DNA of 64,000 nucleotides, taken from the NCBI RefSeq assembly GCF_000172155.1, contig NZ_ABIZ01000001.1:5985105-6049104 (forward strand), read 5' to 3'. The notes under the pieces were generated by a model. The model made no database searches and was not told the origin of the DNA. It was given only the letters and a program-made list of their open reading frames with translations. The translations under genes were made by a program, and so were the position numbers. This DNA is from Verrucomicrobium spinosum DSM 4136 = JCM 18804 (GTDB lineage: Bacteria > Verrucomicrobiota > Verrucomicrobiia > Verrucomicrobiales > Verrucomicrobiaceae). Below, piece by piece: positions 1 through 64,000 of the stretch (position 1 is its first letter; each line of letters begins with the position of its first letter).

Positions 1-938
1 GGATAGCAAGCCTGATCACTCCCGCTCGAGGGTAAGGACTGGATCACGGGGGAGCCCAAAAGCTCCTCCGCTTCGCGGTGCAGGACATCCCGCAAGACGA
101 GACGCCGCGCCCACTCCGCATGGCACGCGGTTTCATGCATGGAGCCGTTGAGACCAAACACCGCCGGGGAGTCTGGATGCAGGATGAGCCGGGCTTCATC
201 CAGCTCCTCCTCGGAAGGACGGTAGGCAGCCCAGATGGCAGCCACCTGAGTGGGATTGAGGGCAGTCTTGCAGAAGATGCCACGATGAATGTCCTGCTCC
301 ACTTCACGACGCAGGGTCTCCAAATCATCCAGGCGGTCAAACACCGGTCCGCACAGCGGCAGATCGTGTGCGCAGAACACCTCGATCAGCTCATCAATAA
401 TCCGGCCCAGCGGTGTTTCATAAACCGTGAAACCCCGCGGACGGCGAAGCCCCCCGAGCTGGGCAAAGAGATCATTGGCACCGATACGCACCCGCAGGAT
501 GCTCTCGCGATGTTCTGCACAGACGGCAGCCAGCTCACGTCGGCCACCTGCGTCGAGCGTTTCCCGGGACTCCAGAATGGGCACCAGAGGAAACCGGCCG
601 TCGAGGATCTGGATCCAGTGATAGATGGTGGCTGAAGTAGCCTTGGGCAACACGAACGCCGTGATATGGTCCAAATGCGCAGTGTTCAGCAAGCGGGAAA
701 GCATGTCCGAATCCGCCGGTCGTACCAACAACGCCCGCGGAGGCGCAGACTCGATGCGGTGCAAAACTTCACACAAGTCCGTGGCCGCGCGGGAGCGATC
801 ATCCGGGCGGACGGCATCCTCCAGACAAACTGCCAACGAACAAATGCCGAGGTTCTTCCTCCCTCCCAAGATATCCTGGAGACCAGGCCGGGAAGCGGGA
901 ACATAGAGCAAAGGAGCCAGGCTGAGGGGGGCAGTCAT
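1..938 (-). CDS. HpcH/HpaI aldolase / CitE-like lyase, 3' end outside window
   Basis: The reading frame opens at the ATG at 936-938 and stays open for over 310 codons to the window edge, so the C-terminus is missing. The protein has the HpcH/HpaI (CitE-like) TIM-barrel pattern: an N-terminal LLYVPASRPG strand, CLEDAV near residue 38, LVRPADSD, a VLPKA strand and LVPILES with the family's conserved Glu, then RIGANDLF. Family members cleave or form C-C bonds in CoA thioesters or hydroxy-keto acids. It lies 18 bp downstream of the StiP-like gene on the same strand, at the end of the Ter-associated metabolite module, where a CitE-like lyase is a regular member. Its substrate is unknown. The family assignment is firm; the role in the Ter pathway is inferred from context. 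Confidence 0.85.
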   Translation of the reverse strand, partial: MTAPLSLAPLLYVPASRPGLQDILGGRKNLGICSLAVCLEDAVRPDDRSRAATDLCEVLHRIESAPPRALLVRPADSDMLSRLLNTAHLDHITAFVLPKATSATIYHWIQILDGRFPLVPILESRETLDAGGRRELAAVCAEHRESILRVRIGANDLFAQLGGLRRPRGFTVYETPLGRIIDELIEVFCAHDLPLCGPVFDRLDDLETLRREVEQDIHRGIFCKTALNPTQVAAIWAAYRPSEEELDEARLILHPDSPAVFGLNGSMHETACHAEWARRLVLRDVLHREAEELLGSPVIQSLPSSGSDQACY

Positions 939-956
939 GTGAGGCTAAAGTAGCAG

Positions 957-2066
957 TTATTGAGCAACATTCGCGATTAAAGCAACCGCGGCAAACGGCA
1001 TCTGGCGCACCTCCAGGGGCACACCCCGAAGCTGGGCCAGCTGTCGGATGAGCGCGGCGTCCGCCTCATGAGCGTCTGGAGAAAGCAATACCACCCGTGG
1101 CAAACGGCGCAGCAGCACACGCACCGTCTCGCCAATGCCGAGCTTGATCCGGTTGCGATCCGTCATGCCATGTTCCTCCAACAAGGCGGAGAGAAAAGCA
1201 TGGGCGGCAACATAGCGGGGCTGACCGCCAGAGGAGTTGCGAGGAGATTGCTGGGCGGGGTCCAGGGCGGCCATCTTCTCAAGCATCACGCGGACAAACC
1301 ACTGGCTCACATCGTAGCGCCGCAGATGACGCAGTTCAACGCAGCCATGCCACTCACTGCCCCCCTCTTCCCCACGAGGCAGCACTGACCGCGAGACCAG
1401 TCCGGAAACTGTACCCCCCAGCAGAGTGGAGGGGATCAGGTAGTCCCGCGCATTGGGGGCATAACAGGCCGCTCCACACACATCGAGCGGGGTCCACAGA
1501 CCGTCATTAATTTCCTCAAACTCCGGCTTCCCTGCCAGGGACTCCCGCAGCTCTGTGGCGATGGTCCCCTTCCCCGTCCAGCCGTCAACAAAACGCAGGC
1601 TCTGGGCCGGGTGATTCTCCAGCATGGTGCGCAGTGCTGCATAATCCACACCGCGGTCACGTATGATGGAGATCGAATAGTGAGACACACGCAGGTCCGG
1701 CCTGGTCTGGCGCAAGCGGTGCCAGAGAAGCGTGCCGATGGGGGTCCCCGCCCGGGCAATGGAAGCGATGACCACCTCCCCCTCGTGCGCGCTCTCCGCG
1801 AGGGCCGCAGCCAGTCCGCAGATGTCCTGTGCCAGCTGGGCACCATTGGTGCGCAGACTCTCCCGAAACAATCGCAACCTCTGCCGGGTAGGAGCATCCT
1901 CCGGACCGATCATCTCACTGTAGTGCCGCTGTCCGCTCTGAATAAGGCGCTCCCGCTCCTCCAATGGGGTGGCAGACACCTCAATCCTCCGGAGCAAAAA
2001 AGTCACCTCCCCGGGCAGATAACTGCCGGAGAAACTGGCTTGGACGGGTGGATCAAGGGTCATCAT
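957..2066 (-). CDS. StiP-like cysteine protease / PELOTA-domain protein of Ter module
   Basis: A protein of about 370 residues matching the Ter-linked StiP family. The N-terminal part has the usual opening (FSGSYLPGEVTFLL) and a PRTase-like fold segment with VVIASIARAGTPIG and the strand-loop FVDGWTGKGTIA. The last 80 or so residues (DRNRIKLGIGETVRVLLRR onwards) resemble the PELOTA RNA-binding module often fused in this family. The ATG at 2064-2066 follows the upstream HAD stop by two bases; an in-frame ATG at 2085-2087 would overlap the HAD gene by 19 bp, so I prefer the shorter form. Comparative genomics links this family to synthesis or attachment of a nucleoside-like metabolite in Ter operons. 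The biochemical activity is not established from sequence. Confidence 0.8.
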   Translation of the reverse strand: MMTLDPPVQASFSGSYLPGEVTFLLRRIEVSATPLEERERLIQSGQRHYSEMIGPEDAPTRQRLRLFRESLRTNGAQLAQDICGLAAALAESAHEGEVVIASIARAGTPIGTLLWHRLRQTRPDLRVSHYSISIIRDRGVDYAALRTMLENHPAQSLRFVDGWTGKGTIATELRESLAGKPEFEEINDGLWTPLDVCGAACYAPNARDYLIPSTLLGGTVSGLVSRSVLPRGEEGGSEWHGCVELRHLRRYDVSQWFVRVMLEKMAALDPAQQSPRNSSGGQPRYVAAHAFLSALLEEHGMTDRNRIKLGIGETVRVLLRRLPRVVLLSPDAHEADAALIRQLAQLRGVPLEVRQMPFAAVALIANVAQ

Positions 2067-2068
2067 TG

Positions 2069-2803
2069 TTAGGGAACCGTAATGCATTGCTCCAGCTTGC
2101 TTCCCGCTGGAATGCCGAGAAACGAACAGGCTTTCATAAACTCAAAATCCGCAGGCATGTCCCCCAGTCCCATCAGGGGTGGGACGCCACCGGCAAACCG
2201 ATCTCGGTAGGCAGCAAGCCCCAGCAGTTTTGATACCCCGGGCGGCAGGACCTGCAGTTCGTTCTTCAACAAAGCAGCCCGGCACTGGCGGACCTGCAAC
2301 GTGGAGAGCAGGTTCACGCCAGCGTCCGTCCGCCACCATTCCTCGTCGGCCTTGGCAACCAGATAGGCAGGCAGAGGCGTGCCGCTCGCGACGAGACGGG
2401 GACGGGCTGCCCCTTGCGACATCTCCGCGATTTGCAGCCGGACGGCCTCCAATTCCTCACCCGCGGTCGAGAGCACAATTGACATGTGGTCGTTCCACTC
2501 GGAGTCAAGGTCGCCGTCCTGCCCCACCATGATGGCACCGTTGGCGAGGATGGCTCCGCGGAAACTGATCCCTTCAATGGCAACTCGGGAGAAAGAGTCC
2601 AGATCACGGGCTGTCACGGCCACAATATCAAAGTGGTTCGCCAGGGCTCGCATCAGCACATACGTGGCGCGAGGCATCCATGACGATGCAACCGGACCTG
2701 CATCCGTCTCCCTCCAGGTGGCTGGCACAGCCTCAGTCCCCGCGAATGCGCGGGCAAACAACGTGCCGTCCAGGTCTGTCGCAATCCAGTCGCGGTGACT
2801 CAT
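2069..2803 (-). CDS. HAD-superfamily hydrolase of Ter module
   Basis: A 244-residue HAD phosphatase. Motif I is DLDGTLF at residues 10-16, with the nucleophilic Asp first and the acid/base Asp two residues on. Motif II is the Thr of AVTARD near residue 64, motif III the Lys of VSKLLGL near 193, and motif IV the acidic pair in GLGDMPAD near 213. The cap insert suggests a sucrose-phosphatase-like (C2B type) enzyme acting on a small sugar or nucleotide phosphate. Its ATG overlaps the stop of the upstream PRTase gene (ATGA), pointing to translational coupling. In the Ter metabolite module such a HAD enzyme is expected to dephosphorylate the PRTase product; that step is inference. Confidence 0.85.
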   Translation of the reverse strand: MSHRDWIATDLDGTLFARAFAGTEAVPATWRETDAGPVASSWMPRATYVLMRALANHFDIVAVTARDLDSFSRVAIEGISFRGAILANGAIMVGQDGDLDSEWNDHMSIVLSTAGEELEAVRLQIAEMSQGAARPRLVASGTPLPAYLVAKADEEWWRTDAGVNLLSTLQVRQCRAALLKNELQVLPPGVSKLLGLAAYRDRFAGGVPPLMGLGDMPADFEFMKACSFLGIPAGSKLEQCITVP

Positions 2804-3957
2804 GGGTTCAATGTGCCGGGAAGTGGCAGAACTTCCAGCCGGGAAATGTGATGAATCGGGTGCCAGGGAGGCGGGAGAACGTCTTCACAGCACAGCAGAA
2901 CCCGGTCATAACCATGGTCCTCCGGCACGTTGTAGAGAAACTCCGTGTGACTCTCTCCTGTAAGAGCAGGAAACGACCTGACATGACCTATGGCGCCGCC
3001 AGGCAGCACCGGAGAGCGGGTGGTGGCCTGTACCCAGGCAATGACCCCTCTGGCCTCCAGATCAGCCGCCAGAAGCAGTGGCTGATAGCCATACTCGCCT
3101 GTCCCGATCACGAGTATGCGATGCCCTGGATTCACTTGCACCTGCCAGGGCAGATGCTGTGGGTGAGACAAGCCGTGCCGGGTTCCCCGACGTGCCAGCC
3201 CCGCACGATCTGGATGAGGGACGGCAGGAGGAGCTTGTCCAAAAGCGCCTGTCTCGACAAACTCAAATCCCCCTTCCACCAAAGAGTGGAAAGCAGCAAA
3301 TTCCGACTCCGTTGACTGGGCATCGGTCATCCATCGCGCGAGCACCGCAAGCTCACGCTGCAACGAGTCGGGGGCTATACCCCGCCAGCCGGCATAACTG
3401 GCGACCAATCCCAATGCAGTCCGTCCCGTCGTCGCCTCGTCATCCACCACCACCACTCTGCGAGCGGTCGTGAAAAGGTTCTCAGGATCATCCTCAGGTG
3501 ACGGGAGGTGCACCAGATGCGCCATGGCGTGGGAGTGACTCTCCACGAACTCAAAGGCAATGCCCCCCCCCGTGGGTCGCCGGGTGCTCTCTATGTAGAA
3601 CCCCTGCCCTCCCCTCTGGCACCAGGCGGCATACACCGCCTGGGCGAGCGTGGTGGCAGTCTCAGCCATGCCCACGAACAGGACGGGGCCATCTGCAGGG
3701 TCGATGGAAATCTTGTCCGCCAGACGGCTTGCGACATCCTGCATGGCCACGGGCCGGGTGGGCATGTGCCTGCCCAGCACCTTGCTGACGAAGAGGAACC
3801 GACGCCGGGCATTGTGTCTCAAGGCAAAGTCGCAGATCTCCGGCAGAGGGAGTTCCTCCTTCCGCATGGACATGCGCAAAATCCCACCAGGAAGAGTGGC
3901 CTCGTAATGCCCCGGAGCTGTCCGGACCACGTGAGGCGGAAGCGCTTCTGACTCCAT
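2800..3957 (-). CDS. Ter-linked phosphoribosyltransferase with C-terminal TRSP domain
   Basis: About 385 residues. The N-terminal PRTase domain carries a PRPP-binding loop, RRVVVVDDEATTGRTA near residues 167-182, with the two adjacent acidic residues and the TTG turn of type I PRTases. A C-terminal domain begins around HRILVIGTGEYGYQPLLLA (near residue 283) and fits the TRSP domain often fused to Ter-associated PRTases. Start: the ATG at 3955-3957 shares one base with the upstream TGA; a GTG one codon earlier is also possible. It sits between the ATP-grasp and HAD genes with overlapping ends, so the three are almost certainly co-translated. The likely reaction is attachment of phosphoribose to an unknown base-like acceptor. 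Confidence 0.85.
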   Translation of the reverse strand: MESEALPPHVVRTAPGHYEATLPGGILRMSMRKEELPLPEICDFALRHNARRRFLFVSKVLGRHMPTRPVAMQDVASRLADKISIDPADGPVLFVGMAETATTLAQAVYAAWCQRGGQGFYIESTRRPTGGGIAFEFVESHSHAMAHLVHLPSPEDDPENLFTTARRVVVVDDEATTGRTALGLVASYAGWRGIAPDSLQRELAVLARWMTDAQSTESEFAAFHSLVEGGFEFVETGAFGQAPPAVPHPDRAGLARRGTRHGLSHPQHLPWQVQVNPGHRILVIGTGEYGYQPLLLAADLEARGVIAWVQATTRSPVLPGGAIGHVRSFPALTGESHTEFLYNVPEDHGYDRVLLCCEDVLPPPWHPIHHISRLEVLPLPGTLNP

Positions 3958-5039
3958 CACGACGGCAAGTCCTGAAGGTTGAGGGCCGACCGGTCCGCCA
4001 GAAAGGCGCTGAACCCCTGCTGAGCCCGCACCGTTTGAACCGGCCTGGCCAGCAATGCGGCCACAACCTCGTCTTGCCCCAATTTGAGCGCGATGGCGAG
4101 TTCGAGGAGATTCACACCCGCCAGACAGGCAAGCGCCAGCCCACCGGACATACGGCCGTTGATCTCCAACAGCCGGAGCGAACCGCCATTGCTGGTCGTG
4201 CGGAACTGCATGTTAAACAGCCCATCCAAGGAAAACCGGGCCACCAGACGGCGGGCCAGGGCTTCAATGGCCTCGTTGCGCCCTACCGTCTGAGAAGTGT
4301 CCTTTGAAACAGAGCTCTTCGGCTTCATGCGCACCACAGACGCCACGAGTTCCCCTGTCTGACCCACACAGTCCACGCTGTATTCCACTCCGTCCAGGTA
4401 CTCCATCACCATGACGTCGCGAAAGCTCTCTTCACGCCCCAGGATGTCACAGGCCTCCGCCAGGGAGATCACATTGGCGTGCCCGTCCAGCAACCGGCTT
4501 ACGGGAGTGATGCGGTCATTGAGCACATAGAATCCCAAGCCAAAAATCGACTTGCCCGGCTTGAAGCAGGCGGTGCCCCCTTCAAGACGGAAGGACTCCA
4601 CCGCGGCCGTGAATTCGGCCACCGTATTGACCTTGATGTAGCGCGAAACAAGCGCCACGTCTTCCGGTATCCTGGCCAGGAACTCAGGTTTGTCTTCGAG
4701 CAGCCGGAGAGTATCGGCATCGGCGGCCACCAGCACCTGGGTGCCCAACGCCTCAAACTCCGCGCGCCTGGCTGAGATGCTGGGCCGGGCCCGACCCGGC
4801 ACCAGCAACTGAATGCGGCGAGTGCGACAGACTTCCAGACACCAGTCCACGTAGGCATCCCCCTGGAGCCCATCGGGTTCTAGGAAAGCCTCATCCGCTC
4901 CGCACATGGCGGGAGCGTCCCACTGGGGGTGGCTCACCAGGAGATGGAGCCCGCCCCCCGCTGTGGGTTGCTTGAGCAACCCCAGCAAGGGGTGCAGGCT
5001 GGAACTGGCCCTGCTAAACCAGACACAAGGTTTGGTCAT
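3957..5039 (-). CDS. ATP-grasp ligase of Ter module
   Basis: A 360-residue ATP-grasp enzyme. A pre-ATP-grasp domain covers about the first 110 residues, followed by the Lys-containing ATP lid (DKPEFLARIPEDVALV and later CFKPGKSIFGLG). The Mg-ATP acidic cluster includes VMEYLDGVEYSVDCVG and, near the C-terminus, LRLLEINGRMSGG with the metal-binding Glu and Asn. ATP-grasp ligases join a carboxylate to an amine or thiol through an acyl phosphate. It is the first gene of the tight five-gene block that follows the TerD genes; its stop overlaps the start of the PRTase gene. The substrate is unknown, but the context is the conserved Ter-linked biosynthetic set. Confidence 0.85.
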   Translation of the reverse strand: MTKPCVWFSRASSSLHPLLGLLKQPTAGGGLHLLVSHPQWDAPAMCGADEAFLEPDGLQGDAYVDWCLEVCRTRRIQLLVPGRARPSISARRAEFEALGTQVLVAADADTLRLLEDKPEFLARIPEDVALVSRYIKVNTVAEFTAAVESFRLEGGTACFKPGKSIFGLGFYVLNDRITPVSRLLDGHANVISLAEACDILGREESFRDVMVMEYLDGVEYSVDCVGQTGELVASVVRMKPKSSVSKDTSQTVGRNEAIEALARRLVARFSLDGLFNMQFRTTSNGGSLRLLEINGRMSGGLALACLAGVNLLELAIALKLGQDEVVAALLARPVQTVRAQQGFSAFLADRSALNLQDLPS

Positions 5040-5101
5040 CAGAGCTCAGGAAGGTGGGGCGTGGAGCAGAAAACTGGCAGCATGATACTGATGAAAGCCT
5101 G

Positions 5102-5683
5102 TTAGAGGCTGGCCTTCATGGCTGGCAGCAGATCCTGAAAGGTGCGACCGGAGGTATTGTCCCCGATGGCATGCATCTTCCACTCGCCATTGTGGCGGTA
5201 AACTTTGGCCATGACCATGGCGGTGTGCGAGCCGTTGCAGCTCAAGTCATACTTCGCCAGTTCCTGGTTGTTCCCCCCGTTGATCACCCGGCAGAAGGCA
5301 TTTTCAATCTCCGCGAAACTCTGGCCGGTGAAGCTGTTCACCACAAACACCAGGGATTTCACCGAGGGTGAGACCTTGGAGAGGTCCACTACGATCTGTT
5401 CGTCGTCTCCGTCTCCAGCTCCTGTGCGATTGTCACCCGTGTGCCGGATCGATCCATCGCGGCTGGCCAGCTGGCCAAAGAAGACGATGTCCACCGGTTG
5501 ATTCTGCTCGTCGAAAAGCGCACAGCTCGCATCCAGATCGATTTCCTGGTCCTTGCTGCCGAGGCCGAAGAAGGTCTTCTTCTTTTTCGCATCCCAGCCC
5601 AGACCCATGATGATCTTGGTGAGGCTGCCACCCGCTTCTTTTTCAAGCGAGATTTTTTGTCCTTTTTGAAGGCTGATGGCCAT
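5102..5683 (-). CDS. terD: TerD-family calcium-binding stress protein
   Basis: A 193-residue TerD/CABP protein. It begins MAISLQKGQKISLEKE, the usual start of the family, so I chose the ATG at 5681-5683 rather than one 12 codons earlier that adds an unrelated leader. It has GLGWD, the DLDASCALFD strand and the calcium-binding loop [14 protein letters not shown] (near residues 90-103). Known TerD proteins bind two Ca2+ ions and act in tellurite, phage and oxidative stress responses; no catalytic activity is known. A neighbouring TerD gene lies 83 bp upstream, and the metabolite genes follow 62 bp downstream. The insert AKKKKTFFGLGSKDQE after GLGWD is longer than in the neighbouring paralogue. 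Confidence 0.93.
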   Translation of the reverse strand: MAISLQKGQKISLEKEAGGSLTKIIMGLGWDAKKKKTFFGLGSKDQEIDLDASCALFDEQNQPVDIVFFGQLASRDGSIRHTGDNRTGAGDGDDEQIVVDLSKVSPSVKSLVFVVNSFTGQSFAEIENAFCRVINGGNNQELAKYDLSCNGSHTAMVMAKVYRHNGEWKMHAIGDNTSGRTFQDLLPAMKASL

Positions 5684-5766
5684 ATGAAAAAATGGTTGAA
5701 GGTGATGAAACAAGGTCACTCCCCACGTGATGGAGAGGTGACCCGGGCAGGCACACTGTTACAGTC

Positions 5767-6342
5767 CTAGATGTTGACACCGTAGTTCTTGGCCATGGCC
5801 CCGAGGCCACCCTGGAAGCCCTGGCCCACAGCGCGGAACTTCCACTCACCGCTGTGACGATAAACTTCACCGAAAACCAGTGCGGTCTCAATGCTGAAGT
5901 CTTCGCTCAGGTCATAACGCACAATCTCCGTGCCGTCGGCCTCATTGACGACGCGAACGAAGGCCTGGCTCACCATGCCGAAGTTCTGCTTGCGGGCTTC
6001 AGCGTCGTGAATCGTCACGGCGACGGAGATCTTGTCCACATCTGCGGGCACACCAGCAAGGTTGACTTTGATCACTTCGTCATCGCCATCCCCAGCACCC
6101 GTGGTGTTGTCACCCAGGTGTTTGACCGAACCGTCTGCTGATTCCTTCTGGTTGAAGAAGATGAAATCCGCATCACTGCGCACTTTTCCGTCCGGATTGA
6201 GAAGGAATGCGCTCGCGTCAAGGTCGAAACCCGCACCATCCGTGGAGCGGGCATCCCAGCCAAGGCCGATCAGGATGTTCGTCAGACCAGGAGCCGTCTT
6301 GGAGAGGGAAACGTTGCCGCCTTTGCTAAGTGAGATTGCCAT
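5767..6342 (-). CDS. terD: TerD-family calcium-binding stress protein
   Basis: A 191-residue TerD/CABP protein starting [16 protein letters not shown]. It shows the family blocks in order: [23 protein letters not shown], the Ca2+ loop [14 protein letters not shown] near residues 79-92, [15 protein letters not shown] and [18 protein letters not shown] at the end. Length and motifs are those of a complete protein. It is one of two adjacent TerD paralogues and is more canonical than the downstream copy. The start ATG at 6340-6342 is the first in the frame and gives the standard N-terminus. In this operon it probably forms part of a TerB-TerD surface or membrane complex, as proposed for Ter systems. 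Confidence 0.95.
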
Positions 6343-6417
6343 GGTTTGTATGGATGTATGGTTTGGTCTTGTTTTTGAGGAAACTGTAGGACCGATAACA
6401 CGAGGATCGGTTCAAAA

Positions 6418-7701
6418 TCAGATGTAGCGACGCGGATTGTTTTTGTTGAACGCCGCAGCCTTGCCGGCAAGGCTGCCCTTGAAGACAGCAGGGCCGTCCA
6501 TGGTAACCCTCAGCCCACCCTGCGCCGTCCACTGAAGCCAGGGGGTGTTCTCACTGCCCGGCAGAGAAGTGAGGCCGGAGGGTTCAAGGGTAATACCCTC
6601 GGCATCGATCACCGCCAGCCCGATGACGTAGCTGTAAACCGTGTCATCCTTCGACGCGGCAATTTTCATGAAGTCAAAGGCGCATTCCACCACCTGGCTC
6701 CCGTATTCCATCTTCATGATGGGTCGAAGGGACGCCACGGAGACTGCGCCGTTGGACACTGCGGAATAAACGCTGAACACCATGCCCACCCTGCCGCCGA
6801 GGCGCTGGGCGATCGCCGGATTCACCTCCACCGTCTCGGTGGCGGGGGCATGAAGTGACGCCGCTGTCACATCCCCCAGATGGCGGGCGAATGGCATGGA
6901 GTCGAAGCTGCCCGCAAAATCGGGAGCCTGAATGAACTTCATTCGCCCATCAGGCAGCAGCATCCCCACCCGCAAATCGAGGTCGTCATTGCTGTCGGAG
7001 TCATCGCCGTTGTCCGTCCAGCTCGCCTTGACAATCAGCTTGGCGGGGGCACCAGCACCCTTTTCCAAAGAGACGCGATGAGTCTGCCCGGGTTTGGTCA
7101 GCGTGATTTTTGACAGGGACACCTTCGCGGGCAGAGGTGGAGGCACGACAGCTACAGGATTCTGTTTCTCCTCCGCCACTTCACCCCCAAAATGCTTGAG
7201 CAGGGCTGCCAGGCCCCCATTGAAACCCTGGCCAGTGGCAGCGAGTCGCCACTCCTCCTTCCAGTAGAGCTCGATCAACATCAGGGCTTTTTCCCCTGCG
7301 TAGTCCGTGGGCTGGAGGCGAAATTCCGCAACCGTCCTGCTGGAATCCCCCACCTGAACATACCCGGTGGAAATGTCCTTCATGGTGGCAGCGCCATCAA
7401 TCGTGGCCGTGAATACCAGCCTTTTGATCCCGGCGGGCAGGGCCGCGAGATTCAACCCAAACGTTTGATCCACGCTGCCTACTGCCCCAGTGGCCCGGAT
7501 GGAGCCACAAGGCGATGCTGGCTGATTGTAGAAGACGAAGTAGCGCTCGTCTGAAAGACGCCCTTGGGCATCCAGCCCGAAACAGCTCAAATCAACCGTC
7601 GAAGGTGCCGGGACTCGCAGGGTCACCTGCACCTTCAACCCTGAAATCCCAACGCCAAGGCTGGAAAGGGTGGATTTTTGGCCGCGCGCAAGGGGGGTCA
7701 T
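6418..7701 (-). CDS. TerA-like two-domain tellurium resistance protein
   Basis: A 427-residue protein made of two TerD-related domains, an architecture like TerA. The first (about 1-175) keeps the strands (YFVFYNQPASPCGSIRATG, ALMLIELYWKEEWRLAATG) but lacks the acidic Ca2+ loop: the GDGDDE position reads GAVGSVDQ. A proline-rich linker (PVAVVPPPLPAK) joins it to a second domain (about 190-427) beginning VSLSKITLTKPGQTHRVSLEK. That domain has a strongly acidic stretch, DNGDDSDSNDDLDLR, followed by GMLLPDGRMKFI and a TerA-type tail. It sits between TerB and the TerD genes. Naming it terA outright would go beyond what the sequence shows. Confidence 0.85.
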   Translation of the reverse strand: MTPLARGQKSTLSSLGVGISGLKVQVTLRVPAPSTVDLSCFGLDAQGRLSDERYFVFYNQPASPCGSIRATGAVGSVDQTFGLNLAALPAGIKRLVFTATIDGAATMKDISTGYVQVGDSSRTVAEFRLQPTDYAGEKALMLIELYWKEEWRLAATGQGFNGGLAALLKHFGGEVAEEKQNPVAVVPPPLPAKVSLSKITLTKPGQTHRVSLEKGAGAPAKLIVKASWTDNGDDSDSNDDLDLRVGMLLPDGRMKFIQAPDFAGSFDSMPFARHLGDVTAASLHAPATETVEVNPAIAQRLGGRVGMVFSVYSAVSNGAVSVASLRPIMKMEYGSQVVECAFDFMKIAASKDDTVYSYVIGLAVIDAEGITLEPSGLTSLPGSENTPWLQWTAQGGLRVTMDGPAVFKGSLAGKAAAFNKNNPRRYI

Positions 7702-7783
7702 CGGAACTGGTATAGTCCGTTGCGTGGAGGGTCAACTGAAGGAGGTCACGGGAACCTCCCCGAATGGAATGGCGCTATCTTGT

Positions 7784-8239
7784 CTAGAGATCGAAATCCG
7801 CCGGGCTGATGCCGACAGCAGAGCAGGCCTCTTTGACGGCCTTCTTCTCGTCAGAGTCAAAGTTGCCGTCCGAACCGCCAATGATGATGCCAATCTGAAT
7901 CACCGCACGAGCCTGATCCGGTTTGCTCTTGAGCTTGGCAATAGCCTGGATGGCCTCAACTTTGCCAAAGTCGTAGTCGGCAGTCATCTTGTCGCAGAAG
8001 TGATCAAACTTCTGTTTCAGTTCAGCCGCCGGGAAGATCTTGAGCATCTCATTGTTCGTGATCAGGGTGGCGATTTTGCCCTTCTCCTGACCACTTATCG
8101 TGCCGTCTGCCGCCGCGATCATGGCGCACATGGCCATGGTCCCGTTCGCAAAGTCAGCATTTTTGAACTTGCTGATGTTCGTCTGCAGGGATGCGTTCAT
8201 CCCGGCCACTTTGTCTTTAAGATTGTCCCAGAAGCTCAT
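7784..8239 (-). CDS. terB: TerB-family tellurite resistance protein
   Basis: A 151-residue all-helical TerB protein. It has the two characteristic acidic repeats, AAADGTISGQEKGKI near residues 43-57 and GGSDGNFDSDEKKAV near residues 122-136, which bind metal in known TerB structures. The N-terminus (MSFWDNLKDKVAGM) is amphipathic and typical. It is the first gene of the minus-strand Ter cluster and lies directly behind the only AT-rich intergenic stretch in the region, so the whole cluster may be transcribed from its promoter. TerB is thought to link TerD proteins to membrane partners such as TerC; a TerC-family gene is present at 38.5 kb. Confidence 0.95.
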   Translation of the reverse strand: MSFWDNLKDKVAGMNASLQTNISKFKNADFANGTMAMCAMIAAADGTISGQEKGKIATLITNNEMLKIFPAAELKQKFDHFCDKMTADYDFGKVEAIQAIAKLKSKPDQARAVIQIGIIIGGSDGNFDSDEKKAVKEACSAVGISPADFDL

Positions 8240-8253
8240 GTGTTTATGACTTC

Positions 8254-8282
8254 ATCATACAAGTTACAAACCTGTCGAGCAA
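8254..8282 (-). promoter_or_regulatory. Candidate sigma-70-type promoter of the Ter cluster
   Basis: On the minus strand a -35-like TTGCTC (8277-8282) is followed after 17 bp by TATGAT (8254-8259), five of six matches to the -10 consensus, 15 bp before the terB ATG. The -35 box is weak. A second TTGTCA further upstream is too far from this -10 box. The surrounding 170 bp is much richer in A and T than the genes on either side, as expected for a divergent promoter region shared with the sulfatase gene. Confidence 0.4.
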
Positions 8283-8406
8283 CATTTTGACAAATTTTTA
8301 AACAGAACCGTTCTGCAAGATGAGATGGCTGCTCTCAGTATCAAAATCTCGTCCGCCCCAGACCAGATCTGCATAATTTTTTAATTTAAGTATTCAACTG
8401 GCACAC

Positions 8407-9897
8407 ATGCGTCCCTTTCTCTGCTCCACTTTCGCCATCCTGGCTTCTGTATTGCTCCAGCCTGTGCACAGTGCCCCTCCTCCCAACGTGCTCATGATCG
8501 CCATCGACGATCAGAACGACTGGCTGGGGTCCCTGGGCGGGCATCCGCAGGTCAAGACTCCCCACCTGGACGCGCTGGCCGCAAGAGGAACCAATTTTAC
8601 CACTGCCCACTGCCAGGCCCCATTGTGCAATCCTTCACGCACCAGTCTTCTCACGGGACTGCGCCCCGGCACCACGGGAGTTTACGGCCTGCAGCCGGGA
8701 TTCCGGCAGGTGGAGTCACTCAAGCATCATATCACCCTGCCACAGGCCTTCATGAGGGCGGGCTACTACACTTACTCCTGCGGTAAGATCTACCACGACG
8801 GCTCCATCAAGCCCAAAGACCGCACGGGGGAGTTCACCGAATTCGGCCCCGCCCCAGCCATCCCCAAACCAGAGCAACCGATCGCAAACCTCCCTATTGT
8901 GGGCCGTCATCCGGCCATGGACTGGGGCGTGTTTCCCGAGCGGGATGAAGATCAGGCCGACTGGAAAATCGCAGATGCGGCCATCGAGAAGCTCAAAACG
9001 GTGCCGCGTGATCGCCCGTGGCTCATTGCGACCGGCTTTCGGCTGCCTCATGTGCCCTGCTTTGCTTCGAAAGCCTGGTTCGACCTTTACCCTACGGCAG
9101 ACGTGAAACTGCCCCTGGTAAAGGCGGACGACCGCGACGATTTGCCGCGGTTCGCGGGATACCTTCACTGGAAGCTTCCGGAACCTCGCTTGAAGACCTT
9201 GCAGGACCTTGAGGAATGGCGCCCCCTGGTGCGGGCCTATCTGGCCTCCATCAGCTTCATGGACAGCCAGGTTGGCCGCGTGCTGGAGGCTCTCCAGGCA
9301 TCTGGTCAGTTGGACAATACCATCATCGTGGTGTGGGGTGATCACGGCTGGCACCTCGGGGAAAAAGGGATCACGGGGAAAAACACCCTCTGGGAACGCA
9401 GCACCCGCGTGCCGTTCATCTGGGCCGGGCCAGGCATCACGAGAGGACAGCGCTGCTCCCGACCGGCGGAACTGCTCGACACCTTTCCCACCCTTCTGGA
9501 TCTGGCCGGACTGCCTGCGCGGCCGGACCTGGAAGGTCACAGCCTCGTGCCGCAACTCAAGGACGCCCGGGCACCCCGGGAGTTCCCCGCCATCACCACC
9601 CACAACCAGAACAATCACACCATTCGCACGGAGCAATGGCGCTACATACGGTACGCTGATGGCAGTGAGGAATTGTACGATGAAACAACTGACCCCAATG
9701 AGTGGACCAACCTGGCCCATGACCCTGGCCGGGCCGCCGTCAAACAGGAACTCGCAAGGTGGCTGCCCAAGAACAATGCCCACGCCGCCCCGGGCAGCGC
9801 CAGCCGCGTGCTGACCTATGACAACGGCAAGCCAGTGTGGGAGGATGAAGCCATCGAGCCAGACGACGACTTCCCTCTCGATGTCCTCATCAAGTAG
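8407..9897 (+). CDS. Secreted type I sulfatase (iduronate-2-sulfatase-like)
   Basis: A 496-residue sulfatase with a signal peptide (about residues 1-22). Metal ligands appear at DD 34-35 in MIAIDDQNDW. The formylglycine site is CNPSRTSLLTG with Cys74, a C-x-P-S-R motif, so maturation by a formylglycine-generating enzyme is required. The WGDHGWHLGEKG block near residue 312 supplies further Asp and His ligands. The C-terminal part (RTEQWRYIRYADGSEELYDE) is typical of the iduronate-2-sulfatase-like group. It hydrolyses sulfate esters on polysaccharides; the exact substrate cannot be read from sequence. It is convergent with the rhodanese-YceI gene, 10 bp apart, and begins the run of secreted enzymes that continues to 20.8 kb. 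Confidence 0.93.
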   Translation: MRPFLCSTFAILASVLLQPVHSAPPPNVLMIAIDDQNDWLGSLGGHPQVKTPHLDALAARGTNFTTAHCQAPLCNPSRTSLLTGLRPGTTGVYGLQPGFRQVESLKHHITLPQAFMRAGYYTYSCGKIYHDGSIKPKDRTGEFTEFGPAPAIPKPEQPIANLPIVGRHPAMDWGVFPERDEDQADWKIADAAIEKLKTVPRDRPWLIATGFRLPHVPCFASKAWFDLYPTADVKLPLVKADDRDDLPRFAGYLHWKLPEPRLKTLQDLEEWRPLVRAYLASISFMDSQVGRVLEALQASGQLDNTIIVVWGDHGWHLGEKGITGKNTLWERSTRVPFIWAGPGITRGQRCSRPAELLDTFPTLLDLAGLPARPDLEGHSLVPQLKDARAPREFPAITTHNQNNHTIRTEQWRYIRYADGSEELYDETTDPNEWTNLAHDPGRAAVKQELARWLPKNNAHAAPGSASRVLTYDNGKPVWEDEAIEPDDDFPLDVLIK

Positions 9898-9907
9898 CAG
9901 TCGCCGT

Positions 9908-10825
9908 CTATTTCATGACCGGGCCAACCGTGAGGATGCGCAGTTGAAGCTCGATGACGTCATTCACCAAATGTCCGGCGAGTCTGCGGAAATAACGACC
10001 AGATCCGTAGAGCACGCCCCACTCCGTCCGGTCCAGCGGCAGTGACGCCTGCAAGGCCGCCTTCCCCTCCGGCGTGAAGCCCGCCGCGGCCGCGATCGTG
10101 AGGGGATGCGACTCCCCGCGCAACGTCAGCGTTCCATGCAACTTGAGATTCTGGCAGCCGGGGGCCTCAGCGCAAACCTCCGCGTGCTCGAAGGCAAATA
10201 CCGCCTCAGGGTGATTTTCCACATCAAAGAAGTCGTCGCTTTCCAGATGGTGAATGAGCACATCATGCAGCGGTCCCCCCGCCAGGTCAGCGCAGGTGAT
10301 CTCCCGCAGATCCACCGTCACCGCCCCGGACACAGGCACCCCTCCGTGAAAATTGACGTGCCCCTCGCTGATGGCCACATGCCCCCAGTGATGGTTGATC
10401 AAGTTTCGCCCCACCCAGACCACCTTGCTTTCCCCCAGATCCAGCGGGAACTTGCCATCCCGGACAATCGGCGTGTCCGACGACACTGAGGGAGCCTCCA
10501 GCGGCCGACCTTCCGCCCGCCAGGCCTCCAACCCACCACGAAAGTCATATACCTGCCCGTACCCGGCCCTCTCCAGCTTGGCCGCAGCGGTGGCGGATTC
10601 CCGGCTCTCAGGAGCCACTCCATACACGCACACCGGTTGGTCGCGACGCTCGACTTTGCTGGCCAAATCGGTCAAAAACACGACCTCAAACACACACTGA
10701 TTGATCGCCCCGGGCAGATGCCCCTCCTGGTAGTCTTCCGCCAGCCGGACGTCGAGCAGGGCGAGTTCAGGGTGCAGGGCGCGCAGGGCGTCGAGTTCAG
10801 CGGGAGTCTGGATCAACTGGGGCAT
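9908..10825 (-). CDS. Rhodanese-like domain fused to YceI-like domain
   Basis: A 305-residue two-domain protein with no signal peptide. Residues 1-108 are rhodanese-like (LALLDVRLAEDYQEGHLPGA, then YDFRGGLEAWRAEG). The catalytic loop reads VCVYGVAPESRES, so the position normally held by the active Cys is Gly69. A cysteine three residues earlier (Cys66) is not at the usual place. Residues about 120-305 form a YceI-like lipocalin barrel (WVGRNLINHHWGHVAISEG ... YGSGRYFRRLAGHLVNDVIELQLRI), a fold that binds isoprenoid-like or other lipids. The rhodanese half is therefore probably not a sulfurtransferase and may only bind or scaffold. Its partner is unknown. Confidence 0.85.
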   Translation of the reverse strand: MPQLIQTPAELDALRALHPELALLDVRLAEDYQEGHLPGAINQCVFEVVFLTDLASKVERRDQPVCVYGVAPESRESATAAAKLERAGYGQVYDFRGGLEAWRAEGRPLEAPSVSSDTPIVRDGKFPLDLGESKVVWVGRNLINHHWGHVAISEGHVNFHGGVPVSGAVTVDLREITCADLAGGPLHDVLIHHLESDDFFDVENHPEAVFAFEHAEVCAEAPGCQNLKLHGTLTLRGESHPLTIAAAAGFTPEGKAALQASLPLDRTEWGVLYGSGRYFRRLAGHLVNDVIELQLRILTVGPVMK

Positions 10826-10989
10826 GGGCGGGAAGAGTCAGGGTCCGTGGTAGTATCACTTCGCACGCCGCGCCTCCCGCGGCCGGGCAAAAGCGGGTGA
10901 ACCTTGGCGCAAATATTTGCCCCCGCCTCGCGTTTAGTTTGCCTGTGCGGGCAATTCCCGCCAGCATTTCCGCTTTGCCTCACCCACTC

Positions 10990-11853
10990 ATGAAACGCCG
11001 TCTCTTCCACATCACCTCCATCGCCGCCCTCGCGCTTTCAGTCGGGCTCGCCCCCTTCTTGACCGGTGCTGAGTCCGCCAAGCCCAAGCCGCTGCGCGTG
11101 CTCCTCGTCACCGGTGGCTGCTGCCACGACTACGCCAAACAACGCCTGATCCTCGCCGAGGGCCTCAGCGCCCGGGCCAACATCGAGGTGGAGTTCGCCC
11201 ACACCGATGACAAGAGCACCAAGGCCAGCTTCGACATCTACAACAAGGCTGACTGGGCCAAGAACTACGACGTGGTCATTCACGACGAATGCTCGGCCGA
11301 CGTGAAACAGCAGCCGTATGTGGACAACATCCTCAACGCCCACAAGGATGGCGTCCCCGCCGTGAACCTCCATTGCGCCATGCACAGCTATCGTGTGGGC
11401 AATTTCCGCGATCCCGTGCAGTCCGGCTCCCCGGATGCCCTGTGGTTTGACCTGATCGGACTCCAGTCCAACGGCCACGGTCCGCAGGAGCCCATCGCCA
11501 TCACCTTCACAGACAAGGAACACCCCATCACCAAGGGTCTTGGCGACTGGACCACGATCAAGGAAGAGCTCTACAACAACATCAAGATCCTCACCGCCCA
11601 CCCTCTCGCCTCCGGCAAGCAGACGGTGAAGAACAAAGATGGCACCACCAAGGATGTGGAGACCGTCGTGGCCTGGACCAATGAATACGGCCCCAAGAAG
11701 ACCCGCACCTTCAGCACCACCATCGGCCACAACAATGAGACCGTGGGCGATGCCCGCTACCTCGATCTCGTGACCCGTGGCGTCCTCTGGTCCGCCGGCA
11801 AGCTCGGTGATGACGGCAAGCCCGTCGCCGGCTACGAGGCCAAGCAGAAGTGA
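10990..11853 (+). CDS. Secreted ThuA-domain protein (copy 1)
   Basis: A 287-residue protein with a signal peptide (MKRRLFHITSIAALALS...GAES). It has a ThuA / class I glutamine-amidotransferase-like domain: LRVLLVTGGCCHDY, the DVVIHDECSAD strand, GVPAVNLHCAMHSYR, and TFSTTIGHNNETVGDARYLDLVTRGVLW near the end. ThuA domains are linked to trehalose or other sugar use, but secreted ThuA proteins of the Planctomycetes-Verrucomicrobia group are not biochemically defined. I chose the ATG at 10990 because it starts the signal peptide; an upstream in-frame ATG at 10897 adds a leader without features. A paralogue follows 33 bp downstream and is probably co-transcribed. Confidence 0.9.
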   Translation: MKRRLFHITSIAALALSVGLAPFLTGAESAKPKPLRVLLVTGGCCHDYAKQRLILAEGLSARANIEVEFAHTDDKSTKASFDIYNKADWAKNYDVVIHDECSADVKQQPYVDNILNAHKDGVPAVNLHCAMHSYRVGNFRDPVQSGSPDALWFDLIGLQSNGHGPQEPIAITFTDKEHPITKGLGDWTTIKEELYNNIKILTAHPLASGKQTVKNKDGTTKDVETVVAWTNEYGPKKTRTFSTTIGHNNETVGDARYLDLVTRGVLWSAGKLGDDGKPVAGYEAKQK

Positions 11854-11886
11854 GTTGGAAGTTCTCAGTTTCAAGTTTTCAGATCT

Positions 11887-12705
11887 ATGAAACGACGTTT
11901 GTTACTTCCCGTGCTGGTAGCTACGGCCACCGGCCTTGGCATCTGGGCGGCAGAGGCCCCAAAGGAAAAGCCCAAGCCCCTGCGTGTGCTCATGGTGACT
12001 GGGGGCTGCTGCCATGACTATGAAAACCAGAAACGCATCCTCGCCGAGGGTCTGAGCTCCCGCTCCAATGTGGAGTTCACCATCGTGCATGAGGGTCCCG
12101 ACCCCAAGGCGAAGGACGCCCGCAATCACAAGGTGAGCATCTATGAAAAAGATGACTGGGCCAAAGGTTACGACCTCATCCTGCACAACGAGTGCTTCGG
12201 TGCCGTGGATGATGTGGCCTTTGTCGAGCGCATCGCCAAGCCTCACTTCGACGGCGTACCTGCCGTCATGCTTCACTGCTCCACCCACAGCTACCGTGCT
12301 GCGAAGACAGACGAATGGCGCAAGGCACTGGGCCAGACCAGCATGAGCCATGAGAAGAACCGGGACCTCCTGGTGAAGACGGTCAATGCCGAACACCCCG
12401 TCATGCAAGGCTTCCCCAAAGAGTGGCTCAACAAGGCAGATGAACTCTACAAGAACGAAAAGCTCTGGGAGAACTTCGTGCCGCTGGCCCAGGCCTATGG
12501 TGAAGAGACCAAGAAAGACCACGCCGTCATCTGGGTGAACACGTACGGCAAGGGCAAGGTCTTCGGCACCACCCTGGGTCACGGCAATGCCACCATGGAA
12601 GATCCCGTCTTCCTGGACCTCGTCGCCCGCGGTCTCCTCTGGGCCTGCGGCAAGCTCGATGACAAAGGCAAGCCTCTTCCCGGATATGAATCCCAGCAGA
12701 AGTAA
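11887..12705 (+). CDS. Secreted ThuA-domain protein (copy 2)
   Basis: A 272-residue ThuA protein, clearly paralogous to the gene before it: KPKPLRVLMVTGGCCHDYENQKRILAEGLS, DLILHNECFGAVDD, GVPAVMLHCSTHSYR and FGTTLGHGNATMEDPVFLDLVARGLLW align block by block. The N-terminus is a signal peptide. The two copies differ in the central 30 residues after the first block and in the substrate-facing region after HSYR, so they may have diverged in specificity. A strong intrinsic terminator follows 36 bp downstream and closes this two-gene unit. Confidence 0.9.
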   Translation: MKRRLLLPVLVATATGLGIWAAEAPKEKPKPLRVLMVTGGCCHDYENQKRILAEGLSSRSNVEFTIVHEGPDPKAKDARNHKVSIYEKDDWAKGYDLILHNECFGAVDDVAFVERIAKPHFDGVPAVMLHCSTHSYRAAKTDEWRKALGQTSMSHEKNRDLLVKTVNAEHPVMQGFPKEWLNKADELYKNEKLWENFVPLAQAYGEETKKDHAVIWVNTYGKGKVFGTTLGHGNATMEDPVFLDLVARGLLWACGKLDDKGKPLPGYESQQK

Positions 12706-12740
12706 CTGCTGAGTCAAAAGTCATTGGTCAAATGTGAAAA

Positions 12741-12773
12741 GAGGGGCTTCAGGAGACTGAAGCCCCTCTTTTT
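12741..12773 (+). terminator. Intrinsic terminator after the thuA pair
   Basis: A perfect 11-bp stem (12741-12751 with 12758-12768) with a six-base loop (GGAGAC) is followed by a run of T residues. The stem is preceded by AAAA, so it could also work weakly on the opposite strand. It separates the ThuA unit from the SGNH esterase gene. Confidence 0.85.
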
Positions 12774-12811
12774 CATCAGGCCCAGCCCCCACTTTTTCAA
12801 CCAAGCCTCCC

Positions 12812-14764
12812 ATGTCCCATTCTCCTTTCCGAATCACCCTTGCCTGCGCCGCGCTGCTCCCTCTCAGTGGTGCCAGCCTCCGGGCCCAGGCCCCAGCACC
12901 CCCCACTCCAGCAGCTGCGCCCGCCAGTCAGGCGGAACAGGCGGCCCTTGCCAGCATCCCCTCCTTTACGATGCGCGACGGTCTGCCCAACTTCACCCGG
13001 ATGGTCGCCAACAAGGAGGAAGTTCGCATCTCCTACTTCGGCGGTTCCATCACCGCCGGGGCAGGATCAAGCAAATCCGAATATTGTTACCGCGAACTCC
13101 TCCACTCATGGCTGAAGAAGCAGCATCCCGACACCCGGTTCACGGCCTACAATGCCGCCATCGGCGGCACGGGTTCCTGGCTCGGGGCCTTCCGCTGCTG
13201 GAATGATGTCGGCTACCAGCGCCCGCACCTCGTCATTGTGGAGTTTGCCGTCAATGATGGCGGCACGCCGGAAGATCAGGTCATTGCCAGCATGGAGGGG
13301 ATTGTCCGGCAGCTTCGTCTGAATACGCCTTCCAAGCCTGACATCCTGTTTGTGTACACCCTGGTCAAGGGGCATCTCGACGACCTCAAGGCGGGCAAAC
13401 TGCCCCCCACCATGCAGTACCATGAGAAGGTGGCTGCCCACTACGGCATCCCCAGCGTTGTGATGGCCAAGAGAGGAGCGGAAGAAATCCTCAGCGGTCG
13501 CATGTCCATGGAGGCTTTCGCCAAGGACAACGTGCACCCGACGGATGCCGGATATGCCCTCTACCTGGAGGCGTTGAAGCCCTTCTTCAGCCAGGTCTTC
13601 GCCACGCCGGCCCCCGCCACCGCTGTGAACAGCAAAGTGCCCGCTGCACTCTCGCCCAAGGCCATGGAGAAGGCGAAGCTAGTTTCCTATGACTGGACTA
13701 CTCTCGACGAAGGCTGGCTCGGCTGGCAGCTGAGTTCCACCAGCCAGCTCCCCCATCTGGCTGTGAGCAACAAACCTGGCTCCACCATCTCCTTCAAATT
13801 CAAAGGATCCCAAGTGGGCATCTACGACATCATCGGCCCGGATACGGGGAACCTGGAGTTCTCCCTCAACGGAGGCGACTGGCAGAAAAAGGTGAACTTC
13901 GACAAATACTGCCTCACCTACGCCCGCCCCCACGCCACCCCTCTGGTGCAGAACCTTGATCCCTCCAAAGAGCACGAAATCAAGATCCGCATCGCCGCCG
14001 AAAGGCCGGAAGGCAGCAAGGACATCTACACCCGATTGGGCTGGTTCCTGGTGGACGGCACCGTGGAAGATCCCAACGCTGGAATCGACCCGCTGAAGCG
14101 CATTGACAACATCTATGCCTCGATGAAGCCAGTCACCTGGGCAGCCCCGGAAGATCGCTGGACGAATCTGGAGAAGACCCGGGAAAAGCTCGCCAGCGGC
14201 CCCGCCTTCACCATGGTATTGCTCGGTGACAGCATCATCGGTGACACCTCCGCTTCCAACTTCGAACTGCTCATGCAGCGGGACTATCCCAAGAGCAGCA
14301 TCAAGAAGGTGCTCAGCCTCAGGGGTTCCACCGGTTGCTGGTGGTACAAAGATGAAAATCGCGTGGAGAGCTACGTCATCCAGCACCATCCGGATCTGCT
14401 CATCATCGGCGGCATCAGCCAGCGCGATGACATCGAGGCCATCCGCTCCGTTATTCACCAGAGCCGGGCCAAGCTGCCCAACCTGGAAGTCCTGCTTCTC
14501 ACCCCGACATTCGGGTCCAACAACAGCGTCATGTTACAGAATTACACCCTGAACCCGGACGCGAAAGCCTACCCCTACCGGGCCAATCTGCAGAAGCTCG
14601 CCCAGGAGGAGAAGTGCGGTTTCTTCGATATGACCGCCCCCTGGTGGGAATACATCAAGTCCAGCGGCTATGCCACAGACTCCTTCAAGCGTGACGTGGT
14701 CCACGCCAATGCTCGCGGAAGCCAGATCTTGGGCCGCCTCATGCAAAAGTTCTTTGCGCCCTGA
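12812..14764 (+). CDS. Secreted protein with two SGNH/GDSL hydrolase domains
   Basis: A 650-residue exported protein (signal peptide about 1-25, then a Pro/Ala-rich linker). The first SGNH domain (about 65-270) has block I ISYFGGSITAG with Ser79, block II AAIGGTGS, block III EFAVND and the His block DNVHPTDAG. A middle beta-rich module (about 290-425) looks like a carbohydrate-binding or jelly-roll insert. The second SGNH domain (about 465-650) has VLLGDSIIGD, LRGSTGCWW, IIGGISQRDD and RDVVHANARG; its block III lacks the usual Asn. SGNH enzymes remove acyl groups from carbohydrates or lipids. Tandem catalytic domains suggest deacetylation of a polysaccharide, in line with neighbouring secreted enzymes; this is inference. 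Confidence 0.88.
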   Translation: MSHSPFRITLACAALLPLSGASLRAQAPAPPTPAAAPASQAEQAALASIPSFTMRDGLPNFTRMVANKEEVRISYFGGSITAGAGSSKSEYCYRELLHSWLKKQHPDTRFTAYNAAIGGTGSWLGAFRCWNDVGYQRPHLVIVEFAVNDGGTPEDQVIASMEGIVRQLRLNTPSKPDILFVYTLVKGHLDDLKAGKLPPTMQYHEKVAAHYGIPSVVMAKRGAEEILSGRMSMEAFAKDNVHPTDAGYALYLEALKPFFSQVFATPAPATAVNSKVPAALSPKAMEKAKLVSYDWTTLDEGWLGWQLSSTSQLPHLAVSNKPGSTISFKFKGSQVGIYDIIGPDTGNLEFSLNGGDWQKKVNFDKYCLTYARPHATPLVQNLDPSKEHEIKIRIAAERPEGSKDIYTRLGWFLVDGTVEDPNAGIDPLKRIDNIYASMKPVTWAAPEDRWTNLEKTREKLASGPAFTMVLLGDSIIGDTSASNFELLMQRDYPKSSIKKVLSLRGSTGCWWYKDENRVESYVIQHHPDLLIIGGISQRDDIEAIRSVIHQSRAKLPNLEVLLLTPTFGSNNSVMLQNYTLNPDAKAYPYRANLQKLAQEEKCGFFDMTAPWWEYIKSSGYATDSFKRDVVHANARGSQILGRLMQKFFAP

Positions 14765-14795
14765 GGCAATCATCAATCCTTCTTGATCAGCCGGC

Positions 14796-14832
14796 ATCCG
14801 CCACCGGGAATTCTCTAGTGGCGGATTCTTTA
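14796..14832 (+). terminator. Probable intrinsic terminator after the SGNH gene
   Basis: A 9-bp perfect stem (14796-14804 with 14818-14826) with a 13-base loop is followed by the short T-rich tract TCTTTAT. It lies about 30 bp after the SGNH stop codon. The T tract is not continuous, so efficiency is uncertain. Confidence 0.6.
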
Positions 14833-15368
14833 TGCCCCACCTCATCCAAATATGAAAGGGTGTGGTTGCCGGAGGTCGCGACATTTGGGAAGATTTCCTC
14901 CCGTCCGCGATTTTTTCCCAGGATCAAAGCTACCGCTCCGTCCTTTCTTTTACCTCTCCGGCAATCACACCAGTTATACTTTACAAAAAACGAGAAGAAA
15001 TGTCGATACTAAATTGGAGGAATTTGCCGGAGGAGATTCGGGATGGAAGTGCAGGAGCCTAAGCTCTCTCCCTCGTGGCCAAAGGGCACCCCTTGGGCGC
15101 GCAACCGCACTCCACGAAACAGACGTCGCGTGCGGGGAAGTTGGTGCCTCCTCACGCCGACAACGACGACCGGCACACCCCGACGGCTCACGCCTCTACT
15201 CCCCCCCCTGGTGTTTGATCACCAACCATCCAGCGCCCTTGTAGTTGTCGACGTGAGGAGGCACTAGCTGAAGCGTCTGCAAGCTTCGCTATTGCGCTCA
15301 CCTCACCAAGCACCGACAGACACTGTGCCCCACGGAAAGCGAGCGGCTTCCCGGGCTCACTGCTCCGC
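14833..15368. other. Intergenic region with a 21-bp inverted repeat, no gene seen
   Basis: No open frame here shows protein-like composition or a recognisable motif. The region contains an imperfect inverted repeat: 15144-15164 and 15244-15264 match at 20 of 21 positions in opposite orientation, 79 bp apart. I see no transposase remnant and no clear direct repeats at the outer edges. The neighbours are convergent (SGNH gene ending, agarase-like gene ending). Confidence 0.5.
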
Positions 15369-17519
15369 TCACTTCACCAGTGGCTTCCCAGGAACTGAAT
15401 ACGAAAAGGGCTCCCGCTCTCCGAACCACACGCGGTAGATGTCATAGTTCGTTTTCATCATCTCCTCCAGCAGAGCCTTCCAAGGACGGTCCGTCACCGA
15501 GATCACACCGGAGTTGGATCGTTCCCCATCGAAGCCGGAGAACCAGCGCCCGGTCACGGACTGATCCACCAGGGTGAACCACTCCGTTCCAATCACAAAT
15601 CCCAGTGAAGCGCTCTGCTCCACATAGTTGCGATACATCAGGCCGCGCTCCTGCTGGCTGCCCACCTCGCGACCACCATCCAGGCCGCTGTCCTTGGGTG
15701 AGGACCAGAAGAACTCACTCAGCATCATCGGCAGTCCGCCCGTCCACTCGTACACATTGCGCAGGTGGTCCTTGTCCACGCCATAGGTGTAGTAGTTATA
15801 GGACATTACATCCAGATGCGGCCCCATCGCACGGCAGATCCACTCGTGACTGATCGTGCCCGGTTGAAGCCTGCTGCCGATGAGCAGGTGGTTCGGGTCA
15901 TGCTTGCGGAAGGAGGTCTTCACCAGCTTCAGGTATTCGTCCAGGAAGTGGGTGGCAAAGGCTTCCGCATCCGCCTTGGCTGCGGGAGCCGTCACCGTCA
16001 GCCCCACCTCCAGCAGGGCATCAAACGAGGCAGCATTGGCTTCCCAGGCTTTGTTGAACGCCCCTATGGACTGGTACTTGTTCTGGAGCCACTTCACCAG
16101 CTCACGTTTGCAGGCATGCTCGCTCCCCTTCAGGGACGGCACCACATGGGGGATTTGCTCATAGATCGGCTCATTCACGATAAAGTACCCGATGATCAAC
16201 GGATCCTTAGCCTTGGCCGGAAGCTCACGGGCCATGTTCGCCTCGATCATTGCACGCGTATTTTCATCGAACGGGTCAAACGTCTCGTGAATGCCGGAGA
16301 TCCGCGGCACCCCCTCCCACACGTTGATGGGCAGATGAGCCACCGTGGGGAATTTTGCTGCGGCCCGGGCCTTCTCGCCCCCCGAGGAAAAGGCGCCAAT
16401 GGAGTTGAAGCCCCACCGCTTCATGCGGCCGATCATCCTGGCTGTATAGGATTCATCGTTGTAGGGCTCGCCATACTTCCTCACTTGATTGATCAGGTGA
16501 TAGGAAAGAATCGTTCCGTTGCTTCCCGGACGGAATACCGAGGCGTACTCACCCTCCGGTTTGGGCAGCCATTCATACGCCGACTCACGCCCCTTCACCA
16601 GGGTGTAATCGTCATTGGGATTCACGACACACAGCCCCAGGTGGAAGAAGGCATTTCCCAATGGGTTCACCAGTATCCAGCGGTCGCCCTTCTTTTCCAC
16701 CCGGAAATAGCCAGTCGCCTTGAGCCCCAGCTTTTCCTTGCTCCAGGGCAGTCCACCATATTCGTCCGTCACCGGGGGATTTAGACCCTCGTAGTATTTC
16801 TTCTCGGCCGCCACATCCGCCTTCAATTCTTCCAGGCTCTTCACCTTGCCCACCCACTCCTCACGGGTGGACTGGCCAAAGCTGTCCACCAGTGGTTTGG
16901 CCACCGCTGCCGCCCCTGATTCGACAATGCCGTACACGAACTCCGGCTTGTTCACGTCATAAGGCGTGAAGCTGTGCCAGTGAAAGATCGACCAGTTCCA
17001 TTCACGGTTGTCAGACAGTTGCAGAAAGCTGTTGTCCGGCACCTGCACCGTGAGCGTGCGACCTTCGTAGTTCTTCAACGCCAGCTCCGGCGCATGCCCC
17101 TGGTAGAGATGCGGACTGGCTGGCTTGGATTTGGGAAACTCGCCTGACTTGCCTCCCATTTTCCACGAACCACCCTGGTTGTAGGCGATCGGCAGCTGCA
17201 GAGACGTGCCAATGTTCTTCACATCCGCCGGGACCTGAGTCACCTTGCAGGAAAGCCTGCCATCGTTTCCCAGTGTCACCTCGGCCACGCCACCGCCCTC
17301 ATAGCGGAGTTTCACCGTCTTGCCGCTGATGGTTGTTTCCACCACCTTGTGAAGGGGCTGGTTTCCTGCATCCAGCAGCTGGGGATATTCCAGGGTCAAT
17401 CTCCCCAGATTGCCCGCGTCGATCTCCAGGCCTTCGTTGACAAACTTGAAGCTGGCGCTGTAGGCGGCACCAGAACACAGGGTGGTCCAGACGAGGAACA
17501 TGGCGAGAGAGCGGTGCAT
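15369..17519 (-). CDS. Secreted agarase-like glycoside hydrolase (GH50/GH42-like barrel)
   Basis: A 716-residue secreted protein (signal peptide about 1-21). The first 250 residues are beta-rich. A TIM barrel begins near 270 with YFRVEKKGDRWILVNPLGNAFFHLG, a signature of beta-agarase-like proteins. The predicted acid/base is Glu450 in IGYFIVNEP and the nucleophile Glu602 in MMLSEFFW. This follows the clan GH-A pattern, with catalytic Glu residues at the ends of strands 4 and 7. It probably cleaves a galactan or related beta-linked polysaccharide, but substrate cannot be assigned from sequence. It is divergent from the beta-helix protein gene, and the promoter region between them is 134 bp. 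Confidence 0.82.
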   Translation of the reverse strand: MHRSLAMFLVWTTLCSGAAYSASFKFVNEGLEIDAGNLGRLTLEYPQLLDAGNQPLHKVVETTISGKTVKLRYEGGGVAEVTLGNDGRLSCKVTQVPADVKNIGTSLQLPIAYNQGGSWKMGGKSGEFPKSKPASPHLYQGHAPELALKNYEGRTLTVQVPDNSFLQLSDNREWNWSIFHWHSFTPYDVNKPEFVYGIVESGAAAVAKPLVDSFGQSTREEWVGKVKSLEELKADVAAEKKYYEGLNPPVTDEYGGLPWSKEKLGLKATGYFRVEKKGDRWILVNPLGNAFFHLGLCVVNPNDDYTLVKGRESAYEWLPKPEGEYASVFRPGSNGTILSYHLINQVRKYGEPYNDESYTARMIGRMKRWGFNSIGAFSSGGEKARAAAKFPTVAHLPINVWEGVPRISGIHETFDPFDENTRAMIEANMARELPAKAKDPLIIGYFIVNEPIYEQIPHVVPSLKGSEHACKRELVKWLQNKYQSIGAFNKAWEANAASFDALLEVGLTVTAPAAKADAEAFATHFLDEYLKLVKTSFRKHDPNHLLIGSRLQPGTISHEWICRAMGPHLDVMSYNYYTYGVDKDHLRNVYEWTGGLPMMLSEFFWSSPKDSGLDGGREVGSQQERGLMYRNYVEQSASLGFVIGTEWFTLVDQSVTGRWFSGFDGERSNSGVISVTDRPWKALLEEMMKTNYDIYRVWFGEREPFSYSVPGKPLVK

Positions 17520-17653
17520 GGCGGTGGTCCCCTTGAAATGGGCGCGGGCATCTCACCACGCCCCTCCTGAACCCGCAAGTCAAATGACAGCGGTTCCCGG
17601 AACGAGATGACTCGAAAGAATGATCCCCCCACGGCCTTAGATGGGAATTCGCC

Positions 17654-19039
17654 ATGCCTCGGATTGTCTGCCTCCTGCCCTTTTTCCTTCTCCCGGCCCT
17701 CGGAGCCTGCCTGCTGCACGCTGAGTCTCCCTCGGGCGGACGTCAGTTGCAGGTCAATCCCCGCACCGGGCTGGACACCCATGATGGCATTACCCAACCG
17801 GTAAAAACCATCGCTCGCGGTGTGCGCCTGGCACAACCCGGAGACACGCTGCACCTCGCCCCAGGAATTTATCACGAGAGCCTTGACCTCTCCCTCAAGA
17901 TGGGAGAGCCGGACAACCCCATCACCGTGGATGGCCACGGTGCCGTGCTGGATGGCAGCGAACCCGTACGTGCCGCAGAATGGGAGTCACTCGGCCAAGG
18001 CCTCTATCGCAAGATCAAAATCATCCCCTCCATGAATCCCGCGGTAGTCGGACGGTGGTTCTTCCTCTGGAACGGCAGGATGAATCACATGGGCCGCACC
18101 TCTAAAGGTCCCAGCGCCGCTTTGAAAAAGCCCGGCGACCTCATGAACGACGAATGGACCTATGTCGCAGAGGAGGATGCCTTCTACCTGAAACTGCCGG
18201 AGGGACAGGACCTCGACACGGCCAACATCCGCTATCCCGCCCGCAGCAACGGCGTGGTCCTCGCCGGCAAGGGGGCGCACGTGACCGTCCGGAATGTGAC
18301 CAGCACCCATGTGTGGAACGACGGCTTCAACGTCCATGGTGCCCAGCGCAGCCTGCGGTTCGAGAACATTGCCGCCATCGAGTGCGGCGATGACGGCTTC
18401 AGCGCACATGAAGACGCCCAGTGTGAGATTGACGGCTTTATCAGCATGGGGAACTCCACCGGTCTCTGTGATGTAGGCGAGAGCGTGACGCACTATCGCA
18501 ATGTATTCATCAAGGACTGCATCGGGCATGATGTTTTTTTCATCGGACTCGATCACTCACTGGAAAATGCGGTGGTGGAGAGCAGCGCCAGCTCAGCCTT
18601 CAGCTTTGACGGCGGCCGTCTGCCCGAGGGCAAGAACGCGAATCTCCGCGTGAAGAATCTGCACCTCCGCCGCACGGGGGACGGGATCAAGGAAATACGG
18701 CTTGGTTCCCGGGGCAAGTTTAAGGCAGACCGTTGCACCTTCGAGGGGTTGAACATCACCGCCACACCCGGGGCCTCCGTCCGCTTCCAGTCCTCCGTAG
18801 TCACCGGCACCCGCAAACCCAACATCGTGATCTGGGCGAACACCATCTGGACGGGCGGCACCAACGTCTATGACATCGCCGGCTTGAGACTGGACAAGGC
18901 CACGTTCACAGCCTCCACCTTCAGCGAGTTTCAGAAGCTCGTCTTCAGCGAGACAGACTCAAGATGGGACGCCGCCTCCACCGCTCCCGCCTCTATTGGC
19001 GCTGACCCCGCCGTCCTCGCCAAGCTCCGTCGCGAGTAG
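17654..19039 (+). CDS. Secreted right-handed parallel beta-helix protein
   Basis: A 461-residue exported protein (signal peptide about 1-23). The opening LQVNPRTGLDTHDGITQPVKTIARGVRLAQPGDTL is typical of pectate-lyase-like beta-helix proteins: a DG...P..TI..A...A.PGD pattern followed by GIYHES. Short beta-strand turns then repeat through residues 75-420 (VTVRNVTSTHVWNDGFNVHG, LRFENIAAIECGDDGFSAHED). Such proteins bind or cleave acidic polysaccharides. I see no classical pectate lyase active-site set, so a lyase or hydrolase activity is not claimed. It is divergent from the agarase-like gene and belongs to the secreted-enzyme run. Confidence 0.82.
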   Translation: MPRIVCLLPFFLLPALGACLLHAESPSGGRQLQVNPRTGLDTHDGITQPVKTIARGVRLAQPGDTLHLAPGIYHESLDLSLKMGEPDNPITVDGHGAVLDGSEPVRAAEWESLGQGLYRKIKIIPSMNPAVVGRWFFLWNGRMNHMGRTSKGPSAALKKPGDLMNDEWTYVAEEDAFYLKLPEGQDLDTANIRYPARSNGVVLAGKGAHVTVRNVTSTHVWNDGFNVHGAQRSLRFENIAAIECGDDGFSAHEDAQCEIDGFISMGNSTGLCDVGESVTHYRNVFIKDCIGHDVFFIGLDHSLENAVVESSASSAFSFDGGRLPEGKNANLRVKNLHLRRTGDGIKEIRLGSRGKFKADRCTFEGLNITATPGASVRFQSSVVTGTRKPNIVIWANTIWTGGTNVYDIAGLRLDKATFTASTFSEFQKLVFSETDSRWDAASTAPASIGADPAVLAKLRRE

Positions 19040-19272
19040 CCATCCCGTGCGTGATCGACACTCTGGGAGGGGTCCGTCCAGGGATTGATGGAGTACGCAC
19101 CCCATAGAAGTCCGGCGGGCAGAACAACGCCCGGTTCATGAAACCAGCGCCAGGCCCTTCATCCCCCCCACCCACCATATTGCCTGGCCCGGCCCGCGCA
19201 AATGTCACCACAACCCCGCATATTGTCCTCTGCTTGGAACGTTTGCCCCGGCCGGCCCCGTAAGCGATTCCC

Positions 19273-20841
19273 ATGAAGCCACTCCATGCCCTGTGCCTCA
19301 CGCTCGTCGCCGGCTTGTCCACCAGCGCATTGCTCTGGAAAGCCTCTGCCGCCGCGCCCAGCGTTGCCACCGCAGGAACGAAGCCTTCGCCGGAAGCACT
19401 CTCCAAGGTGAAGGCAGGCTTCGCCGAGCGGGACATCACTCCGGCCATCGGCATGGAGCAGCCCGGCGGCTACGGCAAGTCCTACCACACCACGTTCCAC
19501 GATCCCTGCAAGGTGCGCATCGGCGTCTTTGACGATGGTACCAAGCGGGTCGCCCTCGTCGGCCTGGATGCCCTCATCGTACCCCGCAGCGTGGTCCTGG
19601 CTGCCCGTGAGCAGATCACCAAGAAATGCGGCATTCCCGGCGAGGCCATCATGATCGGGGCCTCACACTCCCATTCCTCAGGACCCGTCGGGATGATCCA
19701 ACCGGGGGAACTCGACTTCGCCAGCGATCTGGTCAAGAAGCTTGCTTACGAAGAGTCCTCCTGCGCCGACCCCGGCTATCTACAGACCGTCATCAAGGCC
19801 ATCGTGGAAGGCGTGGGCTGGGCCGACAAAAACAAGGTTCCCGCCCAGCTTGGGTTCGGCGTCGGCACAGAGGACAAGGTCGCCTTCAACCGCCGAGTCA
19901 AAATGAAGAACGGAGAAGCCTGGAGTCACCCAGGGCCTGGCAATCCCGACAATGTGGACTACGCCGGCCCCATCGATCCCGATGTGGGCGTGGTGGCCGC
20001 ATGGGACATGTCGGACAATCTCCTTGGCGTCATGGTCAATTTCTCCTGCCATGCCACCACCAACCCCGGTGGTATTTCCGCGAACTGGATCTATGACCTG
20101 GAGCAGACCATCCAGGGTGCCCTTCATACCCGGGTGCCGGTGGTCTTCCTCCAGGGAGCCTGTGGCGATGTCACCCAGGTGGACAACTTCAGCAAGTTCC
20201 AGCGCCCCGGCCCCGAGGAGTGGAGCCGCCTGGTGGGTGGCCGCGTGGGTGCGGAGACAGTGAAGGTCATCTTCTCCATGCCCAAGACCACCGAGGCCCG
20301 GCTCGACGCCAGACAAAAGGTCTGGAAGATCAAACGCCGCATCCCCTCCCCCGAGCGGGTCAAGGAAAGCACGGACCTCGTGCAACAGCCCAAACCCAAA
20401 GGCGACACCACCGCCTGGATGTTCGCCAAGGAGATCGTGATGCTCAACGCCCTCGTGCAGAAGGAACCCGAGTGCGAGGTGGAGGTGCAGGCCCTCCAGG
20501 TGGGCCCGCTCGTCTGCGTGAGCAATCCTGCGGAATACTTCGTGGCCAACGGGCTGCGCATCAAGAAAGAAACCGGCTTCCCCATGACTTTCCCCGTGGA
20601 GCTCGCCAACGGCTGCTCCGGCTATGTGCCCACGGAGGAAGCCTTTGGCCCCAACGGCGGCGGCTATGAAACCCGCCTCACCTATTACAGCAACCTGGAA
20701 GTCACCGCAGGCACGCAGATGGCCACCGCAGGCATCGAGCTCGCCCGGCAGATGACGCCAGACAAGATGCCCGAGCGCCTCCCGGCACCGCCCTTTGGCC
20801 GGGCGTGGACGTATGGCAATGTGAAACCCGAGGTGAAATAA
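19273..20841 (+). CDS. Secreted neutral/alkaline ceramidase-like protein
   Basis: A 522-residue exported protein (signal peptide about 1-27). The N-terminal half matches the neutral/alkaline non-lysosomal ceramidase-like domain: KAGFAERDITPAIGMEQPGGYG, DALIVPRS, then MIGASHSHSSGP with the His residues that bind zinc in the family, and MVNFSCHATTNPGG further on. The typical C-terminal immunoglobulin-like domain of true ceramidases is absent or reduced. In the Planctomycetes-Verrucomicrobia group these proteins accompany carbohydrate-degrading enzymes, and their real substrate is unknown. The 230 bp upstream is GC-rich and without features. It is convergent with the next gene, 17 bp away. Confidence 0.85.
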   Translation: MKPLHALCLTLVAGLSTSALLWKASAAAPSVATAGTKPSPEALSKVKAGFAERDITPAIGMEQPGGYGKSYHTTFHDPCKVRIGVFDDGTKRVALVGLDALIVPRSVVLAAREQITKKCGIPGEAIMIGASHSHSSGPVGMIQPGELDFASDLVKKLAYEESSCADPGYLQTVIKAIVEGVGWADKNKVPAQLGFGVGTEDKVAFNRRVKMKNGEAWSHPGPGNPDNVDYAGPIDPDVGVVAAWDMSDNLLGVMVNFSCHATTNPGGISANWIYDLEQTIQGALHTRVPVVFLQGACGDVTQVDNFSKFQRPGPEEWSRLVGGRVGAETVKVIFSMPKTTEARLDARQKVWKIKRRIPSPERVKESTDLVQQPKPKGDTTAWMFAKEIVMLNALVQKEPECEVEVQALQVGPLVCVSNPAEYFVANGLRIKKETGFPMTFPVELANGCSGYVPTEEAFGPNGGGYETRLTYYSNLEVTAGTQMATAGIELARQMTPDKMPERLPAPPFGRAWTYGNVKPEVK

Positions 20842-20858
20842 AGACCGTCCAAAGGTGC

Positions 20859-21287
20859 CTACCCCAGCTCCGTCGCAGCCTGCTCTATCTGGTTCAGGCC
20901 TTCCCGGAGCATCTCCGGCCATTGCTCCACCAGCATTTTCTCCACGAGTTGCAGGAAACCATCCGTGCCATCGGCCCCGGCACTCCAGTCCAGGACCACG
21001 TACTTCTCACTGGTAGCCTCCGAGTACCAGTGCAGCGTGCGCATGGGATTGCCCAGCCCCAGCACGTGCCCTGGCTCCGTGGCATCATTTGCCCGGTCCT
21101 TCTCCTGCTCCCTGACTGCCGTCACCAGAGCATCCAGCTTCTCCACCACGTGTTCCGTCAGGCAGTTGCCCAGCACGAACACCCCCTGCCGTGCGCTCCG
21201 GGTCATGAAGGCGCAGCTGCGATCCCGCAGGTTGGCCCAGATGCGCGGATTGCCGCCTAATTCAACGGTGATGTACTTTCTTGACAT
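20859..21287 (-). CDS. Conserved-looking hypothetical protein downstream of polX
   Basis: A 142-residue soluble protein I do not recognise. The start MSRKYITVELGG (ATG at 21285-21287) gives a sensible N-terminus; an in-frame ATG 21 codons earlier would run into the end of polX. The sequence alternates short strands and amphipathic helices (HVVEKLDALVTAVREQEKDR, FLQLVEKMLVEQWPEMLREG) and has two tryptophans in an LHWYSEATSEKYVVLDWSAG block. No signal peptide or membrane segment is seen. It starts 28 bp after the polX stop on the same strand, so the two probably form an operon. Function unknown. Confidence 0.65.
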   Translation of the reverse strand: MSRKYITVELGGNPRIWANLRDRSCAFMTRSARQGVFVLGNCLTEHVVEKLDALVTAVREQEKDRANDATEPGHVLGLGNPMRTLHWYSEATSEKYVVLDWSAGADGTDGFLQLVEKMLVEQWPEMLREGLNQIEQAATELG

Positions 21288-21315
21288 AGGTGGATCGAGC
21301 GGGGTCAAGCACCTC

Positions 21316-23061
21316 TCATGCCTCTTCGCGGACGCGATCGCGCTTCGCACTTAGCAACTCCTCAATCCTGCCCAGCGGCAGGCAGTTCACCACATCCGAC
21401 CGGGTGAGCCAGCCTTTTCGCGCCAGCCTCACCCCGTAGAACACATCGTGAAGTCCCCGGGTCGAGTGGGCGTCGGGGTTGATGGAGCACTTCACGCCTT
21501 TCTCCTTGGCGAGCTTCCACCAACGCCAGTCCATGTCGAGCCGCCAGGGGTTGGCGTTGAGTTCGATGATGGTGCCTGTAGCTGCCGCCGCCTCAATGAT
21601 GGCCGGCACATTCACTGCATACGAGGGGCGCTGCAAAAGCAGACGTCCTGTCAGGTGACCCAGCATGGTCACATGCGGATTCTCAATGGCACGGATGATA
21701 CGCTTCGTCATCTCCGCCTCCGGAAGGGTGAAGACGTTGTGCACGGAAGCCACCACATAGTCCAGCTCCGCCATCAGATCGTCCGGAAAGTCCAGTGATC
21801 CATCCTTCAGAATGTCCACCTCACTTCCGGCAAACAGCCTGAACCCCTCATAGGTGGCATTCAGCCGCCGGATCTCCGCGATCTGTGCGCGCAGCCGTTT
21901 TTCATCCAGCCCGTTGGCCTGGAAGGAGGCCTTGCTGTGGTCAGCGATTCCCAGGTACTGTAGCCCGAGCTCCTGAGCCTCCTCCGCCATTTCCTCCAGT
22001 GAATTCACGCCATCGCTGGCGGTGGTGTGATTGTGAAACACCCCGCGCAGGTTCGTGATCTCCACCAGCTTGGGGAGGTCACCTTCTTCAGCGGCCTTAA
22101 TCTCCCCAGTATTCTCCCGCAGCTCAGGCTCAACGAAGTCCAGGCCCAGGGCCCGGTACACATCGGCCTCATCGTAGCATTCGGGACTCTCCCCACCCGG
22201 CTGCGTGGGGGTCAGCGCGTATTCGTTGAGCGACAGACCACGTGCCAGCGCACGCTGCCGCAGGGCCACATTGTGCTCCTTGCTCCCGGTAAAGTAAACC
22301 ATGGCGCAGGCAAATTCCACACTGGTCACCGCACGCAGATCGCACTGCACACCGCTCTGGAGCAGCACGCTCGATTTCGTCTCCCCTTGTGCCAGGATCT
22401 TGGCCACCATCGGCATCTTCACAAAGTCCTCCATCACCGGGCCAGGCTTCTTGGTGGCAACGAGGAAGTCCAGGTCATGCACCGTCTCCTTGGCCCGGCG
22501 GTAGCTGCCCGCCACCCCGGCACGCGACACGTTGGGATGCTCCCGCAGCATCTCCAGGATCCGTTCCACCGTGGGAGCCACCTGTTCCAGGCGGAACTCG
22601 TCCGCATGGCTTTCACGAAACGCCAGGGACTCCAGGATCTTCGCTGCCGTCTTCTCCCCAAAACCCGCCAGCTTGGCCACAGCACCGCTTTCACAGGCCG
22701 CCTTGAGGTCCGCCAGCGTGCCCACCTGGAGTTGCTCCCACAGCACCTTGATTTTTTTGCCCCCCAGCCCCTGCACCTCATAGAGCTCCAGGATCCCCTC
22801 CGGAAACTCCCCCCGCAGCCTTTCATAGAACTCCAGCTTCCCCGTGCTGGCCAGCTCGTTCAGCTTCTGCTGCAGGGCATCACCCAGGCCTTTTACCCCC
22901 TTGAGATCGTTGGCTGCGGCGCGGGCCACAATGTCACCACTAAAGGTCTCCACGATCTCCGCTCCCGTATTGTACGCCCGGGTCTTGAAGGGGTTTTCCC
23001 CCTTGAGGTCGAGCAGGAGCGCGATGTTTCGCAATACAGTGGCCATCACTTCAGCAGTCAT
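21316..23061 (-). CDS. polX: DNA polymerase/3'-5' exonuclease PolX
   Basis: About 581 residues, full length for bacterial PolX. An N-terminal helix-hairpin-helix domain (VLRNIALLLDLKGENPFKTRAY, LKGVKGLGDALQQKL, GLGGKKIKVLW) is followed by the family X nucleotidyltransferase core with AGSYRRAKETVHDLDFLV, which carries the metal-binding Asp pair. The C-terminal PHP domain has HNHTTASDG, LGIADHSKA and NPDAHSTRG. The enzyme fills short gaps in base-excision repair and can trim 3' ends through the PHP domain. The start at 23059-23061 (MTAEVMATVLRN) fits the family; a longer frame adds 19 unrelated residues. It is divergent from ilvB. Confidence 0.95.
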   Translation of the reverse strand: MTAEVMATVLRNIALLLDLKGENPFKTRAYNTGAEIVETFSGDIVARAAANDLKGVKGLGDALQQKLNELASTGKLEFYERLRGEFPEGILELYEVQGLGGKKIKVLWEQLQVGTLADLKAACESGAVAKLAGFGEKTAAKILESLAFRESHADEFRLEQVAPTVERILEMLREHPNVSRAGVAGSYRRAKETVHDLDFLVATKKPGPVMEDFVKMPMVAKILAQGETKSSVLLQSGVQCDLRAVTSVEFACAMVYFTGSKEHNVALRQRALARGLSLNEYALTPTQPGGESPECYDEADVYRALGLDFVEPELRENTGEIKAAEEGDLPKLVEITNLRGVFHNHTTASDGVNSLEEMAEEAQELGLQYLGIADHSKASFQANGLDEKRLRAQIAEIRRLNATYEGFRLFAGSEVDILKDGSLDFPDDLMAELDYVVASVHNVFTLPEAEMTKRIIRAIENPHVTMLGHLTGRLLLQRPSYAVNVPAIIEAAAATGTIIELNANPWRLDMDWRWWKLAKEKGVKCSINPDAHSTRGLHDVFYGVRLARKGWLTRSDVVNCLPLGRIEELLSAKRDRVREEA

Positions 23062-23172
23062 AGTGCGAAGAGTGGCGATGAACTCCGCCGACGCAACGAA
23101 ATGTGCGCCACAGCGCAAACCACCACATTTTTATACGTCCGCGCCACGCGTTAGACGCAAATCGAGTGACAA

Positions 23173-23222
23173 TTGGTCAATTTTTAGACCTACACAGCTC
23201 TAAAAAATATCACTTTGACCAA
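23173..23222. promoter_or_regulatory. Inverted TTGGTCAA / TTGACCAA pair between polX and ilvB
   Basis: Within the AT-rich divergent region an 8-bp sequence (23173-23180) recurs as its exact reverse complement at 23215-23222, with starts 42 bp apart, close to four helical turns. Short oligo-A/T tracts lie between. This could be a regulator site or simply part of the promoter. I cannot place a convincing -35/-10 pair. Confidence 0.3.
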
Positions 23223-23303
23223 AAAACTGCAACTTTCGATTGCTGAACAGACCATTCATGCGAGATTGACCCCCTAATTTCGCACTTTTCAGGAGACCAA
23301 CTC

Positions 23304-25031
23304 ATGACCACCGAAAAATTGGACGGCGCTCAAGCGCTCATCAAGACACTCGACCAATTGGGGATCGAGTACGTGTTCGGGTATTCCGGCGGGGCCGCCC
23401 TGCCCATCTTCGACGCACTGGAAACCGTGAAGTCGAATATCAAGTTCGTCCTGGTGCGTCACGAACAGGGTGCCGTGCACATGGCTGACGGTTATGCCCG
23501 CGCTACAGGCCGGCCCGCAGTGGTGCTGGTGACCTCCGGCCCCGGCGCTGGCAACACCGTGACGGGCATTATGACCGCCCAGATGGACTCCGTGCCCATG
23601 ATCATCGTTTGCGGCCAGACCGTGTCTTGGATGCTGGGCAAGGACGCCTTCCAGGAGGCGGACATTTTCAACATCACCACACCAGTGTGCAAACACAACT
23701 ACCTGGTGAAGAACACGAATGACCTCCCGCGCATCGCTCGTGAGGCCCATCACATCGCCACCACCGGCCGCCCCGGCCCCGTGCTCATCGACATTCCCAA
23801 GGACATCAGCCAGGGCCCCTTCACCGGCGACCTCAATGCGGAGATCGACCTCCCCGGCTACCATCCTGAAGAGTCCCTCAGGATCGACAAGAAGTCTGTG
23901 CAAGAGGCCGCCAAGCTCATCATGCAGTCCAAGCGCCCGCTCATCCTCGCCGGCCACGGCGCGATGATCGCCCGCGCTGACAAAGAGCTCATGGCCCTGG
24001 CCGAGACCCTCAACTGCCCCGTGACCAACACGCTGCTGGGCAAGGGTGTGTTTCCTGAAACTCACCGTCTGAGCCTGGGCATGCTGGGCATGCACGGCAC
24101 CGCCTACGCCAACAAGGCCATCTGCGAGTGCGACTGCATCATCAACATCGGCTCACGCTTCGATGACCGCATCATCGGAAAGCCAAGCGCGTTCGCCCGC
24201 AATGCCAGCATCGTCCACTTCGATATTGATGAGGCCGAAGCCAACAAGATGATCAAGGCGGATGTGTTCGTGAAGGGCGATGCCAAGGCCGCCCTGAAGG
24301 AACTGATCCCTCACCTCAGCCCGATCGACACCGCCGCGTGGAACGAGACGCTGGACGGCTACAAAAAGAAATACCCCCTCAGCTACAAGAAGCAGGGCGG
24401 CCTGCGCATGCAGCAGGTGATCGACGAGCTCTACCAGCTGACCAAGGGCAAGGCCATCGTTTCCACCGACGTGGGCCAGCACCAGATGTGGGCTGCCCAG
24501 TTCTACAAGAACGATGAAAGCTTCAAGTGGCTCAGCTCCGGCGGTGCCGGCACCATGGGCTTTGGCTTCCCCGCAGCCATCGGCGCACAGCTTGGCTGCC
24601 CGAATGACATCGTGGTTTCCATCAGTGGCGACGGCGGCTTCCAGATGACACTGTTTGAACTGGCCACCGCTGCCATCCTCAAGCTCCCCATCAAGATCAT
24701 CGTGCTCAACAACCACTACCTCGGCATGGTTCGCCAGTGGCAGGAGTTGTTCTTCGACAACCGCGAAAGCGGCGTGGATCTCATCGGCAACCCTGACTTC
24801 GTGAAGCTTGCCGAAGCCTATGGCATCAAGGGCTTCCACATCCGCCGCCCCGCCGATGTGGAGCGCGTCCTCCAGCAGGCGCTCGAATACAACGACGGTC
24901 CCTGCCTCATTGAAGCCGAGTGCATCAAGACCGAAAACGTGTTCCCCATGATCCCCGCCGGCGCGGCCCTGGAAGACATGTTGATCGAGCCTCCGAAACA
25001 CAAGATGGAGAAGCCCGTGGGTTCGACTTAG
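23304..25031 (+). CDS. ilvB: Acetolactate synthase large subunit
   Basis: A 575-residue ThDP enzyme catalysing condensation of two pyruvates (or pyruvate with 2-ketobutyrate) in branched-chain amino acid synthesis. The catalytic Glu lies in [19 protein letters not shown] near residue 53. The central domain carries [11 protein letters not shown], and the ThDP-Mg motif is [20 protein letters not shown] followed by [15 protein letters not shown] clear AGGAG lies 8 bp before the ATG. The partner small subunit ilvN follows, but a four-helix-bundle gene is inserted between them, spreading the usually tight pair over 480 bp. Confidence 0.97.
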
Positions 25032-25033
25032 TA

Positions 25034-25507
25034 GAAAGAGGGAAGAGGGGCGAGGGATCAGGGTTAAGGAATCCCCCTCCTCTTCATGGCACCGCCTTCT
25101 GCGAAATGAGCGAGATCAAGAGTTATCGAGATCTGATTGTCTGGCAGAAGGCGATGCAGGCTGCGACCAGCATCTACGAAGCCAGCAGGACCTTCCCCCG
25201 GGAAGAACAGTTTGCACTAACTTCGCAGCTTAGGCGCTCAGCGGTTTCCATTCCCTCTAACATCGCTGAAGGCTACGGTCGCGGTTCAAAGCCAGATTAC
25301 GTCCGCTTTTTGCAAATAGCCCGGGGCTCTCTGTTTGAAGCGCAAACTCAACTCGAACTTGCCATCCAGCTTCGTTTCATTCCCTCCTCTGCATCGCCTG
25401 AGATTCAAGATCTGCTCCAAGAGATTGAGCGCATGCTCAATTCCATGATCTCCAAGCTCAGCTGCTAATTCCCTTATCCCTCTCCCCTTAACCCTTTTCC
25501 CTCTTTC
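25034..25507. repeat. Imperfect inverted repeats bracketing the four-helix-bundle gene
   Basis: The left flank (25034-25074) reads as purine-rich G/A blocks beginning GAAAGAGGGAAGAGGG. The right flank (25469-25507), read on the opposite strand, begins GAAAGAGGGAAAAGGG and continues with a matching GAGGGAT block. Both also contain GGTTAAGG in different register. The arrangement suggests a small mobile cassette carrying the gene into the ilv operon. No transposase or clear target duplication is seen. Confidence 0.6.
25106..25468 (+). CDS. Four-helix bundle protein (S23/IVP family)
   Basis: A 120-residue four-helix bundle protein of the family first seen in 23S rRNA intervening sequences: SYRDLIVWQKAMQAATSIYE, then FALTSQLRRSAVSIPSNIAEGYGR, VRFLQIARGSLFEAQTQLELA and a closing helix. 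The ATG at 25106 is chosen because the family begins a few residues before the YRDLIVWQ motif; upstream in-frame sequence is ilvB read out of frame. The protein is thought to bind nucleic acid, but its role outside rRNA is not known. It lies alone between ilvB and ilvN and is bracketed by low-complexity sequences that are imperfect inverted copies of each other. Confidence 0.9.
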   Translation: MSEIKSYRDLIVWQKAMQAATSIYEASRTFPREEQFALTSQLRRSAVSIPSNIAEGYGRGSKPDYVRFLQIARGSLFEAQTQLELAIQLRFIPSSASPEIQDLLQEIERMLNSMISKLSC

Positions 25508-25511
25508 ACCC

Positions 25512-26057
25512 ATGTCCGACCGTACCATCATCACTTCCGACCGCAAACCGGCCCCTCAGCCCGACATTGTGAACGTGCACACCCTCAGCATGTATGTGTC
25601 CAACAAGCCAGGGGTGCTCGGCCACATCTGCCAGGTGTTCAGCCGCCGCGGTTTCAATATCGACTCACTCGTGGTTTCCCAGGGGCGTGACCCCCGCTAC
25701 TCCCGCATGACCGTGGGCGTCAGCGGCCATCCCGAGGGCCTGCACCAGATCATCATGCAGTGCAACAAGCTCATCGATGTGATCCACTGCTATGAGCACA
25801 CCGACAAGGATTCGGTGGTAAAGGAACTGGTCCTCATCAAGATCCTTGCCACTGCCGAGCACCGCACCGAGATCCTCCAGATCATCGAACACTTCAACGG
25901 CAAGACCGTGGACCTGCAGGAGCAGTCCATGGTCATCATGATCACTGGCAATAGTGACAAGGTGGATGCCGCCGTGAATCTGCTGGGTCGCTTCGAGATC
26001 ATCGAGACCGTGCGTACCGGCAAGGTCGTGATGGCACGTGGCGTGGCCGAGACCTAG
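25512..26057 (+). CDS. ilvN: Acetolactate synthase small (regulatory) subunit
   Basis: A 181-residue regulatory subunit. An N-terminal ACT domain (HTLSMYVSNKPGVLGHICQVFSRRGFNIDSL) binds valine in the family and confers feedback inhibition. The C-terminal half (LVLIKILATAEHRTEILQIIEHFNGKTVDL) matches the second ACT-like domain that contacts the large subunit. It is complete. The start MSDRTIITSDRKPAPQPD adds a short polar leader before the ACT domain. It stands on the same strand as ilvB, with the four-helix-bundle cassette between, and is followed by a strong terminator. Confidence 0.95.
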   Translation: MSDRTIITSDRKPAPQPDIVNVHTLSMYVSNKPGVLGHICQVFSRRGFNIDSLVVSQGRDPRYSRMTVGVSGHPEGLHQIIMQCNKLIDVIHCYEHTDKDSVVKELVLIKILATAEHRTEILQIIEHFNGKTVDLQEQSMVIMITGNSDKVDAAVNLLGRFEIIETVRTGKVVMARGVAET

Positions 26058-26108
26058 GCCGTCAGGCATCGCCAGAGAATTTCTCCTCCCCATCCACTAT
26101 GCCCCGCC

Positions 26109-26135
26109 TGCCCCGCGCAAGCGGGGCATTTTTTT
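26109..26135 (+). terminator. Intrinsic terminator of the ilv unit
   Basis: A perfect 8-bp GC stem (26109-26116 with 26121-26128) is closed by a GCAA tetraloop of the GNRA class and followed by seven T residues. It lies 51 bp after ilvN. Confidence 0.92.
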
Positions 26136-26228
26136 GGGCAGGCGCAGCCGCACCACCAAAGGGGTATTCAGAGGGTTCCGGCCCCATCGCCTCGGGTCCC
26201 GACCATCCGCCAATACCCAACTACGTCC

Positions 26229-26262
26229 TTGCCAAGCGGCAAAGCGTTTGGCTAATATTAGC
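26229..26262 (+). promoter_or_regulatory. Candidate promoter and 12-bp palindrome before the PAS histidine kinase
   Basis: TTGCCA (26229-26234) is separated by 18 bp from TAATAT (26253-26258). The -10 region lies inside the perfect palindrome GCTAATATTAGC (26251-26262). A GGGGGAG ribosome-binding site follows about ten bases before the ATG at 26296. The palindrome could be an operator, but a single copy is weak evidence. Confidence 0.4.
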
Positions 26263-26295
26263 ATACGTGGATCAAATTCGGGGGAGATAAGCATT

Positions 26296-28524
26296 ATGAA
26301 CAGTGACGAAGCCGACCTGAAAAGCTTCTTCGATCACTCGCTGGATCTGATGTGCATCGCCGGGTTTGACGGCTATTTCAAGAGGCTGAACCCTGCTTGG
26401 GAACGCACCCTCGGCTACTCCACAGAGGAGCTCATGGCCCAGCCCTACCGTGCCTTCATCCACCCGGATGATTTTGCCCGCACCGAGGCAGAGGCCGCTC
26501 GCATCAATACCGGAGCCAACACCATCGCTTTTGAAAATCGCTACCGGTGCAAAGACGGCACCTACCGCTGGCTGGAATGGCGTGCCCGGCCAGACATGGA
26601 ACGGCAAATCATCTTCGCCGCCGCTCGCGACACCACCCGCTTCAAACAGCTCGAGGATGAACTCCGCGCCAACAGCGCCCTGCAACGCGCCATGCTGGAC
26701 GGGGCAAATCTTGCCATCATCTCATGCCGTCCCGACGGCATCATTCAAGGGTTTAACGTGGGTGCAGAGCAACTCCTGGGCTACAAAACCGCAGAGGTCA
26801 TCGGAAAAAACAGCCCCTCCATTTTTCATGATCCGCAGGAGATCGCCCGCCGCGCCGCTTTCCTGACTCAGGAGCTCGGCTACCCCGTGGAGGTTGGCTT
26901 CCAAACCTTTGTTGCCAAGGCCCTCCTCGGTCCTCCAGACGAGAACGAGTGGACTTACATCCGCAAGGACGGCAGCCGGATCCCAGTGATGCTCACCGTC
27001 ACGATCATGAGGGATGACTCTGGCCAGACCACGGGCTATCTGGGCATTGCCAGCGACCTCACTGCCAAGCGACAGGCAGACCGCGCTCAACTGGAGTTGG
27101 AAGCCCGCCTTCAAGCCATTCTCGACAACACCACCGCAGTCGTCTTCCTGAAGGACAGGGAAGGAAACTATCAGACAGTGAACCGGCGTTTCGAAGAACT
27201 GTTTCATCTGACCAGGGAGCAGATGGCGGGCAAAAACGACTACGACATCTTCCCCCCGGAGTTTGCCCGGGCCTTTCGCGACAATGATGCAAAGGTGCTC
27301 GCCACCGGACAGGCCATGGTCCTGGAAGAAATCGCTCCCCATGCCGGTGTGGCCCACACCTATGTCAGCGTGAAGTTTCCGGTGCTGGACTCTGAAAACC
27401 AGATCATCGCCCTGGGCGGAATCGCCACCGACATCACGGACCGCAAGCGCGCAGAAATGGAGCTCCGCGACCGCGAAGCTCGCCTCAGCTCCATCCTTGA
27501 AACAGCCGTAGAGGCCATTGTCACCATGGACGAGAAGGGGCTCATCCAGTCCATCAATCCGGCTGCCGCCGAGATCTTCGGCTATCAGCGTGGAGAAATC
27601 ATCGGTCGCAATATCAGCGTCATCGTCCCTGCACCCAATCTGCTCTCCCCCTCCCTCACAAGCCAGAACGTCCCCCCTGCCCCAGACACCGAACGGGCTG
27701 GACAGAGCCGGGAGCTCCTCGGACGCCGCAAGGACGGCAGCATCGTTCCACTCATCCTGTCGGTGAGCCAGACCCACACCGGAAACCGGGTCATCTACAC
27801 CGCCATCATGCACGACATCACGATGCGCAAGCGGTTCGAGGAAGATCTTCGACGTTCCAACAAGGAGCTGGAGCAGTTCGCCTACATTGCCTCCCACGAT
27901 CTTCAGGAACCCCTGCGAATGATCACCAGCTACCTGCAACTGCTGGAACGCAGGTACAAGGGCGAGCTCAATGAGGAAGCAGGCCAGTTCATTGCCACAG
28001 CAGTGGATGGTGCCGCTCGCATGCGCAACCTCATCCAGGACCTGCTCTCCTACTCACGCGTCGGCACACAGGGGCGGGAGCTGGCCCCAGTCTCCTGCGG
28101 CCAGCTCATCCAGTCTGTTCTGGGGGATCTTGAAGTCTCCATCAAGGAGTGTTCCGCAGTCATCACCGTAGAGACGCTCCCCACCATAGTCGCAGACGAG
28201 CTCCAGCTCCGCCAGGTGTTCCAGAACCTCATCGGCAATGCTCTCAAGTTCCGCAGTGAGCAGACGCCGCGTATTCACATCAGTGCCCAGCCCTGTCGGG
28301 GAGAGTGGGTCATCTCCATACGGGATAACGGCATTGGCATTGAGCCCAAGTTTTTTGAGCGCATCTTTGTCATCTTCCAGCGCCTGCACGCCCGGGAGCA
28401 ATACCCGGGGACGGGCATTGGGCTGGCTCTCTGCAAACGCATTGTGGAGCGTCATCATGGCCAGATCTGGGTGGACTCATCAACTGGAAAAGGAGCAACG
28501 TTTTTCTTCAGCCTCCCCAGCTAG
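26296..28524 (+). CDS. Four-PAS sensor histidine kinase (phytochrome-like kinase core)
   Basis: A 742-residue soluble sensor kinase. Four PAS domains can be seen: [17 protein letters not shown] (from about residue 12), [20 protein letters not shown] (about 130), [20 protein letters not shown] (about 270) and [20 protein letters not shown] (about 395). The first three or all are followed by PAC-like segments. The kinase core has the H-box [19 protein letters not shown] with His534, a group typical of phytochrome-like and related kinases, then an N-box ([12 protein letters not shown]), DNGIGIEP and [12 protein letters not shown]. No membrane segment is present, so the signal is cytosolic. The ATG at 26296 follows a good ribosome-binding site. 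An Rcp1-type response regulator at 33.6 kb is a plausible partner. Confidence 0.93.
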
Positions 28525-28743
28525 ATCCCAAACCTTTGATCTTCCATCCACTTATTAAATTGCATTCCTGAATAAATCGGCCATTAATCTCTACACTCCC
28601 ACGAGCCCCATCCACACTCCATGCTAATGCATCGTTGAGAGGCCAGAGCGCCTTTCTCCACTCCTGGCCCGTCTCCGCGTGCTGCACGGGGCGCTGATTG
28701 TTGCGCGTCTCCCGTTGTTTGAGGACTTCCTTTACGTGCTCAC

Positions 28744-30069
28744 ATGAACGCAGAAGAAACGTTGACGGAAAGTGCCCAGTTAAAGGCCACGGATCTTGCC
28801 CGCCTACCCATCCGCATCCTCTGCATCGAGGACAACGACTCCGACTTCCTCCTCCTCCAGGAGCACCTTAAAGACGCTCCTTTCGAGAAAACTCCTCAAT
28901 TGATCCACGCCCGCTCTTTGCGCGATGCCAGCGCCAAGCTGGGGCAGGCGGGCGAAGATCCCTTCCACGTCATTCTGCTGGATCTCAATCTCCCCGACGG
29001 TCATGGACCGGAGACCTATCACCGGGTGAGAGAACTGGCTCCACTCACTGCCATCACCATTCTCAGCGGCACCACGGATCACGAGCTCGCCCTGACCTTT
29101 GTGCAGCAAGGTGCCCAGGACTATCTCCCCAAAGATTCAATCAACGGCGATCTGCTCATGCGCTCCATCCTCTACGCCGTGGAGCGCCAGCGCCACCGCC
29201 GGGAGATGGCTGAACTCAACGAACGCCTCCGTGCCGCCAAACTGGAACTGGAGACTGCCCAGATGCAGCTCATCCAGGCGGAGAAGCTCGACTCCCTGGG
29301 CCGCCTGGCCGCCAGCGTGGCCCATGAAGTGAAGAATCCTCTCGCCACCATTCAGATGGGGGTGGACTACTTTCAACGACGTCGCACCACGTTGCCAGAG
29401 CCCGCCTGCACCATGATCGACTACATGCAGGACGCGATTACCCGTGCTGAACGCATCATCCACGAGATGCTCGACTTCTCCCGTTCAGAGACGTTGCAGA
29501 TGCGGCCCTGCTCTATGAACGATCTTGTGACTGACGCCATTCACATGGTGCAGCATGAACTTACCCGCCGGAAGGTACGGGTGGAGACGGAACTTACCGA
29601 ATATGTGCCCGAAATCCGGGCGGATCGGTCCAAACTGGTCCAGGTCATCATCAACGTGATCATCAACGCCGCACAGGCCATGCCGGATGGAGGCGTTGTG
29701 CAGGTCCGTACCATGCATGGCGAGCTGATCACCATGCATCGCAACGAAGGCCTGCGTGAGATGGACTTGCCGCGCCCCGGAGACCAGGTGGTTTTGCTGG
29801 AAGTGATCGACCATGGGCCCGGCATCCCGCCGGAGGTATTGCGGCGCATCTTCGAACCCTTCTTTACCACCAAGCCCACTGGTGAAGGCACTGGCCTCGG
29901 ACTTCCCGTTGCCAAACGCATCGTCGAACTGCATCGCGGCCACCTTCAGGTGAAGAATCTTGAAGAAGGCCCAGGGGTGAGAGTGCGAATCATGCTCAAA
30001 GCAGACTTCACAAACATCTCCAGGCTCCTGCCCACTGTGGAGCCGCCGGCCGAAGGCGTCGCGCATTGA
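28744..30069 (+). CDS. Response regulator-histidine kinase hybrid
   Basis: A 441-residue protein. An N-terminal receiver domain (about 24-145) has the acidic pocket CIEDNDSD, the phosphoacceptor Asp80 in ILLDLNLPDGHG and Lys in YLPKDS. A coiled-coil linker (RQRHRREMAELNERLRAAKLELETAQMQLIQAEK) leads to a HisKA domain with His194 in SVAHEVKNPLATIQ and an HATPase domain (VIINAAQAMPDGG, DHGPGIPPEV, GTGLGLPVAKRI). REC-HK proteins of this type relay phosphate from another kinase or respond to it. The 219 bp upstream contains nothing I can identify. The intact gene borders the decayed chemosensory region. Confidence 0.92.
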   Translation: MNAEETLTESAQLKATDLARLPIRILCIEDNDSDFLLLQEHLKDAPFEKTPQLIHARSLRDASAKLGQAGEDPFHVILLDLNLPDGHGPETYHRVRELAPLTAITILSGTTDHELALTFVQQGAQDYLPKDSINGDLLMRSILYAVERQRHRREMAELNERLRAAKLELETAQMQLIQAEKLDSLGRLAASVAHEVKNPLATIQMGVDYFQRRRTTLPEPACTMIDYMQDAITRAERIIHEMLDFSRSETLQMRPCSMNDLVTDAIHMVQHELTRRKVRVETELTEYVPEIRADRSKLVQVIINVIINAAQAMPDGGVVQVRTMHGELITMHRNEGLREMDLPRPGDQVVLLEVIDHGPGIPPEVLRRIFEPFFTTKPTGEGTGLGLPVAKRIVELHRGHLQVKNLEEGPGVRVRIMLKADFTNISRLLPTVEPPAEGVAH

Positions 30070-30189
30070 GTCGCAGGATGAGGTTGCTTTTTTGCATGCT
30101 TGAACTCTTGAGCTTCCCAACTTATGTCATTTCCGCCATCCCTTAATGCGGCCAGCAAACAATGGCCGCGGAATAATTGAACTCGTACC

Positions 30190-30627
30190 ATGCTCTGGCC
30201 CACCAAGCGCCTCGTCAGGCTCCCCTGTGCGCCCCTGCTGGATTTCTTTCCCTAGGTCGAGCGGGATCTATCCCGGGACCCCGGCAAGGAGGCGGAGCTT
30301 GTCATTCGGGGTCGCGAGGTGGAGATGGACAAACGCGTACTGCAGGAGCTCAAAGATCCGCTGCTGTATCTCGTGCGCAATGCCATGGACCACGGGATCG
30401 AGGACAAACAAGTCCGTCGCGATCGGTGAAAGCCGCCGGGCGGCAGCCTGGCAATCACCGTCACTCCGCAAGATGGCAACAAGGTGGAGATTCGAGTGGA
30501 GGATGACGGTGGCGGCATTGACACCGCCCGCATCAAGTCGGCTGCAGTCTCGGCCGGATACCTGACCAGCGAGCAAGCCACGCTCTCCGACGATGCGACA
30601 GCTCGCCAACTGGTCTTCTCAACATGA
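30190..30627 (+). pseudogene. Remnant of cheA (HATPase region)
   Basis: Only the CheA HATPase segment survives. It reads LLDFFP, stop, VERDLSRDPGKEAELVIRG, LQELKDPLLYLVRNAMDHGIE, stop, KPPGGSLAITV and VEDDGGGIDTARI, the same order as in CheA. In-frame stops occur at 30253-30255 (TAG) and 30427-30429 (TGA). The sequence ends abruptly at DDATARQLVFS, where CheA normally continues. The Hpt and dimerisation domains before it and the CheW-like domain after it are missing. It runs directly into the remnant of another gene, suggesting fusion by deletion. Confidence 0.85.
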
Positions 30628-30628
30628 A

Positions 30629-31376
30629 AAATGTGGTGGTCCTAAACAATACGAGGAGGAGTTCCTTCTCACTTGCATCCAGTATGTTCTTGCCAATCTC
30701 GAACTGCGCCGCCCCTCAGCAGGCTCCCAGGTCAGGGAGAACTCTTTTGCAGGCCACAAGTACGAGCTCAATGCCGGACGAATACACTCCATTGATCTTC
30801 TCCTTTCCACCTACGAAACCGCCGTTCAGAAAAACCTCGAACTCATCAACGCCAAAAACAAGCTCGAACAGCAGGCCTGCCAACTGCCGAAAAGAACGCC
30901 GAGAGGGAAGCAGTTCTGGAGACGGCGCGCGAGGTCCAGTCGTCTTTCCTGCCACAGCATCTCCAGAACAAAGTGCCATTCAGTTCTGCCATCACCACGC
31001 CACCACCACAGAACTCGGAGGGGACTTCTTTGACATCCTCCGCCTCTCTGACCATCAAGCCGGTGTCTTCATCTGCGATGTGATGGGTCATGGGGGCCGA
31101 GCCGCCCTCGTCACCGCCATCATTCGCGGGCTGGTGGAGGAGATGGGGGCTGCCACATCCGATCCAGGCAAATTCCTTACGGAGGTGGAGGTGCCAGGCC
31201 AGAAGCCATGCCCCGTACTGGGCCTCATGGAAACCACTACTTACCCCAGCCGGCAACGCGACCTCGCCGCCGGAGACCTCCTCATGCTTTTCACAGTTGG
31301 GCCCTATGAAATAGAATCACCGGATGACTCCTACTTCGAGCAGGAGCAACTGGCCCGCCTCGTGGCCCGACACGCA
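30629..31376 (+). pseudogene. Remnant of a response regulator with SpoIIE-type phosphatase domain
   Basis: The remnant starts within the end of a receiver domain (KCGG then YEEEFLLTCIQYVLANLELRR), continues with the linker IDLLLSTYETAVQKNLELINAK and, after a frameshift, EREAVLETAREVQSSFLPQHLQ. After a second frameshift comes a PP2C/SpoIIE core: TTELGGDFFDILRL, VFICDVMGHGGRAALVTAII and GDLLMLFTVG. At least two shifts break the frame; the first lies in an A run near 30890-30896 where one more A would restore it. Most of the receiver, including its phospho-Asp, has been deleted. It converges with a histidine kinase remnant. Confidence 0.82.
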
Positions 31377-31390
31377 AAGCCCACCCCGAC

Positions 31391-32272
31391 TCACCGCCCC
31401 GGCTGCGCCCCCAGGGTGAAACGGAACGTCGCCCCCGGTTCAAGGCCCCATCCGCCCAGATCCTTCCTCCGTGGCGGTTGATGATCCGCTGTACCGTCGC
31501 CAGACCAATGCCCTTCCCCTCAAACTCATCATCCCGGTGAAGACGCTTGAACACACCAAAGAGCCGGTGCGTCTGGCTCGCGTCAAACCCTGAACCATTG
31601 TCTCGGATATAGATCACGTCATCGCCGCCGCACCCGTCTGCCGTGCCAATCTCAATGACCGCACGCTCCTTGAAGCGGGTGTACTTTATGGCGTTGGAAA
31701 TCAGATTCACAAGCACCTGCCGCAACAGCCCGGGATCCGCCCTCAACACCGGCAGCAGCCCCTGATGCCACTCGATGTTCCGCCCGGCGGTTTCGGCCTC
31801 CATCCCCCCCCTCACTTCGCAGCGGTGCCCGCAAATCGTGGGAGACAGAGTATGAGAAGGTCTCCAGCTCATTGTTTGCCGCCTCCAGGCGGGCATTCAG
31901 CCGTTGCAGATCCTCCTGGGCCCTCGTCAACTCCCGGTTCCGGTGGATTGCCGCATCATAGCTTGAAAGCAGGAGATTCAGAATCTGCGTCCGGTTCGCG
32001 GCAGTTTTATGCCTGCTCCCCGCCACCACGAAATCCACTTCAGGGCTGTCCATGTCCGCGAGCTCGGCCGACCCGGCCGCCAGCACCTCTCTCACCCGCC
32101 CCAGCAGGTAAGCCTCATCATAGGGCTTCAGGATGAGGTTGTCTGCGTGACACTTCAGCCCCATGATGACATCCTCCAGGTCAATCACCAGCGTGGGAAG
32201 CCAGGAGCGGGCCAACTCGAGGGCCAGTCTGCCGTTGGACTTGGAGGTCTGTGATGCCGCGGCCCGGAACAT
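31391..32272 (-). pseudogene. Remnant of a receiver-histidine kinase hybrid
   Basis: On the minus strand the frame begins in a receiver domain with an internal deletion: LALELARSWLPTLVI is joined straight to EDVIMGLKCHADNLILKPYDEAYLL, removing the phospho-Asp. The linker (LLLSSYDAAIHRNRELTRAQ) and H-box ELETFSYSVSHDLRAPLR follow. The rest of the HisKA domain is deleted. After a shift the HATPase domain reads VLVNLISNAIKYTR, IRDNGSGFD and GKGIGLATVQRI. A final shift at a G5 run near 31428-31432 hides the normal end GATFRFTLG before the TGA at 31391-31393. Confidence 0.82.
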
Positions 32273-32820
32273 CAAAAAAACGGCGCAGCTCCAGCACCGG
32301 CAGGATCCGCCCGCGCACGTTCACCATGCCAGCGATAAACGAGGGGGCGCTAGGCAAGGGTGACAGGTCCTTCAGGGGATACACCTCACACACAAACTTC
32401 GCCTCCACCGCATAGCGCTCTGATGCCAGGGCAAATTCTCCATACACACCACTGACCGCGTGCTTTAGGAACTTGCCATTCACATCGGTGGCCAGGACGC
32501 TCACCTGCCATTTCTTCAAGTCAGGCAGCAACTGATTGATCAGAATAGCCAGGGAATACGCCTCCACTCCAGTACAGCAACCCGCGCTCCACACCCTCAG
32601 GCGCTGCTCGCTGCCCCGTCGTCCCCGGATGATCGCGGACAGCACCTTTTCCGCCAGATATTGGAACGTTCTGGCATCCCGGAAGAAACAGCTCTCACCG
32701 ATGGAGAGATCATTCGCCAGCACTTGCAGCTCCTTCTTTTCAGTGGACTCCGAGAGCACCCGTTCGGCAAGAACTCCCGCATGATCCAACCCCAACTCTA
32801 GCGCCGCACGCTCCAGTCCA
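32240..32820 (-). pseudogene. cheR remnant fused by deletion to a cheW remnant
   Basis: The N-terminal part is a CheR methyltransferase: DLSIGESCFFRDARTFQYL, LRVWSAGCCTGVEAYSLAIL with the SAM-binding glycine loop (CheR normally has GEE where this has GVE), and SVLATDVNGKFLKHA. It stops at GVYGEF, where CheR should continue for about 80 residues, and passes without a stop into a CheW core: ERYAVEAKFVCEVYPLKDLSPL and FIAGMVNVRGRILPVLELRRFFD. The fused frame has no good ATG and no complete ends. A cheW-cheR-cheW gene order recalls Wsp-type operons. Confidence 0.82.
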
Positions 32821-33323
32821 TGTTCTTTCCCAGACTAAGTGCCAGGGGTCCCGCCTTCTCCGACAGCGGCCCTGTCCATGCCAGCTCTTCGTCCCGCGTC
32901 ATGCGCCTTTCCAGATCACAGATGACGATCAAACCGCTTTCCAGCTTCCCCCCCCCTGCACCGCCCCTTTGCCGTCGATCATCTCATCCGCCTTTAAAAT
33001 CATCTCCTCAGGCACGCTGGTCACTTCCTCCACATCATCCACTAGCAGTGCCAGTGATCTGCGGCTCGAGTGCGCCAGAAAAAAGTGATCCGACACCCTC
33101 ACCCTCCTGCCTCCCCCGCCCACCTGGCAGAATTTTTGGCGCAGACTCACCACTGGTCTCACTGCACCTGCCACATCTACTGCACCAACAACCACTTCAG
33201 GAAGCTCGGGGACGGGGGGGGGGTGACTTCCACGGCTCTCACCACTCTCTCCACATTTTCCAGAGGCAATCCATAATGGGATCCGTCGAGAGAAAAGACC
33301 GCAAGCTGGGAGGTGAGACTCAT
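32798..33323 (-). pseudogene. cheW: cheW-like gene broken by two homopolymer frameshifts
   Basis: Read across three frames the sequence is a complete CheW of about 175 residues: MSLTSQLAVFSLDGSHYGLPL, ENVERVVRAVEVT, then PELPEVVVGAVDVAG, LALLVDDVEEVTSVPEE, and KLESGLIVICDLERRM before a TAG at 32798-32800. The first shift falls in a run of ten G on the plus strand (33214-33223), the second in a run of nine C (32948-32956). One extra base in each run would restore a single frame. The gene may thus be a true pseudogene, a slippage-controlled gene, or intact with two sequencing under-calls. It would be the first gene of the minus-strand chemosensory remnant. Confidence 0.75.
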
Positions 33324-33621
33324 GCGGGATTGCATCCATCCTCAATACGCGGTGGTCGGCCCCTTTCATTTGCCGCCCCTCAGCAGAGACTGCTCAAATC
33401 GCCAGATTCCCCCACGCGTTTTCATTTAAAACGATCTCTCCATCATCTGGCAAGGAGTGTTTTTCGGACGATCCAGGATGAACAGCCCAGCATGATTCAC
33501 ACCATTCATTGGATTCATTCAGCTTATACAAAAAAATATCAATCTAATTGGATTGAAGTTTTGCATTACATGCACAATACTTTCATTAGATTATAATTGT
33601 GCTGCAACCTGCTCGTTTGCC
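33324..33621. other. AT-rich spacer before the Rcp1-type regulator
   Basis: This 298-bp stretch changes from GC-rich to strongly AT-rich near 33480. I see no gene. TATAAT at 33592-33597 is a good -10 hexamer lying 24 bp before the ATG of the response regulator, but no matching -35 box is at the right distance. The stretch probably contains the promoter for the two response-regulator genes that follow. Confidence 0.4.
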
Positions 33622-34050
33622 ATGTTGGTACTACTGGTTGAAGACAATCCAGCTGAGGCCCGGCTGACGCAAGAAGCGTTGCAGGAAACCGGATTCACCT
33701 ATGATCTCAAGATCGTATCCGACGGCGAAATGGCCACGCAGTTCCTTCGCAAAGAATGCGGCTTTTCCGAAATGCCCACTCCAAACCTGATCCTTCTGGA
33801 TCTGAATCTCCCCCGCAAACACGGTCGGGAGGTGCTCCAAGAGATCAAGTCCGACCCCCTGCTTTCCTACATCCCCGTCATCGTCGTTTCCAACTCCCAC
33901 GCGCCCGATGACATCAACGAAGTTTACTGTCTCCAGGGAAACTGCTTCCTCACTAAATCTGCCGATCTCGACGAGTTTTTCGCAGCCGTCAAAGCCCTCG
34001 CGGAGTTTTGGCTGAGCAAGGCAAAACTTCCTGGGCATATCGGCCCTTAG
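33622..34050 (+). CDS. Rcp1-type single-domain response regulator
   Basis: A 142-residue receiver-only protein. It has the acidic pocket LLVEDNPAEARL, phosphoacceptor Asp60 in LILLDLNLPRKHGREVL, the Ser/Thr position in VIVVSNSHAPDD and Lys in CFLTKSADL. The LNLPRKHG and VYCLQGNCFLTKSAD blocks are those of the Rcp1 group, which are usual partners of phytochrome-like kinases. The start MLVLLVEDN (33622) gives the canonical N-terminus; an earlier ATG adds a Cys-rich leader. The kinase at 26.3 kb has the matching kinase type, so a pair is plausible though they are 5 kb apart. Confidence 0.92.
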   Translation: MLVLLVEDNPAEARLTQEALQETGFTYDLKIVSDGEMATQFLRKECGFSEMPTPNLILLDLNLPRKHGREVLQEIKSDPLLSYIPVIVVSNSHAPDDINEVYCLQGNCFLTKSADLDEFFAAVKALAEFWLSKAKLPGHIGP

Positions 34051-34144
34051 CTCGAACGCCCCACTCATTCATTCCAATTAATGCTTTTTCCTTTTTCATT
34101 ATCCAACACCCATTAACCATCCAAGACTCAGTACCTTTCCCGTT

Positions 34145-34537
34145 ATGAACACCAAGCGCATTCTGATCGTTGACGATGACATGCCACTGGCCCAGTCGTT
34201 GAAACTGAATCTTGAGGACACCGGCTTTTTCGAGGTCTGGATTGAGAATCACCCTTCCCGGGCGCTCACCACGGCCAGGGCATTTTCACCCGAGCTGATC
34301 CTGCTGGACTACATCATGCCGGGCATGGATGGCGGCGATGTCAGCTCCCTCCTGCATCAAGATCCGTATCTCTCTCATGTACCGGTCATCATGATCACAG
34401 CACTTATCTCCAACAGCGAGACGGGTGAGGCCGGCGTTGTGCATCGCAACGGACACCACATGGTGGCCAAGCCTATCAAATTCGACAATCTGCTCCATTG
34501 CATCGAGACCTCGCTCAAGTCTGTGGCTGCGGCCTGA
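34145..34537 (+). CDS. Single-domain response regulator
   Basis: A 130-residue receiver-only protein: RILIVDDDMPLAQSL, phospho-Asp55 in LILLDYIMPGMDGGDV, VIMITALI and the conserved Lys in MVAKPIKFDNLL. No output domain is attached, so it acts in a phosphorelay or by protein contact. It follows the Rcp1-type regulator by 94 bp and is probably in the same unit. It differs from that gene by the more CheY-like PGMDG loop. Confidence 0.9.
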   Translation: MNTKRILIVDDDMPLAQSLKLNLEDTGFFEVWIENHPSRALTTARAFSPELILLDYIMPGMDGGDVSSLLHQDPYLSHVPVIMITALISNSETGEAGVVHRNGHHMVAKPIKFDNLLHCIETSLKSVAAA

Positions 34538-34595
34538 GCCGATCTTGAACTTTCCCGGCAATTGCGCTGCGCCCATCCTGTCGTAGGATGTCTGC

Positions 34596-35003
34596 ATGTA
34601 CCGTCGCACCGCTCTCGCCATACTGGTCTGCACGCTCGCCTTGGGCCTTCCGGGCCGGGGTGCTGATCCCAAGTCCGTGTCCCCCCAACCATTAAACGTC
34701 GATCCCGCAGCGGCAGAAAAGCTCATCCGTGAAGGAAAAGTCACGGTCATCGATGTGCGGACCAAAGATGAATTTGACGAAGGTCACATCGCCGGGGCCA
34801 AGAACATCGATATCAAAAACGCTGATTTTGAAAAGCAGCTCAGCACTCTGGACAAGTCCAAATCCTATCTGGTCCACTGCCAGGCCGGCGGCCGCAGCAA
34901 GGCCTCGATGAAGATTTTTGAGAAACTCGGCTTCCATTCCATCTACCATCTCAACGACGGCATCATGGGGTGGGAAGAAGCGGGCAAGCCCCTCCAGAAA
35001 TAG
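34596..35003 (+). CDS. Exported rhodanese-like sulfurtransferase
   Basis: A 135-residue single-domain rhodanese with a signal peptide (about 1-22). The domain shows VTVIDVRTKDEFDEGHIAGA and the active-site loop YLVHCQAGGRSKASM with the catalytic Cys, then LNDGIMGWEEAGKP. Unlike the rhodanese-YceI protein at 10 kb, the catalytic Cys is present. It probably works in the periplasm on thiosulfate or a protein-bound sulfane sulfur. A 6-bp hairpin (34574-34590) lies just before the ATG, without a T tract. Confidence 0.88.
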   Translation: MYRRTALAILVCTLALGLPGRGADPKSVSPQPLNVDPAAAEKLIREGKVTVIDVRTKDEFDEGHIAGAKNIDIKNADFEKQLSTLDKSKSYLVHCQAGGRSKASMKIFEKLGFHSIYHLNDGIMGWEEAGKPLQK

Positions 35004-35168
35004 CGCCAACCCCTCGTGACGCAGACTGCAGACCCGGGCAATTCCTGTCGCCGCTGATCAAACTATCTGCATTCTTCTGGCGCACAGGTCCGCATCTTGC
35101 TTGTTGGGATGGTCGGGCAGCGCTCTCCCGCCAGCCCGACTCACCTCTCATTCTATCGATCACGCTTC

Positions 35169-35492
35169 ATGGAAACACTTGTCCAGCCCTGGAAAACTTT
35201 CTCCGCAACCCTCGGCCTGGGAGTTCTGAGCGAAGGCTGGAACCTCGCAGAGGCACCCGATCCGGCAATCGCTCGTGTCTTCACCGTTGAGATACCTTTC
35301 GCCGAGTCTTTTGCGAACCCACCGGTGGTGCACGCAAGCCTGACCGGATTTGACATGGACCACGCCTACAGCGGTCGGCTCAGCCTGAAAGTCAGCGACA
35401 TCACCCCTTCCGGTTTTTCTGTGAACCTGCACACCTGGGAAGACACCCGGGTCTATGCCGTCGAACTGAGCTGGTTCGCCATCGGAGCGTAG
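35169..35492 (+). CDS. Small H-type lectin domain protein
   Basis: A 107-residue protein whose second half matches the H-type lectin domain: FTVEIPFAESFANPPVVHASLTG, a central strand RLSLKVSDITPSGFSVNLHTW and the ending AVELSWFAIGA. H-type lectins, known from snail and slime-mould agglutinins, form trimers and bind N-acetylgalactosamine or related sugars. No signal peptide is seen with the start chosen (METLVQPWKTF at 35169); a longer frame from 35097 adds residues without features. Bacterial members are small and rarely studied. The role here is unknown. Confidence 0.75.
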   Translation: METLVQPWKTFSATLGLGVLSEGWNLAEAPDPAIARVFTVEIPFAESFANPPVVHASLTGFDMDHAYSGRLSLKVSDITPSGFSVNLHTWEDTRVYAVELSWFAIGA

Positions 35493-35501
35493 AGCCCGAA
35501 T

Positions 35502-35894
35502 TCAAGCCGTTGCCGGCACCGAGTTGACCTTCAGCCACGCTGAATACTCAGCCTGATCCAGAACGCTGGCGGCCAGTGCCAGCGTCTGGATCACCGCATC
35601 CGCTTCGGTCGCGACGAAGGTCCATCCGTTCAGTTCTAGAAACAAAACTGCCACCGTGAAGCCGATGCGTTTGTTTCCGTCTATGAAAGGATGATTCCGC
35701 ACCAGCCCAAACGCGTACGCTGCCGCGAGGTCACAGATTCCCGCCTGCTCATAAGCGAGCCTGTTCTCAGGACGGGCCAGCGCGGAGTCAAACACTCCCT
35801 CGTCACGAAGTCCGGCAGCTCCACCAAACTCGGCCAAAAGTAGTTCCTGCAACGCAAGCACCGTCTCCCGGAACACCCATTGAGGCTCAGTCAT
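35502..35894 (-). CDS. doc: Doc-family (Fic fold) toxin
   Basis: A 130-residue Doc toxin. The catalytic motif is HPFIDGNKR at residues 68-76, as in Doc (HxFx[D/N]xNKR). Known Doc phosphorylates EF-Tu and stops translation. The N-terminal part (LLLAEFGGAAGLRDEGVFDSALARPENRLAYE) is typical of the death-on-curing family. Its ATG overlaps the stop of the antitoxin gene (ATGA), giving the usual antitoxin-first coupled order on the minus strand. All catalytic residues are present, so the toxin looks active. Confidence 0.93.
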   Translation of the reverse strand: MTEPQWVFRETVLALQELLLAEFGGAAGLRDEGVFDSALARPENRLAYEQAGICDLAAAYAFGLVRNHPFIDGNKRIGFTVAVLFLELNGWTFVATEADAVIQTLALAASVLDQAEYSAWLKVNSVPATA

Positions 35895-36124
35895 TTGGCC
35901 AGTTCAGTCAAAGTATTGCGATAGCGCCGGATGATGTCCTCTGCGGTCTTCATCTGGGTGGCAAATTCCTCTTTGCGTGCAGCAGTAAGTCGTACCCCAC
36001 CGTCTGGAGCATCTGTGAGCACAAGGGTGTCTCCATCTTGTACCTGGAGTTTGGTCAGCGCTTCCTTCGGGAGAATGACCCCGAGAGAATTGCCTATTTT
36101 GCGCAGCTTAAGTTCTACGACCAT
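35891..36124 (-). CDS. AbrB/MazE-type antitoxin partner of Doc
   Basis: A 77-residue protein with an N-terminal swapped-hairpin AbrB/MazE DNA-binding domain (KLRKIGNSLGVILPKEALTKLQVQDGDTLVL) and a C-terminal helix (MKTAEDIIRRYRNTLTELAK) that should cover the Doc active site. The classical Doc partner is Phd; an AbrB-type partner is a recognised alternative. It directly follows a palindromic operator and is expected to repress its own promoter, more strongly as a complex with Doc. Confidence 0.92.
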   Translation of the reverse strand: MVVELKLRKIGNSLGVILPKEALTKLQVQDGDTLVLTDAPDGGVRLTAARKEEFATQMKTAEDIIRRYRNTLTELAK

Positions 36125-36130
36125 AATTGA

Positions 36131-36172
36131 GTGTTATTACACAAGTAATAACACACCCAATCTTCGAGTCAA
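36131..36172 (-). promoter_or_regulatory. Promoter and palindromic operator of the toxin-antitoxin pair
   Basis: A perfect inverted repeat, GTGTTATTAC-ACAA-GTAATAACAC (36131-36154), lies 6 bp upstream of the antitoxin ATG. On the minus strand a -35 box TTGACT (36167-36172) is 16 bp from TATTAC (36145-36150), which lies within one arm of the palindrome. A bound antitoxin would therefore cover the -10 element. The -35 box overlaps the end of recD2. Confidence 0.82.
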
Positions 36173-38349
36173 GCCTTCAGCCTTGCCCCCAATCCCGTCC
36201 ATCTCTCCCGTGCCCCGGCCTGCCGGGCGGCCATACCCAGGGCCTTGGACTCTCCTACTACGACCACGAGCTGCTTGCCCCGCGTCACCGCGGTGTAGAT
36301 GAGGCTGCGCTCCAGCATGACAAAATGCGCCATGGCGAAAGGGATGACCACACAGGGAAACTCGCTGCCCTGGCTCTTGTGGATCGTGATCGCATAGGCA
36401 AGCTGCAACTCGTCCAATTCTCCTGGCTCGTAGGCTACTTGTCGCCCTCCGTCGAACAGCACCGTGATTTTGACCGGCTCACTTTCGATGCTGGCAATGC
36501 GGCCGATATCACCGTTGAACACCTCTTTGTCATAGTTGTTCCGGATCTGAATCACCTTGTCCCCCGCCCGATAGACCTGGCCAAATCGTTCGACCTCAAA
36601 CCCCATCTCGCTGCCGGGATTCAGAGCCTTTTGCAGCACCAGATTCATGGACCTCGTGCCCAGCAGATTCCGGTTCATGGGGCACAGCACCTGGATGTCC
36701 CGCACGGGATCGAAGCCATAGCGGGCAGGCAGGCGGTCACGGACCAGAGAAACAATCGTGTCCTGAATCTCCTGGCCTTCCCCCCGTTCGAGGAAAAAGA
36801 AATCCCCATCCGCCGCCGGCTTCAGGTCCGGCAGCTGCCCTTGATTGATGGCATGGGCCGCAGTGATGATGCGACTCTCCGCCGCCTGCCGGAAAATCTC
36901 CGTGAGCCTCACGCTGGGAATGGCCCCACTGACGAGCAGATCATGCAGCACCGCACCCGGCCCTACCGAGGGGAGTTGGTCCGCATCCCCCACCAGCAGG
37001 AGATGTGCCTCCTTGGGCAGAGCCGCCAAGTACTGCGCCATGAGCGGCGCATCCATCATGGAGCATTCGTCCACGACAAAATAATCGCCATCCAGCGGCT
37101 TGAGGGCGGTTCGCCCCCAAACACCCTCCCCTTGGAACTCCAGCAATCGATGCACCGTCCGCGCCTCGCGACGCGTGCTCTCCGCCAGACGCTGGGCCGC
37201 CCGGCCCGTCGGCGCCGCCAGCACCATCTGCACCTTTTTGGCTCCTAGAACGGTCAGCACCGTGTTCACAATGGTTGTCTTGCCCACCCCAGGCCCGCCG
37301 GTCAGGATCAGCACCCGTTCCTGGAGCGCACGCTCCACAGCCTGGCGCTGACTGGGCGCAAGCTGCCGCCCTGTCTTTTCCTGCGCCCACTCCAGGGCCT
37401 TTTCCATCTCTATTTCAGGGAACCGTGCCGGACGGGACGCCAGTTCCAGCATCCGTTTTGCGATGGATTGCTCGGCGCGGTACAGGGGTGAGAGGAAGAC
37501 GCGCAGGCCGTCCTCCGCCTGCTCGGAAACAAGGGCCGGTTCCCGGAGCATCTCGCTAAGGACGTTTTCCACCAGCGCAGGATCCACACCCAGGATCTCT
37601 CCTGCCTGCTGCTTCAGCACCGCTTCTGGCAGACAGGTGTGCCCCGCTTCCGACGCCTTTTCCAGCGCAAACATCAGTCCCGCCCGCAACCTCTGCGGAG
37701 CCTCCGGAGCGATCCCCATCTGCCCTGCGATCTCATCCGCCGTCTTGAACCCCACCCCGTGAATGTCCATGGCGAGCCGGTAGGGATTCTGTCGCAAGAC
37801 CTCCACCGCCTCCTCGCCATAGGTCTTGTGGATGCGCAATGCCCGCGCCGTGCTGATGCCCCGTTCATGCAGGAACACCATGATGTCATGGATGGACTTC
37901 TGCCTCATCCACGAATCCCGAATCTCCTGCCGGCGCTTTTTGCCGATGCCCTCCACCTCTTCAAGCCGGGCGGAATAGTTCTCGATGATGTCGAAAACTT
38001 CACTGCCAAACTTCTCCACCACCCTTTGAGCATACTTGGGACCAATCCCGTCGATCAGCCCGCTCCCCAAATAGCGCACCAGACCATCCGACGTGTCGGG
38101 TCGAGAAAGGCGGATGCTGCCCGCCTTGAACTGCCGGCCATAGTCGGCACTCTGCACCCACTCTCCCGTGGCCTCAATCCGCTCCCCAGCCACCACCCGG
38201 GGCGTCTTCCCCAGCACCGCCACCACTTCATTGCCCCGGTCCGGCCGGACCTTGAGCACGCAGTACCCAGACTCCTCCGTGTGATAAGTCACCCTCTCCA
38301 CCAGCCCGCGAAGCCGGGCATGCTGCGGGTGCGAAGTTTGGGCGGGCAT
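36169..38349 (-). CDS. recD2: RecD2-type SF1 DNA helicase
   Basis: About 726 residues, the length of RecD2 proteins, which work without RecBC. An N-terminal OB-like region (LRGLVERVTYHTEESGYCVLKV) is followed by helix-hairpin-helix motifs (LIDGIGPKYAQRVVEKFG, VEGIGKKRRQEI, IHGVGFKTADEIAGQMG). The motor has Walker A LTGGPGVGKTT near residue 350, DECSMMDAPL (motif II), GDADQLPSVGPG (motif III) and AITIHKSQGSEFP (motif V). It unwinds DNA 5' to 3' in repair. The ATG at 38347-38349 is preceded by a GGAAAGG sequence; an ATG six codons earlier is possible. Confidence 0.95.
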   Translation of the reverse strand: MPAQTSHPQHARLRGLVERVTYHTEESGYCVLKVRPDRGNEVVAVLGKTPRVVAGERIEATGEWVQSADYGRQFKAGSIRLSRPDTSDGLVRYLGSGLIDGIGPKYAQRVVEKFGSEVFDIIENYSARLEEVEGIGKKRRQEIRDSWMRQKSIHDIMVFLHERGISTARALRIHKTYGEEAVEVLRQNPYRLAMDIHGVGFKTADEIAGQMGIAPEAPQRLRAGLMFALEKASEAGHTCLPEAVLKQQAGEILGVDPALVENVLSEMLREPALVSEQAEDGLRVFLSPLYRAEQSIAKRMLELASRPARFPEIEMEKALEWAQEKTGRQLAPSQRQAVERALQERVLILTGGPGVGKTTIVNTVLTVLGAKKVQMVLAAPTGRAAQRLAESTRREARTVHRLLEFQGEGVWGRTALKPLDGDYFVVDECSMMDAPLMAQYLAALPKEAHLLLVGDADQLPSVGPGAVLHDLLVSGAIPSVRLTEIFRQAAESRIITAAHAINQGQLPDLKPAADGDFFFLERGEGQEIQDTIVSLVRDRLPARYGFDPVRDIQVLCPMNRNLLGTRSMNLVLQKALNPGSEMGFEVERFGQVYRAGDKVIQIRNNYDKEVFNGDIGRIASIESEPVKITVLFDGGRQVAYEPGELDELQLAYAITIHKSQGSEFPCVVIPFAMAHFVMLERSLIYTAVTRGKQLVVVVGESKALGMAARQAGARERWTGLGARLKA

Positions 38350-38504
38350 GGCCAGACCTTTCCGCATCCCATTTCCAGATTCCAGAGAAACTTCACGTCC
38401 CCCGGCACAACATCTGCCCCCAGTTTTGGCTATCCAAGGATTTCTCCGGGTAAGTTTTCAGTTTGTCGTTTGCAGTCTGCATCATCTTCCCTACTCTCGC
38501 GCGC

Positions 38505-39308
38505 ATGGATCTCCTGGCAGCCCTCCCCCTCTTCGACTTCTCCTGGGTTTCGCAACCCGAAGCATGGATCGCCCTCCTGACGCTCACGGTGCTGGAGATC
38601 GTGCTCGGCATTGATAACATCGTCTTCATCAGCATCCTGGTGGACAAGCTGCCAGCAGCTCAGCAGCCCCGCGCCCGTTTCATTGGTCTCGCCCTGGCAA
38701 TGGTCACCCGCATTCTCCTGCTGTTTTCCATCACCTGGGTCATGTCGCTTAAGGACGAGCTATTCAGCGTCTTCGGTCATGGCATCTCGGGCAAAGACCT
38801 CATTCTCATTGGTGGCGGATTGTTCCTCCTCTTCAAGAGCACGCACGAGATTCACGCCAAGATCGAGGGTGACCCTGAAGGAGATGTGGAGAAGAAGGCG
38901 GCAAAGGGTGCTGCTTTCGGCATGATCCTGTTCCAGATCGCCATGCTGGACATTGTGTTTTCCCTGGACTCCGTCATCACAGCCGTCGGGATGGCTAAGT
39001 CGATCATGGTCATGGTCATCGCCGTGGTGATCGCCGTGGGCTTCATGATGGTCTTCGCTGGAGCCGTTAGCAACTTCATCAACCGTCACCCCACCATCAA
39101 GATGCTGGCGCTGAGTTTCCTCATCCTGATCGGTGTGATGCTCATGATCGAAGGCCTCGCCCCCGCCAAGGCGCATGACCTCCACCTCAAGAACTACATC
39201 TACTTCGCCATGGCCTTCTCAATCATGGTGGAGCTGCTCAATATCCGCGCCTCCCGTAAAAAAGGCCACGCCGCCAAGCACCCGGAAATCCCCCACAAGT
39301 CGGCTTAA
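38505..39308 (+). CDS. TerC-family integral membrane protein
   Basis: A 267-residue TerC protein with about seven transmembrane segments. Conserved acidic residues lie in VLEIVLGIDNIVFISIL near residue 35 and in ILFQIAMLDIVFSLDSVITAVGMA near residue 160; in TerC proteins these are proposed metal ligands. The family is linked to metal (Mn2+) export and to TerB-TerD complexes. The ATG at 38505 gives the standard start MDLLAALPLFDFSW. It is 30 kb from the Ter cluster, so it could be a general metal exporter rather than part of that system. Confidence 0.92.
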   Translation: MDLLAALPLFDFSWVSQPEAWIALLTLTVLEIVLGIDNIVFISILVDKLPAAQQPRARFIGLALAMVTRILLLFSITWVMSLKDELFSVFGHGISGKDLILIGGGLFLLFKSTHEIHAKIEGDPEGDVEKKAAKGAAFGMILFQIAMLDIVFSLDSVITAVGMAKSIMVMVIAVVIAVGFMMVFAGAVSNFINRHPTIKMLALSFLILIGVMLMIEGLAPAKAHDLHLKNYIYFAMAFSIMVELLNIRASRKKGHAAKHPEIPHKSA

Positions 39309-39408
39309 ACCAGGCTTCCCTGGCGGCGGACTTTCCGATCGTCCTGCCACATCAGATCCCTCACGGCGGCAATTCGGAGTTCGAGCGCACATCGAACTCC
39401 ATGTCCCG

Positions 39409-39882
39409 CTAACGATTTCCTCCCCATTCGGAATAGGGATGCTCCGCCAGCCGGGAGTTAAAGTACCTGGGGTCGTGGGAGACTTCTGCCCCCGCCCAGG
39501 AAGGCTTGTCGAATGGAGCGTCCTCTGACGGCAGCTCAATCTCTGCCACCACCAGTCCGGCATTGTCCCCGTGAAATTCGTCAATCTCCCAAATAAACCC
39601 TCCATGTGCCCGGAGGTACCGGGTCTTCTCAATGAGGGGAGGCAGACACATCTGTAGCATCAGTTCCGCATCTGCTAGAGGCACGGCGTACTCAAACTCC
39701 GCCCGGGAAAGTCCGGAGCGGGCACCTTTGATCGTCAGGTAAGCTTGAGAGCCCGCCAGACGGACTCTCACCGTACGCTCCTTGTCGCGGCACAAGTAGC
39801 CCTGCCTGTAGGCCACCCCAGGAGGACCGGACCGCCAGAGATTGGAACAAACAAGGAACTTTCTCTCGATCTCAACTCCCAT
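39409..39882 (-). CDS. CYTH-domain phosphatase
   Basis: A 157-residue CYTH-domain protein starting MGVEIERKFLV, the ExExK signature. Basic and acidic residues that line the triphosphate tunnel recur: RTVRVRLAG, LTIKGARSGLSRAEFEYAVPL, IEKTRYLR, WEIDEFHGDNAGLVVAEIELP. Bacterial CYTH proteins without a CHAD domain hydrolyse inorganic triphosphate or tripolyphosphates. The length is normal for such single-domain enzymes. It is followed on the same strand by nothing close and lies 9 bp downstream of the next gene, so it may be co-transcribed with it. Confidence 0.92.
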   Translation of the reverse strand: MGVEIERKFLVCSNLWRSGPPGVAYRQGYLCRDKERTVRVRLAGSQAYLTIKGARSGLSRAEFEYAVPLADAELMLQMCLPPLIEKTRYLRAHGGFIWEIDEFHGDNAGLVVAEIELPSEDAPFDKPSWAGAEVSHDPRYFNSRLAEHPYSEWGGNR

Positions 39883-39891
39883 GTTCGGGCC

Positions 39892-40815
39892 CTACTTCTT
39901 GGGCAGCTGCTCCTGCACCACGAGGGAAAGCAGCTTGGCCTTCTCCTGCAAATCCTTCACCTCGGGGAGTGTGAAGGCCTTTCCTTCCGGCACATCCAGC
40001 AGGGGCAGCATCGCCGCCAGCCCGTCGTGCAAGTCTTTAATGTAGGGCTGTTCCTGCACATTGGGGTGCAGAGACTCCAGGCTGGCCAGGAAATACTCCA
40101 CGATGTCTGCCCGCCCCAGGTTGCGACTTTTCTCTTCGCTGTAATTTGAGGCCACCGCCTGCGTGCTGATCTCAAAGGCTCTGAGCCACCCTCCCAAGGA
40201 AATCAGATGAGCCACGTCGGCATCACGGAGGAGCACCATTTCCGCTTCCACATCCGCTTGGGTGGACGCCAGTTCTTTGCGCAGCGTGTCCCAGTCGCCC
40301 TTGATGCTGTTCTCCAGCAGGCTCTGGCTGTGCTTGTTGATCCGCATGCCTGCCCCCAGGGCTTTGGCGTACTTCAGCAGGGCCCGGCCCACATTGTCCA
40401 TCTCCTCGATCTTTTCACACTGCACCACCAGAAAGCCGTCCCCTATCAACACACCCAGCCCGAGAGCGATGAGCACGCGATCCGATGGTGCCTTGTCACT
40501 GATCGGGCGTTTGAGCTGGTCATAGGGCAGCGTGCCCAGGGCGTCCAGCTGGTCAAAAATCTTTCGGATAGAAGGCGTGGTAAACTCGTTGACGCCAAAT
40601 TCCTCGCGGATGTGCTCGTTGCCCACCAGATCCTCAGGAACCGCAGCCTTGGTTTTGGCTGGTTTGCCAGCTGCCTCCTCTTTGCCCTTGCCCGTCTTGG
40701 CCTTATCCTTCTCCTGGGCCTGTACCATTCCGCCAAGCGCCACTGACGCCATCAGCAGACCGCCTACGAAGCGCTGACTGACGTTGCCTTCAAACCATGT
40801 TCTCATGCCGCGCAT
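39892..40815 (-). CDS. Exported hypothetical protein
   Basis: About 307 residues, not recognised. The N-terminus (RTWFEGNVSQRFVGGLLMASVALGGMVQAQ) is a signal peptide, so I start at the ATG at 40813-40815 (another lies three codons later) rather than at the frame's beginning 72 codons upstream. A Lys/Ala-rich stretch (KDKAKTGKGKEEAAGKPAKTKAA) follows. The rest is mostly helical: FTTPSIRKIFDQLDALGTLPYDQLKR, SDRVLIALGLGVLIGDGFLVVQCEKIEEMDNVGRALL and a GGWLRAFEISTQAV segment. It looks like a soluble periplasmic protein. It is divergent from the glycosyltransferase gene, with 289 bp of unremarkable sequence between. Confidence 0.7.
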   Translation of the reverse strand: MRGMRTWFEGNVSQRFVGGLLMASVALGGMVQAQEKDKAKTGKGKEEAAGKPAKTKAAVPEDLVGNEHIREEFGVNEFTTPSIRKIFDQLDALGTLPYDQLKRPISDKAPSDRVLIALGLGVLIGDGFLVVQCEKIEEMDNVGRALLKYAKALGAGMRINKHSQSLLENSIKGDWDTLRKELASTQADVEAEMVLLRDADVAHLISLGGWLRAFEISTQAVASNYSEEKSRNLGRADIVEYFLASLESLHPNVQEQPYIKDLHDGLAAMLPLLDVPEGKAFTLPEVKDLQEKAKLLSLVVQEQLPKK

Positions 40816-41104
40816 CCTAGGCGGACTTTTCAGGATTGCCAATTTTTCTGCATGGCAGGCAGGGGATGGCGGACGGCCAGTGTGAAGCATAGCTGCATTC
40901 GACACGGCTCGCCTCGAAGTGTTGTCGAAGTCTTGGCCAAAATCGAGAACTACCCCAACCTGTGCACAGTTCCTGCTGGAGGGAGGGGTAGCCACCCCCG
41001 ACGGGGCAATTTGTTGCGTCGGAAATGCCACTTGACGACGCCTCAGCCCTTAACATCCTTCCGTTTCCGTTTTTCGTGCTCTGCCTCAACGACTAAATCT
41101 CTTT

Positions 41105-42619
41105 ATGACCGATTGGAATGTGACCCTCTGGCTCGTGTGCTATGTGGCCGTGTTCCTGGGATTGAGTATTTTCGGAGCCCATCGTTTGCGCATCCTCTGG
41201 CTGTACTGGCGTCACCGCAAGGCTGAGCCCCAGGTCACCAGCACCTTTGAGACACTTCCTCGCGTCACCATCCAGCTCCCGCTGTTCAATGAGATGCACG
41301 TGGTGGACCAGTTGCTGGATGCTGTTAGCCAGATCGACTACCCGCAGGACCTCCTGCAAATCCAGATCCTGGATGACTCCACCGACGACACCACCCAGGT
41401 CTGCGAAGACGGTGCCTCCCGTCTCCGCGCCCGCGGCTTCGATGTGGAATACCGCCACCGCGACAATCGGACGGGGTTCAAGGCAGGCGCGTTGGAAGAG
41501 GCCATGCCTACCGCGAAGGGCGAGTTTCTCCTGATTTTCGACGCCGACTTCCTTCCGCCTGCGGACCTGTTGCAGAAGATGATCCACCACTTCAGCGACA
41601 AGAAAGTGGGCATGGTGCAGGCACGCTGGGGACACATCAACAAGCGCGACAGCCTGTTGACCCGCCTTCAGGCCATGATGCTCGACGGCCATCTGGTGCT
41701 GGAGCAGACTGCCCGCAGCCGCGGTGGATTTTTCCTCAATTTCAACGGCACCGCAGGCATCTGGCGCAAGTCCACGATTCTCGACGCTGGCGGCTGGGAG
41801 CATGACACGCTCACAGAGGACATGGACCTCAGCTACCGGGCCCAGATGAAGGGCTGGCGCTTTGTTTATCTCAAAGACATCCTCGTCCCCGCCGAGCTCC
41901 CGCCAGATATGGATGGCTTCAAGAGCCAGCAGCACCGTTGGACAAAGGGCAGCATCCAGGTGTGCAAGAAGATCCTCGGCACCGTCTGGCGCAGTGAGGA
42001 ACCCCTCTCCGTCAAACTGGAGGCCACCGCTCACTTGGCCGCCAATTTTGCCTACCTGCTCATGTTTGGGGTGGTCATCCTGATGTACCCCGCCAATTTC
42101 ATCTTCCAGAACTCCTGGCAGAAAGCAGTCTTCCTGGACCTCCCCGTCTTCTTCTTCGCCAGCCTTTCGGTCATCTTATTCTACCTCACCGCCCAAGGTG
42201 CCCAGCGCCCTTGGGGCTGGCTCAGAGCCCTCCCCTACCTGCCCCTCCTGCTGGCACTGGGCATCGGGATGTCCATCAACAATGGCAAGGCCGTTCTGGA
42301 GGCGCTCTTCAACCAGCAGTCCGAATTCGTTCGCACGCCCAAGTACGGTCAGCAGACCGCTCCGGTGCGCAAACGCAGCAAATACAAGGCTGCCCGCTCC
42401 GTCACCTTCTGGATCGAGTTTGCCCTTGCCGGGTACTTCTCATTCCTGGTGGTCATGGCCTTGATCAAAGGCCAGTGGATGTCAGTCCCCTTCCTGGCCA
42501 TGTTCCAGTTCGGATTCCTCTATGTCGTGGTCGGATCCATGAGCAAATGGTGGAGCTTCCCCACTCTGTTCCCACCCACGCCGCCGGAGGAACCCTCCCA
42601 AGATCCCGCAGTTGCTTGA
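41105..42619 (+). CDS. Membrane glycosyltransferase family 2 (cellulose-synthase-like)
   Basis: A 504-residue processive-type GT2. One transmembrane helix at the N-terminus precedes the catalytic domain, with four or so at the C-terminus. The D,D,D,QxxRW set is present: QILDDSTDD near 90, FDADFLPP near 147, LTEDMDLSYR near 240 and QQHRWTKG near 280. The group resembles bacterial CslA/mannan-synthase-like and glucan synthases that polymerise a sugar nucleotide and extrude the chain. Substrate is not determinable. No BcsB-like partner is adjacent. It is followed by an L,D-transpeptidase 209 bp downstream. Confidence 0.9.
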   Translation: MTDWNVTLWLVCYVAVFLGLSIFGAHRLRILWLYWRHRKAEPQVTSTFETLPRVTIQLPLFNEMHVVDQLLDAVSQIDYPQDLLQIQILDDSTDDTTQVCEDGASRLRARGFDVEYRHRDNRTGFKAGALEEAMPTAKGEFLLIFDADFLPPADLLQKMIHHFSDKKVGMVQARWGHINKRDSLLTRLQAMMLDGHLVLEQTARSRGGFFLNFNGTAGIWRKSTILDAGGWEHDTLTEDMDLSYRAQMKGWRFVYLKDILVPAELPPDMDGFKSQQHRWTKGSIQVCKKILGTVWRSEEPLSVKLEATAHLAANFAYLLMFGVVILMYPANFIFQNSWQKAVFLDLPVFFFASLSVILFYLTAQGAQRPWGWLRALPYLPLLLALGIGMSINNGKAVLEALFNQQSEFVRTPKYGQQTAPVRKRSKYKAARSVTFWIEFALAGYFSFLVVMALIKGQWMSVPFLAMFQFGFLYVVVGSMSKWWSFPTLFPPTPPEEPSQDPAVA

Positions 42620-42828
42620 AGTTGGCACAAATTTCGCTATCGTATTTAATCACGGGAGCGGTGGTGCGAAATTGATGGAAAAATTGAGCAACTTTTGCTT
42701 CCGGAGCACTTATCCGCCGCCATTCATTCCTATGGCGCAGGTTGGAAGCCAGTCGTCCAGCTTGCAATTCCATTAACTTCGCTTAACTAGTTTACCGCCC
42801 CCCAGTTGTGAATTACCGGCCCTCGTGC

Positions 42829-43986
42829 ATGAACTTCTGTCGCCTGTCTTCCAAACTGACCCGTTCACTCTGGGTTGTAGGAACAGCCACTCTGCTGAGT
42901 CAGTGCACGACCAGCAAGGTGGACCGGAACGCCAATGTGGTCGTAAGCGTGAAGGAACAGAAGCTCGCTCTCTACTCCAGCAATGGGACGCGTCTCAAGG
43001 AATATCCGGTTTCCACTTCCAAGTTTGGACTAAATGACAAACCCGGAGCCTACGGAACCCCCCTCGGGCGGCATGAGATTGTAGCCAAGATCGGCCAGGG
43101 TGTGAAGCCCGGATCCGTCTTCAAGAGCCGCCAGCTCACTGGGGAAGTGCTCAAGCCTGACGCCCCGGGCCGTGATCCCATTGTCACCCGCATCATGTGG
43201 CTGCGCGGGATGGAATCCCAGAACAAGAACGCCTACGGACGCTGCATTTACATCCACGGCACCGCTGAAGAACGCAACATCGGCAAGCCCGTCAGCTACG
43301 GTTGCATCCGCATGAAATCCAGAGATGTGATGGATGTCTTCGACCGCACCAGCATTGGTTCCAATGTCCTTGTGGTGGAAGGCAAGCTTCCTGGCCATGT
43401 CCCGGCGGCCATGCCGTCCCCTCTGCCAGCCTCCCCGGAGAACGCCCCTCCCATTTTCCTGAGCCCGAATCCCAACATGCAGGGACCCCTTGGCAAGCCT
43501 GAGGGTTCAGAGGCCATGCTCGCCCAGTCGAAGCAGACTGCGCCTGCCCCAGCCTCAGTCGCTCCAGCCAGCTCTCTGGCTCCTGGGAGTCAGGCGGCCC
43601 CCACCAGCCCTGCTCCGGTGTTGGCGGCCCACAATGCCCCCCCCGCCAAGCGGTCTCTCTTTAACTTTGGCAACATGCTGCGCCGCAGCAATGCGGAAGA
43701 TGATCTCGTAGCACCTTCTTCACCTGACCCAGCGTCAGCCGCTTTTGCTCACGCCCCAGCAGTCCCCGCAACTCCCAGCAATGGGTCCCCCTCACCCGTC
43801 CTCGCTTCTGAAGAAGAAGCTCCCGTCCCCGGCAGCGAATCCAGCGCGGGCAACTTTGCCTCCCGTCGTCTCCAGAGCGGGGCTACAGTCATCTACTCCG
43901 CAGCCAGCGGTACTCCCGCCACCCCGGTGGTGTTGAAATCCAAGCGTACAACGCCCCAGAAGAAGGTCGCCGCCGCCACGCCCTGA
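42829..43986 (+). CDS. L,D-transpeptidase with long low-complexity C-terminus
   Basis: About 385 residues. A signal peptide ends in the lipobox-like LLSQC, so it may be a lipoprotein, though Gln before Cys is not ideal. The YkuD catalytic domain (about residues 38-185) has the conserved CIYIHGTAEE and the active site VSYGCIRMKSRDVMDVF with the catalytic Cys. Such enzymes make 3-3 crosslinks in peptidoglycan or attach lipoproteins. The last 200 residues are Pro/Ala/Ser-rich and probably disordered, perhaps spanning the wall. I prefer the ATG at 42829 because the signal peptide then starts properly; a GTG seven codons earlier is possible. Confidence 0.9.
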   Translation: MNFCRLSSKLTRSLWVVGTATLLSQCTTSKVDRNANVVVSVKEQKLALYSSNGTRLKEYPVSTSKFGLNDKPGAYGTPLGRHEIVAKIGQGVKPGSVFKSRQLTGEVLKPDAPGRDPIVTRIMWLRGMESQNKNAYGRCIYIHGTAEERNIGKPVSYGCIRMKSRDVMDVFDRTSIGSNVLVVEGKLPGHVPAAMPSPLPASPENAPPIFLSPNPNMQGPLGKPEGSEAMLAQSKQTAPAPASVAPASSLAPGSQAAPTSPAPVLAAHNAPPAKRSLFNFGNMLRRSNAEDDLVAPSSPDPASAAFAHAPAVPATPSNGSPSPVLASEEEAPVPGSESSAGNFASRRLQSGATVIYSAASGTPATPVVLKSKRTTPQKKVAAATP

Positions 43987-44021
43987 TTAGGGCTCAACTT
44001 CGGCACTGCCACAGATGCGTT

Positions 44022-44664
44022 CGTGGCTGCGTTTGTAAAAACGCGGTCAGGCCCCGCGCCACCCAGCGCCCCCGCTCACCCCACCAGGCCACGTCGCCCT
44101 CCGCACTTTCACAAGTGCAGCCACAATCTCCCTCTCACAGCCCCCTCAGTCGTGGCTGCGTTTGTAAAAACGCGGTCAGGCCACTCGCCACCCAGCGCCC
44201 CCGCTCACCCCACCAGGCCACGCCGCCCCTCTGCACTTTCACAAGTGCAGCCCCATACTCCCTTTCACGGCCCCCTCAGTCGTGGCTGCGTTTGTAAAAA
44301 CGCGGTCAGGCCCCGCCGCGCCACCCAACCCCCTCGCCCCCCCTCACCAGTCCACCTCGCCCCCCGCACTTTCACAAGTGCAGCCCCAAACACCCTTTCA
44401 CGGCCCCCTCAGTCGTGGCTGCGTTTGTAAAAACGCGGTCAGGCCCCGCCGCGCCACCCAACCCCCTCGCCCCCCCTCACCAGGCCACCTCGCCCCCCGC
44501 ACTTTCACAAGTGCAGCCCCAAACACCCTTCCTCGGCCCCCTCAGTCGTGGCTGCGTTTGTAAAAACGCGGTCAGGCCCCGCGCCACCCAGCGCCCCCGC
44601 TCACCCCACCATGCCACGCCACCAGGCCACGCCGCCCCTCCGCACTTTCACAAGTGCAGCCACA
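44022..44664. repeat. Five-copy tandem repeat of about 130 bp with two hairpins per unit
   Basis: Units start at 44022, 44151, 44281, 44414 and 44547, giving periods of 129, 130, 133 and 133 bp. Each begins CGTGGCTGCGTTTGTAAAAA and holds two strictly kept hairpins: GCGTTT-GTAA-AAACGC near the start and GCACTT-TCAC-AAGTGC about 80 bp later. Between them lies a variable, C-rich, purine-poor segment. The period is not a constant multiple of three and the translated frames are Pro-rich and shift between units, so the array is not coding. It fills the gap between the L,D-transpeptidase and the convergent kinase gene, ending about 25 bp from the kinase stop. Confidence 0.92.
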
Positions 44665-44689
44665 AGCAAGCTCGCCCACGCCCGCCCAC

Positions 44690-47257
44690 CTACTTCTCCG
44701 CTGCCGCCGTCTTCCCCGCTTCCACCACCCCATCCCTTGCCAGCACCATCCGAAAGCCAATTGTATCCCGCCGGGCATTGACCGGTGTGGCCATCCTGGC
44801 TGAAGACAGCAGCTCATCGGGATTCGAAGTGCGCCAGTTACCTCCTCGCACCGTGCCCATCGGGGGCACCCCCGCCTGCTTCGCCGCGGCGTTGTCGTAG
44901 TCAGTGTCCACCCACTCGCTGACGTTACCAGCCAGCCCGGTGAAACCCTTCTTGTTCATAGGCAGCGACGTCACCACGCCGAGCGCCGGATAGCGATCAT
45001 CATAGTTGGGAATCGTCGCCGTGAGGTTCATGCGACGCGCCCCGGCCTCGTCGGCAAAGTTGTCGATCCCACGCGGAGGCGGCCAGTCATAGCCCCAGGG
45101 ATAGACGCCGCGGATGCGGCTATTGCGCTCCGCGGGATCACGTCCGCGCTCGAGCGGCAGGCCCACTGCCCGGCTCCATTCTTCGTCCGTCGGGAGGCGA
45201 TAGCGGTCACGCTTTTCGATCAACCCCAGCTCACGTTCCTTCTGGGTGAGCCATTCGCAAAAGCTGCGTGCTTCAGCGCGGTCCACTGCCACAACGGGGA
45301 AGGCCGCCCCCTTCTGCTGCTCGGGGGTCGTGCCCGGCCGACGCGCATTGGTCGCTTTCACAAATTCGGTGTAGTCACGCCGCCGCGTTTCAAAGGCGGC
45401 CATCAAGATGTCTCCGAGGGGGATGAACTTCAGGCCCATCGAGTTCCGCCACTCCCGCCCATAGGTCACGTTGCGGCGAGCCTCCATGTCGGCATAGAGT
45501 TCGAGGAGCTCATTTTCACTGACGTTCCCCTCCAGCACAAAATCGGTCAGCCCCTCACCCTTGAGCTCGTACTCGACATCCCCCGTTCGCACGCGAGGCA
45601 GCTCCAACGGGGTAATACCCAGCAATTCGTCGCGTTGAAAAACCCTCACCCCGCTGGGATTGGTGCGCACCAGCACACTGCCATACCCCTGCCGCTCCAC
45701 GCGCAGGGAGAACGCCAGCCCCTCCCGCAGCTCGTCCCGGTTGTTGTCCACACCCGGCACGCCATCCAGATCTGGCGGAGTCCCCCCGCCTTCCGCATAC
45801 GGCAGGGGTTCGATCTCGTAATGATGTTCGTTGGCCAGAAATCCCTTGGAGCGGTCCGCATCCGCCAGCCAGTAGCGAAACGCCTCAATATCGCCGGGGG
45901 GCACCACCACGATGTAGATCGGATTCTTCTCTCCCCGCAGCAGATACGGCACCACCCGACCCTCAAAGGGGCGTCCTGTGGCCTTGAGGAAGGCATCGAA
46001 GGCCTTCATCTCCACCGGCCGCTCACTCGCATGCCCCGCCTGACGCGGCAAAAAGGCCATGCTCAGACTGTTCACCCACCGCTCACCCGGTTGCGGCAGC
46101 TTGGAAGGCTCGAGCTTCAACTCATAGGTGGTGGGCGCTTTCTTGTCCGCCCGATGCTCCACCTCTTGCAATCGGAAGCCCGCCAGTCGCAGTTGATAGA
46201 TCGCCGGCACGCCTTCGGATGGGTTCAGCGACAAAGGCGTGACCCCCAGCTTGAGCCCGTTCGAGTACACCTCCGCCCCCGACGGATCGGTGCGCAGATT
46301 CAGCAACGGCTCCGCCCGGCGCAAGGAGGCCTTCACAGGCTCCTGTCGTGCCACCCAAGCTCCCAGCCCCACCAACAGCAGGGCCAGCGCTGCCCCCGCC
46401 ATCATCAGTTGTTTGCGCCTCGCGCCGCGTTCGGGCACGCGCTGCCCCTGAAGCGCCAGCACCATATCCTGGGCAGAGGCATATCGTTCCGTCGCATGCT
46501 GAGCACAGGCCCGGCAGATCACCCGATGAAGGAGACGCCACTGCTCCATGCCCTCACCCGACTCCTCAGCGCTTGGCAGATCCGGAAAGTCCAGCCGGTC
46601 TTTCCCGGTGCTGGCTTCGTACAACACCATTCCCAGCGAGAAAATGTCCGATTGCGCTGTCCCCGGCCCTTCCGGTGCGACAAAGCCCTCCGTGCCGACA
46701 AAGCTGCGTTGCCCCAGCAACGCCACCAGCCCGATGTCTGCCAATCGGCAGACCCCATCGATGAAAATCAAGTTCGACGGCTTCACGTCGCGATGGATGA
46801 GCCCGTGCTCATGCATAAAGTGCAACGCATCCGCCACCGTCTCCCCCAGCTTCAGGCACTCCGCCGCCTTGAGCCGCTTCGTCTTGTGCATGCGGGCTGT
46901 CAGCGTGAGGGAGCGGTAAGTCTCAGGATTGATGTCCCTCCCCCGCTCCACGTCATCAGCCAGCTCCATGACATAGTAGTAGAAACCCTCCTGATCGTTT
47001 CGTCCGACCTGAAGGATCGGCACCAGCCCAGGGTGCCGTCGAGAGACAGGCTCATAGCGCTTGATCGCCTCGAACTCACGCTCGAAGGCTTCGGGATAAT
47101 CGTAGTCTGCCCGCCAGACCACCTTCACCGCCCGCAGTGCCCCGGTCACCCCACGGGCCAGCCACACCTCGCCATAGGCTCCGCGCCCGATCAGACGGAG
47201 GGTCTCATGGTCGTGGATGCGGGGGCGGCTGCGATCGCTGGAAGTAGTTGGGTTCAC
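44690..47257 (-). CDS. Membrane Ser/Thr protein kinase with PEGA and FGE-like domains
   Basis: An 855-residue fusion with a GTG start. Kinase domain about 15-270: glycine loop GRGAYGEV (24-31), Lys45, HRDVKPSN (155-162). The DFG motif is replaced by DIG (174-176), which keeps the Mg-binding Asp. One transmembrane helix (about 285-303) follows, then an outer part with two PEGA domains (LNLRTDPSGAEVYSNGLKLG and VLVRTNPSGVRVFQRDELLG). The C-terminal FGE-sulfatase-like domain runs from about 610 (YRLPTDEEWSRAVG, YPWGYDWPP, GLAGNVSEWV, GTVRGGNW, IGFRMVL). The catalytic cysteines of true FGE are missing, so this last domain is probably a binding module. Confidence 0.92.
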   Translation of the reverse strand: MNPTTSSDRSRPRIHDHETLRLIGRGAYGEVWLARGVTGALRAVKVVWRADYDYPEAFEREFEAIKRYEPVSRRHPGLVPILQVGRNDQEGFYYYVMELADDVERGRDINPETYRSLTLTARMHKTKRLKAAECLKLGETVADALHFMHEHGLIHRDVKPSNLIFIDGVCRLADIGLVALLGQRSFVGTEGFVAPEGPGTAQSDIFSLGMVLYEASTGKDRLDFPDLPSAEESGEGMEQWRLLHRVICRACAQHATERYASAQDMVLALQGQRVPERGARRKQLMMAGAALALLLVGLGAWVARQEPVKASLRRAEPLLNLRTDPSGAEVYSNGLKLGVTPLSLNPSEGVPAIYQLRLAGFRLQEVEHRADKKAPTTYELKLEPSKLPQPGERWVNSLSMAFLPRQAGHASERPVEMKAFDAFLKATGRPFEGRVVPYLLRGEKNPIYIVVVPPGDIEAFRYWLADADRSKGFLANEHHYEIEPLPYAEGGGTPPDLDGVPGVDNNRDELREGLAFSLRVERQGYGSVLVRTNPSGVRVFQRDELLGITPLELPRVRTGDVEYELKGEGLTDFVLEGNVSENELLELYADMEARRNVTYGREWRNSMGLKFIPLGDILMAAFETRRRDYTEFVKATNARRPGTTPEQQKGAAFPVVAVDRAEARSFCEWLTQKERELGLIEKRDRYRLPTDEEWSRAVGLPLERGRDPAERNSRIRGVYPWGYDWPPPRGIDNFADEAGARRMNLTATIPNYDDRYPALGVVTSLPMNKKGFTGLAGNVSEWVDTDYDNAAAKQAGVPPMGTVRGGNWRTSNPDELLSSARMATPVNARRDTIGFRMVLARDGVVEAGKTAAAEK

Positions 47258-47325
47258 AATTCCTTGGTCACATTACGCAGCCGCATGCGAGTTTGTTCAA
47301 CACCGGCCCACAGGGCAAGTTGCCC

Positions 47326-48078
47326 TCAGCCCGCAGGATCTTCAATCTCCAGGTAGGTGATGCCATTCACCTTGTTCTTGTCCGTGTCATATGACTGCAC
47401 CCGCATCTGTTTCAAGATATAGGCGTCCTTGTACTTCTGCCCTTTACGGACCAGAAACTCCTTTTGAAGTTTCCCCTGCTGGTCATAGGCCCGCATTTTC
47501 ATCATCGCGCCGCTCTCCTGATCCACCCAGATGCGCACCTGGCGGTAAGGTCCACGATTGTCAGGATTCACGACGTGGACCACCCAGCAGGTTTGAAAGC
47601 TCACCTTCTCCGCCCCGACCAACTCCGGCTTGGGCCAGTACAGGAAGCGCATGGAAAGGTCTTCGTAGTTCAGATGGGTGCCTTTCACCGTCTCTGAATA
47701 GAGCGAGACCGGCATCTCCACCTTGCCGGAGCTGTTGGTACGGGTCAGCTTGGTGCCATTCTCCTTGAGATCCAGATTGATGATCTCCTTAGATCCGCCC
47801 ATGAAAGAAAAGCGGATCACATTGTCAGACATGGTCAGATCAAAGGGAACTTCTTCACCCGTGTCGTTGTTGCGCAGCTTGCCTTTGAGATTCTTCAGGT
47901 CCTGGAGAGCCTGGCTCATGCGGACGAGGCGCAAGATGTCTTCACCCGCCTTGACCTTGTCGGCCCCGTCTGCGGCGGCAGGTTGCTGGGCACGGACGTT
48001 GCCCACAGGCAACATCACCCCCAGACTACAGGTCAGGATGGCAATTAACGGCGCGAGAAAGAAGATTCGGGGGGTCAT
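47326..48078 (-). CDS. Exported LolA-like outer membrane lipoprotein-sorting protein
   Basis: A 250-residue protein with a signal peptide (MTPRIFFLAPLIAILTCSLG...VRAQ). The mature part has the half-barrel pattern of lipoprotein-sorting (LolA/LolB-like) proteins: FDLTMSDNVIRFSFMGGSKEIINLDL, YSETVKGTHLNYEDLSMRFLYWP, CWVVHVV, VRIWVDQESGAMMKMRAYDQQGK and YILKQMRVQSYD. Such proteins bind acyl chains in the periplasm. The ATG at 48076-48078 is chosen for the signal peptide; an earlier start adds 15 residues. It lies 68 bp upstream of the kinase gene on the same strand and may be co-transcribed with it. Confidence 0.82.
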   Translation of the reverse strand: MTPRIFFLAPLIAILTCSLGVMLPVGNVRAQQPAAADGADKVKAGEDILRLVRMSQALQDLKNLKGKLRNNDTGEEVPFDLTMSDNVIRFSFMGGSKEIINLDLKENGTKLTRTNSSGKVEMPVSLYSETVKGTHLNYEDLSMRFLYWPKPELVGAEKVSFQTCWVVHVVNPDNRGPYRQVRIWVDQESGAMMKMRAYDQQGKLQKEFLVRKGQKYKDAYILKQMRVQSYDTDKNKVNGITYLEIEDPAG

Positions 48079-48168
48079 GGATACTTTTGTTGGAGGCGGC
48101 TTTTGACAGCCAGCCGTGAGCATTTACTCAAAGACAAAGGCCCTGCCAGAAAGTCTGCACGTGAACGC

Positions 48169-49215
48169 ATGAACCGCCAACGTTTTCTCCTGCCTGCCAT
48201 GGTCATCCTGACCCTGGCGCGGAGCCTGTTGCTGCCCATGTCCGGCCTCACGTCTCTGGAAGAGTATGTGCTGCGATGCGCCCATGAGCCTCTGGCGTGG
48301 CATGAGGGGCTCGGCCCACTGCTCCCATGGCTGGTGAAGATCAGCACCACCGCCTTTGGAGCGGGGTCCTTCGGCGTGCGGTTCTTCTCCCCCTTGATCA
48401 TCTTTGCCGCTGGCTGGCTGCTTTGGGAACTGGCTCGCGGCCTTTTCGACAACACCACGGCGTCTTGGGCCCTGCTCCTCTTCCAGGTAGTTCCCGCCGT
48501 CAACATCGCCGCCACCACCATGACCCCCACCACCCTGGGGCTGGCCGGGTCGGTGGGCGTGCTCGCAGCGCTCAGACTAGCCCTGCATCGCACCCACCCC
48601 TGGCACCTGTACTGGTGGATTCTGGGCTGCGGTCTGCTTGCCCTGTCGCTTGTGGACTGGCGCTTCGCCATGCTCGGCGTCGCGGGCTGCGCCAGCATGG
48701 CGCTCACCCAGCGGGGCCGCCGGGCCCTGACCAAGTGGCCGGTGCTCCCCGTTCTCAGCGGCTTTCTCGTGGTGGCGATCATATTGTTCTATCTGGGAAA
48801 CTCCCGGAATGGATGGGCCGGTCTCAACCCATTGCCCATGGCACCCGCTTTCGATGGAGTGGACATTGTGCTGCACCTGCTCGTAGCCTGCACCCCTCTT
48901 CTGCTCATCGCCTTCGGCTGGGTGCTCGTGCGCAGTGCCCAGAGGCGCAGCATGACCTACCACATGGCCTTTGTTTATGCCTTCATGTGGCCTTTGCTCA
49001 CTCTGGACATGCTCATCTGGCGCAGCCTCCCATGGCCTTGTAGCGGCAGCGGTGCCTGGCTCGCCCCCGCCTGCATGCTGCTGGCTTACCTGTCGCTCAC
49101 CTATGAGCCCGCCCCTCCCCGCCTGAAAGTGGGAATCCGCAGCTTCACCGTGCTGGCCGCAGCAGCCCAGTCTTGCTGGCTGGTGAAGGGCACCTGGCTC
49201 ATCCTCCCCTTTTGA
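48169..49215 (+). CDS. Membrane glycosyltransferase-like protein (GT39/ArnT-like)
   Basis: A 348-residue protein with around nine transmembrane segments. The first loop (LTSLEEYVLRCAHEPLAWHEGLGPLLPWLVK) resembles the acidic active-site loop of GT39/ArnT-like enzymes, which use a polyprenyl-phosphate sugar, and GAGSFGVRFFSPLIIFAAGWLLWEL is typical of their second and third helices. The protein is shorter than usual (most have 450-550 residues) and lacks the C-terminal soluble domain. The ATG at 48169 starts the first helix. A GT2 gene of the kind that makes polyprenyl-phosphate sugars lies downstream, beyond an insertion sequence. Confidence 0.8.
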   Translation: MNRQRFLLPAMVILTLARSLLLPMSGLTSLEEYVLRCAHEPLAWHEGLGPLLPWLVKISTTAFGAGSFGVRFFSPLIIFAAGWLLWELARGLFDNTTASWALLLFQVVPAVNIAATTMTPTTLGLAGSVGVLAALRLALHRTHPWHLYWWILGCGLLALSLVDWRFAMLGVAGCASMALTQRGRRALTKWPVLPVLSGFLVVAIILFYLGNSRNGWAGLNPLPMAPAFDGVDIVLHLLVACTPLLLIAFGWVLVRSAQRRSMTYHMAFVYAFMWPLLTLDMLIWRSLPWPCSGSGAWLAPACMLLAYLSLTYEPAPPRLKVGIRSFTVLAAAAQSCWLVKGTWLILPF

Positions 49216-49249
49216 TCAGAGCCGCATCCTCAGGTCACCTCACAAGCTT

Positions 49250-49258
49250 GTCATGTTC
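49250..49258. repeat. Left 9-bp target site duplication of the IS
   Basis: GTCATGTTC directly before the left end of the insertion sequence is repeated exactly after its right end (50496-50504). ISAs1-family elements typically duplicate 8-10 bp. The perfect copy points to a recent or undisturbed insertion. Confidence 0.92.
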
Positions 49259-50495
49259 CAGGGCTTACGCATGAACAGAGTGAGAAAACTTAACATCTCT
49301 TAACGATATGATTTTTCTACAGGGCACCGCTGTTTAAGCTGGGAGAGTGACCCACTCCCTTCCTCCTCAAGGCACTTTGGAAGCCCTCCGGGCCAAATTT
49401 GCCCAGATTCATGATCCCCGCCAGGCTGGCAAAGTACGTCATCGCATTGATGAGGTGCTCATCATCGCTTTCTGTTCGACTCTCTGCGATGGCGAAAGCT
49501 ATTTGGATATGGGGGATTTTGCCCAGAGCCAGCTGTCGTGGCTGCAAAGCTTTCTTCCTCTGAAGCATGGGGCTCCGTCCCACGACGTGTTTCGCAATGT
49601 GCTCATGGCCATACAACCGCAGGCCCTGCTTGAGGTGCTCACGGGCTGGTGTGGCGACCTTGAGGGCAGACATATTGCCATAGATGGCAAAGCTCTGCGC
49701 GGCACTCACAACGCTGAAACCGGCAGGCACTTGGTCCATTTACTACGGGCCTGGGTGGACGACTACCACCTCAGCGCCGGGCAGATCACCTGCCATGAGA
49801 AGAGCAACGAAATTGAGGCCATTCCCCGTCTGCTGGAAAGCCTGCAACTCAAAGGGGCCACCGTCACCATTGATGCCATGGGCACCCAAGCTCACATTGC
49901 CGAGCAAATCACCGGGGCAGGGGCCGATTATGTCCTGGCACTCAAGGCCAACCACCCAACGGCTCATGAGACTGTAAGAAAGCACTTCACGGAAGCCGAG
50001 CGCCTGGACCTCAGCCCCTCCCACCATCGCAAAAGCGTGACGCTGGAACTCTCCCACGGGCGCTGTGAAAGACGTGAGTACACCATCACTGAGGAACTTG
50101 ACTGGTACCACAAGAGCTGGAAATGGGCCGGACTGCAAAGCGTGGCACAGGTGCGCCGCCAGGTGCAGCGCAGCCACGATGGGCCGCCGTTGGAAGAGGT
50201 GCACTACTTCCTGTGCAGCTTCAAAGCCGATGTGGAACGCCTTGCCAAACTGGTGCGCGGACACTGGAGTGTTGAAAACCGCTGCCACTGGGTGCTGGAT
50301 GTGACCTTCAATGAGGACCACTGCCAGGTGAGGGACCGCAACGCGGCCCACAACCTCACCATCCTGCGCGAAATGGTCATCACCACCCTGCACCGGCACC
50401 CAGCAAAAGTCAGCCTGCGCAGGAAGCGCAAAATCGCCACCATGGACCCGGCCTTCAGGCTCCAAATGCTAGGCCTCCTTCATGCGTAAGCCCTG
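49259..50495 (+). mobile_element. Complete ISAs1-family insertion sequence (1237 bp)
   Basis: The ends are 16-bp perfect terminal inverted repeats, CAGGGCTTACGCATGA at 49259-49274 and its reverse complement at 50480-50495. Exact 9-bp direct repeats flank them. A single intact transposase fills the element, and its stop codon lies inside the right repeat. It sits between two glycosyltransferase genes on the same strand and could separate or re-drive what was one transcript. Confidence 0.95.
49347..50489 (+). CDS. ISAs1-family transposase
   Basis: A 380-residue DDE transposase. Family blocks: HDPRQAGKVRHRIDEVLIIAFCSTLCDGESYLDMGDFA at the N-terminus, IAIDGKALRGTHN (first Asp), VTIDAMGTQAHIAEQI (second Asp), YVLALKANHP, and GHWSVENRCHWVLDVTFNEDHCQ with the Glu. 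The frame is intact from a GTG at 49347, which follows GGGAGA closely, to a TAA at 50487. All catalytic residues are present, so it is probably active. Confidence 0.96.
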   Translation: MTHSLPPQGTLEALRAKFAQIHDPRQAGKVRHRIDEVLIIAFCSTLCDGESYLDMGDFAQSQLSWLQSFLPLKHGAPSHDVFRNVLMAIQPQALLEVLTGWCGDLEGRHIAIDGKALRGTHNAETGRHLVHLLRAWVDDYHLSAGQITCHEKSNEIEAIPRLLESLQLKGATVTIDAMGTQAHIAEQITGAGADYVLALKANHPTAHETVRKHFTEAERLDLSPSHHRKSVTLELSHGRCERREYTITEELDWYHKSWKWAGLQSVAQVRRQVQRSHDGPPLEEVHYFLCSFKADVERLAKLVRGHWSVENRCHWVLDVTFNEDHCQVRDRNAAHNLTILREMVITTLHRHPAKVSLRRKRKIATMDPAFRLQMLGLLHA

Positions 50496-50504
50496 GTCAT
50501 GTTC
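50496..50504. repeat. Right 9-bp target site duplication of the IS
   Basis: GTCATGTTC, identical to the copy at 49250-49258 on the other side of the element. Confidence 0.92.
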
Positions 50505-50562
50505 AGGGTGCAACGAACTTTTCGCTTGCCTCCGCCTTCCCGCACGGCAGGGATAGCCGCCC

Positions 50563-51270
50563 ATGCCAGACATCCAGCCGCAGATTTCCGTCGTCGTCCC
50601 CCTCTACAACGAGGAGGAGAACGTCGCCGAACTTCAGCGACAGCTCAGCCAGGCCCTGGCAGGCCATTCTTACGAACTTGTCTTTGTGGATGACGGGAGC
50701 ACCGACGCGACGTCCGCGCACGTGCAGAAGTCCGATCAGGTGCGCCTCATCTGTTTCCGCAAGAACTCAGGCCAGAGTGCCGCCATGTATGCCGGGATCA
50801 TGGCCGCGCGCGGGGAGGTGATCGTCCTCATTGACGGCGATCTCCAGAATGATCCCGCGGACATCCCCGCTCTGGTAGGCAAATTGCAAGAGGGTAGCTA
50901 CGATCTCGTCTGCGGCTACCGCGCCAAGCGGAAGGACACCGCCTTCAAGCGCCTCCAGAGCCGGATCGCCAATGCCGTGCGCAGCCGCTTCATCGGAGAT
51001 GGCGTGCGCGACACCGGATGCTCACTCAAAGCCATGCGTCGTGAGTGCCGCCGCGCCCTGCTGCCCTTCAACGGCATGCACCGCTTCATCCCCGCGCTCA
51101 TCCGGCACTCCGGTTACAAGATCACAGAAGTGCCCGTGAATCACCGCCCCCGCATTCATGGAGTGAGCAAGTACACCTTTGCCAACCGCGCCTGGCGCGC
51201 CACCAAGGACATGGTCGGCGTGAGCTGGCTTCTGAGCCGGATGGTAAAAATTGATGCCGAGGAGAGATAA
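50563..51270 (+). CDS. GT2 dolichyl-phosphate-mannose-synthase-like glycosyltransferase
   Basis: A 235-residue GT2 of the DPM1/GtrB group without the C-terminal transmembrane helices. It has SVVVPLYNEEENVAEL, FVDDGSTDATS, KNSGQSAAMYAGIMAARG, IDGDLQNDPADIP (metal-binding DxD-like) and the HGVSKYTFANRAWR block. These enzymes transfer a sugar from a nucleotide donor to undecaprenyl phosphate on the cytoplasmic face. It is on the same strand as the GT39-like gene, which would use such a lipid-linked sugar; the two are now separated by an IS. Confidence 0.9.
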   Translation: MPDIQPQISVVVPLYNEEENVAELQRQLSQALAGHSYELVFVDDGSTDATSAHVQKSDQVRLICFRKNSGQSAAMYAGIMAARGEVIVLIDGDLQNDPADIPALVGKLQEGSYDLVCGYRAKRKDTAFKRLQSRIANAVRSRFIGDGVRDTGCSLKAMRRECRRALLPFNGMHRFIPALIRHSGYKITEVPVNHRPRIHGVSKYTFANRAWRATKDMVGVSWLLSRMVKIDAEER

Positions 51271-51402
51271 CCTCCTCCATCACAGCGTTAGTGCCAGTGC
51301 CGATGCTCCCTGTGCCCACAGGAGTTGATTGACTGCATCGTTGGATTCGTTCTTGACTCAACTCCAGCAGTCAGCATTCTCGGCAATAGTTTGTTCCAAT
51401 CC

Positions 51403-52350
51403 ATGAGCCTACGTGAACAGCTGCGGGAGATCCTGCCGCAAATCCTTCCTTCAGATCCCGCGGAGGCCATCAAAGGCACCGAGTTGATCCGTCTTGTCCG
51501 GTTCCGCCTGGGGGATGAGTACAGCGACGCCACCCTGCGCTACCACTTCTCCATCCTCTCGTATGATCCGGCCTCCCCAATCGCGAAGGTGGACCAGGGG
51601 CAGGGGTATTACATGCGGCTCGGCAAAACAGAGTCGCGTTCCGGAGCACCTCATCTGGGCATGTTTAGTCAGATCGATGATGTGCAGGATCTACAGAGCA
51701 TGCGCTTTGCCCGATTCCGGGCCATTGTGGAAAGGCACTGCGTCAACGGAGCCCGCTACCCGTACCTCCTCACAGAGCCTCCGGGAAACAACTGGGAGCT
51801 GCCGGACGTGGTGGTGACGGACTGGGACTTTGAGACGGACAACGACGACACGCCTCGTCTGGATGAGACGATGCTCAGCCTCAAGCGGCACCTCGGGGTC
51901 ACCACCGTGCGCCTCTCCGCCGTGCAGTTGAAACTGGAGGCCACGCTGGCCACTTGCAACGCGGACTTCTTCCAGGCCATGAGCGCCACCCGCTGGGCCA
52001 ACCACGGTGAGATCTGGATCGCAGACAAGGTGAGCGATGAAGCCCTCGTGGAAAGTTTGCGCGTCCTCGGCCACCAGTATGGCGTGGGCGTGACCAGCTT
52101 CGGGCTCGATCTCACCCTCCTGGACGAGCTGCCCGGCCCCGATGAGATCCGGCGTATGACGGCATCAGAGTTTGAGTCGCTCCAGACCCTGCTCAAGTTT
52201 CAGCGGCTCTCCGTGGGCACCTCCCGTCCGCACCTGGACTGGCTGCACCTCGCCGCCCTGAAGAAAAAGCACGAAAGCCTCGCCGGCATGCTGGCCTGGC
52301 TCAACAGCTGCCTGGAGAACCGCAAACCGGTCTGGCCGGGGCGGGAGTAA
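51403..52350 (+). CDS. Hypothetical protein, winged-helix N-terminus and nuclease-like C-terminus
   Basis: A 315-residue soluble protein I do not recognise. The first 75 residues (MSLREQLREILPQ ... GTELIRLVRFRLGDEYSDATLRYHFSILS) look like a winged helix with a recognition helix and a following hairpin (GQGYYMR). The second half has a DVVVTDWDFE strand, then VRLSAVQLKLEA, CNADFFQAMSATRWANHGEIWIAD and LGHQYGVGVTSFGL. This order (acidic residue, [E/Q]xK-type strand, helix with WANHG) resembles PD-(D/E)XK nuclease-like folds used to sense or cut DNA, but the match is loose. It stands alone between opposite-strand genes. Confidence 0.55.
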   Translation: MSLREQLREILPQILPSDPAEAIKGTELIRLVRFRLGDEYSDATLRYHFSILSYDPASPIAKVDQGQGYYMRLGKTESRSGAPHLGMFSQIDDVQDLQSMRFARFRAIVERHCVNGARYPYLLTEPPGNNWELPDVVVTDWDFETDNDDTPRLDETMLSLKRHLGVTTVRLSAVQLKLEATLATCNADFFQAMSATRWANHGEIWIADKVSDEALVESLRVLGHQYGVGVTSFGLDLTLLDELPGPDEIRRMTASEFESLQTLLKFQRLSVGTSRPHLDWLHLAALKKKHESLAGMLAWLNSCLENRKPVWPGRE

Positions 52351-52377
52351 GTTCCACGAACTCCCCACCCCTGCCCC

Positions 52378-53166
52378 CTACCGGGCCGCCTTCCGAATGT
52401 CACCGGCCATCGCCTCCAACTCTGACAGGGTCGTTTTCGCCGTCACCGTGACTTTCGTATAGGGCACATCCTTCCAGACCTCCGGCAGACGAAACGGCTC
52501 CGGCGGATTCCCTGAAGTCAGCGCAATGATCTGGGTGAACTTCAGGTCGCTGATCGTCACATGATTCGCTGCCTGCCAGCATCCGTTCGCATCATCGCGG
52601 GTGGACAGTCCATTGGGCGCGGCCAGAAACACGATCGTGCGAGGCTGGGGATCCCCTGCGAAGCTGTGAGCAATGCCGAGGAGGGCGGCCGGTGGGGCCG
52701 CTTCATCAGGAGCATTGGCTTCGGTGGTGTCCAGCGGTGCCAGTACCAGCACCGCCTCATCCGCTTTGGTCTTGCCCATCAGCGGCACCATGATGTTTTC
52801 CAGCGCCTGGCCACCCGCCGTGAATTCCTGCCTGACGACCGCGTGCCCCATGTTGTCCGGTCCCATGGTGGACTCCATAAAGGCAGCCGCCGCCTCCAGA
52901 TTTTCGACGTGACGCAGGGAACGCTCTCCCAGATCCCGGCCCAGGATGCGCTGGTATCGCTCAAAGTCTGGCGTGTTCAGATCCCGTCGCAGAATGGCCG
53001 CAAACTGCGAGGGCTGGATATCGGGCTTGTTCTTCTTGTTGAAGTAAAAGACGAAAGACAAGGCCCCCATCAACACGAGCCCCCAGGGCAATCCGCTGAC
53101 AAAAAGACGCACCAGACGTCCCGAAGGGGTGATCTGGGAAACTGAATCTGATTCTTCCTGGTTCAT
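52378..53166 (-). CDS. Membrane-anchored protein, possibly a degenerate M28-type peptidase fold
   Basis: A 262-residue protein with a short cytosolic tail and one transmembrane helix (about 20-42). The outer part resembles the core of M28-type aminopeptidases: NIMVPLMG, then AVLVLAPLDTTEANAPDEAAPPAALLGIAHSFA and RTIVFLAAPNG. In active enzymes the corresponding positions read AHYD and a D-x-A-S-G stretch with zinc ligands; here these are replaced by APLD and DEAAP. I infer a non-catalytic relative, not a proven one. It starts 37 bp downstream of lpxB on the same strand. Confidence 0.5.
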   Translation of the reverse strand: MNQEESDSVSQITPSGRLVRLFVSGLPWGLVLMGALSFVFYFNKKNKPDIQPSQFAAILRRDLNTPDFERYQRILGRDLGERSLRHVENLEAAAAFMESTMGPDNMGHAVVRQEFTAGGQALENIMVPLMGKTKADEAVLVLAPLDTTEANAPDEAAPPAALLGIAHSFAGDPQPRTIVFLAAPNGLSTRDDANGCWQAANHVTISDLKFTQIIALTSGNPPEPFRLPEVWKDVPYTKVTVTAKTTLSELEAMAGDIRKAAR

Positions 53167-53202
53167 GAATTCGCGGAGGCTCGCTGAAGAGGCACTTTGA
53201 TC

Positions 53203-54351
53203 TTACGCTTTTGGATGGGCATGGGCCACCTGTTCCCAGACAGCTTTCGCCGCCCGCTGGTAGGCCCCACCCTCTCCCAGGCGTCCCACGGTCTCCCGCA
53301 GGTCTTGGAGAAGCAGGTGTCGGGGCTCCCCCTCGTCCATCAGTTCCAGCACGCCTGCGGCCAGAGGCTCGGGGCGGAAATCGCCCTGCACCATCTCCTT
53401 CACCACCTGACGTCCCGCCAGGATGTTCACGATCCCGAGGAACTTGATGCGCATCACCGCCCTACCCACCACATAAGTGAGCGGGTTGACTTGATAGACC
53501 AGAATATAGGGCATGCCAAAACAGGCAGACTCCAGCGTGGCCGTGCCACTGGCCACCACGCCCACCTGCACCTGTTGCATGAGATCATACACGGTGCCGA
53601 TCTCAATCCACTCCTTCGCTTCCGGAAAGCCCGCCGCGTCTGCCAGCTCCTGCATGAGCCCGGCCAGCCGGGCATTGGCAGCACTCACCACAAACCGCGT
53701 CCCAGGGCGCTGCGATTGCAGGCGTCGGGCCGTCTGGATCAGGGTCGGGAAAAGACGCCGCACTTCATTGGCACGGCTTCCGGGAAAGAAACCCACCAGG
53801 TCCGGCTGCCGTGAGATGTTTTTGGTCAGGGCTTTGACGCGATCCACCATGGGATGTCCGGCAAACTCCGTCTTGAGACCGCTCTTCTCATACAGCTCCT
53901 TCTCAAACGGGAAGATGCAGATCATCAGATCCAGCAGTTGAGCCATCGTCTTCACCCGGCCCTTCTTCCAGGCCCACACCTGCGGGCTGATATAGTAGAT
54001 GATCGGGCGGTCGTAGCCGGCGTCGCGGAGAGACTTTGCCAGACGCAGATTGAAGCCGGGATAGTCCACCAGGATCACCGCATCCGGTTTCTCGCGGGCC
54101 ACAATGGCCAGGGCATCGGCCATCTTTTGCTTGAACCAGCCGTACACCTTGAGCACCTCCCACAGCCCCACCACACCGGCGTCCTCCACCCAGTCCAGCA
54201 TGGAGTCACCGCCCACCTCCTTCATCTGGGGGCCGCCATAGCCGTAGAACCGCACGTCCTCCCCACCTCCGAGTTCGAGGACACTGCGCATCAATCCGGA
54301 GCCGTGAGTGTCCCCGCTGATCTCGCCCGCCAGGAGAAAAAGCTTTCTCAT
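53203..54351 (-). CDS. lpxB: Lipid-A-disaccharide synthase
   Basis: A 382-residue LpxB, which joins UDP-diacylglucosamine and lipid X into the lipid A disaccharide at the inner membrane. Typical blocks: LFLLAGEISGDTHG at the start, DAVILVDYPGFNLRLAKSL, IIYYISPQVWAWKKGRVKTM, FPFEKELYEKSGLKTEFAGHP, FFPGSRANEVRRLFP and ASGTATLESACFGMPYILVYQ. The length fits. The ATG overlaps the stop of the upstream oxidoreductase gene (ATGA). Its presence shows that the organism makes lipopolysaccharide or a related lipid A. Confidence 0.97.
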   Translation of the reverse strand: MRKLFLLAGEISGDTHGSGLMRSVLELGGGEDVRFYGYGGPQMKEVGGDSMLDWVEDAGVVGLWEVLKVYGWFKQKMADALAIVAREKPDAVILVDYPGFNLRLAKSLRDAGYDRPIIYYISPQVWAWKKGRVKTMAQLLDLMICIFPFEKELYEKSGLKTEFAGHPMVDRVKALTKNISRQPDLVGFFPGSRANEVRRLFPTLIQTARRLQSQRPGTRFVVSAANARLAGLMQELADAAGFPEAKEWIEIGTVYDLMQQVQVGVVASGTATLESACFGMPYILVYQVNPLTYVVGRAVMRIKFLGIVNILAGRQVVKEMVQGDFRPEPLAAGVLELMDEGEPRHLLLQDLRETVGRLGEGGAYQRAAKAVWEQVAHAHPKA

Positions 54352-55286
54352 GACAGATGGACCGGCTCGTTCTTCTCAATGGCCTGCGTGATCAGGATCG
54401 CCAGCTTCAGCGCCTCTGTCCCCTGCTGCCCACTCACCACTGGTGTCGCACCCTGTCGGGCACAATCCACAAAGGCGGCGAGTTCCAGCTTGAGAGGCTC
54501 ATCCTTCTCCACCGGCACATCCTCACGGGCGATGCCCATGCCCTCGCGACGGTACATGTGGCCGGATTGTTCTTGATAGTCGAGCGAGATGTAGCCTTCC
54601 CCGTGGAAGACCTGGATCTTCCGCATCTTCTTGTCACTCACACGGCTGGAGGTGACGTTGGCCACACAGCCGTTGGCGAAGCGCAGGCGCGCGTTGGCGA
54701 TGTCCTCCCGCCGGGTCAGCACCGGCACCCCCACAGCGTCAACGCTTACCACGGGCGAGCGCACGAGGTGCAGAATGATCTCAAGGTCATGGATCATCAC
54801 ATCCAGCACCACGCCGATGTCCATGCTCCGGTTCGGGAACGGGGAAAGCCGGGTGGCCTCGATGAAGCGTGGCTGCTGCATCCGGCTCTCCAGTTGCTTC
54901 ATCACCGGATTGAATCGTTCAATGTGCCCCACCTGCAGCACCAGCCCCTTCGCATCCGCCAGAGCCACCAGTTCTTGAGCCTCGGTGAGGGATTCACTGA
55001 GTGGTTTCTCCACCAGCACATGCTTCCCTTGTTCGAGCAGGAAGCCCGCCACCTGACGGTGGGCAATGGTCGGCACCGCCACCGCAGCCGCATCCACTTC
55101 CGCGGCGAGTTCTTCCAGAGTGGTCACCGCCTTGGCCCCGTAAAGGGAGGCCAGTTCCTCGGCACGGGCCCGGTCCAGATCATAGATCGCTGTCAGTTGC
55201 GCCCCGGGCAGGCCAGACAGCACTCGGGCGTGGTTCTTCCCCATGGCACCGACTCCGGCGACTCCAACTTTGATGCGATCACTCAT
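54348..55286 (-). CDS. Gfo/Idh/MocA-family oxidoreductase
   Basis: A 312-residue NAD(P)-dependent sugar oxidoreductase. The Rossmann domain opens VGVAGVGAMGKNHARVL and continues DAAAVAVPTIAHRQVAGFLL and GKHVLVEKPLSESLTEA with the EKP motif. The C-terminal half has the usual beta sheet with VMIHDLEIILHL. The start at 55284-55286 (MSDRIKVGVAG) is chosen; an earlier start adds 28 residues overlapping the gap. Translational coupling to lpxB suggests action on a lipid A sugar. GnnA, a member of this family, makes the 3-keto precursor of diamino lipid A, but no GnnB-like transaminase is next to it, so this is only a possibility. Confidence 0.88.
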   Translation of the reverse strand: MSDRIKVGVAGVGAMGKNHARVLSGLPGAQLTAIYDLDRARAEELASLYGAKAVTTLEELAAEVDAAAVAVPTIAHRQVAGFLLEQGKHVLVEKPLSESLTEAQELVALADAKGLVLQVGHIERFNPVMKQLESRMQQPRFIEATRLSPFPNRSMDIGVVLDVMIHDLEIILHLVRSPVVSVDAVGVPVLTRREDIANARLRFANGCVANVTSSRVSDKKMRKIQVFHGEGYISLDYQEQSGHMYRREGMGIAREDVPVEKDEPLKLELAAFVDCARQGATPVVSGQQGTEALKLAILITQAIEKNEPVHLS

Positions 55287-55359
55287 GTGTCGCGCATGTT
55301 GGCCAGCGGGGGATGCAGCCGCAAGTGAAAAGGGGTGCGGCGAAAGGCCGCCCTTCTCC

Positions 55360-56241
55360 TTACTGCTCAAGCAGCCCGGCCAGATAGCGCTTCAGTTCCT
55401 CACGCATGTCTTCACGCTGCAGCCCCCACCAGAGATTTGCTTTCACGAAATCGAGCTTGTTGCCGATGTCGTGACGTCGGCCTGCATAGCGCACACCATA
55501 GAGTGCCTCCCGCTGCATCAGTGCCGCCATGGCATCGGTCAGTTGCAGTTCTCCGCCCTTGCCAGTTGGGGTCTGATCCAGCTGCTCGAAGATGGAAGGT
55601 GAAAGGATGTAGCGGGCCGACACCGCCAGCCGGGAGGGTGCCTCCGCAGGACTGGGCTTCTCCACGAACTTGTCAGCTTTAAACACCCCGGGCTCGATCT
55701 CAGCGCCACCCAGAATCCCATACCGGCTCACCTTCTCTGCCGGCACTTCTTCCAGCGCCACGGTAGAGCCGCCATGACGCTCATGCACATCCAGCAACTG
55801 CCGCAGTACCGGCTTCGCACCATCTGCCGGCGAGACCAACGCGTCTCCCAGCAGCACCGCGAAGGGTTCACCCCCCACATGCTCCCGGGCGCAGCGCACG
55901 GCATCTCCCAGACCGCCCATCTTGGGCTGAAAAACATAATGGATCCGTGCCAGGGACTGCAGTTGCCGCAGTTCCGCGAGTGTCTCGTGACGCCCCTTCG
56001 ACTCCAGATCTGCCTCCAGTTCAGTGTTGGCGATGAAGTGCTCCTCAATGGACCGCTTGCCCCGGCTGATGATTAGCAGGATATCGGTGATGCCACTCGC
56101 GACAGCTTCCTCCACCACATACTGGATCACCGGCTTGTCCACCACCGGGAGCATCTCCTTGGGCACCGCTTTGGAGATGGGGAGGAAACGGGTGCCGAAC
56201 CCGGCGGCCGGGATCACGGCTTTGCGCACTTTAGCAGTCAT
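55360..56241 (-). CDS. galU: UTP-glucose-1-phosphate uridylyltransferase
   Basis: A 293-residue nucleotidyltransferase that makes UDP-glucose. The signature loop is AVIPAAGFGTRFLPISKAVPKEMLPVVDKP, followed by VVEEAVASGI, FVFQPK-type YVFQPKMGGLGDAVRCA, and AVLLGDALV (the usual Asp-Asp is Asp-Ala here). Later blocks are YGILGG, KPSPAEAPSRLA, SARYILSP and GGELQLTDAMAAL. It lies 39 bp downstream of the GHMP sugar kinase gene and 73 bp upstream of the oxidoreductase gene on the same strand, forming a nucleotide-sugar group. It might accept other sugar-1-phosphates such as glucuronate-1-phosphate. Confidence 0.95.
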   Translation of the reverse strand: MTAKVRKAVIPAAGFGTRFLPISKAVPKEMLPVVDKPVIQYVVEEAVASGITDILLIISRGKRSIEEHFIANTELEADLESKGRHETLAELRQLQSLARIHYVFQPKMGGLGDAVRCAREHVGGEPFAVLLGDALVSPADGAKPVLRQLLDVHERHGGSTVALEEVPAEKVSRYGILGGAEIEPGVFKADKFVEKPSPAEAPSRLAVSARYILSPSIFEQLDQTPTGKGGELQLTDAMAALMQREALYGVRYAGRRHDIGNKLDFVKANLWWGLQREDMREELKRYLAGLLEQ

Positions 56242-56280
56242 GATGAATCGTTCTCGGTCTGACGTGAAAGGTTGCTGGGA

Positions 56281-57285
56281 TCAGGGGAGGATTTTGGGAT
56301 TGATCACCTCGATGTCCCGGCTGCGGAATGCCTCCACCAGCCTGCCAAACATGGCTTCATCCTCAAAGGTGCCCACAATGGCTCCACCGCTCCCGGTGAA
56401 TTTGGCGCTGGCACCCACATCGCGGGCGATGTCCACCATCTCCAGGTTTCCGGGACTGATCTTGTAGAGCCGCCGGCGCAGGTCGAAGTTCTCATTGAGA
56501 AGCGGACCGATTTCCCGCCCTCTTCCCGCGAGCAGCATCTCCTTCACCCGTTCGGCAAGATTCGCCCACTGGTACATGGCAGACACCACTTCCCGTTCTC
56601 CGCGATTCCAGCGGCTGCGAATGTCGTTGTGAAAGACTTCCGTCCCCTCGCTCAGTCGCTTGGTGTAGGCCACATACACGTTCGGCAGGAGAGTCGGATC
56701 CAGCTCCTCGTAGATGCCGTGACCATAGGTTTCCATGTGACCGCGGTTGAAGTCCATGAAGACCACCCCCTCATACACCTGGATGACACGATCCTGCAGG
56801 CCCGCCGGGATACCCAGTTCATCATTCTCCACGCTGAGCACTAGACTGGGCTGAATGTGCTTGGGAATCTGCTCCTCCACCCCGTAGAACTCCATCAAGG
56901 CGCGCAAGCACGCGCAGATGATCGCACTGCTGCCCGCCATGCCCACCTGTGGCGGAATGTTGCTGCTGTAGCGGAGGGTGAAGTTGCGGTCATGCAAGGT
57001 GATGCCTTCCTTCGAGCAGTAGTCGTGGAAGCGTTTCACCGTCGCCTTGAGCAGGCGGATACCACCATAGTAACCAAACTGGGCCACGTCTCGCGCCAGC
57101 TGACCGATGCTGGGGAAGACCGAATGGTCACGGTCACTCGGCTCAATGGTCAGCTCCGGCGTTTCGAAGAGGACGATCTCAGCCTCGTAGTTCCGGATTA
57201 CGAAGGAAATGGTCTTCCCAAAATATCCGTCGGATGGATTGCCGACCAAGCCGGCGCGCGCGTGTGCTTTTTTACGAATGACCAT
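56281..57285 (-). CDS. GHMP kinase, glucuronokinase-like
   Basis: A 334-residue GHMP kinase. It opens RKKAHARAGLVGNPSDGYFGKTISFVI, has the ATP loop NIPPQVGMAGSSAIICACLRAL near residue 115 and ends with SAKFTGSGGAIVGTF. The combination, including LGIPAGLQDRVIQVYEGVVFMDF, is close to plant-type glucuronokinases, which convert glucuronate to glucuronate-1-phosphate. The ATG at 57283-57285 (MVIRKKAHAR) is the family start; an upstream ATG adds 39 unrelated residues. The downstream galU gene could activate its product. It is divergent from deoC, with about 220 bp between. Confidence 0.85.
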   Translation of the reverse strand: MVIRKKAHARAGLVGNPSDGYFGKTISFVIRNYEAEIVLFETPELTIEPSDRDHSVFPSIGQLARDVAQFGYYGGIRLLKATVKRFHDYCSKEGITLHDRNFTLRYSSNIPPQVGMAGSSAIICACLRALMEFYGVEEQIPKHIQPSLVLSVENDELGIPAGLQDRVIQVYEGVVFMDFNRGHMETYGHGIYEELDPTLLPNVYVAYTKRLSEGTEVFHNDIRSRWNRGEREVVSAMYQWANLAERVKEMLLAGRGREIGPLLNENFDLRRRLYKISPGNLEMVDIARDVGASAKFTGSGGAIVGTFEDEAMFGRLVEAFRSRDIEVINPKILP

Positions 57286-57507
57286 GTGGGAGAAGAAACT
57301 GCTGTCTGGCGGAGAGGGGCGCGATGCTATAGCCGCGCCGCTCCGTTTGACAACCGCAAAGCAGCGCCTCCGCGCCCTCTCCCCTCCACGGGGAGAGCGC
57401 ACCGCTCACTCACGAAACCACCTTGACCCCCAGCTTTTGTCACCCTAGGTATCGGCCCGCTCCGCCCTGGCCACCAGGTTTGTCCGCAGCCCTACCCCTT
57501 TTTCACC

Positions 57508-58302
57508 ATGAAATATTGCTACGAAGACCTCGCCGGGATGATTGACCACTCCCTGCTCCATCCCACGCTCACAGACGCTGAGCTGCAGGCGGGTTGCAAA
57601 CTCGCTGCCGAATACCAGGTGGCTTCCGTCTGCATCAAACCTCATGCCGTGAAACAGGCGGCAGCCTGGCTGGCCGGGACCGGGGTGAAGGTGGGCACCG
57701 TGGTCGGCTTTCCCCACGGCAACAGCCTCTCCGAGGCCAAACGTTATGAGACCGAACTGGCCTGCCGTGACGGGGCGGTGGAGATCGACATGGTCATCAA
57801 TCCCGGCAAGGCCATCGGTGGTGCCTGGGATGAAGTAGAACAAGAAATCCGCACCATCTGCGACACCGCCCACCAGCAGGGTGCCAAGGTGAAGGTCATT
57901 CTGGAAACCGACTACCTCCGCACCGGCGGGGCTGGACTCTCCAGAGACCACTTGATCGCCAAGCTCTGCCAGCTCTCGGAGAGCGCCGGAGCCGACTGGG
58001 TGAAAACCTCATCCGGCTTCGGTTTCGTAAAACAGCCTGGCGGCGGCTACAACTACTGCGGCGCGACCGAGCATGACTTGGAACTGATGCGCGCCAGCGT
58101 TTCCGACAAGGTGCAGGTAAAGGCGGCCGGCGGCGTTCGCGATCTGGACGCCCTCATCAAGGTGCGCGACCTCGGAGCGACCCGCTGCGGAGCCTCCGCC
58201 ACCAAGGCGATGCTCGACGAGTACCGCCGCCGCGAGAAGTCCGAACGGGCTGGCGTCGCCCCCATCCCCACCGCCGGCGTGCTCGGCGCAGGGGGGTATT
58301 GA
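57508..58302 (+). CDS. deoC: Deoxyribose-phosphate aldolase
   Basis: A 264-residue class I aldolase that cleaves 2-deoxyribose-5-phosphate to glyceraldehyde-3-phosphate and acetaldehyde. The Schiff-base lysine is Lys166 in ADWVKTSSGFG, and the proton-relay lysine is in VQVKAAGGVRDLD. Other blocks are IDHSLLHPTLTDAEL, VGFPHGNSLSEAKRYE and EIDMVINPGKA. It is complete. The last 20 residues (GVAPIPTAGVLGAGGY) form a flexible tail a little different from the usual C-terminus. Confidence 0.95.
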   Translation: MKYCYEDLAGMIDHSLLHPTLTDAELQAGCKLAAEYQVASVCIKPHAVKQAAAWLAGTGVKVGTVVGFPHGNSLSEAKRYETELACRDGAVEIDMVINPGKAIGGAWDEVEQEIRTICDTAHQQGAKVKVILETDYLRTGGAGLSRDHLIAKLCQLSESAGADWVKTSSGFGFVKQPGGGYNYCGATEHDLELMRASVSDKVQVKAAGGVRDLDALIKVRDLGATRCGASATKAMLDEYRRREKSERAGVAPIPTAGVLGAGGY

Positions 58303-58632
58303 GTTCCTTCCTCTGCTTGCTCTTACCCTCCGCATTCCTCGCTGTGGTAAGCGCCCCCATGGATTCGAACCCGGAGGGTTCACCATGAATAGCCATGTGG
58401 TGCAACGAGCGTAGCGAGTGAAACCCATGGAACACGTGGGTCAGAAACTTCTACCGCGGAGCGGTAGGCCATCATCGCAATCAAGCACATCAGGCAGGCG
58501 CTTCCCGCTCAGGGCCTACCGCTCCGAAGCAGCACACTGTTGACGTGATTCCACGGGTTTGGCTCGCTAGACGCCTAGGCTCCTGTGTTTCGGGAGAATG
58601 GAAAATACCAAAATCCGTTTGCACCCCCAACA
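58303..58632. repeat. Intergenic region with REP-like inverted repeats
   Basis: No gene is seen. The stretch has several perfect hairpins. GAACCC-GGA-GGGTTC lies at 58367-58381 and CTACCGC-GGA-GCGGTAG at 58451-58467. A 14-bp sequence at 58457-58470 (CGGAGCGGTAGGCC) recurs as its exact reverse complement at 58513-58526. The arrangement resembles a REP-type element or a small non-autonomous repeat. Whether it occurs elsewhere in the genome cannot be seen from this window. Confidence 0.6.
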
Positions 58633-58651
58633 CACTTTGTGATACAAAGTG
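58633..58651. promoter_or_regulatory. Palindromic operator upstream of the membrane protein gene
   Basis: A perfect 8-3-8 palindrome, CACTTTGT-GAT-ACAAAGTG, ends 5 bp before the ATG at 58657. A site of the same 7-3-7 core geometry precedes ispH (59687-59703). The regulator gene lies between the two sites, so binding by that regulator is the simplest reading. Confidence 0.75.
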
Positions 58652-58656
58652 AACCC

Positions 58657-59334
58657 ATGGCCTCCGCGTCTCCCCATGACACTGCCTTGGAACATCTCCG
58701 GATCATCCGGACGCTGATGGAGCGCTCCCACATCTACCGGGCCGTCTCCGCCCCCGCTGCCTTGATCGGCGGCATCCTGGCGCTCTTCGTCAGCGGCTAT
58801 GGCATCTGGCAGGAGTACCTGCGGGAGGCAGTCACTGGCGGTGATCCCGGTTTTCGCGGGACCCGTTTCCTCGTCGTGTGGCTGGCGCTGCTCGTTCTGG
58901 CCAGCGTCATCAACCTGTTCCTCCTGATGAGGGAATCCAGCGACAAAGGCGAACCGGTTGTCACCGATGGCTTAAAGATGGCGCTCCGAGCCGTCGTGCC
59001 GCCGCTCTTGACCGGTGGCATTCTGGGGATCTGCCTCATCGTCTATGTTCAGCAGATTGAGCTGGCGGCCCTGGTCTGGGTCCTCTGCTACGGACTAGCC
59101 CTCCAGGCTACGGTCAGCTTCGCTCCACGTTCCATCATCCATCTAGCCCGGGCCTTTCTCATCACAGGCCAGGTGCTCACCCTTCTCTGGTTCGCGATGG
59201 GTGGCCCCGGTCTGGCCATCTGGAATGGCGCGGTCGCTTCGGCATTTCTGGGGCTGACGTTTGGCCTCTTTCATGTCATCTATGCCGTGGCCGTCTTCTT
59301 CAAGTCGTCCACCGCCACCGGCCCGCTTGTCTGA
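58657..59334 (+). CDS. Integral membrane protein of unknown function
   Basis: A 225-residue protein with five or six transmembrane helices (about 30-52, 72-95, 113-135, 138-155, 160-182 and 185-210). A short N-terminal helix (ALEHLRIIRTLMERSHIYRA) precedes them. I do not recognise a catalytic motif. It is followed 27 bp later by a winged-helix regulator gene on the same strand, and such a membrane protein/regulator pairing is common, suggesting the membrane protein senses or modifies a signal for it. The ATG at 58657 is used; an upstream in-frame ATG would place the operator inside the gene. Confidence 0.8.
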   Translation: MASASPHDTALEHLRIIRTLMERSHIYRAVSAPAALIGGILALFVSGYGIWQEYLREAVTGGDPGFRGTRFLVVWLALLVLASVINLFLLMRESSDKGEPVVTDGLKMALRAVVPPLLTGGILGICLIVYVQQIELAALVWVLCYGLALQATVSFAPRSIIHLARAFLITGQVLTLLWFAMGGPGLAIWNGAVASAFLGLTFGLFHVIYAVAVFFKSSTATGPLV

Positions 59335-59361
59335 GCCCAGCCCGCCGCCCGCCACGGAATA

Positions 59362-59670
59362 ATGATCGACTTCTCCCAGCTTGACCGCGTCATCCATGAA
59401 AAGGGGCGGCTCGCCATCATGACCGTGCTGGCCTCCCGCAGCCCGCGGGCCTTCCAAGACCTCAAATCTGAACTCGGCATGAGCGATGGCAACCTCATCT
59501 CCCACTTGCGAACCCTGACCAAGGAAGGCTACGTCCGTGAACTCAAAACCACCGCCGCGGACAGCTCACGCCCCTGCACCAGCTACGAGATCTCCGGGGC
59601 CGGGAAGAGCGCCTTCAATGCTTACCTCAAAGTGCTTGAAGCCATCGTGAAGCAATCGCGTCCCTCTTGA
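59362..59670 (+). CDS. Winged-helix transcriptional regulator
   Basis: A 102-residue single-domain winged-helix protein: LDRVIHEKGRLAIMTVLASRSPRAFQDLKSELGMSDGNLISHLRTLTKEGYVRELKTTA with the recognition helix around SDGNLISHLRTL. The wing and a C-terminal dimer helix (FNAYLKVLEAIVKQS) follow. This type (MarR/PadR-related, one wHTH with a short dimer helix) usually represses its own operon. Two matching palindromes flank this gene pair, before the membrane protein gene and before ispH. No ligand-binding domain is present. Confidence 0.88.
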   Translation: MIDFSQLDRVIHEKGRLAIMTVLASRSPRAFQDLKSELGMSDGNLISHLRTLTKEGYVRELKTTAADSSRPCTSYEISGAGKSAFNAYLKVLEAIVKQSRPS

Positions 59671-59686
59671 GTTTTTTTGCCCACTA

Positions 59687-59703
59687 ACTTTGCCACACAA
59701 AGT
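59687..59703. promoter_or_regulatory. Second operator-like palindrome, upstream of ispH
   Basis: ACTTTGC-CAC-ACAAAGT has the same 7-3-7 form as the site before the membrane protein gene, with one mismatch between arms. It lies 17 bp after the regulator stop and 30 bp before the ispH ATG. Confidence 0.65.
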
Positions 59704-59733
59704 AAAACCACCCCCACGAACCCCATCTACAGT

Positions 59734-60624
59734 ATGAACATCACCTTGGCCAAACATCACGGCATGTGCTTCGGCGTCCGCCAGGCCCTGCGCTCTACGC
59801 ACGACGCCGCCAAACGCGGCCCCGTCACCCTGCTGGGCCAACTGGTCCACAATCCTCTGGTGGATGCCCACCTGCGCACCCTTGGGGTACAACAAGGTGC
59901 CTTGGACCGCCCCGGCAGTGCTCCCACTGACGAAGTCATTATCTCCGCTCACGGCGCATCCGACCGCGACAGGTCTGCCTGGAAGGACAAAGGTCATCAA
60001 GTCACAGACACCACCTGCCCCTTAGTCCGCAAGGCCCACGATGCCCTGGCCACCCTGGTGGAAGGTGGCTACTTCCCGGTGGTCATTGGTCAATCCACGC
60101 ACGTGGAAGTAAGAGGACTGGTGGGAGACTTCCCTCATGCCCAAGTCGTGCTGGAAGATAGCGACCTGGATCATCTGCCCCATCATCGCCGCTACGGTGT
60201 CATCAGCCAGACCACCCAGCCCTTGCTTCGCGTGCTCCGCTTGGTGGAGGCGCTAAAACAGCATCATCCCCAGTCGGAAGTGCGCTTTGTGGACACCGTT
60301 TGCCACCCGACCAAACAGCGTCAGAGCGCCTTGGAAGACCTGTGCCGGAAGTGCGAGGTCATCATCGTGGTCGGCGGTCGTAACAGCAACAACACCCGCC
60401 AGCTCACAGAAGCTGCCCGCCAACTTGGCTGCACCGCCCACCAGATCGAGCGTCCCTCAGAGATCGACCCCGCCTGGTTTTCGCAAGGGCAGGAAGTCGG
60501 TGTGACGGCTGGCACCTCCACCCTGGACGAGACCGTTCGCGAGGTGGTGGACCGCCTGAAGAGCATCGCCGCAGAGCTCCCCCAACCCGGCCTCTTCCAA
60601 GGTTTGCTGAGGCAGAAAAGCTGA
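59734..60624 (+). CDS. ispH: 4-hydroxy-3-methylbut-2-enyl diphosphate reductase
   Basis: A 296-residue IspH, the last enzyme of the non-mevalonate isoprenoid pathway, making IPP and DMAPP with a 4Fe-4S cluster. The three cluster cysteines are Cys12 in HHGMCFGV, Cys95 in DTTCPLV and Cys190 in DTVCHPTKQRQ. VVGGRNSNNTRQL, VGVTAGTSTLDETV and SAHGA blocks are also present. The ATG at 59734 (MNITLAKHHG) gives the standard N-terminus. It is downstream of the winged-helix regulator with an operator-like site between. Confidence 0.95.
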   Translation: MNITLAKHHGMCFGVRQALRSTHDAAKRGPVTLLGQLVHNPLVDAHLRTLGVQQGALDRPGSAPTDEVIISAHGASDRDRSAWKDKGHQVTDTTCPLVRKAHDALATLVEGGYFPVVIGQSTHVEVRGLVGDFPHAQVVLEDSDLDHLPHHRRYGVISQTTQPLLRVLRLVEALKQHHPQSEVRFVDTVCHPTKQRQSALEDLCRKCEVIIVVGGRNSNNTRQLTEAARQLGCTAHQIERPSEIDPAWFSQGQEVGVTAGTSTLDETVREVVDRLKSIAAELPQPGLFQGLLRQKS

Positions 60625-60664
60625 TCCCCACTCCATCCTCCCAAACACAGCCCCTAAAAATCCC

Positions 60665-61453
60665 ATGAACATTCCCAGCTGGATCCAGTACTTCGAACGC
60701 AATCGCTCCAACTTTGATGAACCTCCGCTCGCCCCGGACGCAAGCCCGCTACCCGATGGCCTGCGCCTGCCTCTGGCCGCCTCACTGGCCGTTTTCCAGC
60801 TTGGCGAAACCGGCGGTGGCACCCGTCTCATGCGTTACGTAAGACGAACCCTCCGCCACCAACCGGAAGCTCTTGAGGGGTACGACCTGGCGGTGCGCCT
60901 GTTCATAGCAGAGGAACATCGCCACGCCCAGCTGTTGGAAAAGCTGGTGACCTACCTCGGCGGCACCTTGTTGCAGAGGCACTGGTCAAACACCATCTTC
61001 CGGCGTCTCCGCACCCTTTTCGGCATGGAGTTCAATATTCAGATCCTGCTTACTGCCGAACTCATCGCCGAGGCTTACTACGGCCTGATTTACCGAAAGA
61101 CCACCGATGAGGAGGTCAGGTCATGCTGCCATAAAATCCTACAGGACGAAATGCGCCACATTGCCTTCCACACCAGCTTTTTCCAGCAGCGGCTCACTAG
61201 CATGCCCCGCCCGCTCCGTAAAATGTGGCGCGTGGGCTTCAGAGCATGCCATGCCATCACCGCCACCATCGTGGCCTGGGATCACCGTCGGCTCTTGAAA
61301 TCTCTGGGCATTGGCCAAGGGGAATTCGTCCGGCTTACCCTGAAGGCTGGACAACGCTTCCTCCGACGGCTTGACTCTCGCTCCTCTTCCTGGCAGCCTG
61401 ACATTTCTTTGCGTTCCTGCCAAAAAGCTTCGCAACTTGCCACCCCCCGCTAA
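60665..61453 (+). CDS. Ferritin-like diiron protein
   Basis: A 262-residue helical protein with a ferritin-like diiron site: LFIAEEHRHAQLLEKL (E...ExxH), LTAELIAEAYYGLI (Glu) and ILQDEMRHIAFHTSFF (ExxH). These are the metal ligands of a four-helix diiron oxygenase or oxidase. The C-terminal 80 residues are basic and less regular. The substrate is not known; some relatives act on lipids or aldehydes. It follows ispH by 40 bp on the same strand and may be co-transcribed, so a role with isoprenoids or membrane lipids is possible. Confidence 0.75.
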   Translation: MNIPSWIQYFERNRSNFDEPPLAPDASPLPDGLRLPLAASLAVFQLGETGGGTRLMRYVRRTLRHQPEALEGYDLAVRLFIAEEHRHAQLLEKLVTYLGGTLLQRHWSNTIFRRLRTLFGMEFNIQILLTAELIAEAYYGLIYRKTTDEEVRSCCHKILQDEMRHIAFHTSFFQQRLTSMPRPLRKMWRVGFRACHAITATIVAWDHRRLLKSLGIGQGEFVRLTLKAGQRFLRRLDSRSSSWQPDISLRSCQKASQLATPR

Positions 61454-61500
61454 GTTTCATCGCGACCACACGTTACGGCAACATGTCCCTGCACGACACC

Positions 61501-62562
61501 ATGAAACGGTTTCTCACTCCCGCATTGCTCTGCGCTCCGGTGCTGGCCCTCTGTCCGACCGCTTCCGCTCAAGAAGCCCCCGCGCTCACTCCCGAGCAGA
61601 CCGCGAGCATCATGAAGCAACTCGAACAAATCGAGGGGCAGATCACCAAGAACCGCGGCGATGCCCTCAGCGCGGCCTTGACCCGCTTCCGAGCCGCCAT
61701 GAACGGAGACAAGGAGGCGATCGACCTGTGGCTTGCCTGTAACAAACTTGAAAACTTCGACAAGCGCGACCTCAAGGCCACGGAATTCCAGACCTGGAAG
61801 GATCAGCAGGATAACCGGATGAAGGACCCTGATTTCGCCACCGGTCTGCGTCTTCAGTTGGAATATCTTGTCCTCAGCATCCAGGCTCAAGATATCAAGG
61901 ACATCGAGAAGATGGGCCCAACTGTCGCCGCATTGCAGGCCTACCTTCCTAAGACCATCGGTGCCGTACAGGCCACCATGAAGCACAACGCTTCCGGGGC
62001 CGTTGAGGAAAAGAATCCTGGAGGTCGTGGGCCTGGCGGCAACAGAGGCGGCGGCGGTGGCAACCGAGGAGGCGGCGGCGGCAACTTGGGACAGATGCTC
62101 CGTCAGCCCGTTAAGGGCTCCATCTTCAGCCAGGCTTACACGCTGGACCAGATGATGAACCGTCAGGATTGGGAGTACTCCCCCCTGAACATCAACGGCA
62201 TCTACAAGAACGTCATCCTCCCCTACTACCTGGATCAGAAACCAGCGGATGTCCCTGCCCAGTATGATGCGATGATCAACGCTGAGCTGACCATGCGAAA
62301 AGGGACCATGAGCGAAACGGAGTTTGCCCAATACTACAAGGAAGAAGGTCCCGACCTCCAGTGGGGCAGGGCCAGCTACCTCCTCCAGCACAAGATCACG
62401 CCAATTCTGGCCATGGCCGACATGCTCAAGATCATCCGTGAGAACCCCACCCACCCCAAGGCGGGCGGTTGGGTGAAACAACTTCGCGAGGCGGTCAACC
62501 AGACCCAGATCCCCACCACGCCGACCTCCTCAGAGCCGGCACCCGCCGCCCCCCAAACCTAG
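61501..62562 (+). CDS. Exported hypothetical protein with Gly/Arg-rich linker
   Basis: About 353 residues, not recognised. A signal peptide (MKRFLTPALLCAPVLALCPTASAQ) supports the ATG at 61501; an ATG six codons earlier is also possible. Helical segments before and after flank a Gly-rich linker of about 25 residues near residues 175-200 (GGRGPGGNRGGGG and similar). The part after it has a YTLDQMMNRQDWEYSPLNINGIYKNVILPYYL segment and ends in a Pro/Ala-rich tail. It looks like a soluble periplasmic protein of two helical halves. It is followed by a terminator. Confidence 0.75.
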   Translation: MKRFLTPALLCAPVLALCPTASAQEAPALTPEQTASIMKQLEQIEGQITKNRGDALSAALTRFRAAMNGDKEAIDLWLACNKLENFDKRDLKATEFQTWKDQQDNRMKDPDFATGLRLQLEYLVLSIQAQDIKDIEKMGPTVAALQAYLPKTIGAVQATMKHNASGAVEEKNPGGRGPGGNRGGGGGNRGGGGGNLGQMLRQPVKGSIFSQAYTLDQMMNRQDWEYSPLNINGIYKNVILPYYLDQKPADVPAQYDAMINAELTMRKGTMSETEFAQYYKEEGPDLQWGRASYLLQHKITPILAMADMLKIIRENPTHPKAGGWVKQLREAVNQTQIPTTPTSSEPAPAAPQT

Positions 62563-62598
62563 CGGCAGGCAGGGTCACTCCCGGCCATCGTTTCCTAT

Positions 62599-62629
62599 AG
62601 CCGGACCCCCAGCGGGGCCCGGCTTTTTT
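62599..62629 (+). terminator. Intrinsic terminator
   Basis: A GC-rich stem (AGCCGG-A-CCCCC against GGGG-C-CCGGCT, 62599-62624) with a short AGC loop is followed by six T. It lies 37 bp after the exported hypothetical gene and before the convergent MurQ-fusion gene. Confidence 0.85.
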
Positions 62630-62638
62630 ACGGCCGGA

Positions 62639-64000
62639 TCACGGCTGTTCAGGTGACCGGTGACTGCTGCCCTGCACCAGCCGGACCGCCTCCTTCACCC
62701 GCCAGCCAGCCGTCTCCAGCATCGCCAGCGCCGCCGCCGCCTCGCATCCTGTTATTTCCCTTACCAGGCGTACCGCACGATCCTTGAGTTTCACATTGCT
62801 CGCATTCAGGTCCACCATCAGATTGCTCACCACCTTGCCGGTGTGCACCATGGCCAGGGTGGTCAGCGTATTGAGCACCACCTTGGTGGCCGTGCCAGCC
62901 TTCAGTCGCGTGGAGCCCGTGAGCACTTCCGGCCCCGTATTGACCCTCAAGATGCGATCTGGAGCGTGCTTCGGAGCCACTTCCAGCGCGGGATTGAAGC
63001 ACAACATGGCCGTGACCGCACCAAGCCGGCGGGCCTCATGCAAAGCCCCCCAGACAAACGGTGTGCGCCCGCTCGCAGCAATCCCCAGCACCACATCTCC
63101 ACGACGGACGCCGCGATAGCGCACCGCATCCGCACCTGCCGCCGAGTTGTCCTCCGCCCCCTCCACCGCCGACCAGATGGCCCGCCGGCCACCGGCCATG
63201 ATTCCTTGAACCTGATCCGGTGGCACGCGAAATGTCGGAGGACACTCGCTGGCATCCAGCACGCCCAGCCGGCCGCTGGTGCCAGCGCCCACATAATAGA
63301 GGCGCCGCCCCGCCTTGAAGGCGCGCACCGTTTGCTCAACCAGCCACTCCAAGTCCTCGGCCACCTCCAAGACCGCCGCGCAGGACGCTTCACTCTCCCG
63401 GATCATGAGGCGCACCGCCTCTGAAAGCGGCATGGTGTCCAGATGCATGGAAGCAGGATTGCGCTGCTCGGTGGGAGACTTTGCCAGTGAAGCCAGAGCG
63501 ACTACCTCCACATCGCTAGTCAACGGCGCAGCGCCTCGCGGACGAAGTGACTGCCCGGTCTGCAACAAGGGAGCCCGTGATCGGGCCAGTGCCACCGCCC
63601 CCCACACGCTTTCGCGGTCCAGGGGACGAATGCTTGATTGGGGTCGATGAATAGACAGCAGGCTGGACACTTCACCAGAAAAACGGGGCTGTTTGAGAAG
63701 CGTGCTCCCCGCCAGGATGTATTGCACCTTGGCGTCAGCATGCACCAGATGGTGCGTGCATCGGGCCGCCATGTCGGCAAGCTTTTGCGCAGCATCGTGC
63801 ACGAGCTGAGTGGCCAGATCGTCACCCCGGCCCGCCTCAGTGAAGACGGTGATCGCCAGCCGGGCAATCTCCTGTTTCTCCGCCTCCTGGGTCCACGGGA
63901 TCAGATCATCCGGATGATTCAGCAACAGAGCCTGCAAGATGGCCTCACCCAGGGCCGGGAACCGGCCGTTGACATCATGCTGGTACACCACCGCACGGAG
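62639..64000 (-). CDS. murQ: BadF-type sugar kinase fused to N-acetylmuramic acid 6-phosphate etherase, 5' end outside window
   Basis: The frame is open to the window edge, so the N-terminus is missing. The visible first 140 residues (VVYQHDVNGRFPALGEAILQAL, LVHDAAQKLADMA, YILAGSTLLKQ) are the end of a BadF/BcrA-type ATPase fold, as in N-acetylglucosamine or anhydro-MurNAc kinases. From about residue 180 a complete MurQ domain follows: ASMHLDTMPLSEAVRLMIRE, YVGAGTSGRLGVLDASECPPTF, DVVLGIAASGRTPFV, and LKAGTATKVVLNTLTTLAMVHTGKV. It would phosphorylate a cell-wall amino sugar and remove its lactyl ether, yielding GlcNAc-6-phosphate for recycling. Confidence 0.9.
   Translation of the reverse strand, partial: LRAVVYQHDVNGRFPALGEAILQALLLNHPDDLIPWTQEAEKQEIARLAITVFTEAGRGDDLATQLVHDAAQKLADMAARCTHHLVHADAKVQYILAGSTLLKQPRFSGEVSSLLSIHRPQSSIRPLDRESVWGAVALARSRAPLLQTGQSLRPRGAAPLTSDVEVVALASLAKSPTEQRNPASMHLDTMPLSEAVRLMIRESEASCAAVLEVAEDLEWLVEQTVRAFKAGRRLYYVGAGTSGRLGVLDASECPPTFRVPPDQVQGIMAGGRRAIWSAVEGAEDNSAAGADAVRYRGVRRGDVVLGIAASGRTPFVWGALHEARRLGAVTAMLCFNPALEVAPKHAPDRILRVNTGPEVLTGSTRLKAGTATKVVLNTLTTLAMVHTGKVVSNLMVDLNASNVKLKDRAVRLVREITGCEAAAALAMLETAGWRVKEAVRLVQGSSHRSPEQP

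Follow-up and report, generated by a model that had tools for sequence, protein, structure and literature searches.

An operator pair and its winged-helix regulator form a widely conserved, predicted isoprenoid-linked regulon in Verrucomicrobiota

Here we describe a pair of palindromic sites that appears to tie a small winged-helix regulator to an isoprenoid gene, in a 64,000-nucleotide stretch of the Verrucomicrobium spinosum DSM 4136 genome (the whole of the DNA analysed, hereafter the window) and in its relatives. In the reading we favour, and regard as likely, an autoregulated winged-helix repressor tunes isoprenoid supply, a membrane protein encoded with it is its probable signal partner, and the same module drives mvaS in relatives that use the mevalonate route. 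Sequence comparison indicates that the isoprenoid-linked regulon is real and widely conserved, and that its regulator is of a known kind (Table 1).

Table 1. Positions of the module's genes and putative operators within the window
Feature	Coordinates	Strand	Match or remark
Putative operator O1, ACTTTGTGATACAAAGT	58634-58650	.	Perfect palindrome; presumed autoregulatory site
Six-helix membrane protein (225 aa), candidate signal partner of the regulator	58657..59334	+	No Pfam match above cut-off
Winged-helix regulator, 102 aa, PF13601 HTH_34	59362..59670	+	65.3 bits, gathering cut-off 27
Putative operator O2, ACTTTGCCACACAAAGT	59687-59703	.	Palindrome with one mismatch
ispH2, IspH/LytB reductase	59734..60624	+	TIGR00216 230.2 bits, cut-off 187.85
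Ferritin-like diiron protein after ispH2	60665..61453	+	AurF 32.3 bits, cut-off 29.6

The preliminary description of this DNA had placed a first palindrome at 58633, 5 bp before a membrane protein/regulator operon. The palindrome exists, but it starts one base later and its end lies 6 bp from the ATG of the membrane-protein gene. The second palindrome, with one change, was found as described, 30 bp before the ispH ATG at 59734, and the regulator gene does lie between the two sites. O2 is preceded by a conserved T-tract (59672-59678). Matches to the palindrome with up to three mismatches occur five times in the window, against 0.84 expected, and none of 100 shuffles reached five. Over the whole genome (8,220,857 bp, one contig), no sites other than O1 and O2 have at most one mismatch, and a further eight have two. 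A third strict site in the V. spinosum genome (G000:C1:3329032) lies between convergent gene ends and was judged to be chance; no convincing third site was found in this genome, leaving only the two module sites. In 80 loci of relatives, sites with at most one mismatch occurred at 1.43 per kb from -900 to +700 around the regulator, 44-fold above the 0.032 per kb found in their flanking DNA.

A scan for sigma-70 promoter patterns at the O1/O2 locus gave no strong match that would place a promoter over the operator. A Bacteroidetes-type -33/-7 promoter was considered, since TAnnTTTG overlaps the operator, but the upstream TTTG does not stand at the right distance, and the idea was dropped. Between deoC and the membrane-protein gene (window 58440-58560) lie inverted copies of a CTACCGC/AGCGGTAG-type sequence, possibly a REP-like element.

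The regulator has the HTH_34 domain over its full length (residues 16-96, profile positions 2-80 of 80), as does PH1061 (1ub9), its best match in the PDB and closest solved structure. Invariant residues in the helix-turn-helix region are D42-G43-N44-L45, H48, R50 and L52. The protein also passes the HTH_5 domain PF01022 (35.8 bits versus 22), and falls below the cut-offs for ArsR/SmtB NF033788 (26.6 bits, cut-off 55), SufR TIGR02702 (23.1 bits, cut-off 178.8) and the MarR domain (14.4 bits, cut-off 24.6). Its single cysteine is not kept in relatives. In many of these, the membrane-protein gene and the regulator start codon overlap by 4 bp. We know of no operator or regulon for the HTH_34 group, and a search of 5.39 million open-access papers turned up none naming HTH_34 or PF13601. 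We infer that the HTH_34 protein is the binder, because its gene sits beside or between the sites, and because the sites are scarce in genomes that lack it.

The module is strongly conserved. The regulator was found in 82 of 143 relatives at the default threshold, and 80 regulator genomes remain once a remote paralogue and a pseudogene (G077) are left out. Gene order is nearly everywhere the same: site, membrane protein, HTH_34 regulator, site, ispH and, often, the diiron protein. ispH lies downstream in 109 of 119 distinct regulator loci, and in 105 of these 109 a CTTTG-N5-CAAAG site, counted with at most one mismatch, falls within 200 bp upstream of it. A motif search beside homologous regulators in Verrucomicrobiota, proposed as a check in the preliminary description, thus bears the pairing out. 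Over the 119 loci, the ispH site lies a median of 28 bp upstream of the gene, a conserved T-tract being found 8-14 bp ahead of the site, and the membrane-gene site ends a median of 6 bp before the start. Bases flanking the site are far less conserved, except that the palindrome itself is extended (T at -2, A at +18); the core columns of this profile are biased by the selection for at most one mismatch, which leaves the site counts unaffected. Four loci lack an ispH site: L084 is truncated; in L249 and L283 the IspH match is weak and partial, and different genes lie downstream; and L254 is a real exception, in which the module and ispH2 are present and no site precedes ispH2.

Among 84,980 species genomes scanned, 287 relatives turned up, and the best 80 of these 287 all carried Verrucomicrobiota-type labels save one, labelled Bacteroidetes. 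The module, with sites in the same two places, occurs across the order Verrucomicrobiales and in metagenome-assembled genomes labelled Chthoniobacteraceae and Methylacidiphilaceae; in some genomes the membrane gene is preceded by two sites spaced 33-35 bp apart.

Regulator and ispH2 are present or missing together in nearly all genomes. Both are present in 79 of the 143 genomes, both are absent from 62, and the two disagree in only two genomes, one each way (Fisher p 2e-38, a value overstated by the relatedness of the genomes, although the absences occur in several genera and families). Both exceptions retain remnants: in G052 the regulator is truncated and ispH is a fragment, and G121 keeps the regulator 3' end. 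Regulator-less genomes mostly have no strict site, and the counts seen in the Akkermansia-like groups g12 and g13 and others, mostly zero to two per genome, we read as background; G126 and G117 have three each despite lacking the regulator. At L103 (G126:C56:10501-10833), three strict palindromes exactly 158 bp apart are likely to be a tandem repeat and not operators. In G077 (L085/L179) the regulator gene is interrupted by TGA, and the genome is without ispH2 and without a strict operator: a natural loss of the entire system. The proposal that the two sites mark one regulon gains from this pattern, the operator pair being kept with the regulator over the order and sites tracking its presence.

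Could O2 be a mere echo of the regulator gene, belonging to its read-through or termination and doing nothing at ispH2? Its place shortly past the regulator stop codon, after a T-tract, would fit. However, the site travels with ispH. In L278 and L279 ispH begins at +1224 from the regulator and the site at +1204, and in L290 the values are +636 and +616, so that the site stays 20 bp before ispH and not behind the regulator. Where an ispH homologue lies elsewhere in the genome (G116, G140), two sites stand upstream of it, and in G112 ispH is on another contig, again with two sites. Terminator prediction at O2 also found none there. The echo reading is therefore already contradicted, and we give it very little credence. 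The control of ispH had been called local, which holds for the adjacent genes of the window but is incomplete, given the unlinked ispH genes with two operators in G116 and G140.

The gene after O2 encodes an IspH by the TIGR00216 equivalog cut-off. Its product matches the IspH structure 3dnf (E 3.6e-47) and retains 11 of 11 checked active-site residues, including the three Fe-S cysteines, E126, H41, H74 and H124. It is not the only one, for an unlinked housekeeping ispH of about 430 aa lies outside the window at G000:C1:6151337-6152365, and relatives likewise carry another, longer IspH (about 430 aa) elsewhere. No strict operator was found in the 4 kb fetched around the housekeeping ispH of the window's genome. 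In an IQ-TREE tree, the regulated copies fall on one side of a branch with 100/99 support, apart from the housekeeping copies. By these comparisons the window ispH is a second, accessory, regulated paralogue. The preliminary description was thus right about IspH and too broad in speaking of control over the last step of isoprenoid synthesis, which the housekeeping gene also serves.

In the Akkermansiaceae-type family (f2), the regulated IspH has degenerated. Seven copies retain at most one of the three cysteines and have lost most of the histidines, five of them downstream of the regulator (L247, L252, L258, L264, L277) and two unlinked from it (L175:3524-4345, L176:2303-3088). The regulated copies of G116 and G125 score 94 and 84 bits, below the TIGR00216 cut-off. 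The f2 proteins still match IspH structures (E 5e-10), and their genes keep two operator sites upstream. They are probably a family of IspH pseudoenzymes under two operator sites and, since the f2 copy has lost Fe-S ligands and keeps two operators, the switch there would govern an apparent pseudoenzyme.

The membrane protein had been described as unknown, and it remained without a Pfam family above cut-off and without a PDB match: the fold search gave nothing with E <= 0.001, and among HMMs only DUF1422 appeared, below threshold. Its AlphaFold2 model (pLDDT 90) has six helices, with a long N-terminal one (6-60). It represents a conserved family in relatives, and 34 of the 39 distant regulator loci fetched have a same-strand homologue upstream. 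Because it is co-encoded with the regulator throughout the order and at these distant loci, we infer that the six-helix protein is probably its signal partner.

The diiron protein is probably a co-regulated gene. Its invariant residues are E83/E84/H87, E132 and E162/H165, and its model (pLDDT 89) resembles aldehyde-deformylating oxygenase and R2-like oxidase folds. The gene follows ispH2 in many relatives and is missing from many modules. In L069/L273 an extra operator site lies between ispH2 and the diiron gene.

More distant genomes of the phylum take the module to a different pathway. In a sample of 288 genomes, 48 had a regulator of the window's HTH_34 kind; scores alone do not make these distant-class regulators orthologues, as a paralogue in G001 scores equally high, and they are tied to the window family by the upstream membrane gene and the operator. 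Eighteen of the distant regulator genomes have an HMG-CoA synthase above cut-off and no ispH, and in the rest the situation is reversed, with ispH present and no HMG-CoA synthase reaching the cut-off. In 11 of the 18 mevalonate genomes, from four families (f26, f43, f46, f59), mvaS directly follows the regulator, and all 11 products exceed the TIGR01835 cut-off of 360.35 (459-499 bits). In five of them a perfect site lies 43-66 bp ahead of mvaS (L301, L304, L313, L316, L320); in the other six, a site with zero or one mismatch precedes the membrane gene, and with it the whole operon, mvaS lying close behind the regulator (L302, L306, L307, L310, L314, L328). Two further genes have a site: a second mvaS in G312, with one mismatch at -62, and the only ispH of G194, which is unlinked and has a perfect site at -180. 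For the remaining unlinked mvaS and sole ispH genes checked in distant regulator genomes, no site with at most one mismatch was found, and some distant modules stand ahead of genes for membrane proteins or for a B12 radical-SAM protein. As judged from site positions, isoprenoid supply is a recurrent, not universal, target of the regulator family.

These mevalonate loci bear on the suggestion that the system is an oxidative or Fe-S damage switch, with IspH2 a spare for oxygen-damaged housekeeping IspH and the diiron protein handling oxygen. IspH is an oxygen-sensitive [4Fe-4S] enzyme (PMC8837944), and the diiron protein stands behind ispH2 in many relatives. Yet the same module has mvaS, which encodes a non-Fe-S enzyme, in its charge in mevalonate relatives; the only cysteine of the regulator is unconserved, and the protein falls far below SufR and metalloregulator cut-offs; and many modules do without the diiron gene. 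We consider such a switch improbable.

Other targets suggest a wider regulon. The preliminary description had proposed one regulon of two promoters, which holds in the window's genome, whereas in many relatives it extends to a membrane operon, to polysaccharide-export-type genes (in one family) and to mvaS. The membrane operon, of two genes, is preceded by sites in Prosthecobacter-like genomes and others. It has tandem or single sites in 15 of 24 regulator genomes versus one of six without the regulator (Fisher p = 0.07, a weak contrast, in which the sole regulator-less genome with a site is a fragmented assembly).

Several further loci are recorded here as observations. L360, L361, L362, L364 and L365, from several Prosthecobacter-like genomes, have a pair of palindromes around position 1501, spaced exactly 22 bp with a 5-bp gap, before the membrane operon, and similar membrane genes, judged by eye, lie beside the regulator in L296, L298, L303 and L312 (distant classes). 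In f2, operators occur near short export-type proteins (L123, L124, L127 and L128; G140, G116, G136), again judged by eye except for L128, whose protein matches TIGR03027 (PEP-CTERM exopolysaccharide export) at 47 bits, below cut-off. In L126 a site lies 7 bp before a Wzz-like membrane protein without a family match. In G088 the product of L133:1382-2788 is the inner-membrane protein CreD (492 bits), and two operators lie some 145-180 bp ahead of its gene. CreD-like readings of L201, L203, L214 and L297 were unconfirmed (L297 has no Pfam family), leaving L133 the only CreD. The label 'phytol kinase' for the gene after the L295 site found no Pfam or NCBIfam match and was dropped.

Such sites raise the alternative of an envelope or membrane-stress switch, whose main targets would be membrane proteins and polysaccharide export, with isoprenoid genes drawn in through the need for undecaprenyl phosphate. 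Sites before the membrane operon, CreD and the polysaccharide-export-type proteins of relatives speak for it, and SigM with YhdLK in Bacillus subtilis is a precedent (PMC11081497). On the other side, the window's own genome is convincing only at the two module sites, and the isoprenoid link is the most conserved target. We regard this alternative as a serious possibility, though below even chances; it is largely compatible with a repressor of isoprenoid supply and differs mainly in the signal.

How might an isoprenoid repressor work? The 102-aa HTH_34 protein, as a dimer, would bind RCTTTGY-N3-RCAAAGY before its own operon and before ispH2, most likely repressing both promoters and so autoregulating. 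A shortage of an isoprenoid precursor or a polyprenyl membrane lipid would lift repression, and IspH2, with the diiron protein behind it, would then raise precursor supply, the membrane protein acting as probable sensor or signal partner. In mevalonate relatives, the same module would drive HMG-CoA synthase in place of ispH2. An isoprenoid lipid or precursor is the presumed signal, and none of the sequence features at the locus indicates it. We hold as tentative, and rather doubtful, the extended version in which a phylum-wide pair senses a polyprenyl lipid and controls supply by ispH2 or mvaS, the Akkermansiaceae-type target being a dead IspH with a binding or sensing role.

Repression, rather than activation, is suggested by the place of O1 right against the start codon, where a roadblock repressor would be expected to sit. 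The regulator could instead be an activator at ispH2, and either repressor or activator at its own promoter. An activator could use the position of O2 (median 28 bp upstream of the start, with the T-tract 8-14 bp further), and the paired sites 33-35 bp apart before the membrane gene could allow different effects. However, a median of 6 bp from the end of O1 to the start, and other operators at or inside the start region, suit blocking, and most small winged-helix dimers of this single-domain type are repressors. We therefore think activation unlikely.

To our knowledge, dedicated transcriptional control of bacterial isoprenoid precursor synthesis is poorly known, and a search of the open-access literature on HTH_34, ispH regulation and mevalonate in Verrucomicrobiota found no prior description of this system. 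The best isoprenoid-sensing case found for comparison is SigM with YhdLK, a proposed monitor of undecaprenyl phosphate that controls ispD and ispF, is induced by IspH depletion and, as stated there, occurs only in B. subtilis and its close relatives (PMC11081497). It too joins a membrane partner to a transcription factor acting on isoprenoid genes. In contrast to the winged-helix protein and the six-helix membrane protein without a known fold match described here, SigM is an alternative sigma factor with membrane anti-sigma partners. CrtR of Corynebacterium glutamicum, a GGPP-responsive carotenoid repressor whose binding is relieved by isoprenoid pyrophosphates, is likewise a small autoregulated regulator that represses an isoprenoid operon beside its own gene (PMC7432914). 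It differs in being of the MarR type, in acting on GGPP-to-carotenoid genes and not on IspH or HMG-CoA synthase, in its divergent arrangement, and in having no conserved membrane partner encoded with it. The window regulator belongs to neither the SigM nor the CrtR family. For duplicated IspH, as in V. spinosum, there is the LytB1/LytB2 pair of Mycobacterium tuberculosis, of which one is essential and the other non-redundant despite all described critical residues (PMC4550268). The abstract of that study mentions no dedicated regulator or shared operator, whereas the window copy is tied to its regulator over a whole order.

The surprising parts of the system are the pathway switch and the probable IspH pseudoenzyme. 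Since one regulator and operator stay tied to isoprenoid supply while the pathway differs (ispH2 or mvaS), it would appear to control supply and not a particular enzyme. An unnamed membrane-protein family and its HTH_34 regulator thereby gain a hypothesis of function, and the regulon suggests why Verrucomicrobiales may keep a second ispH.
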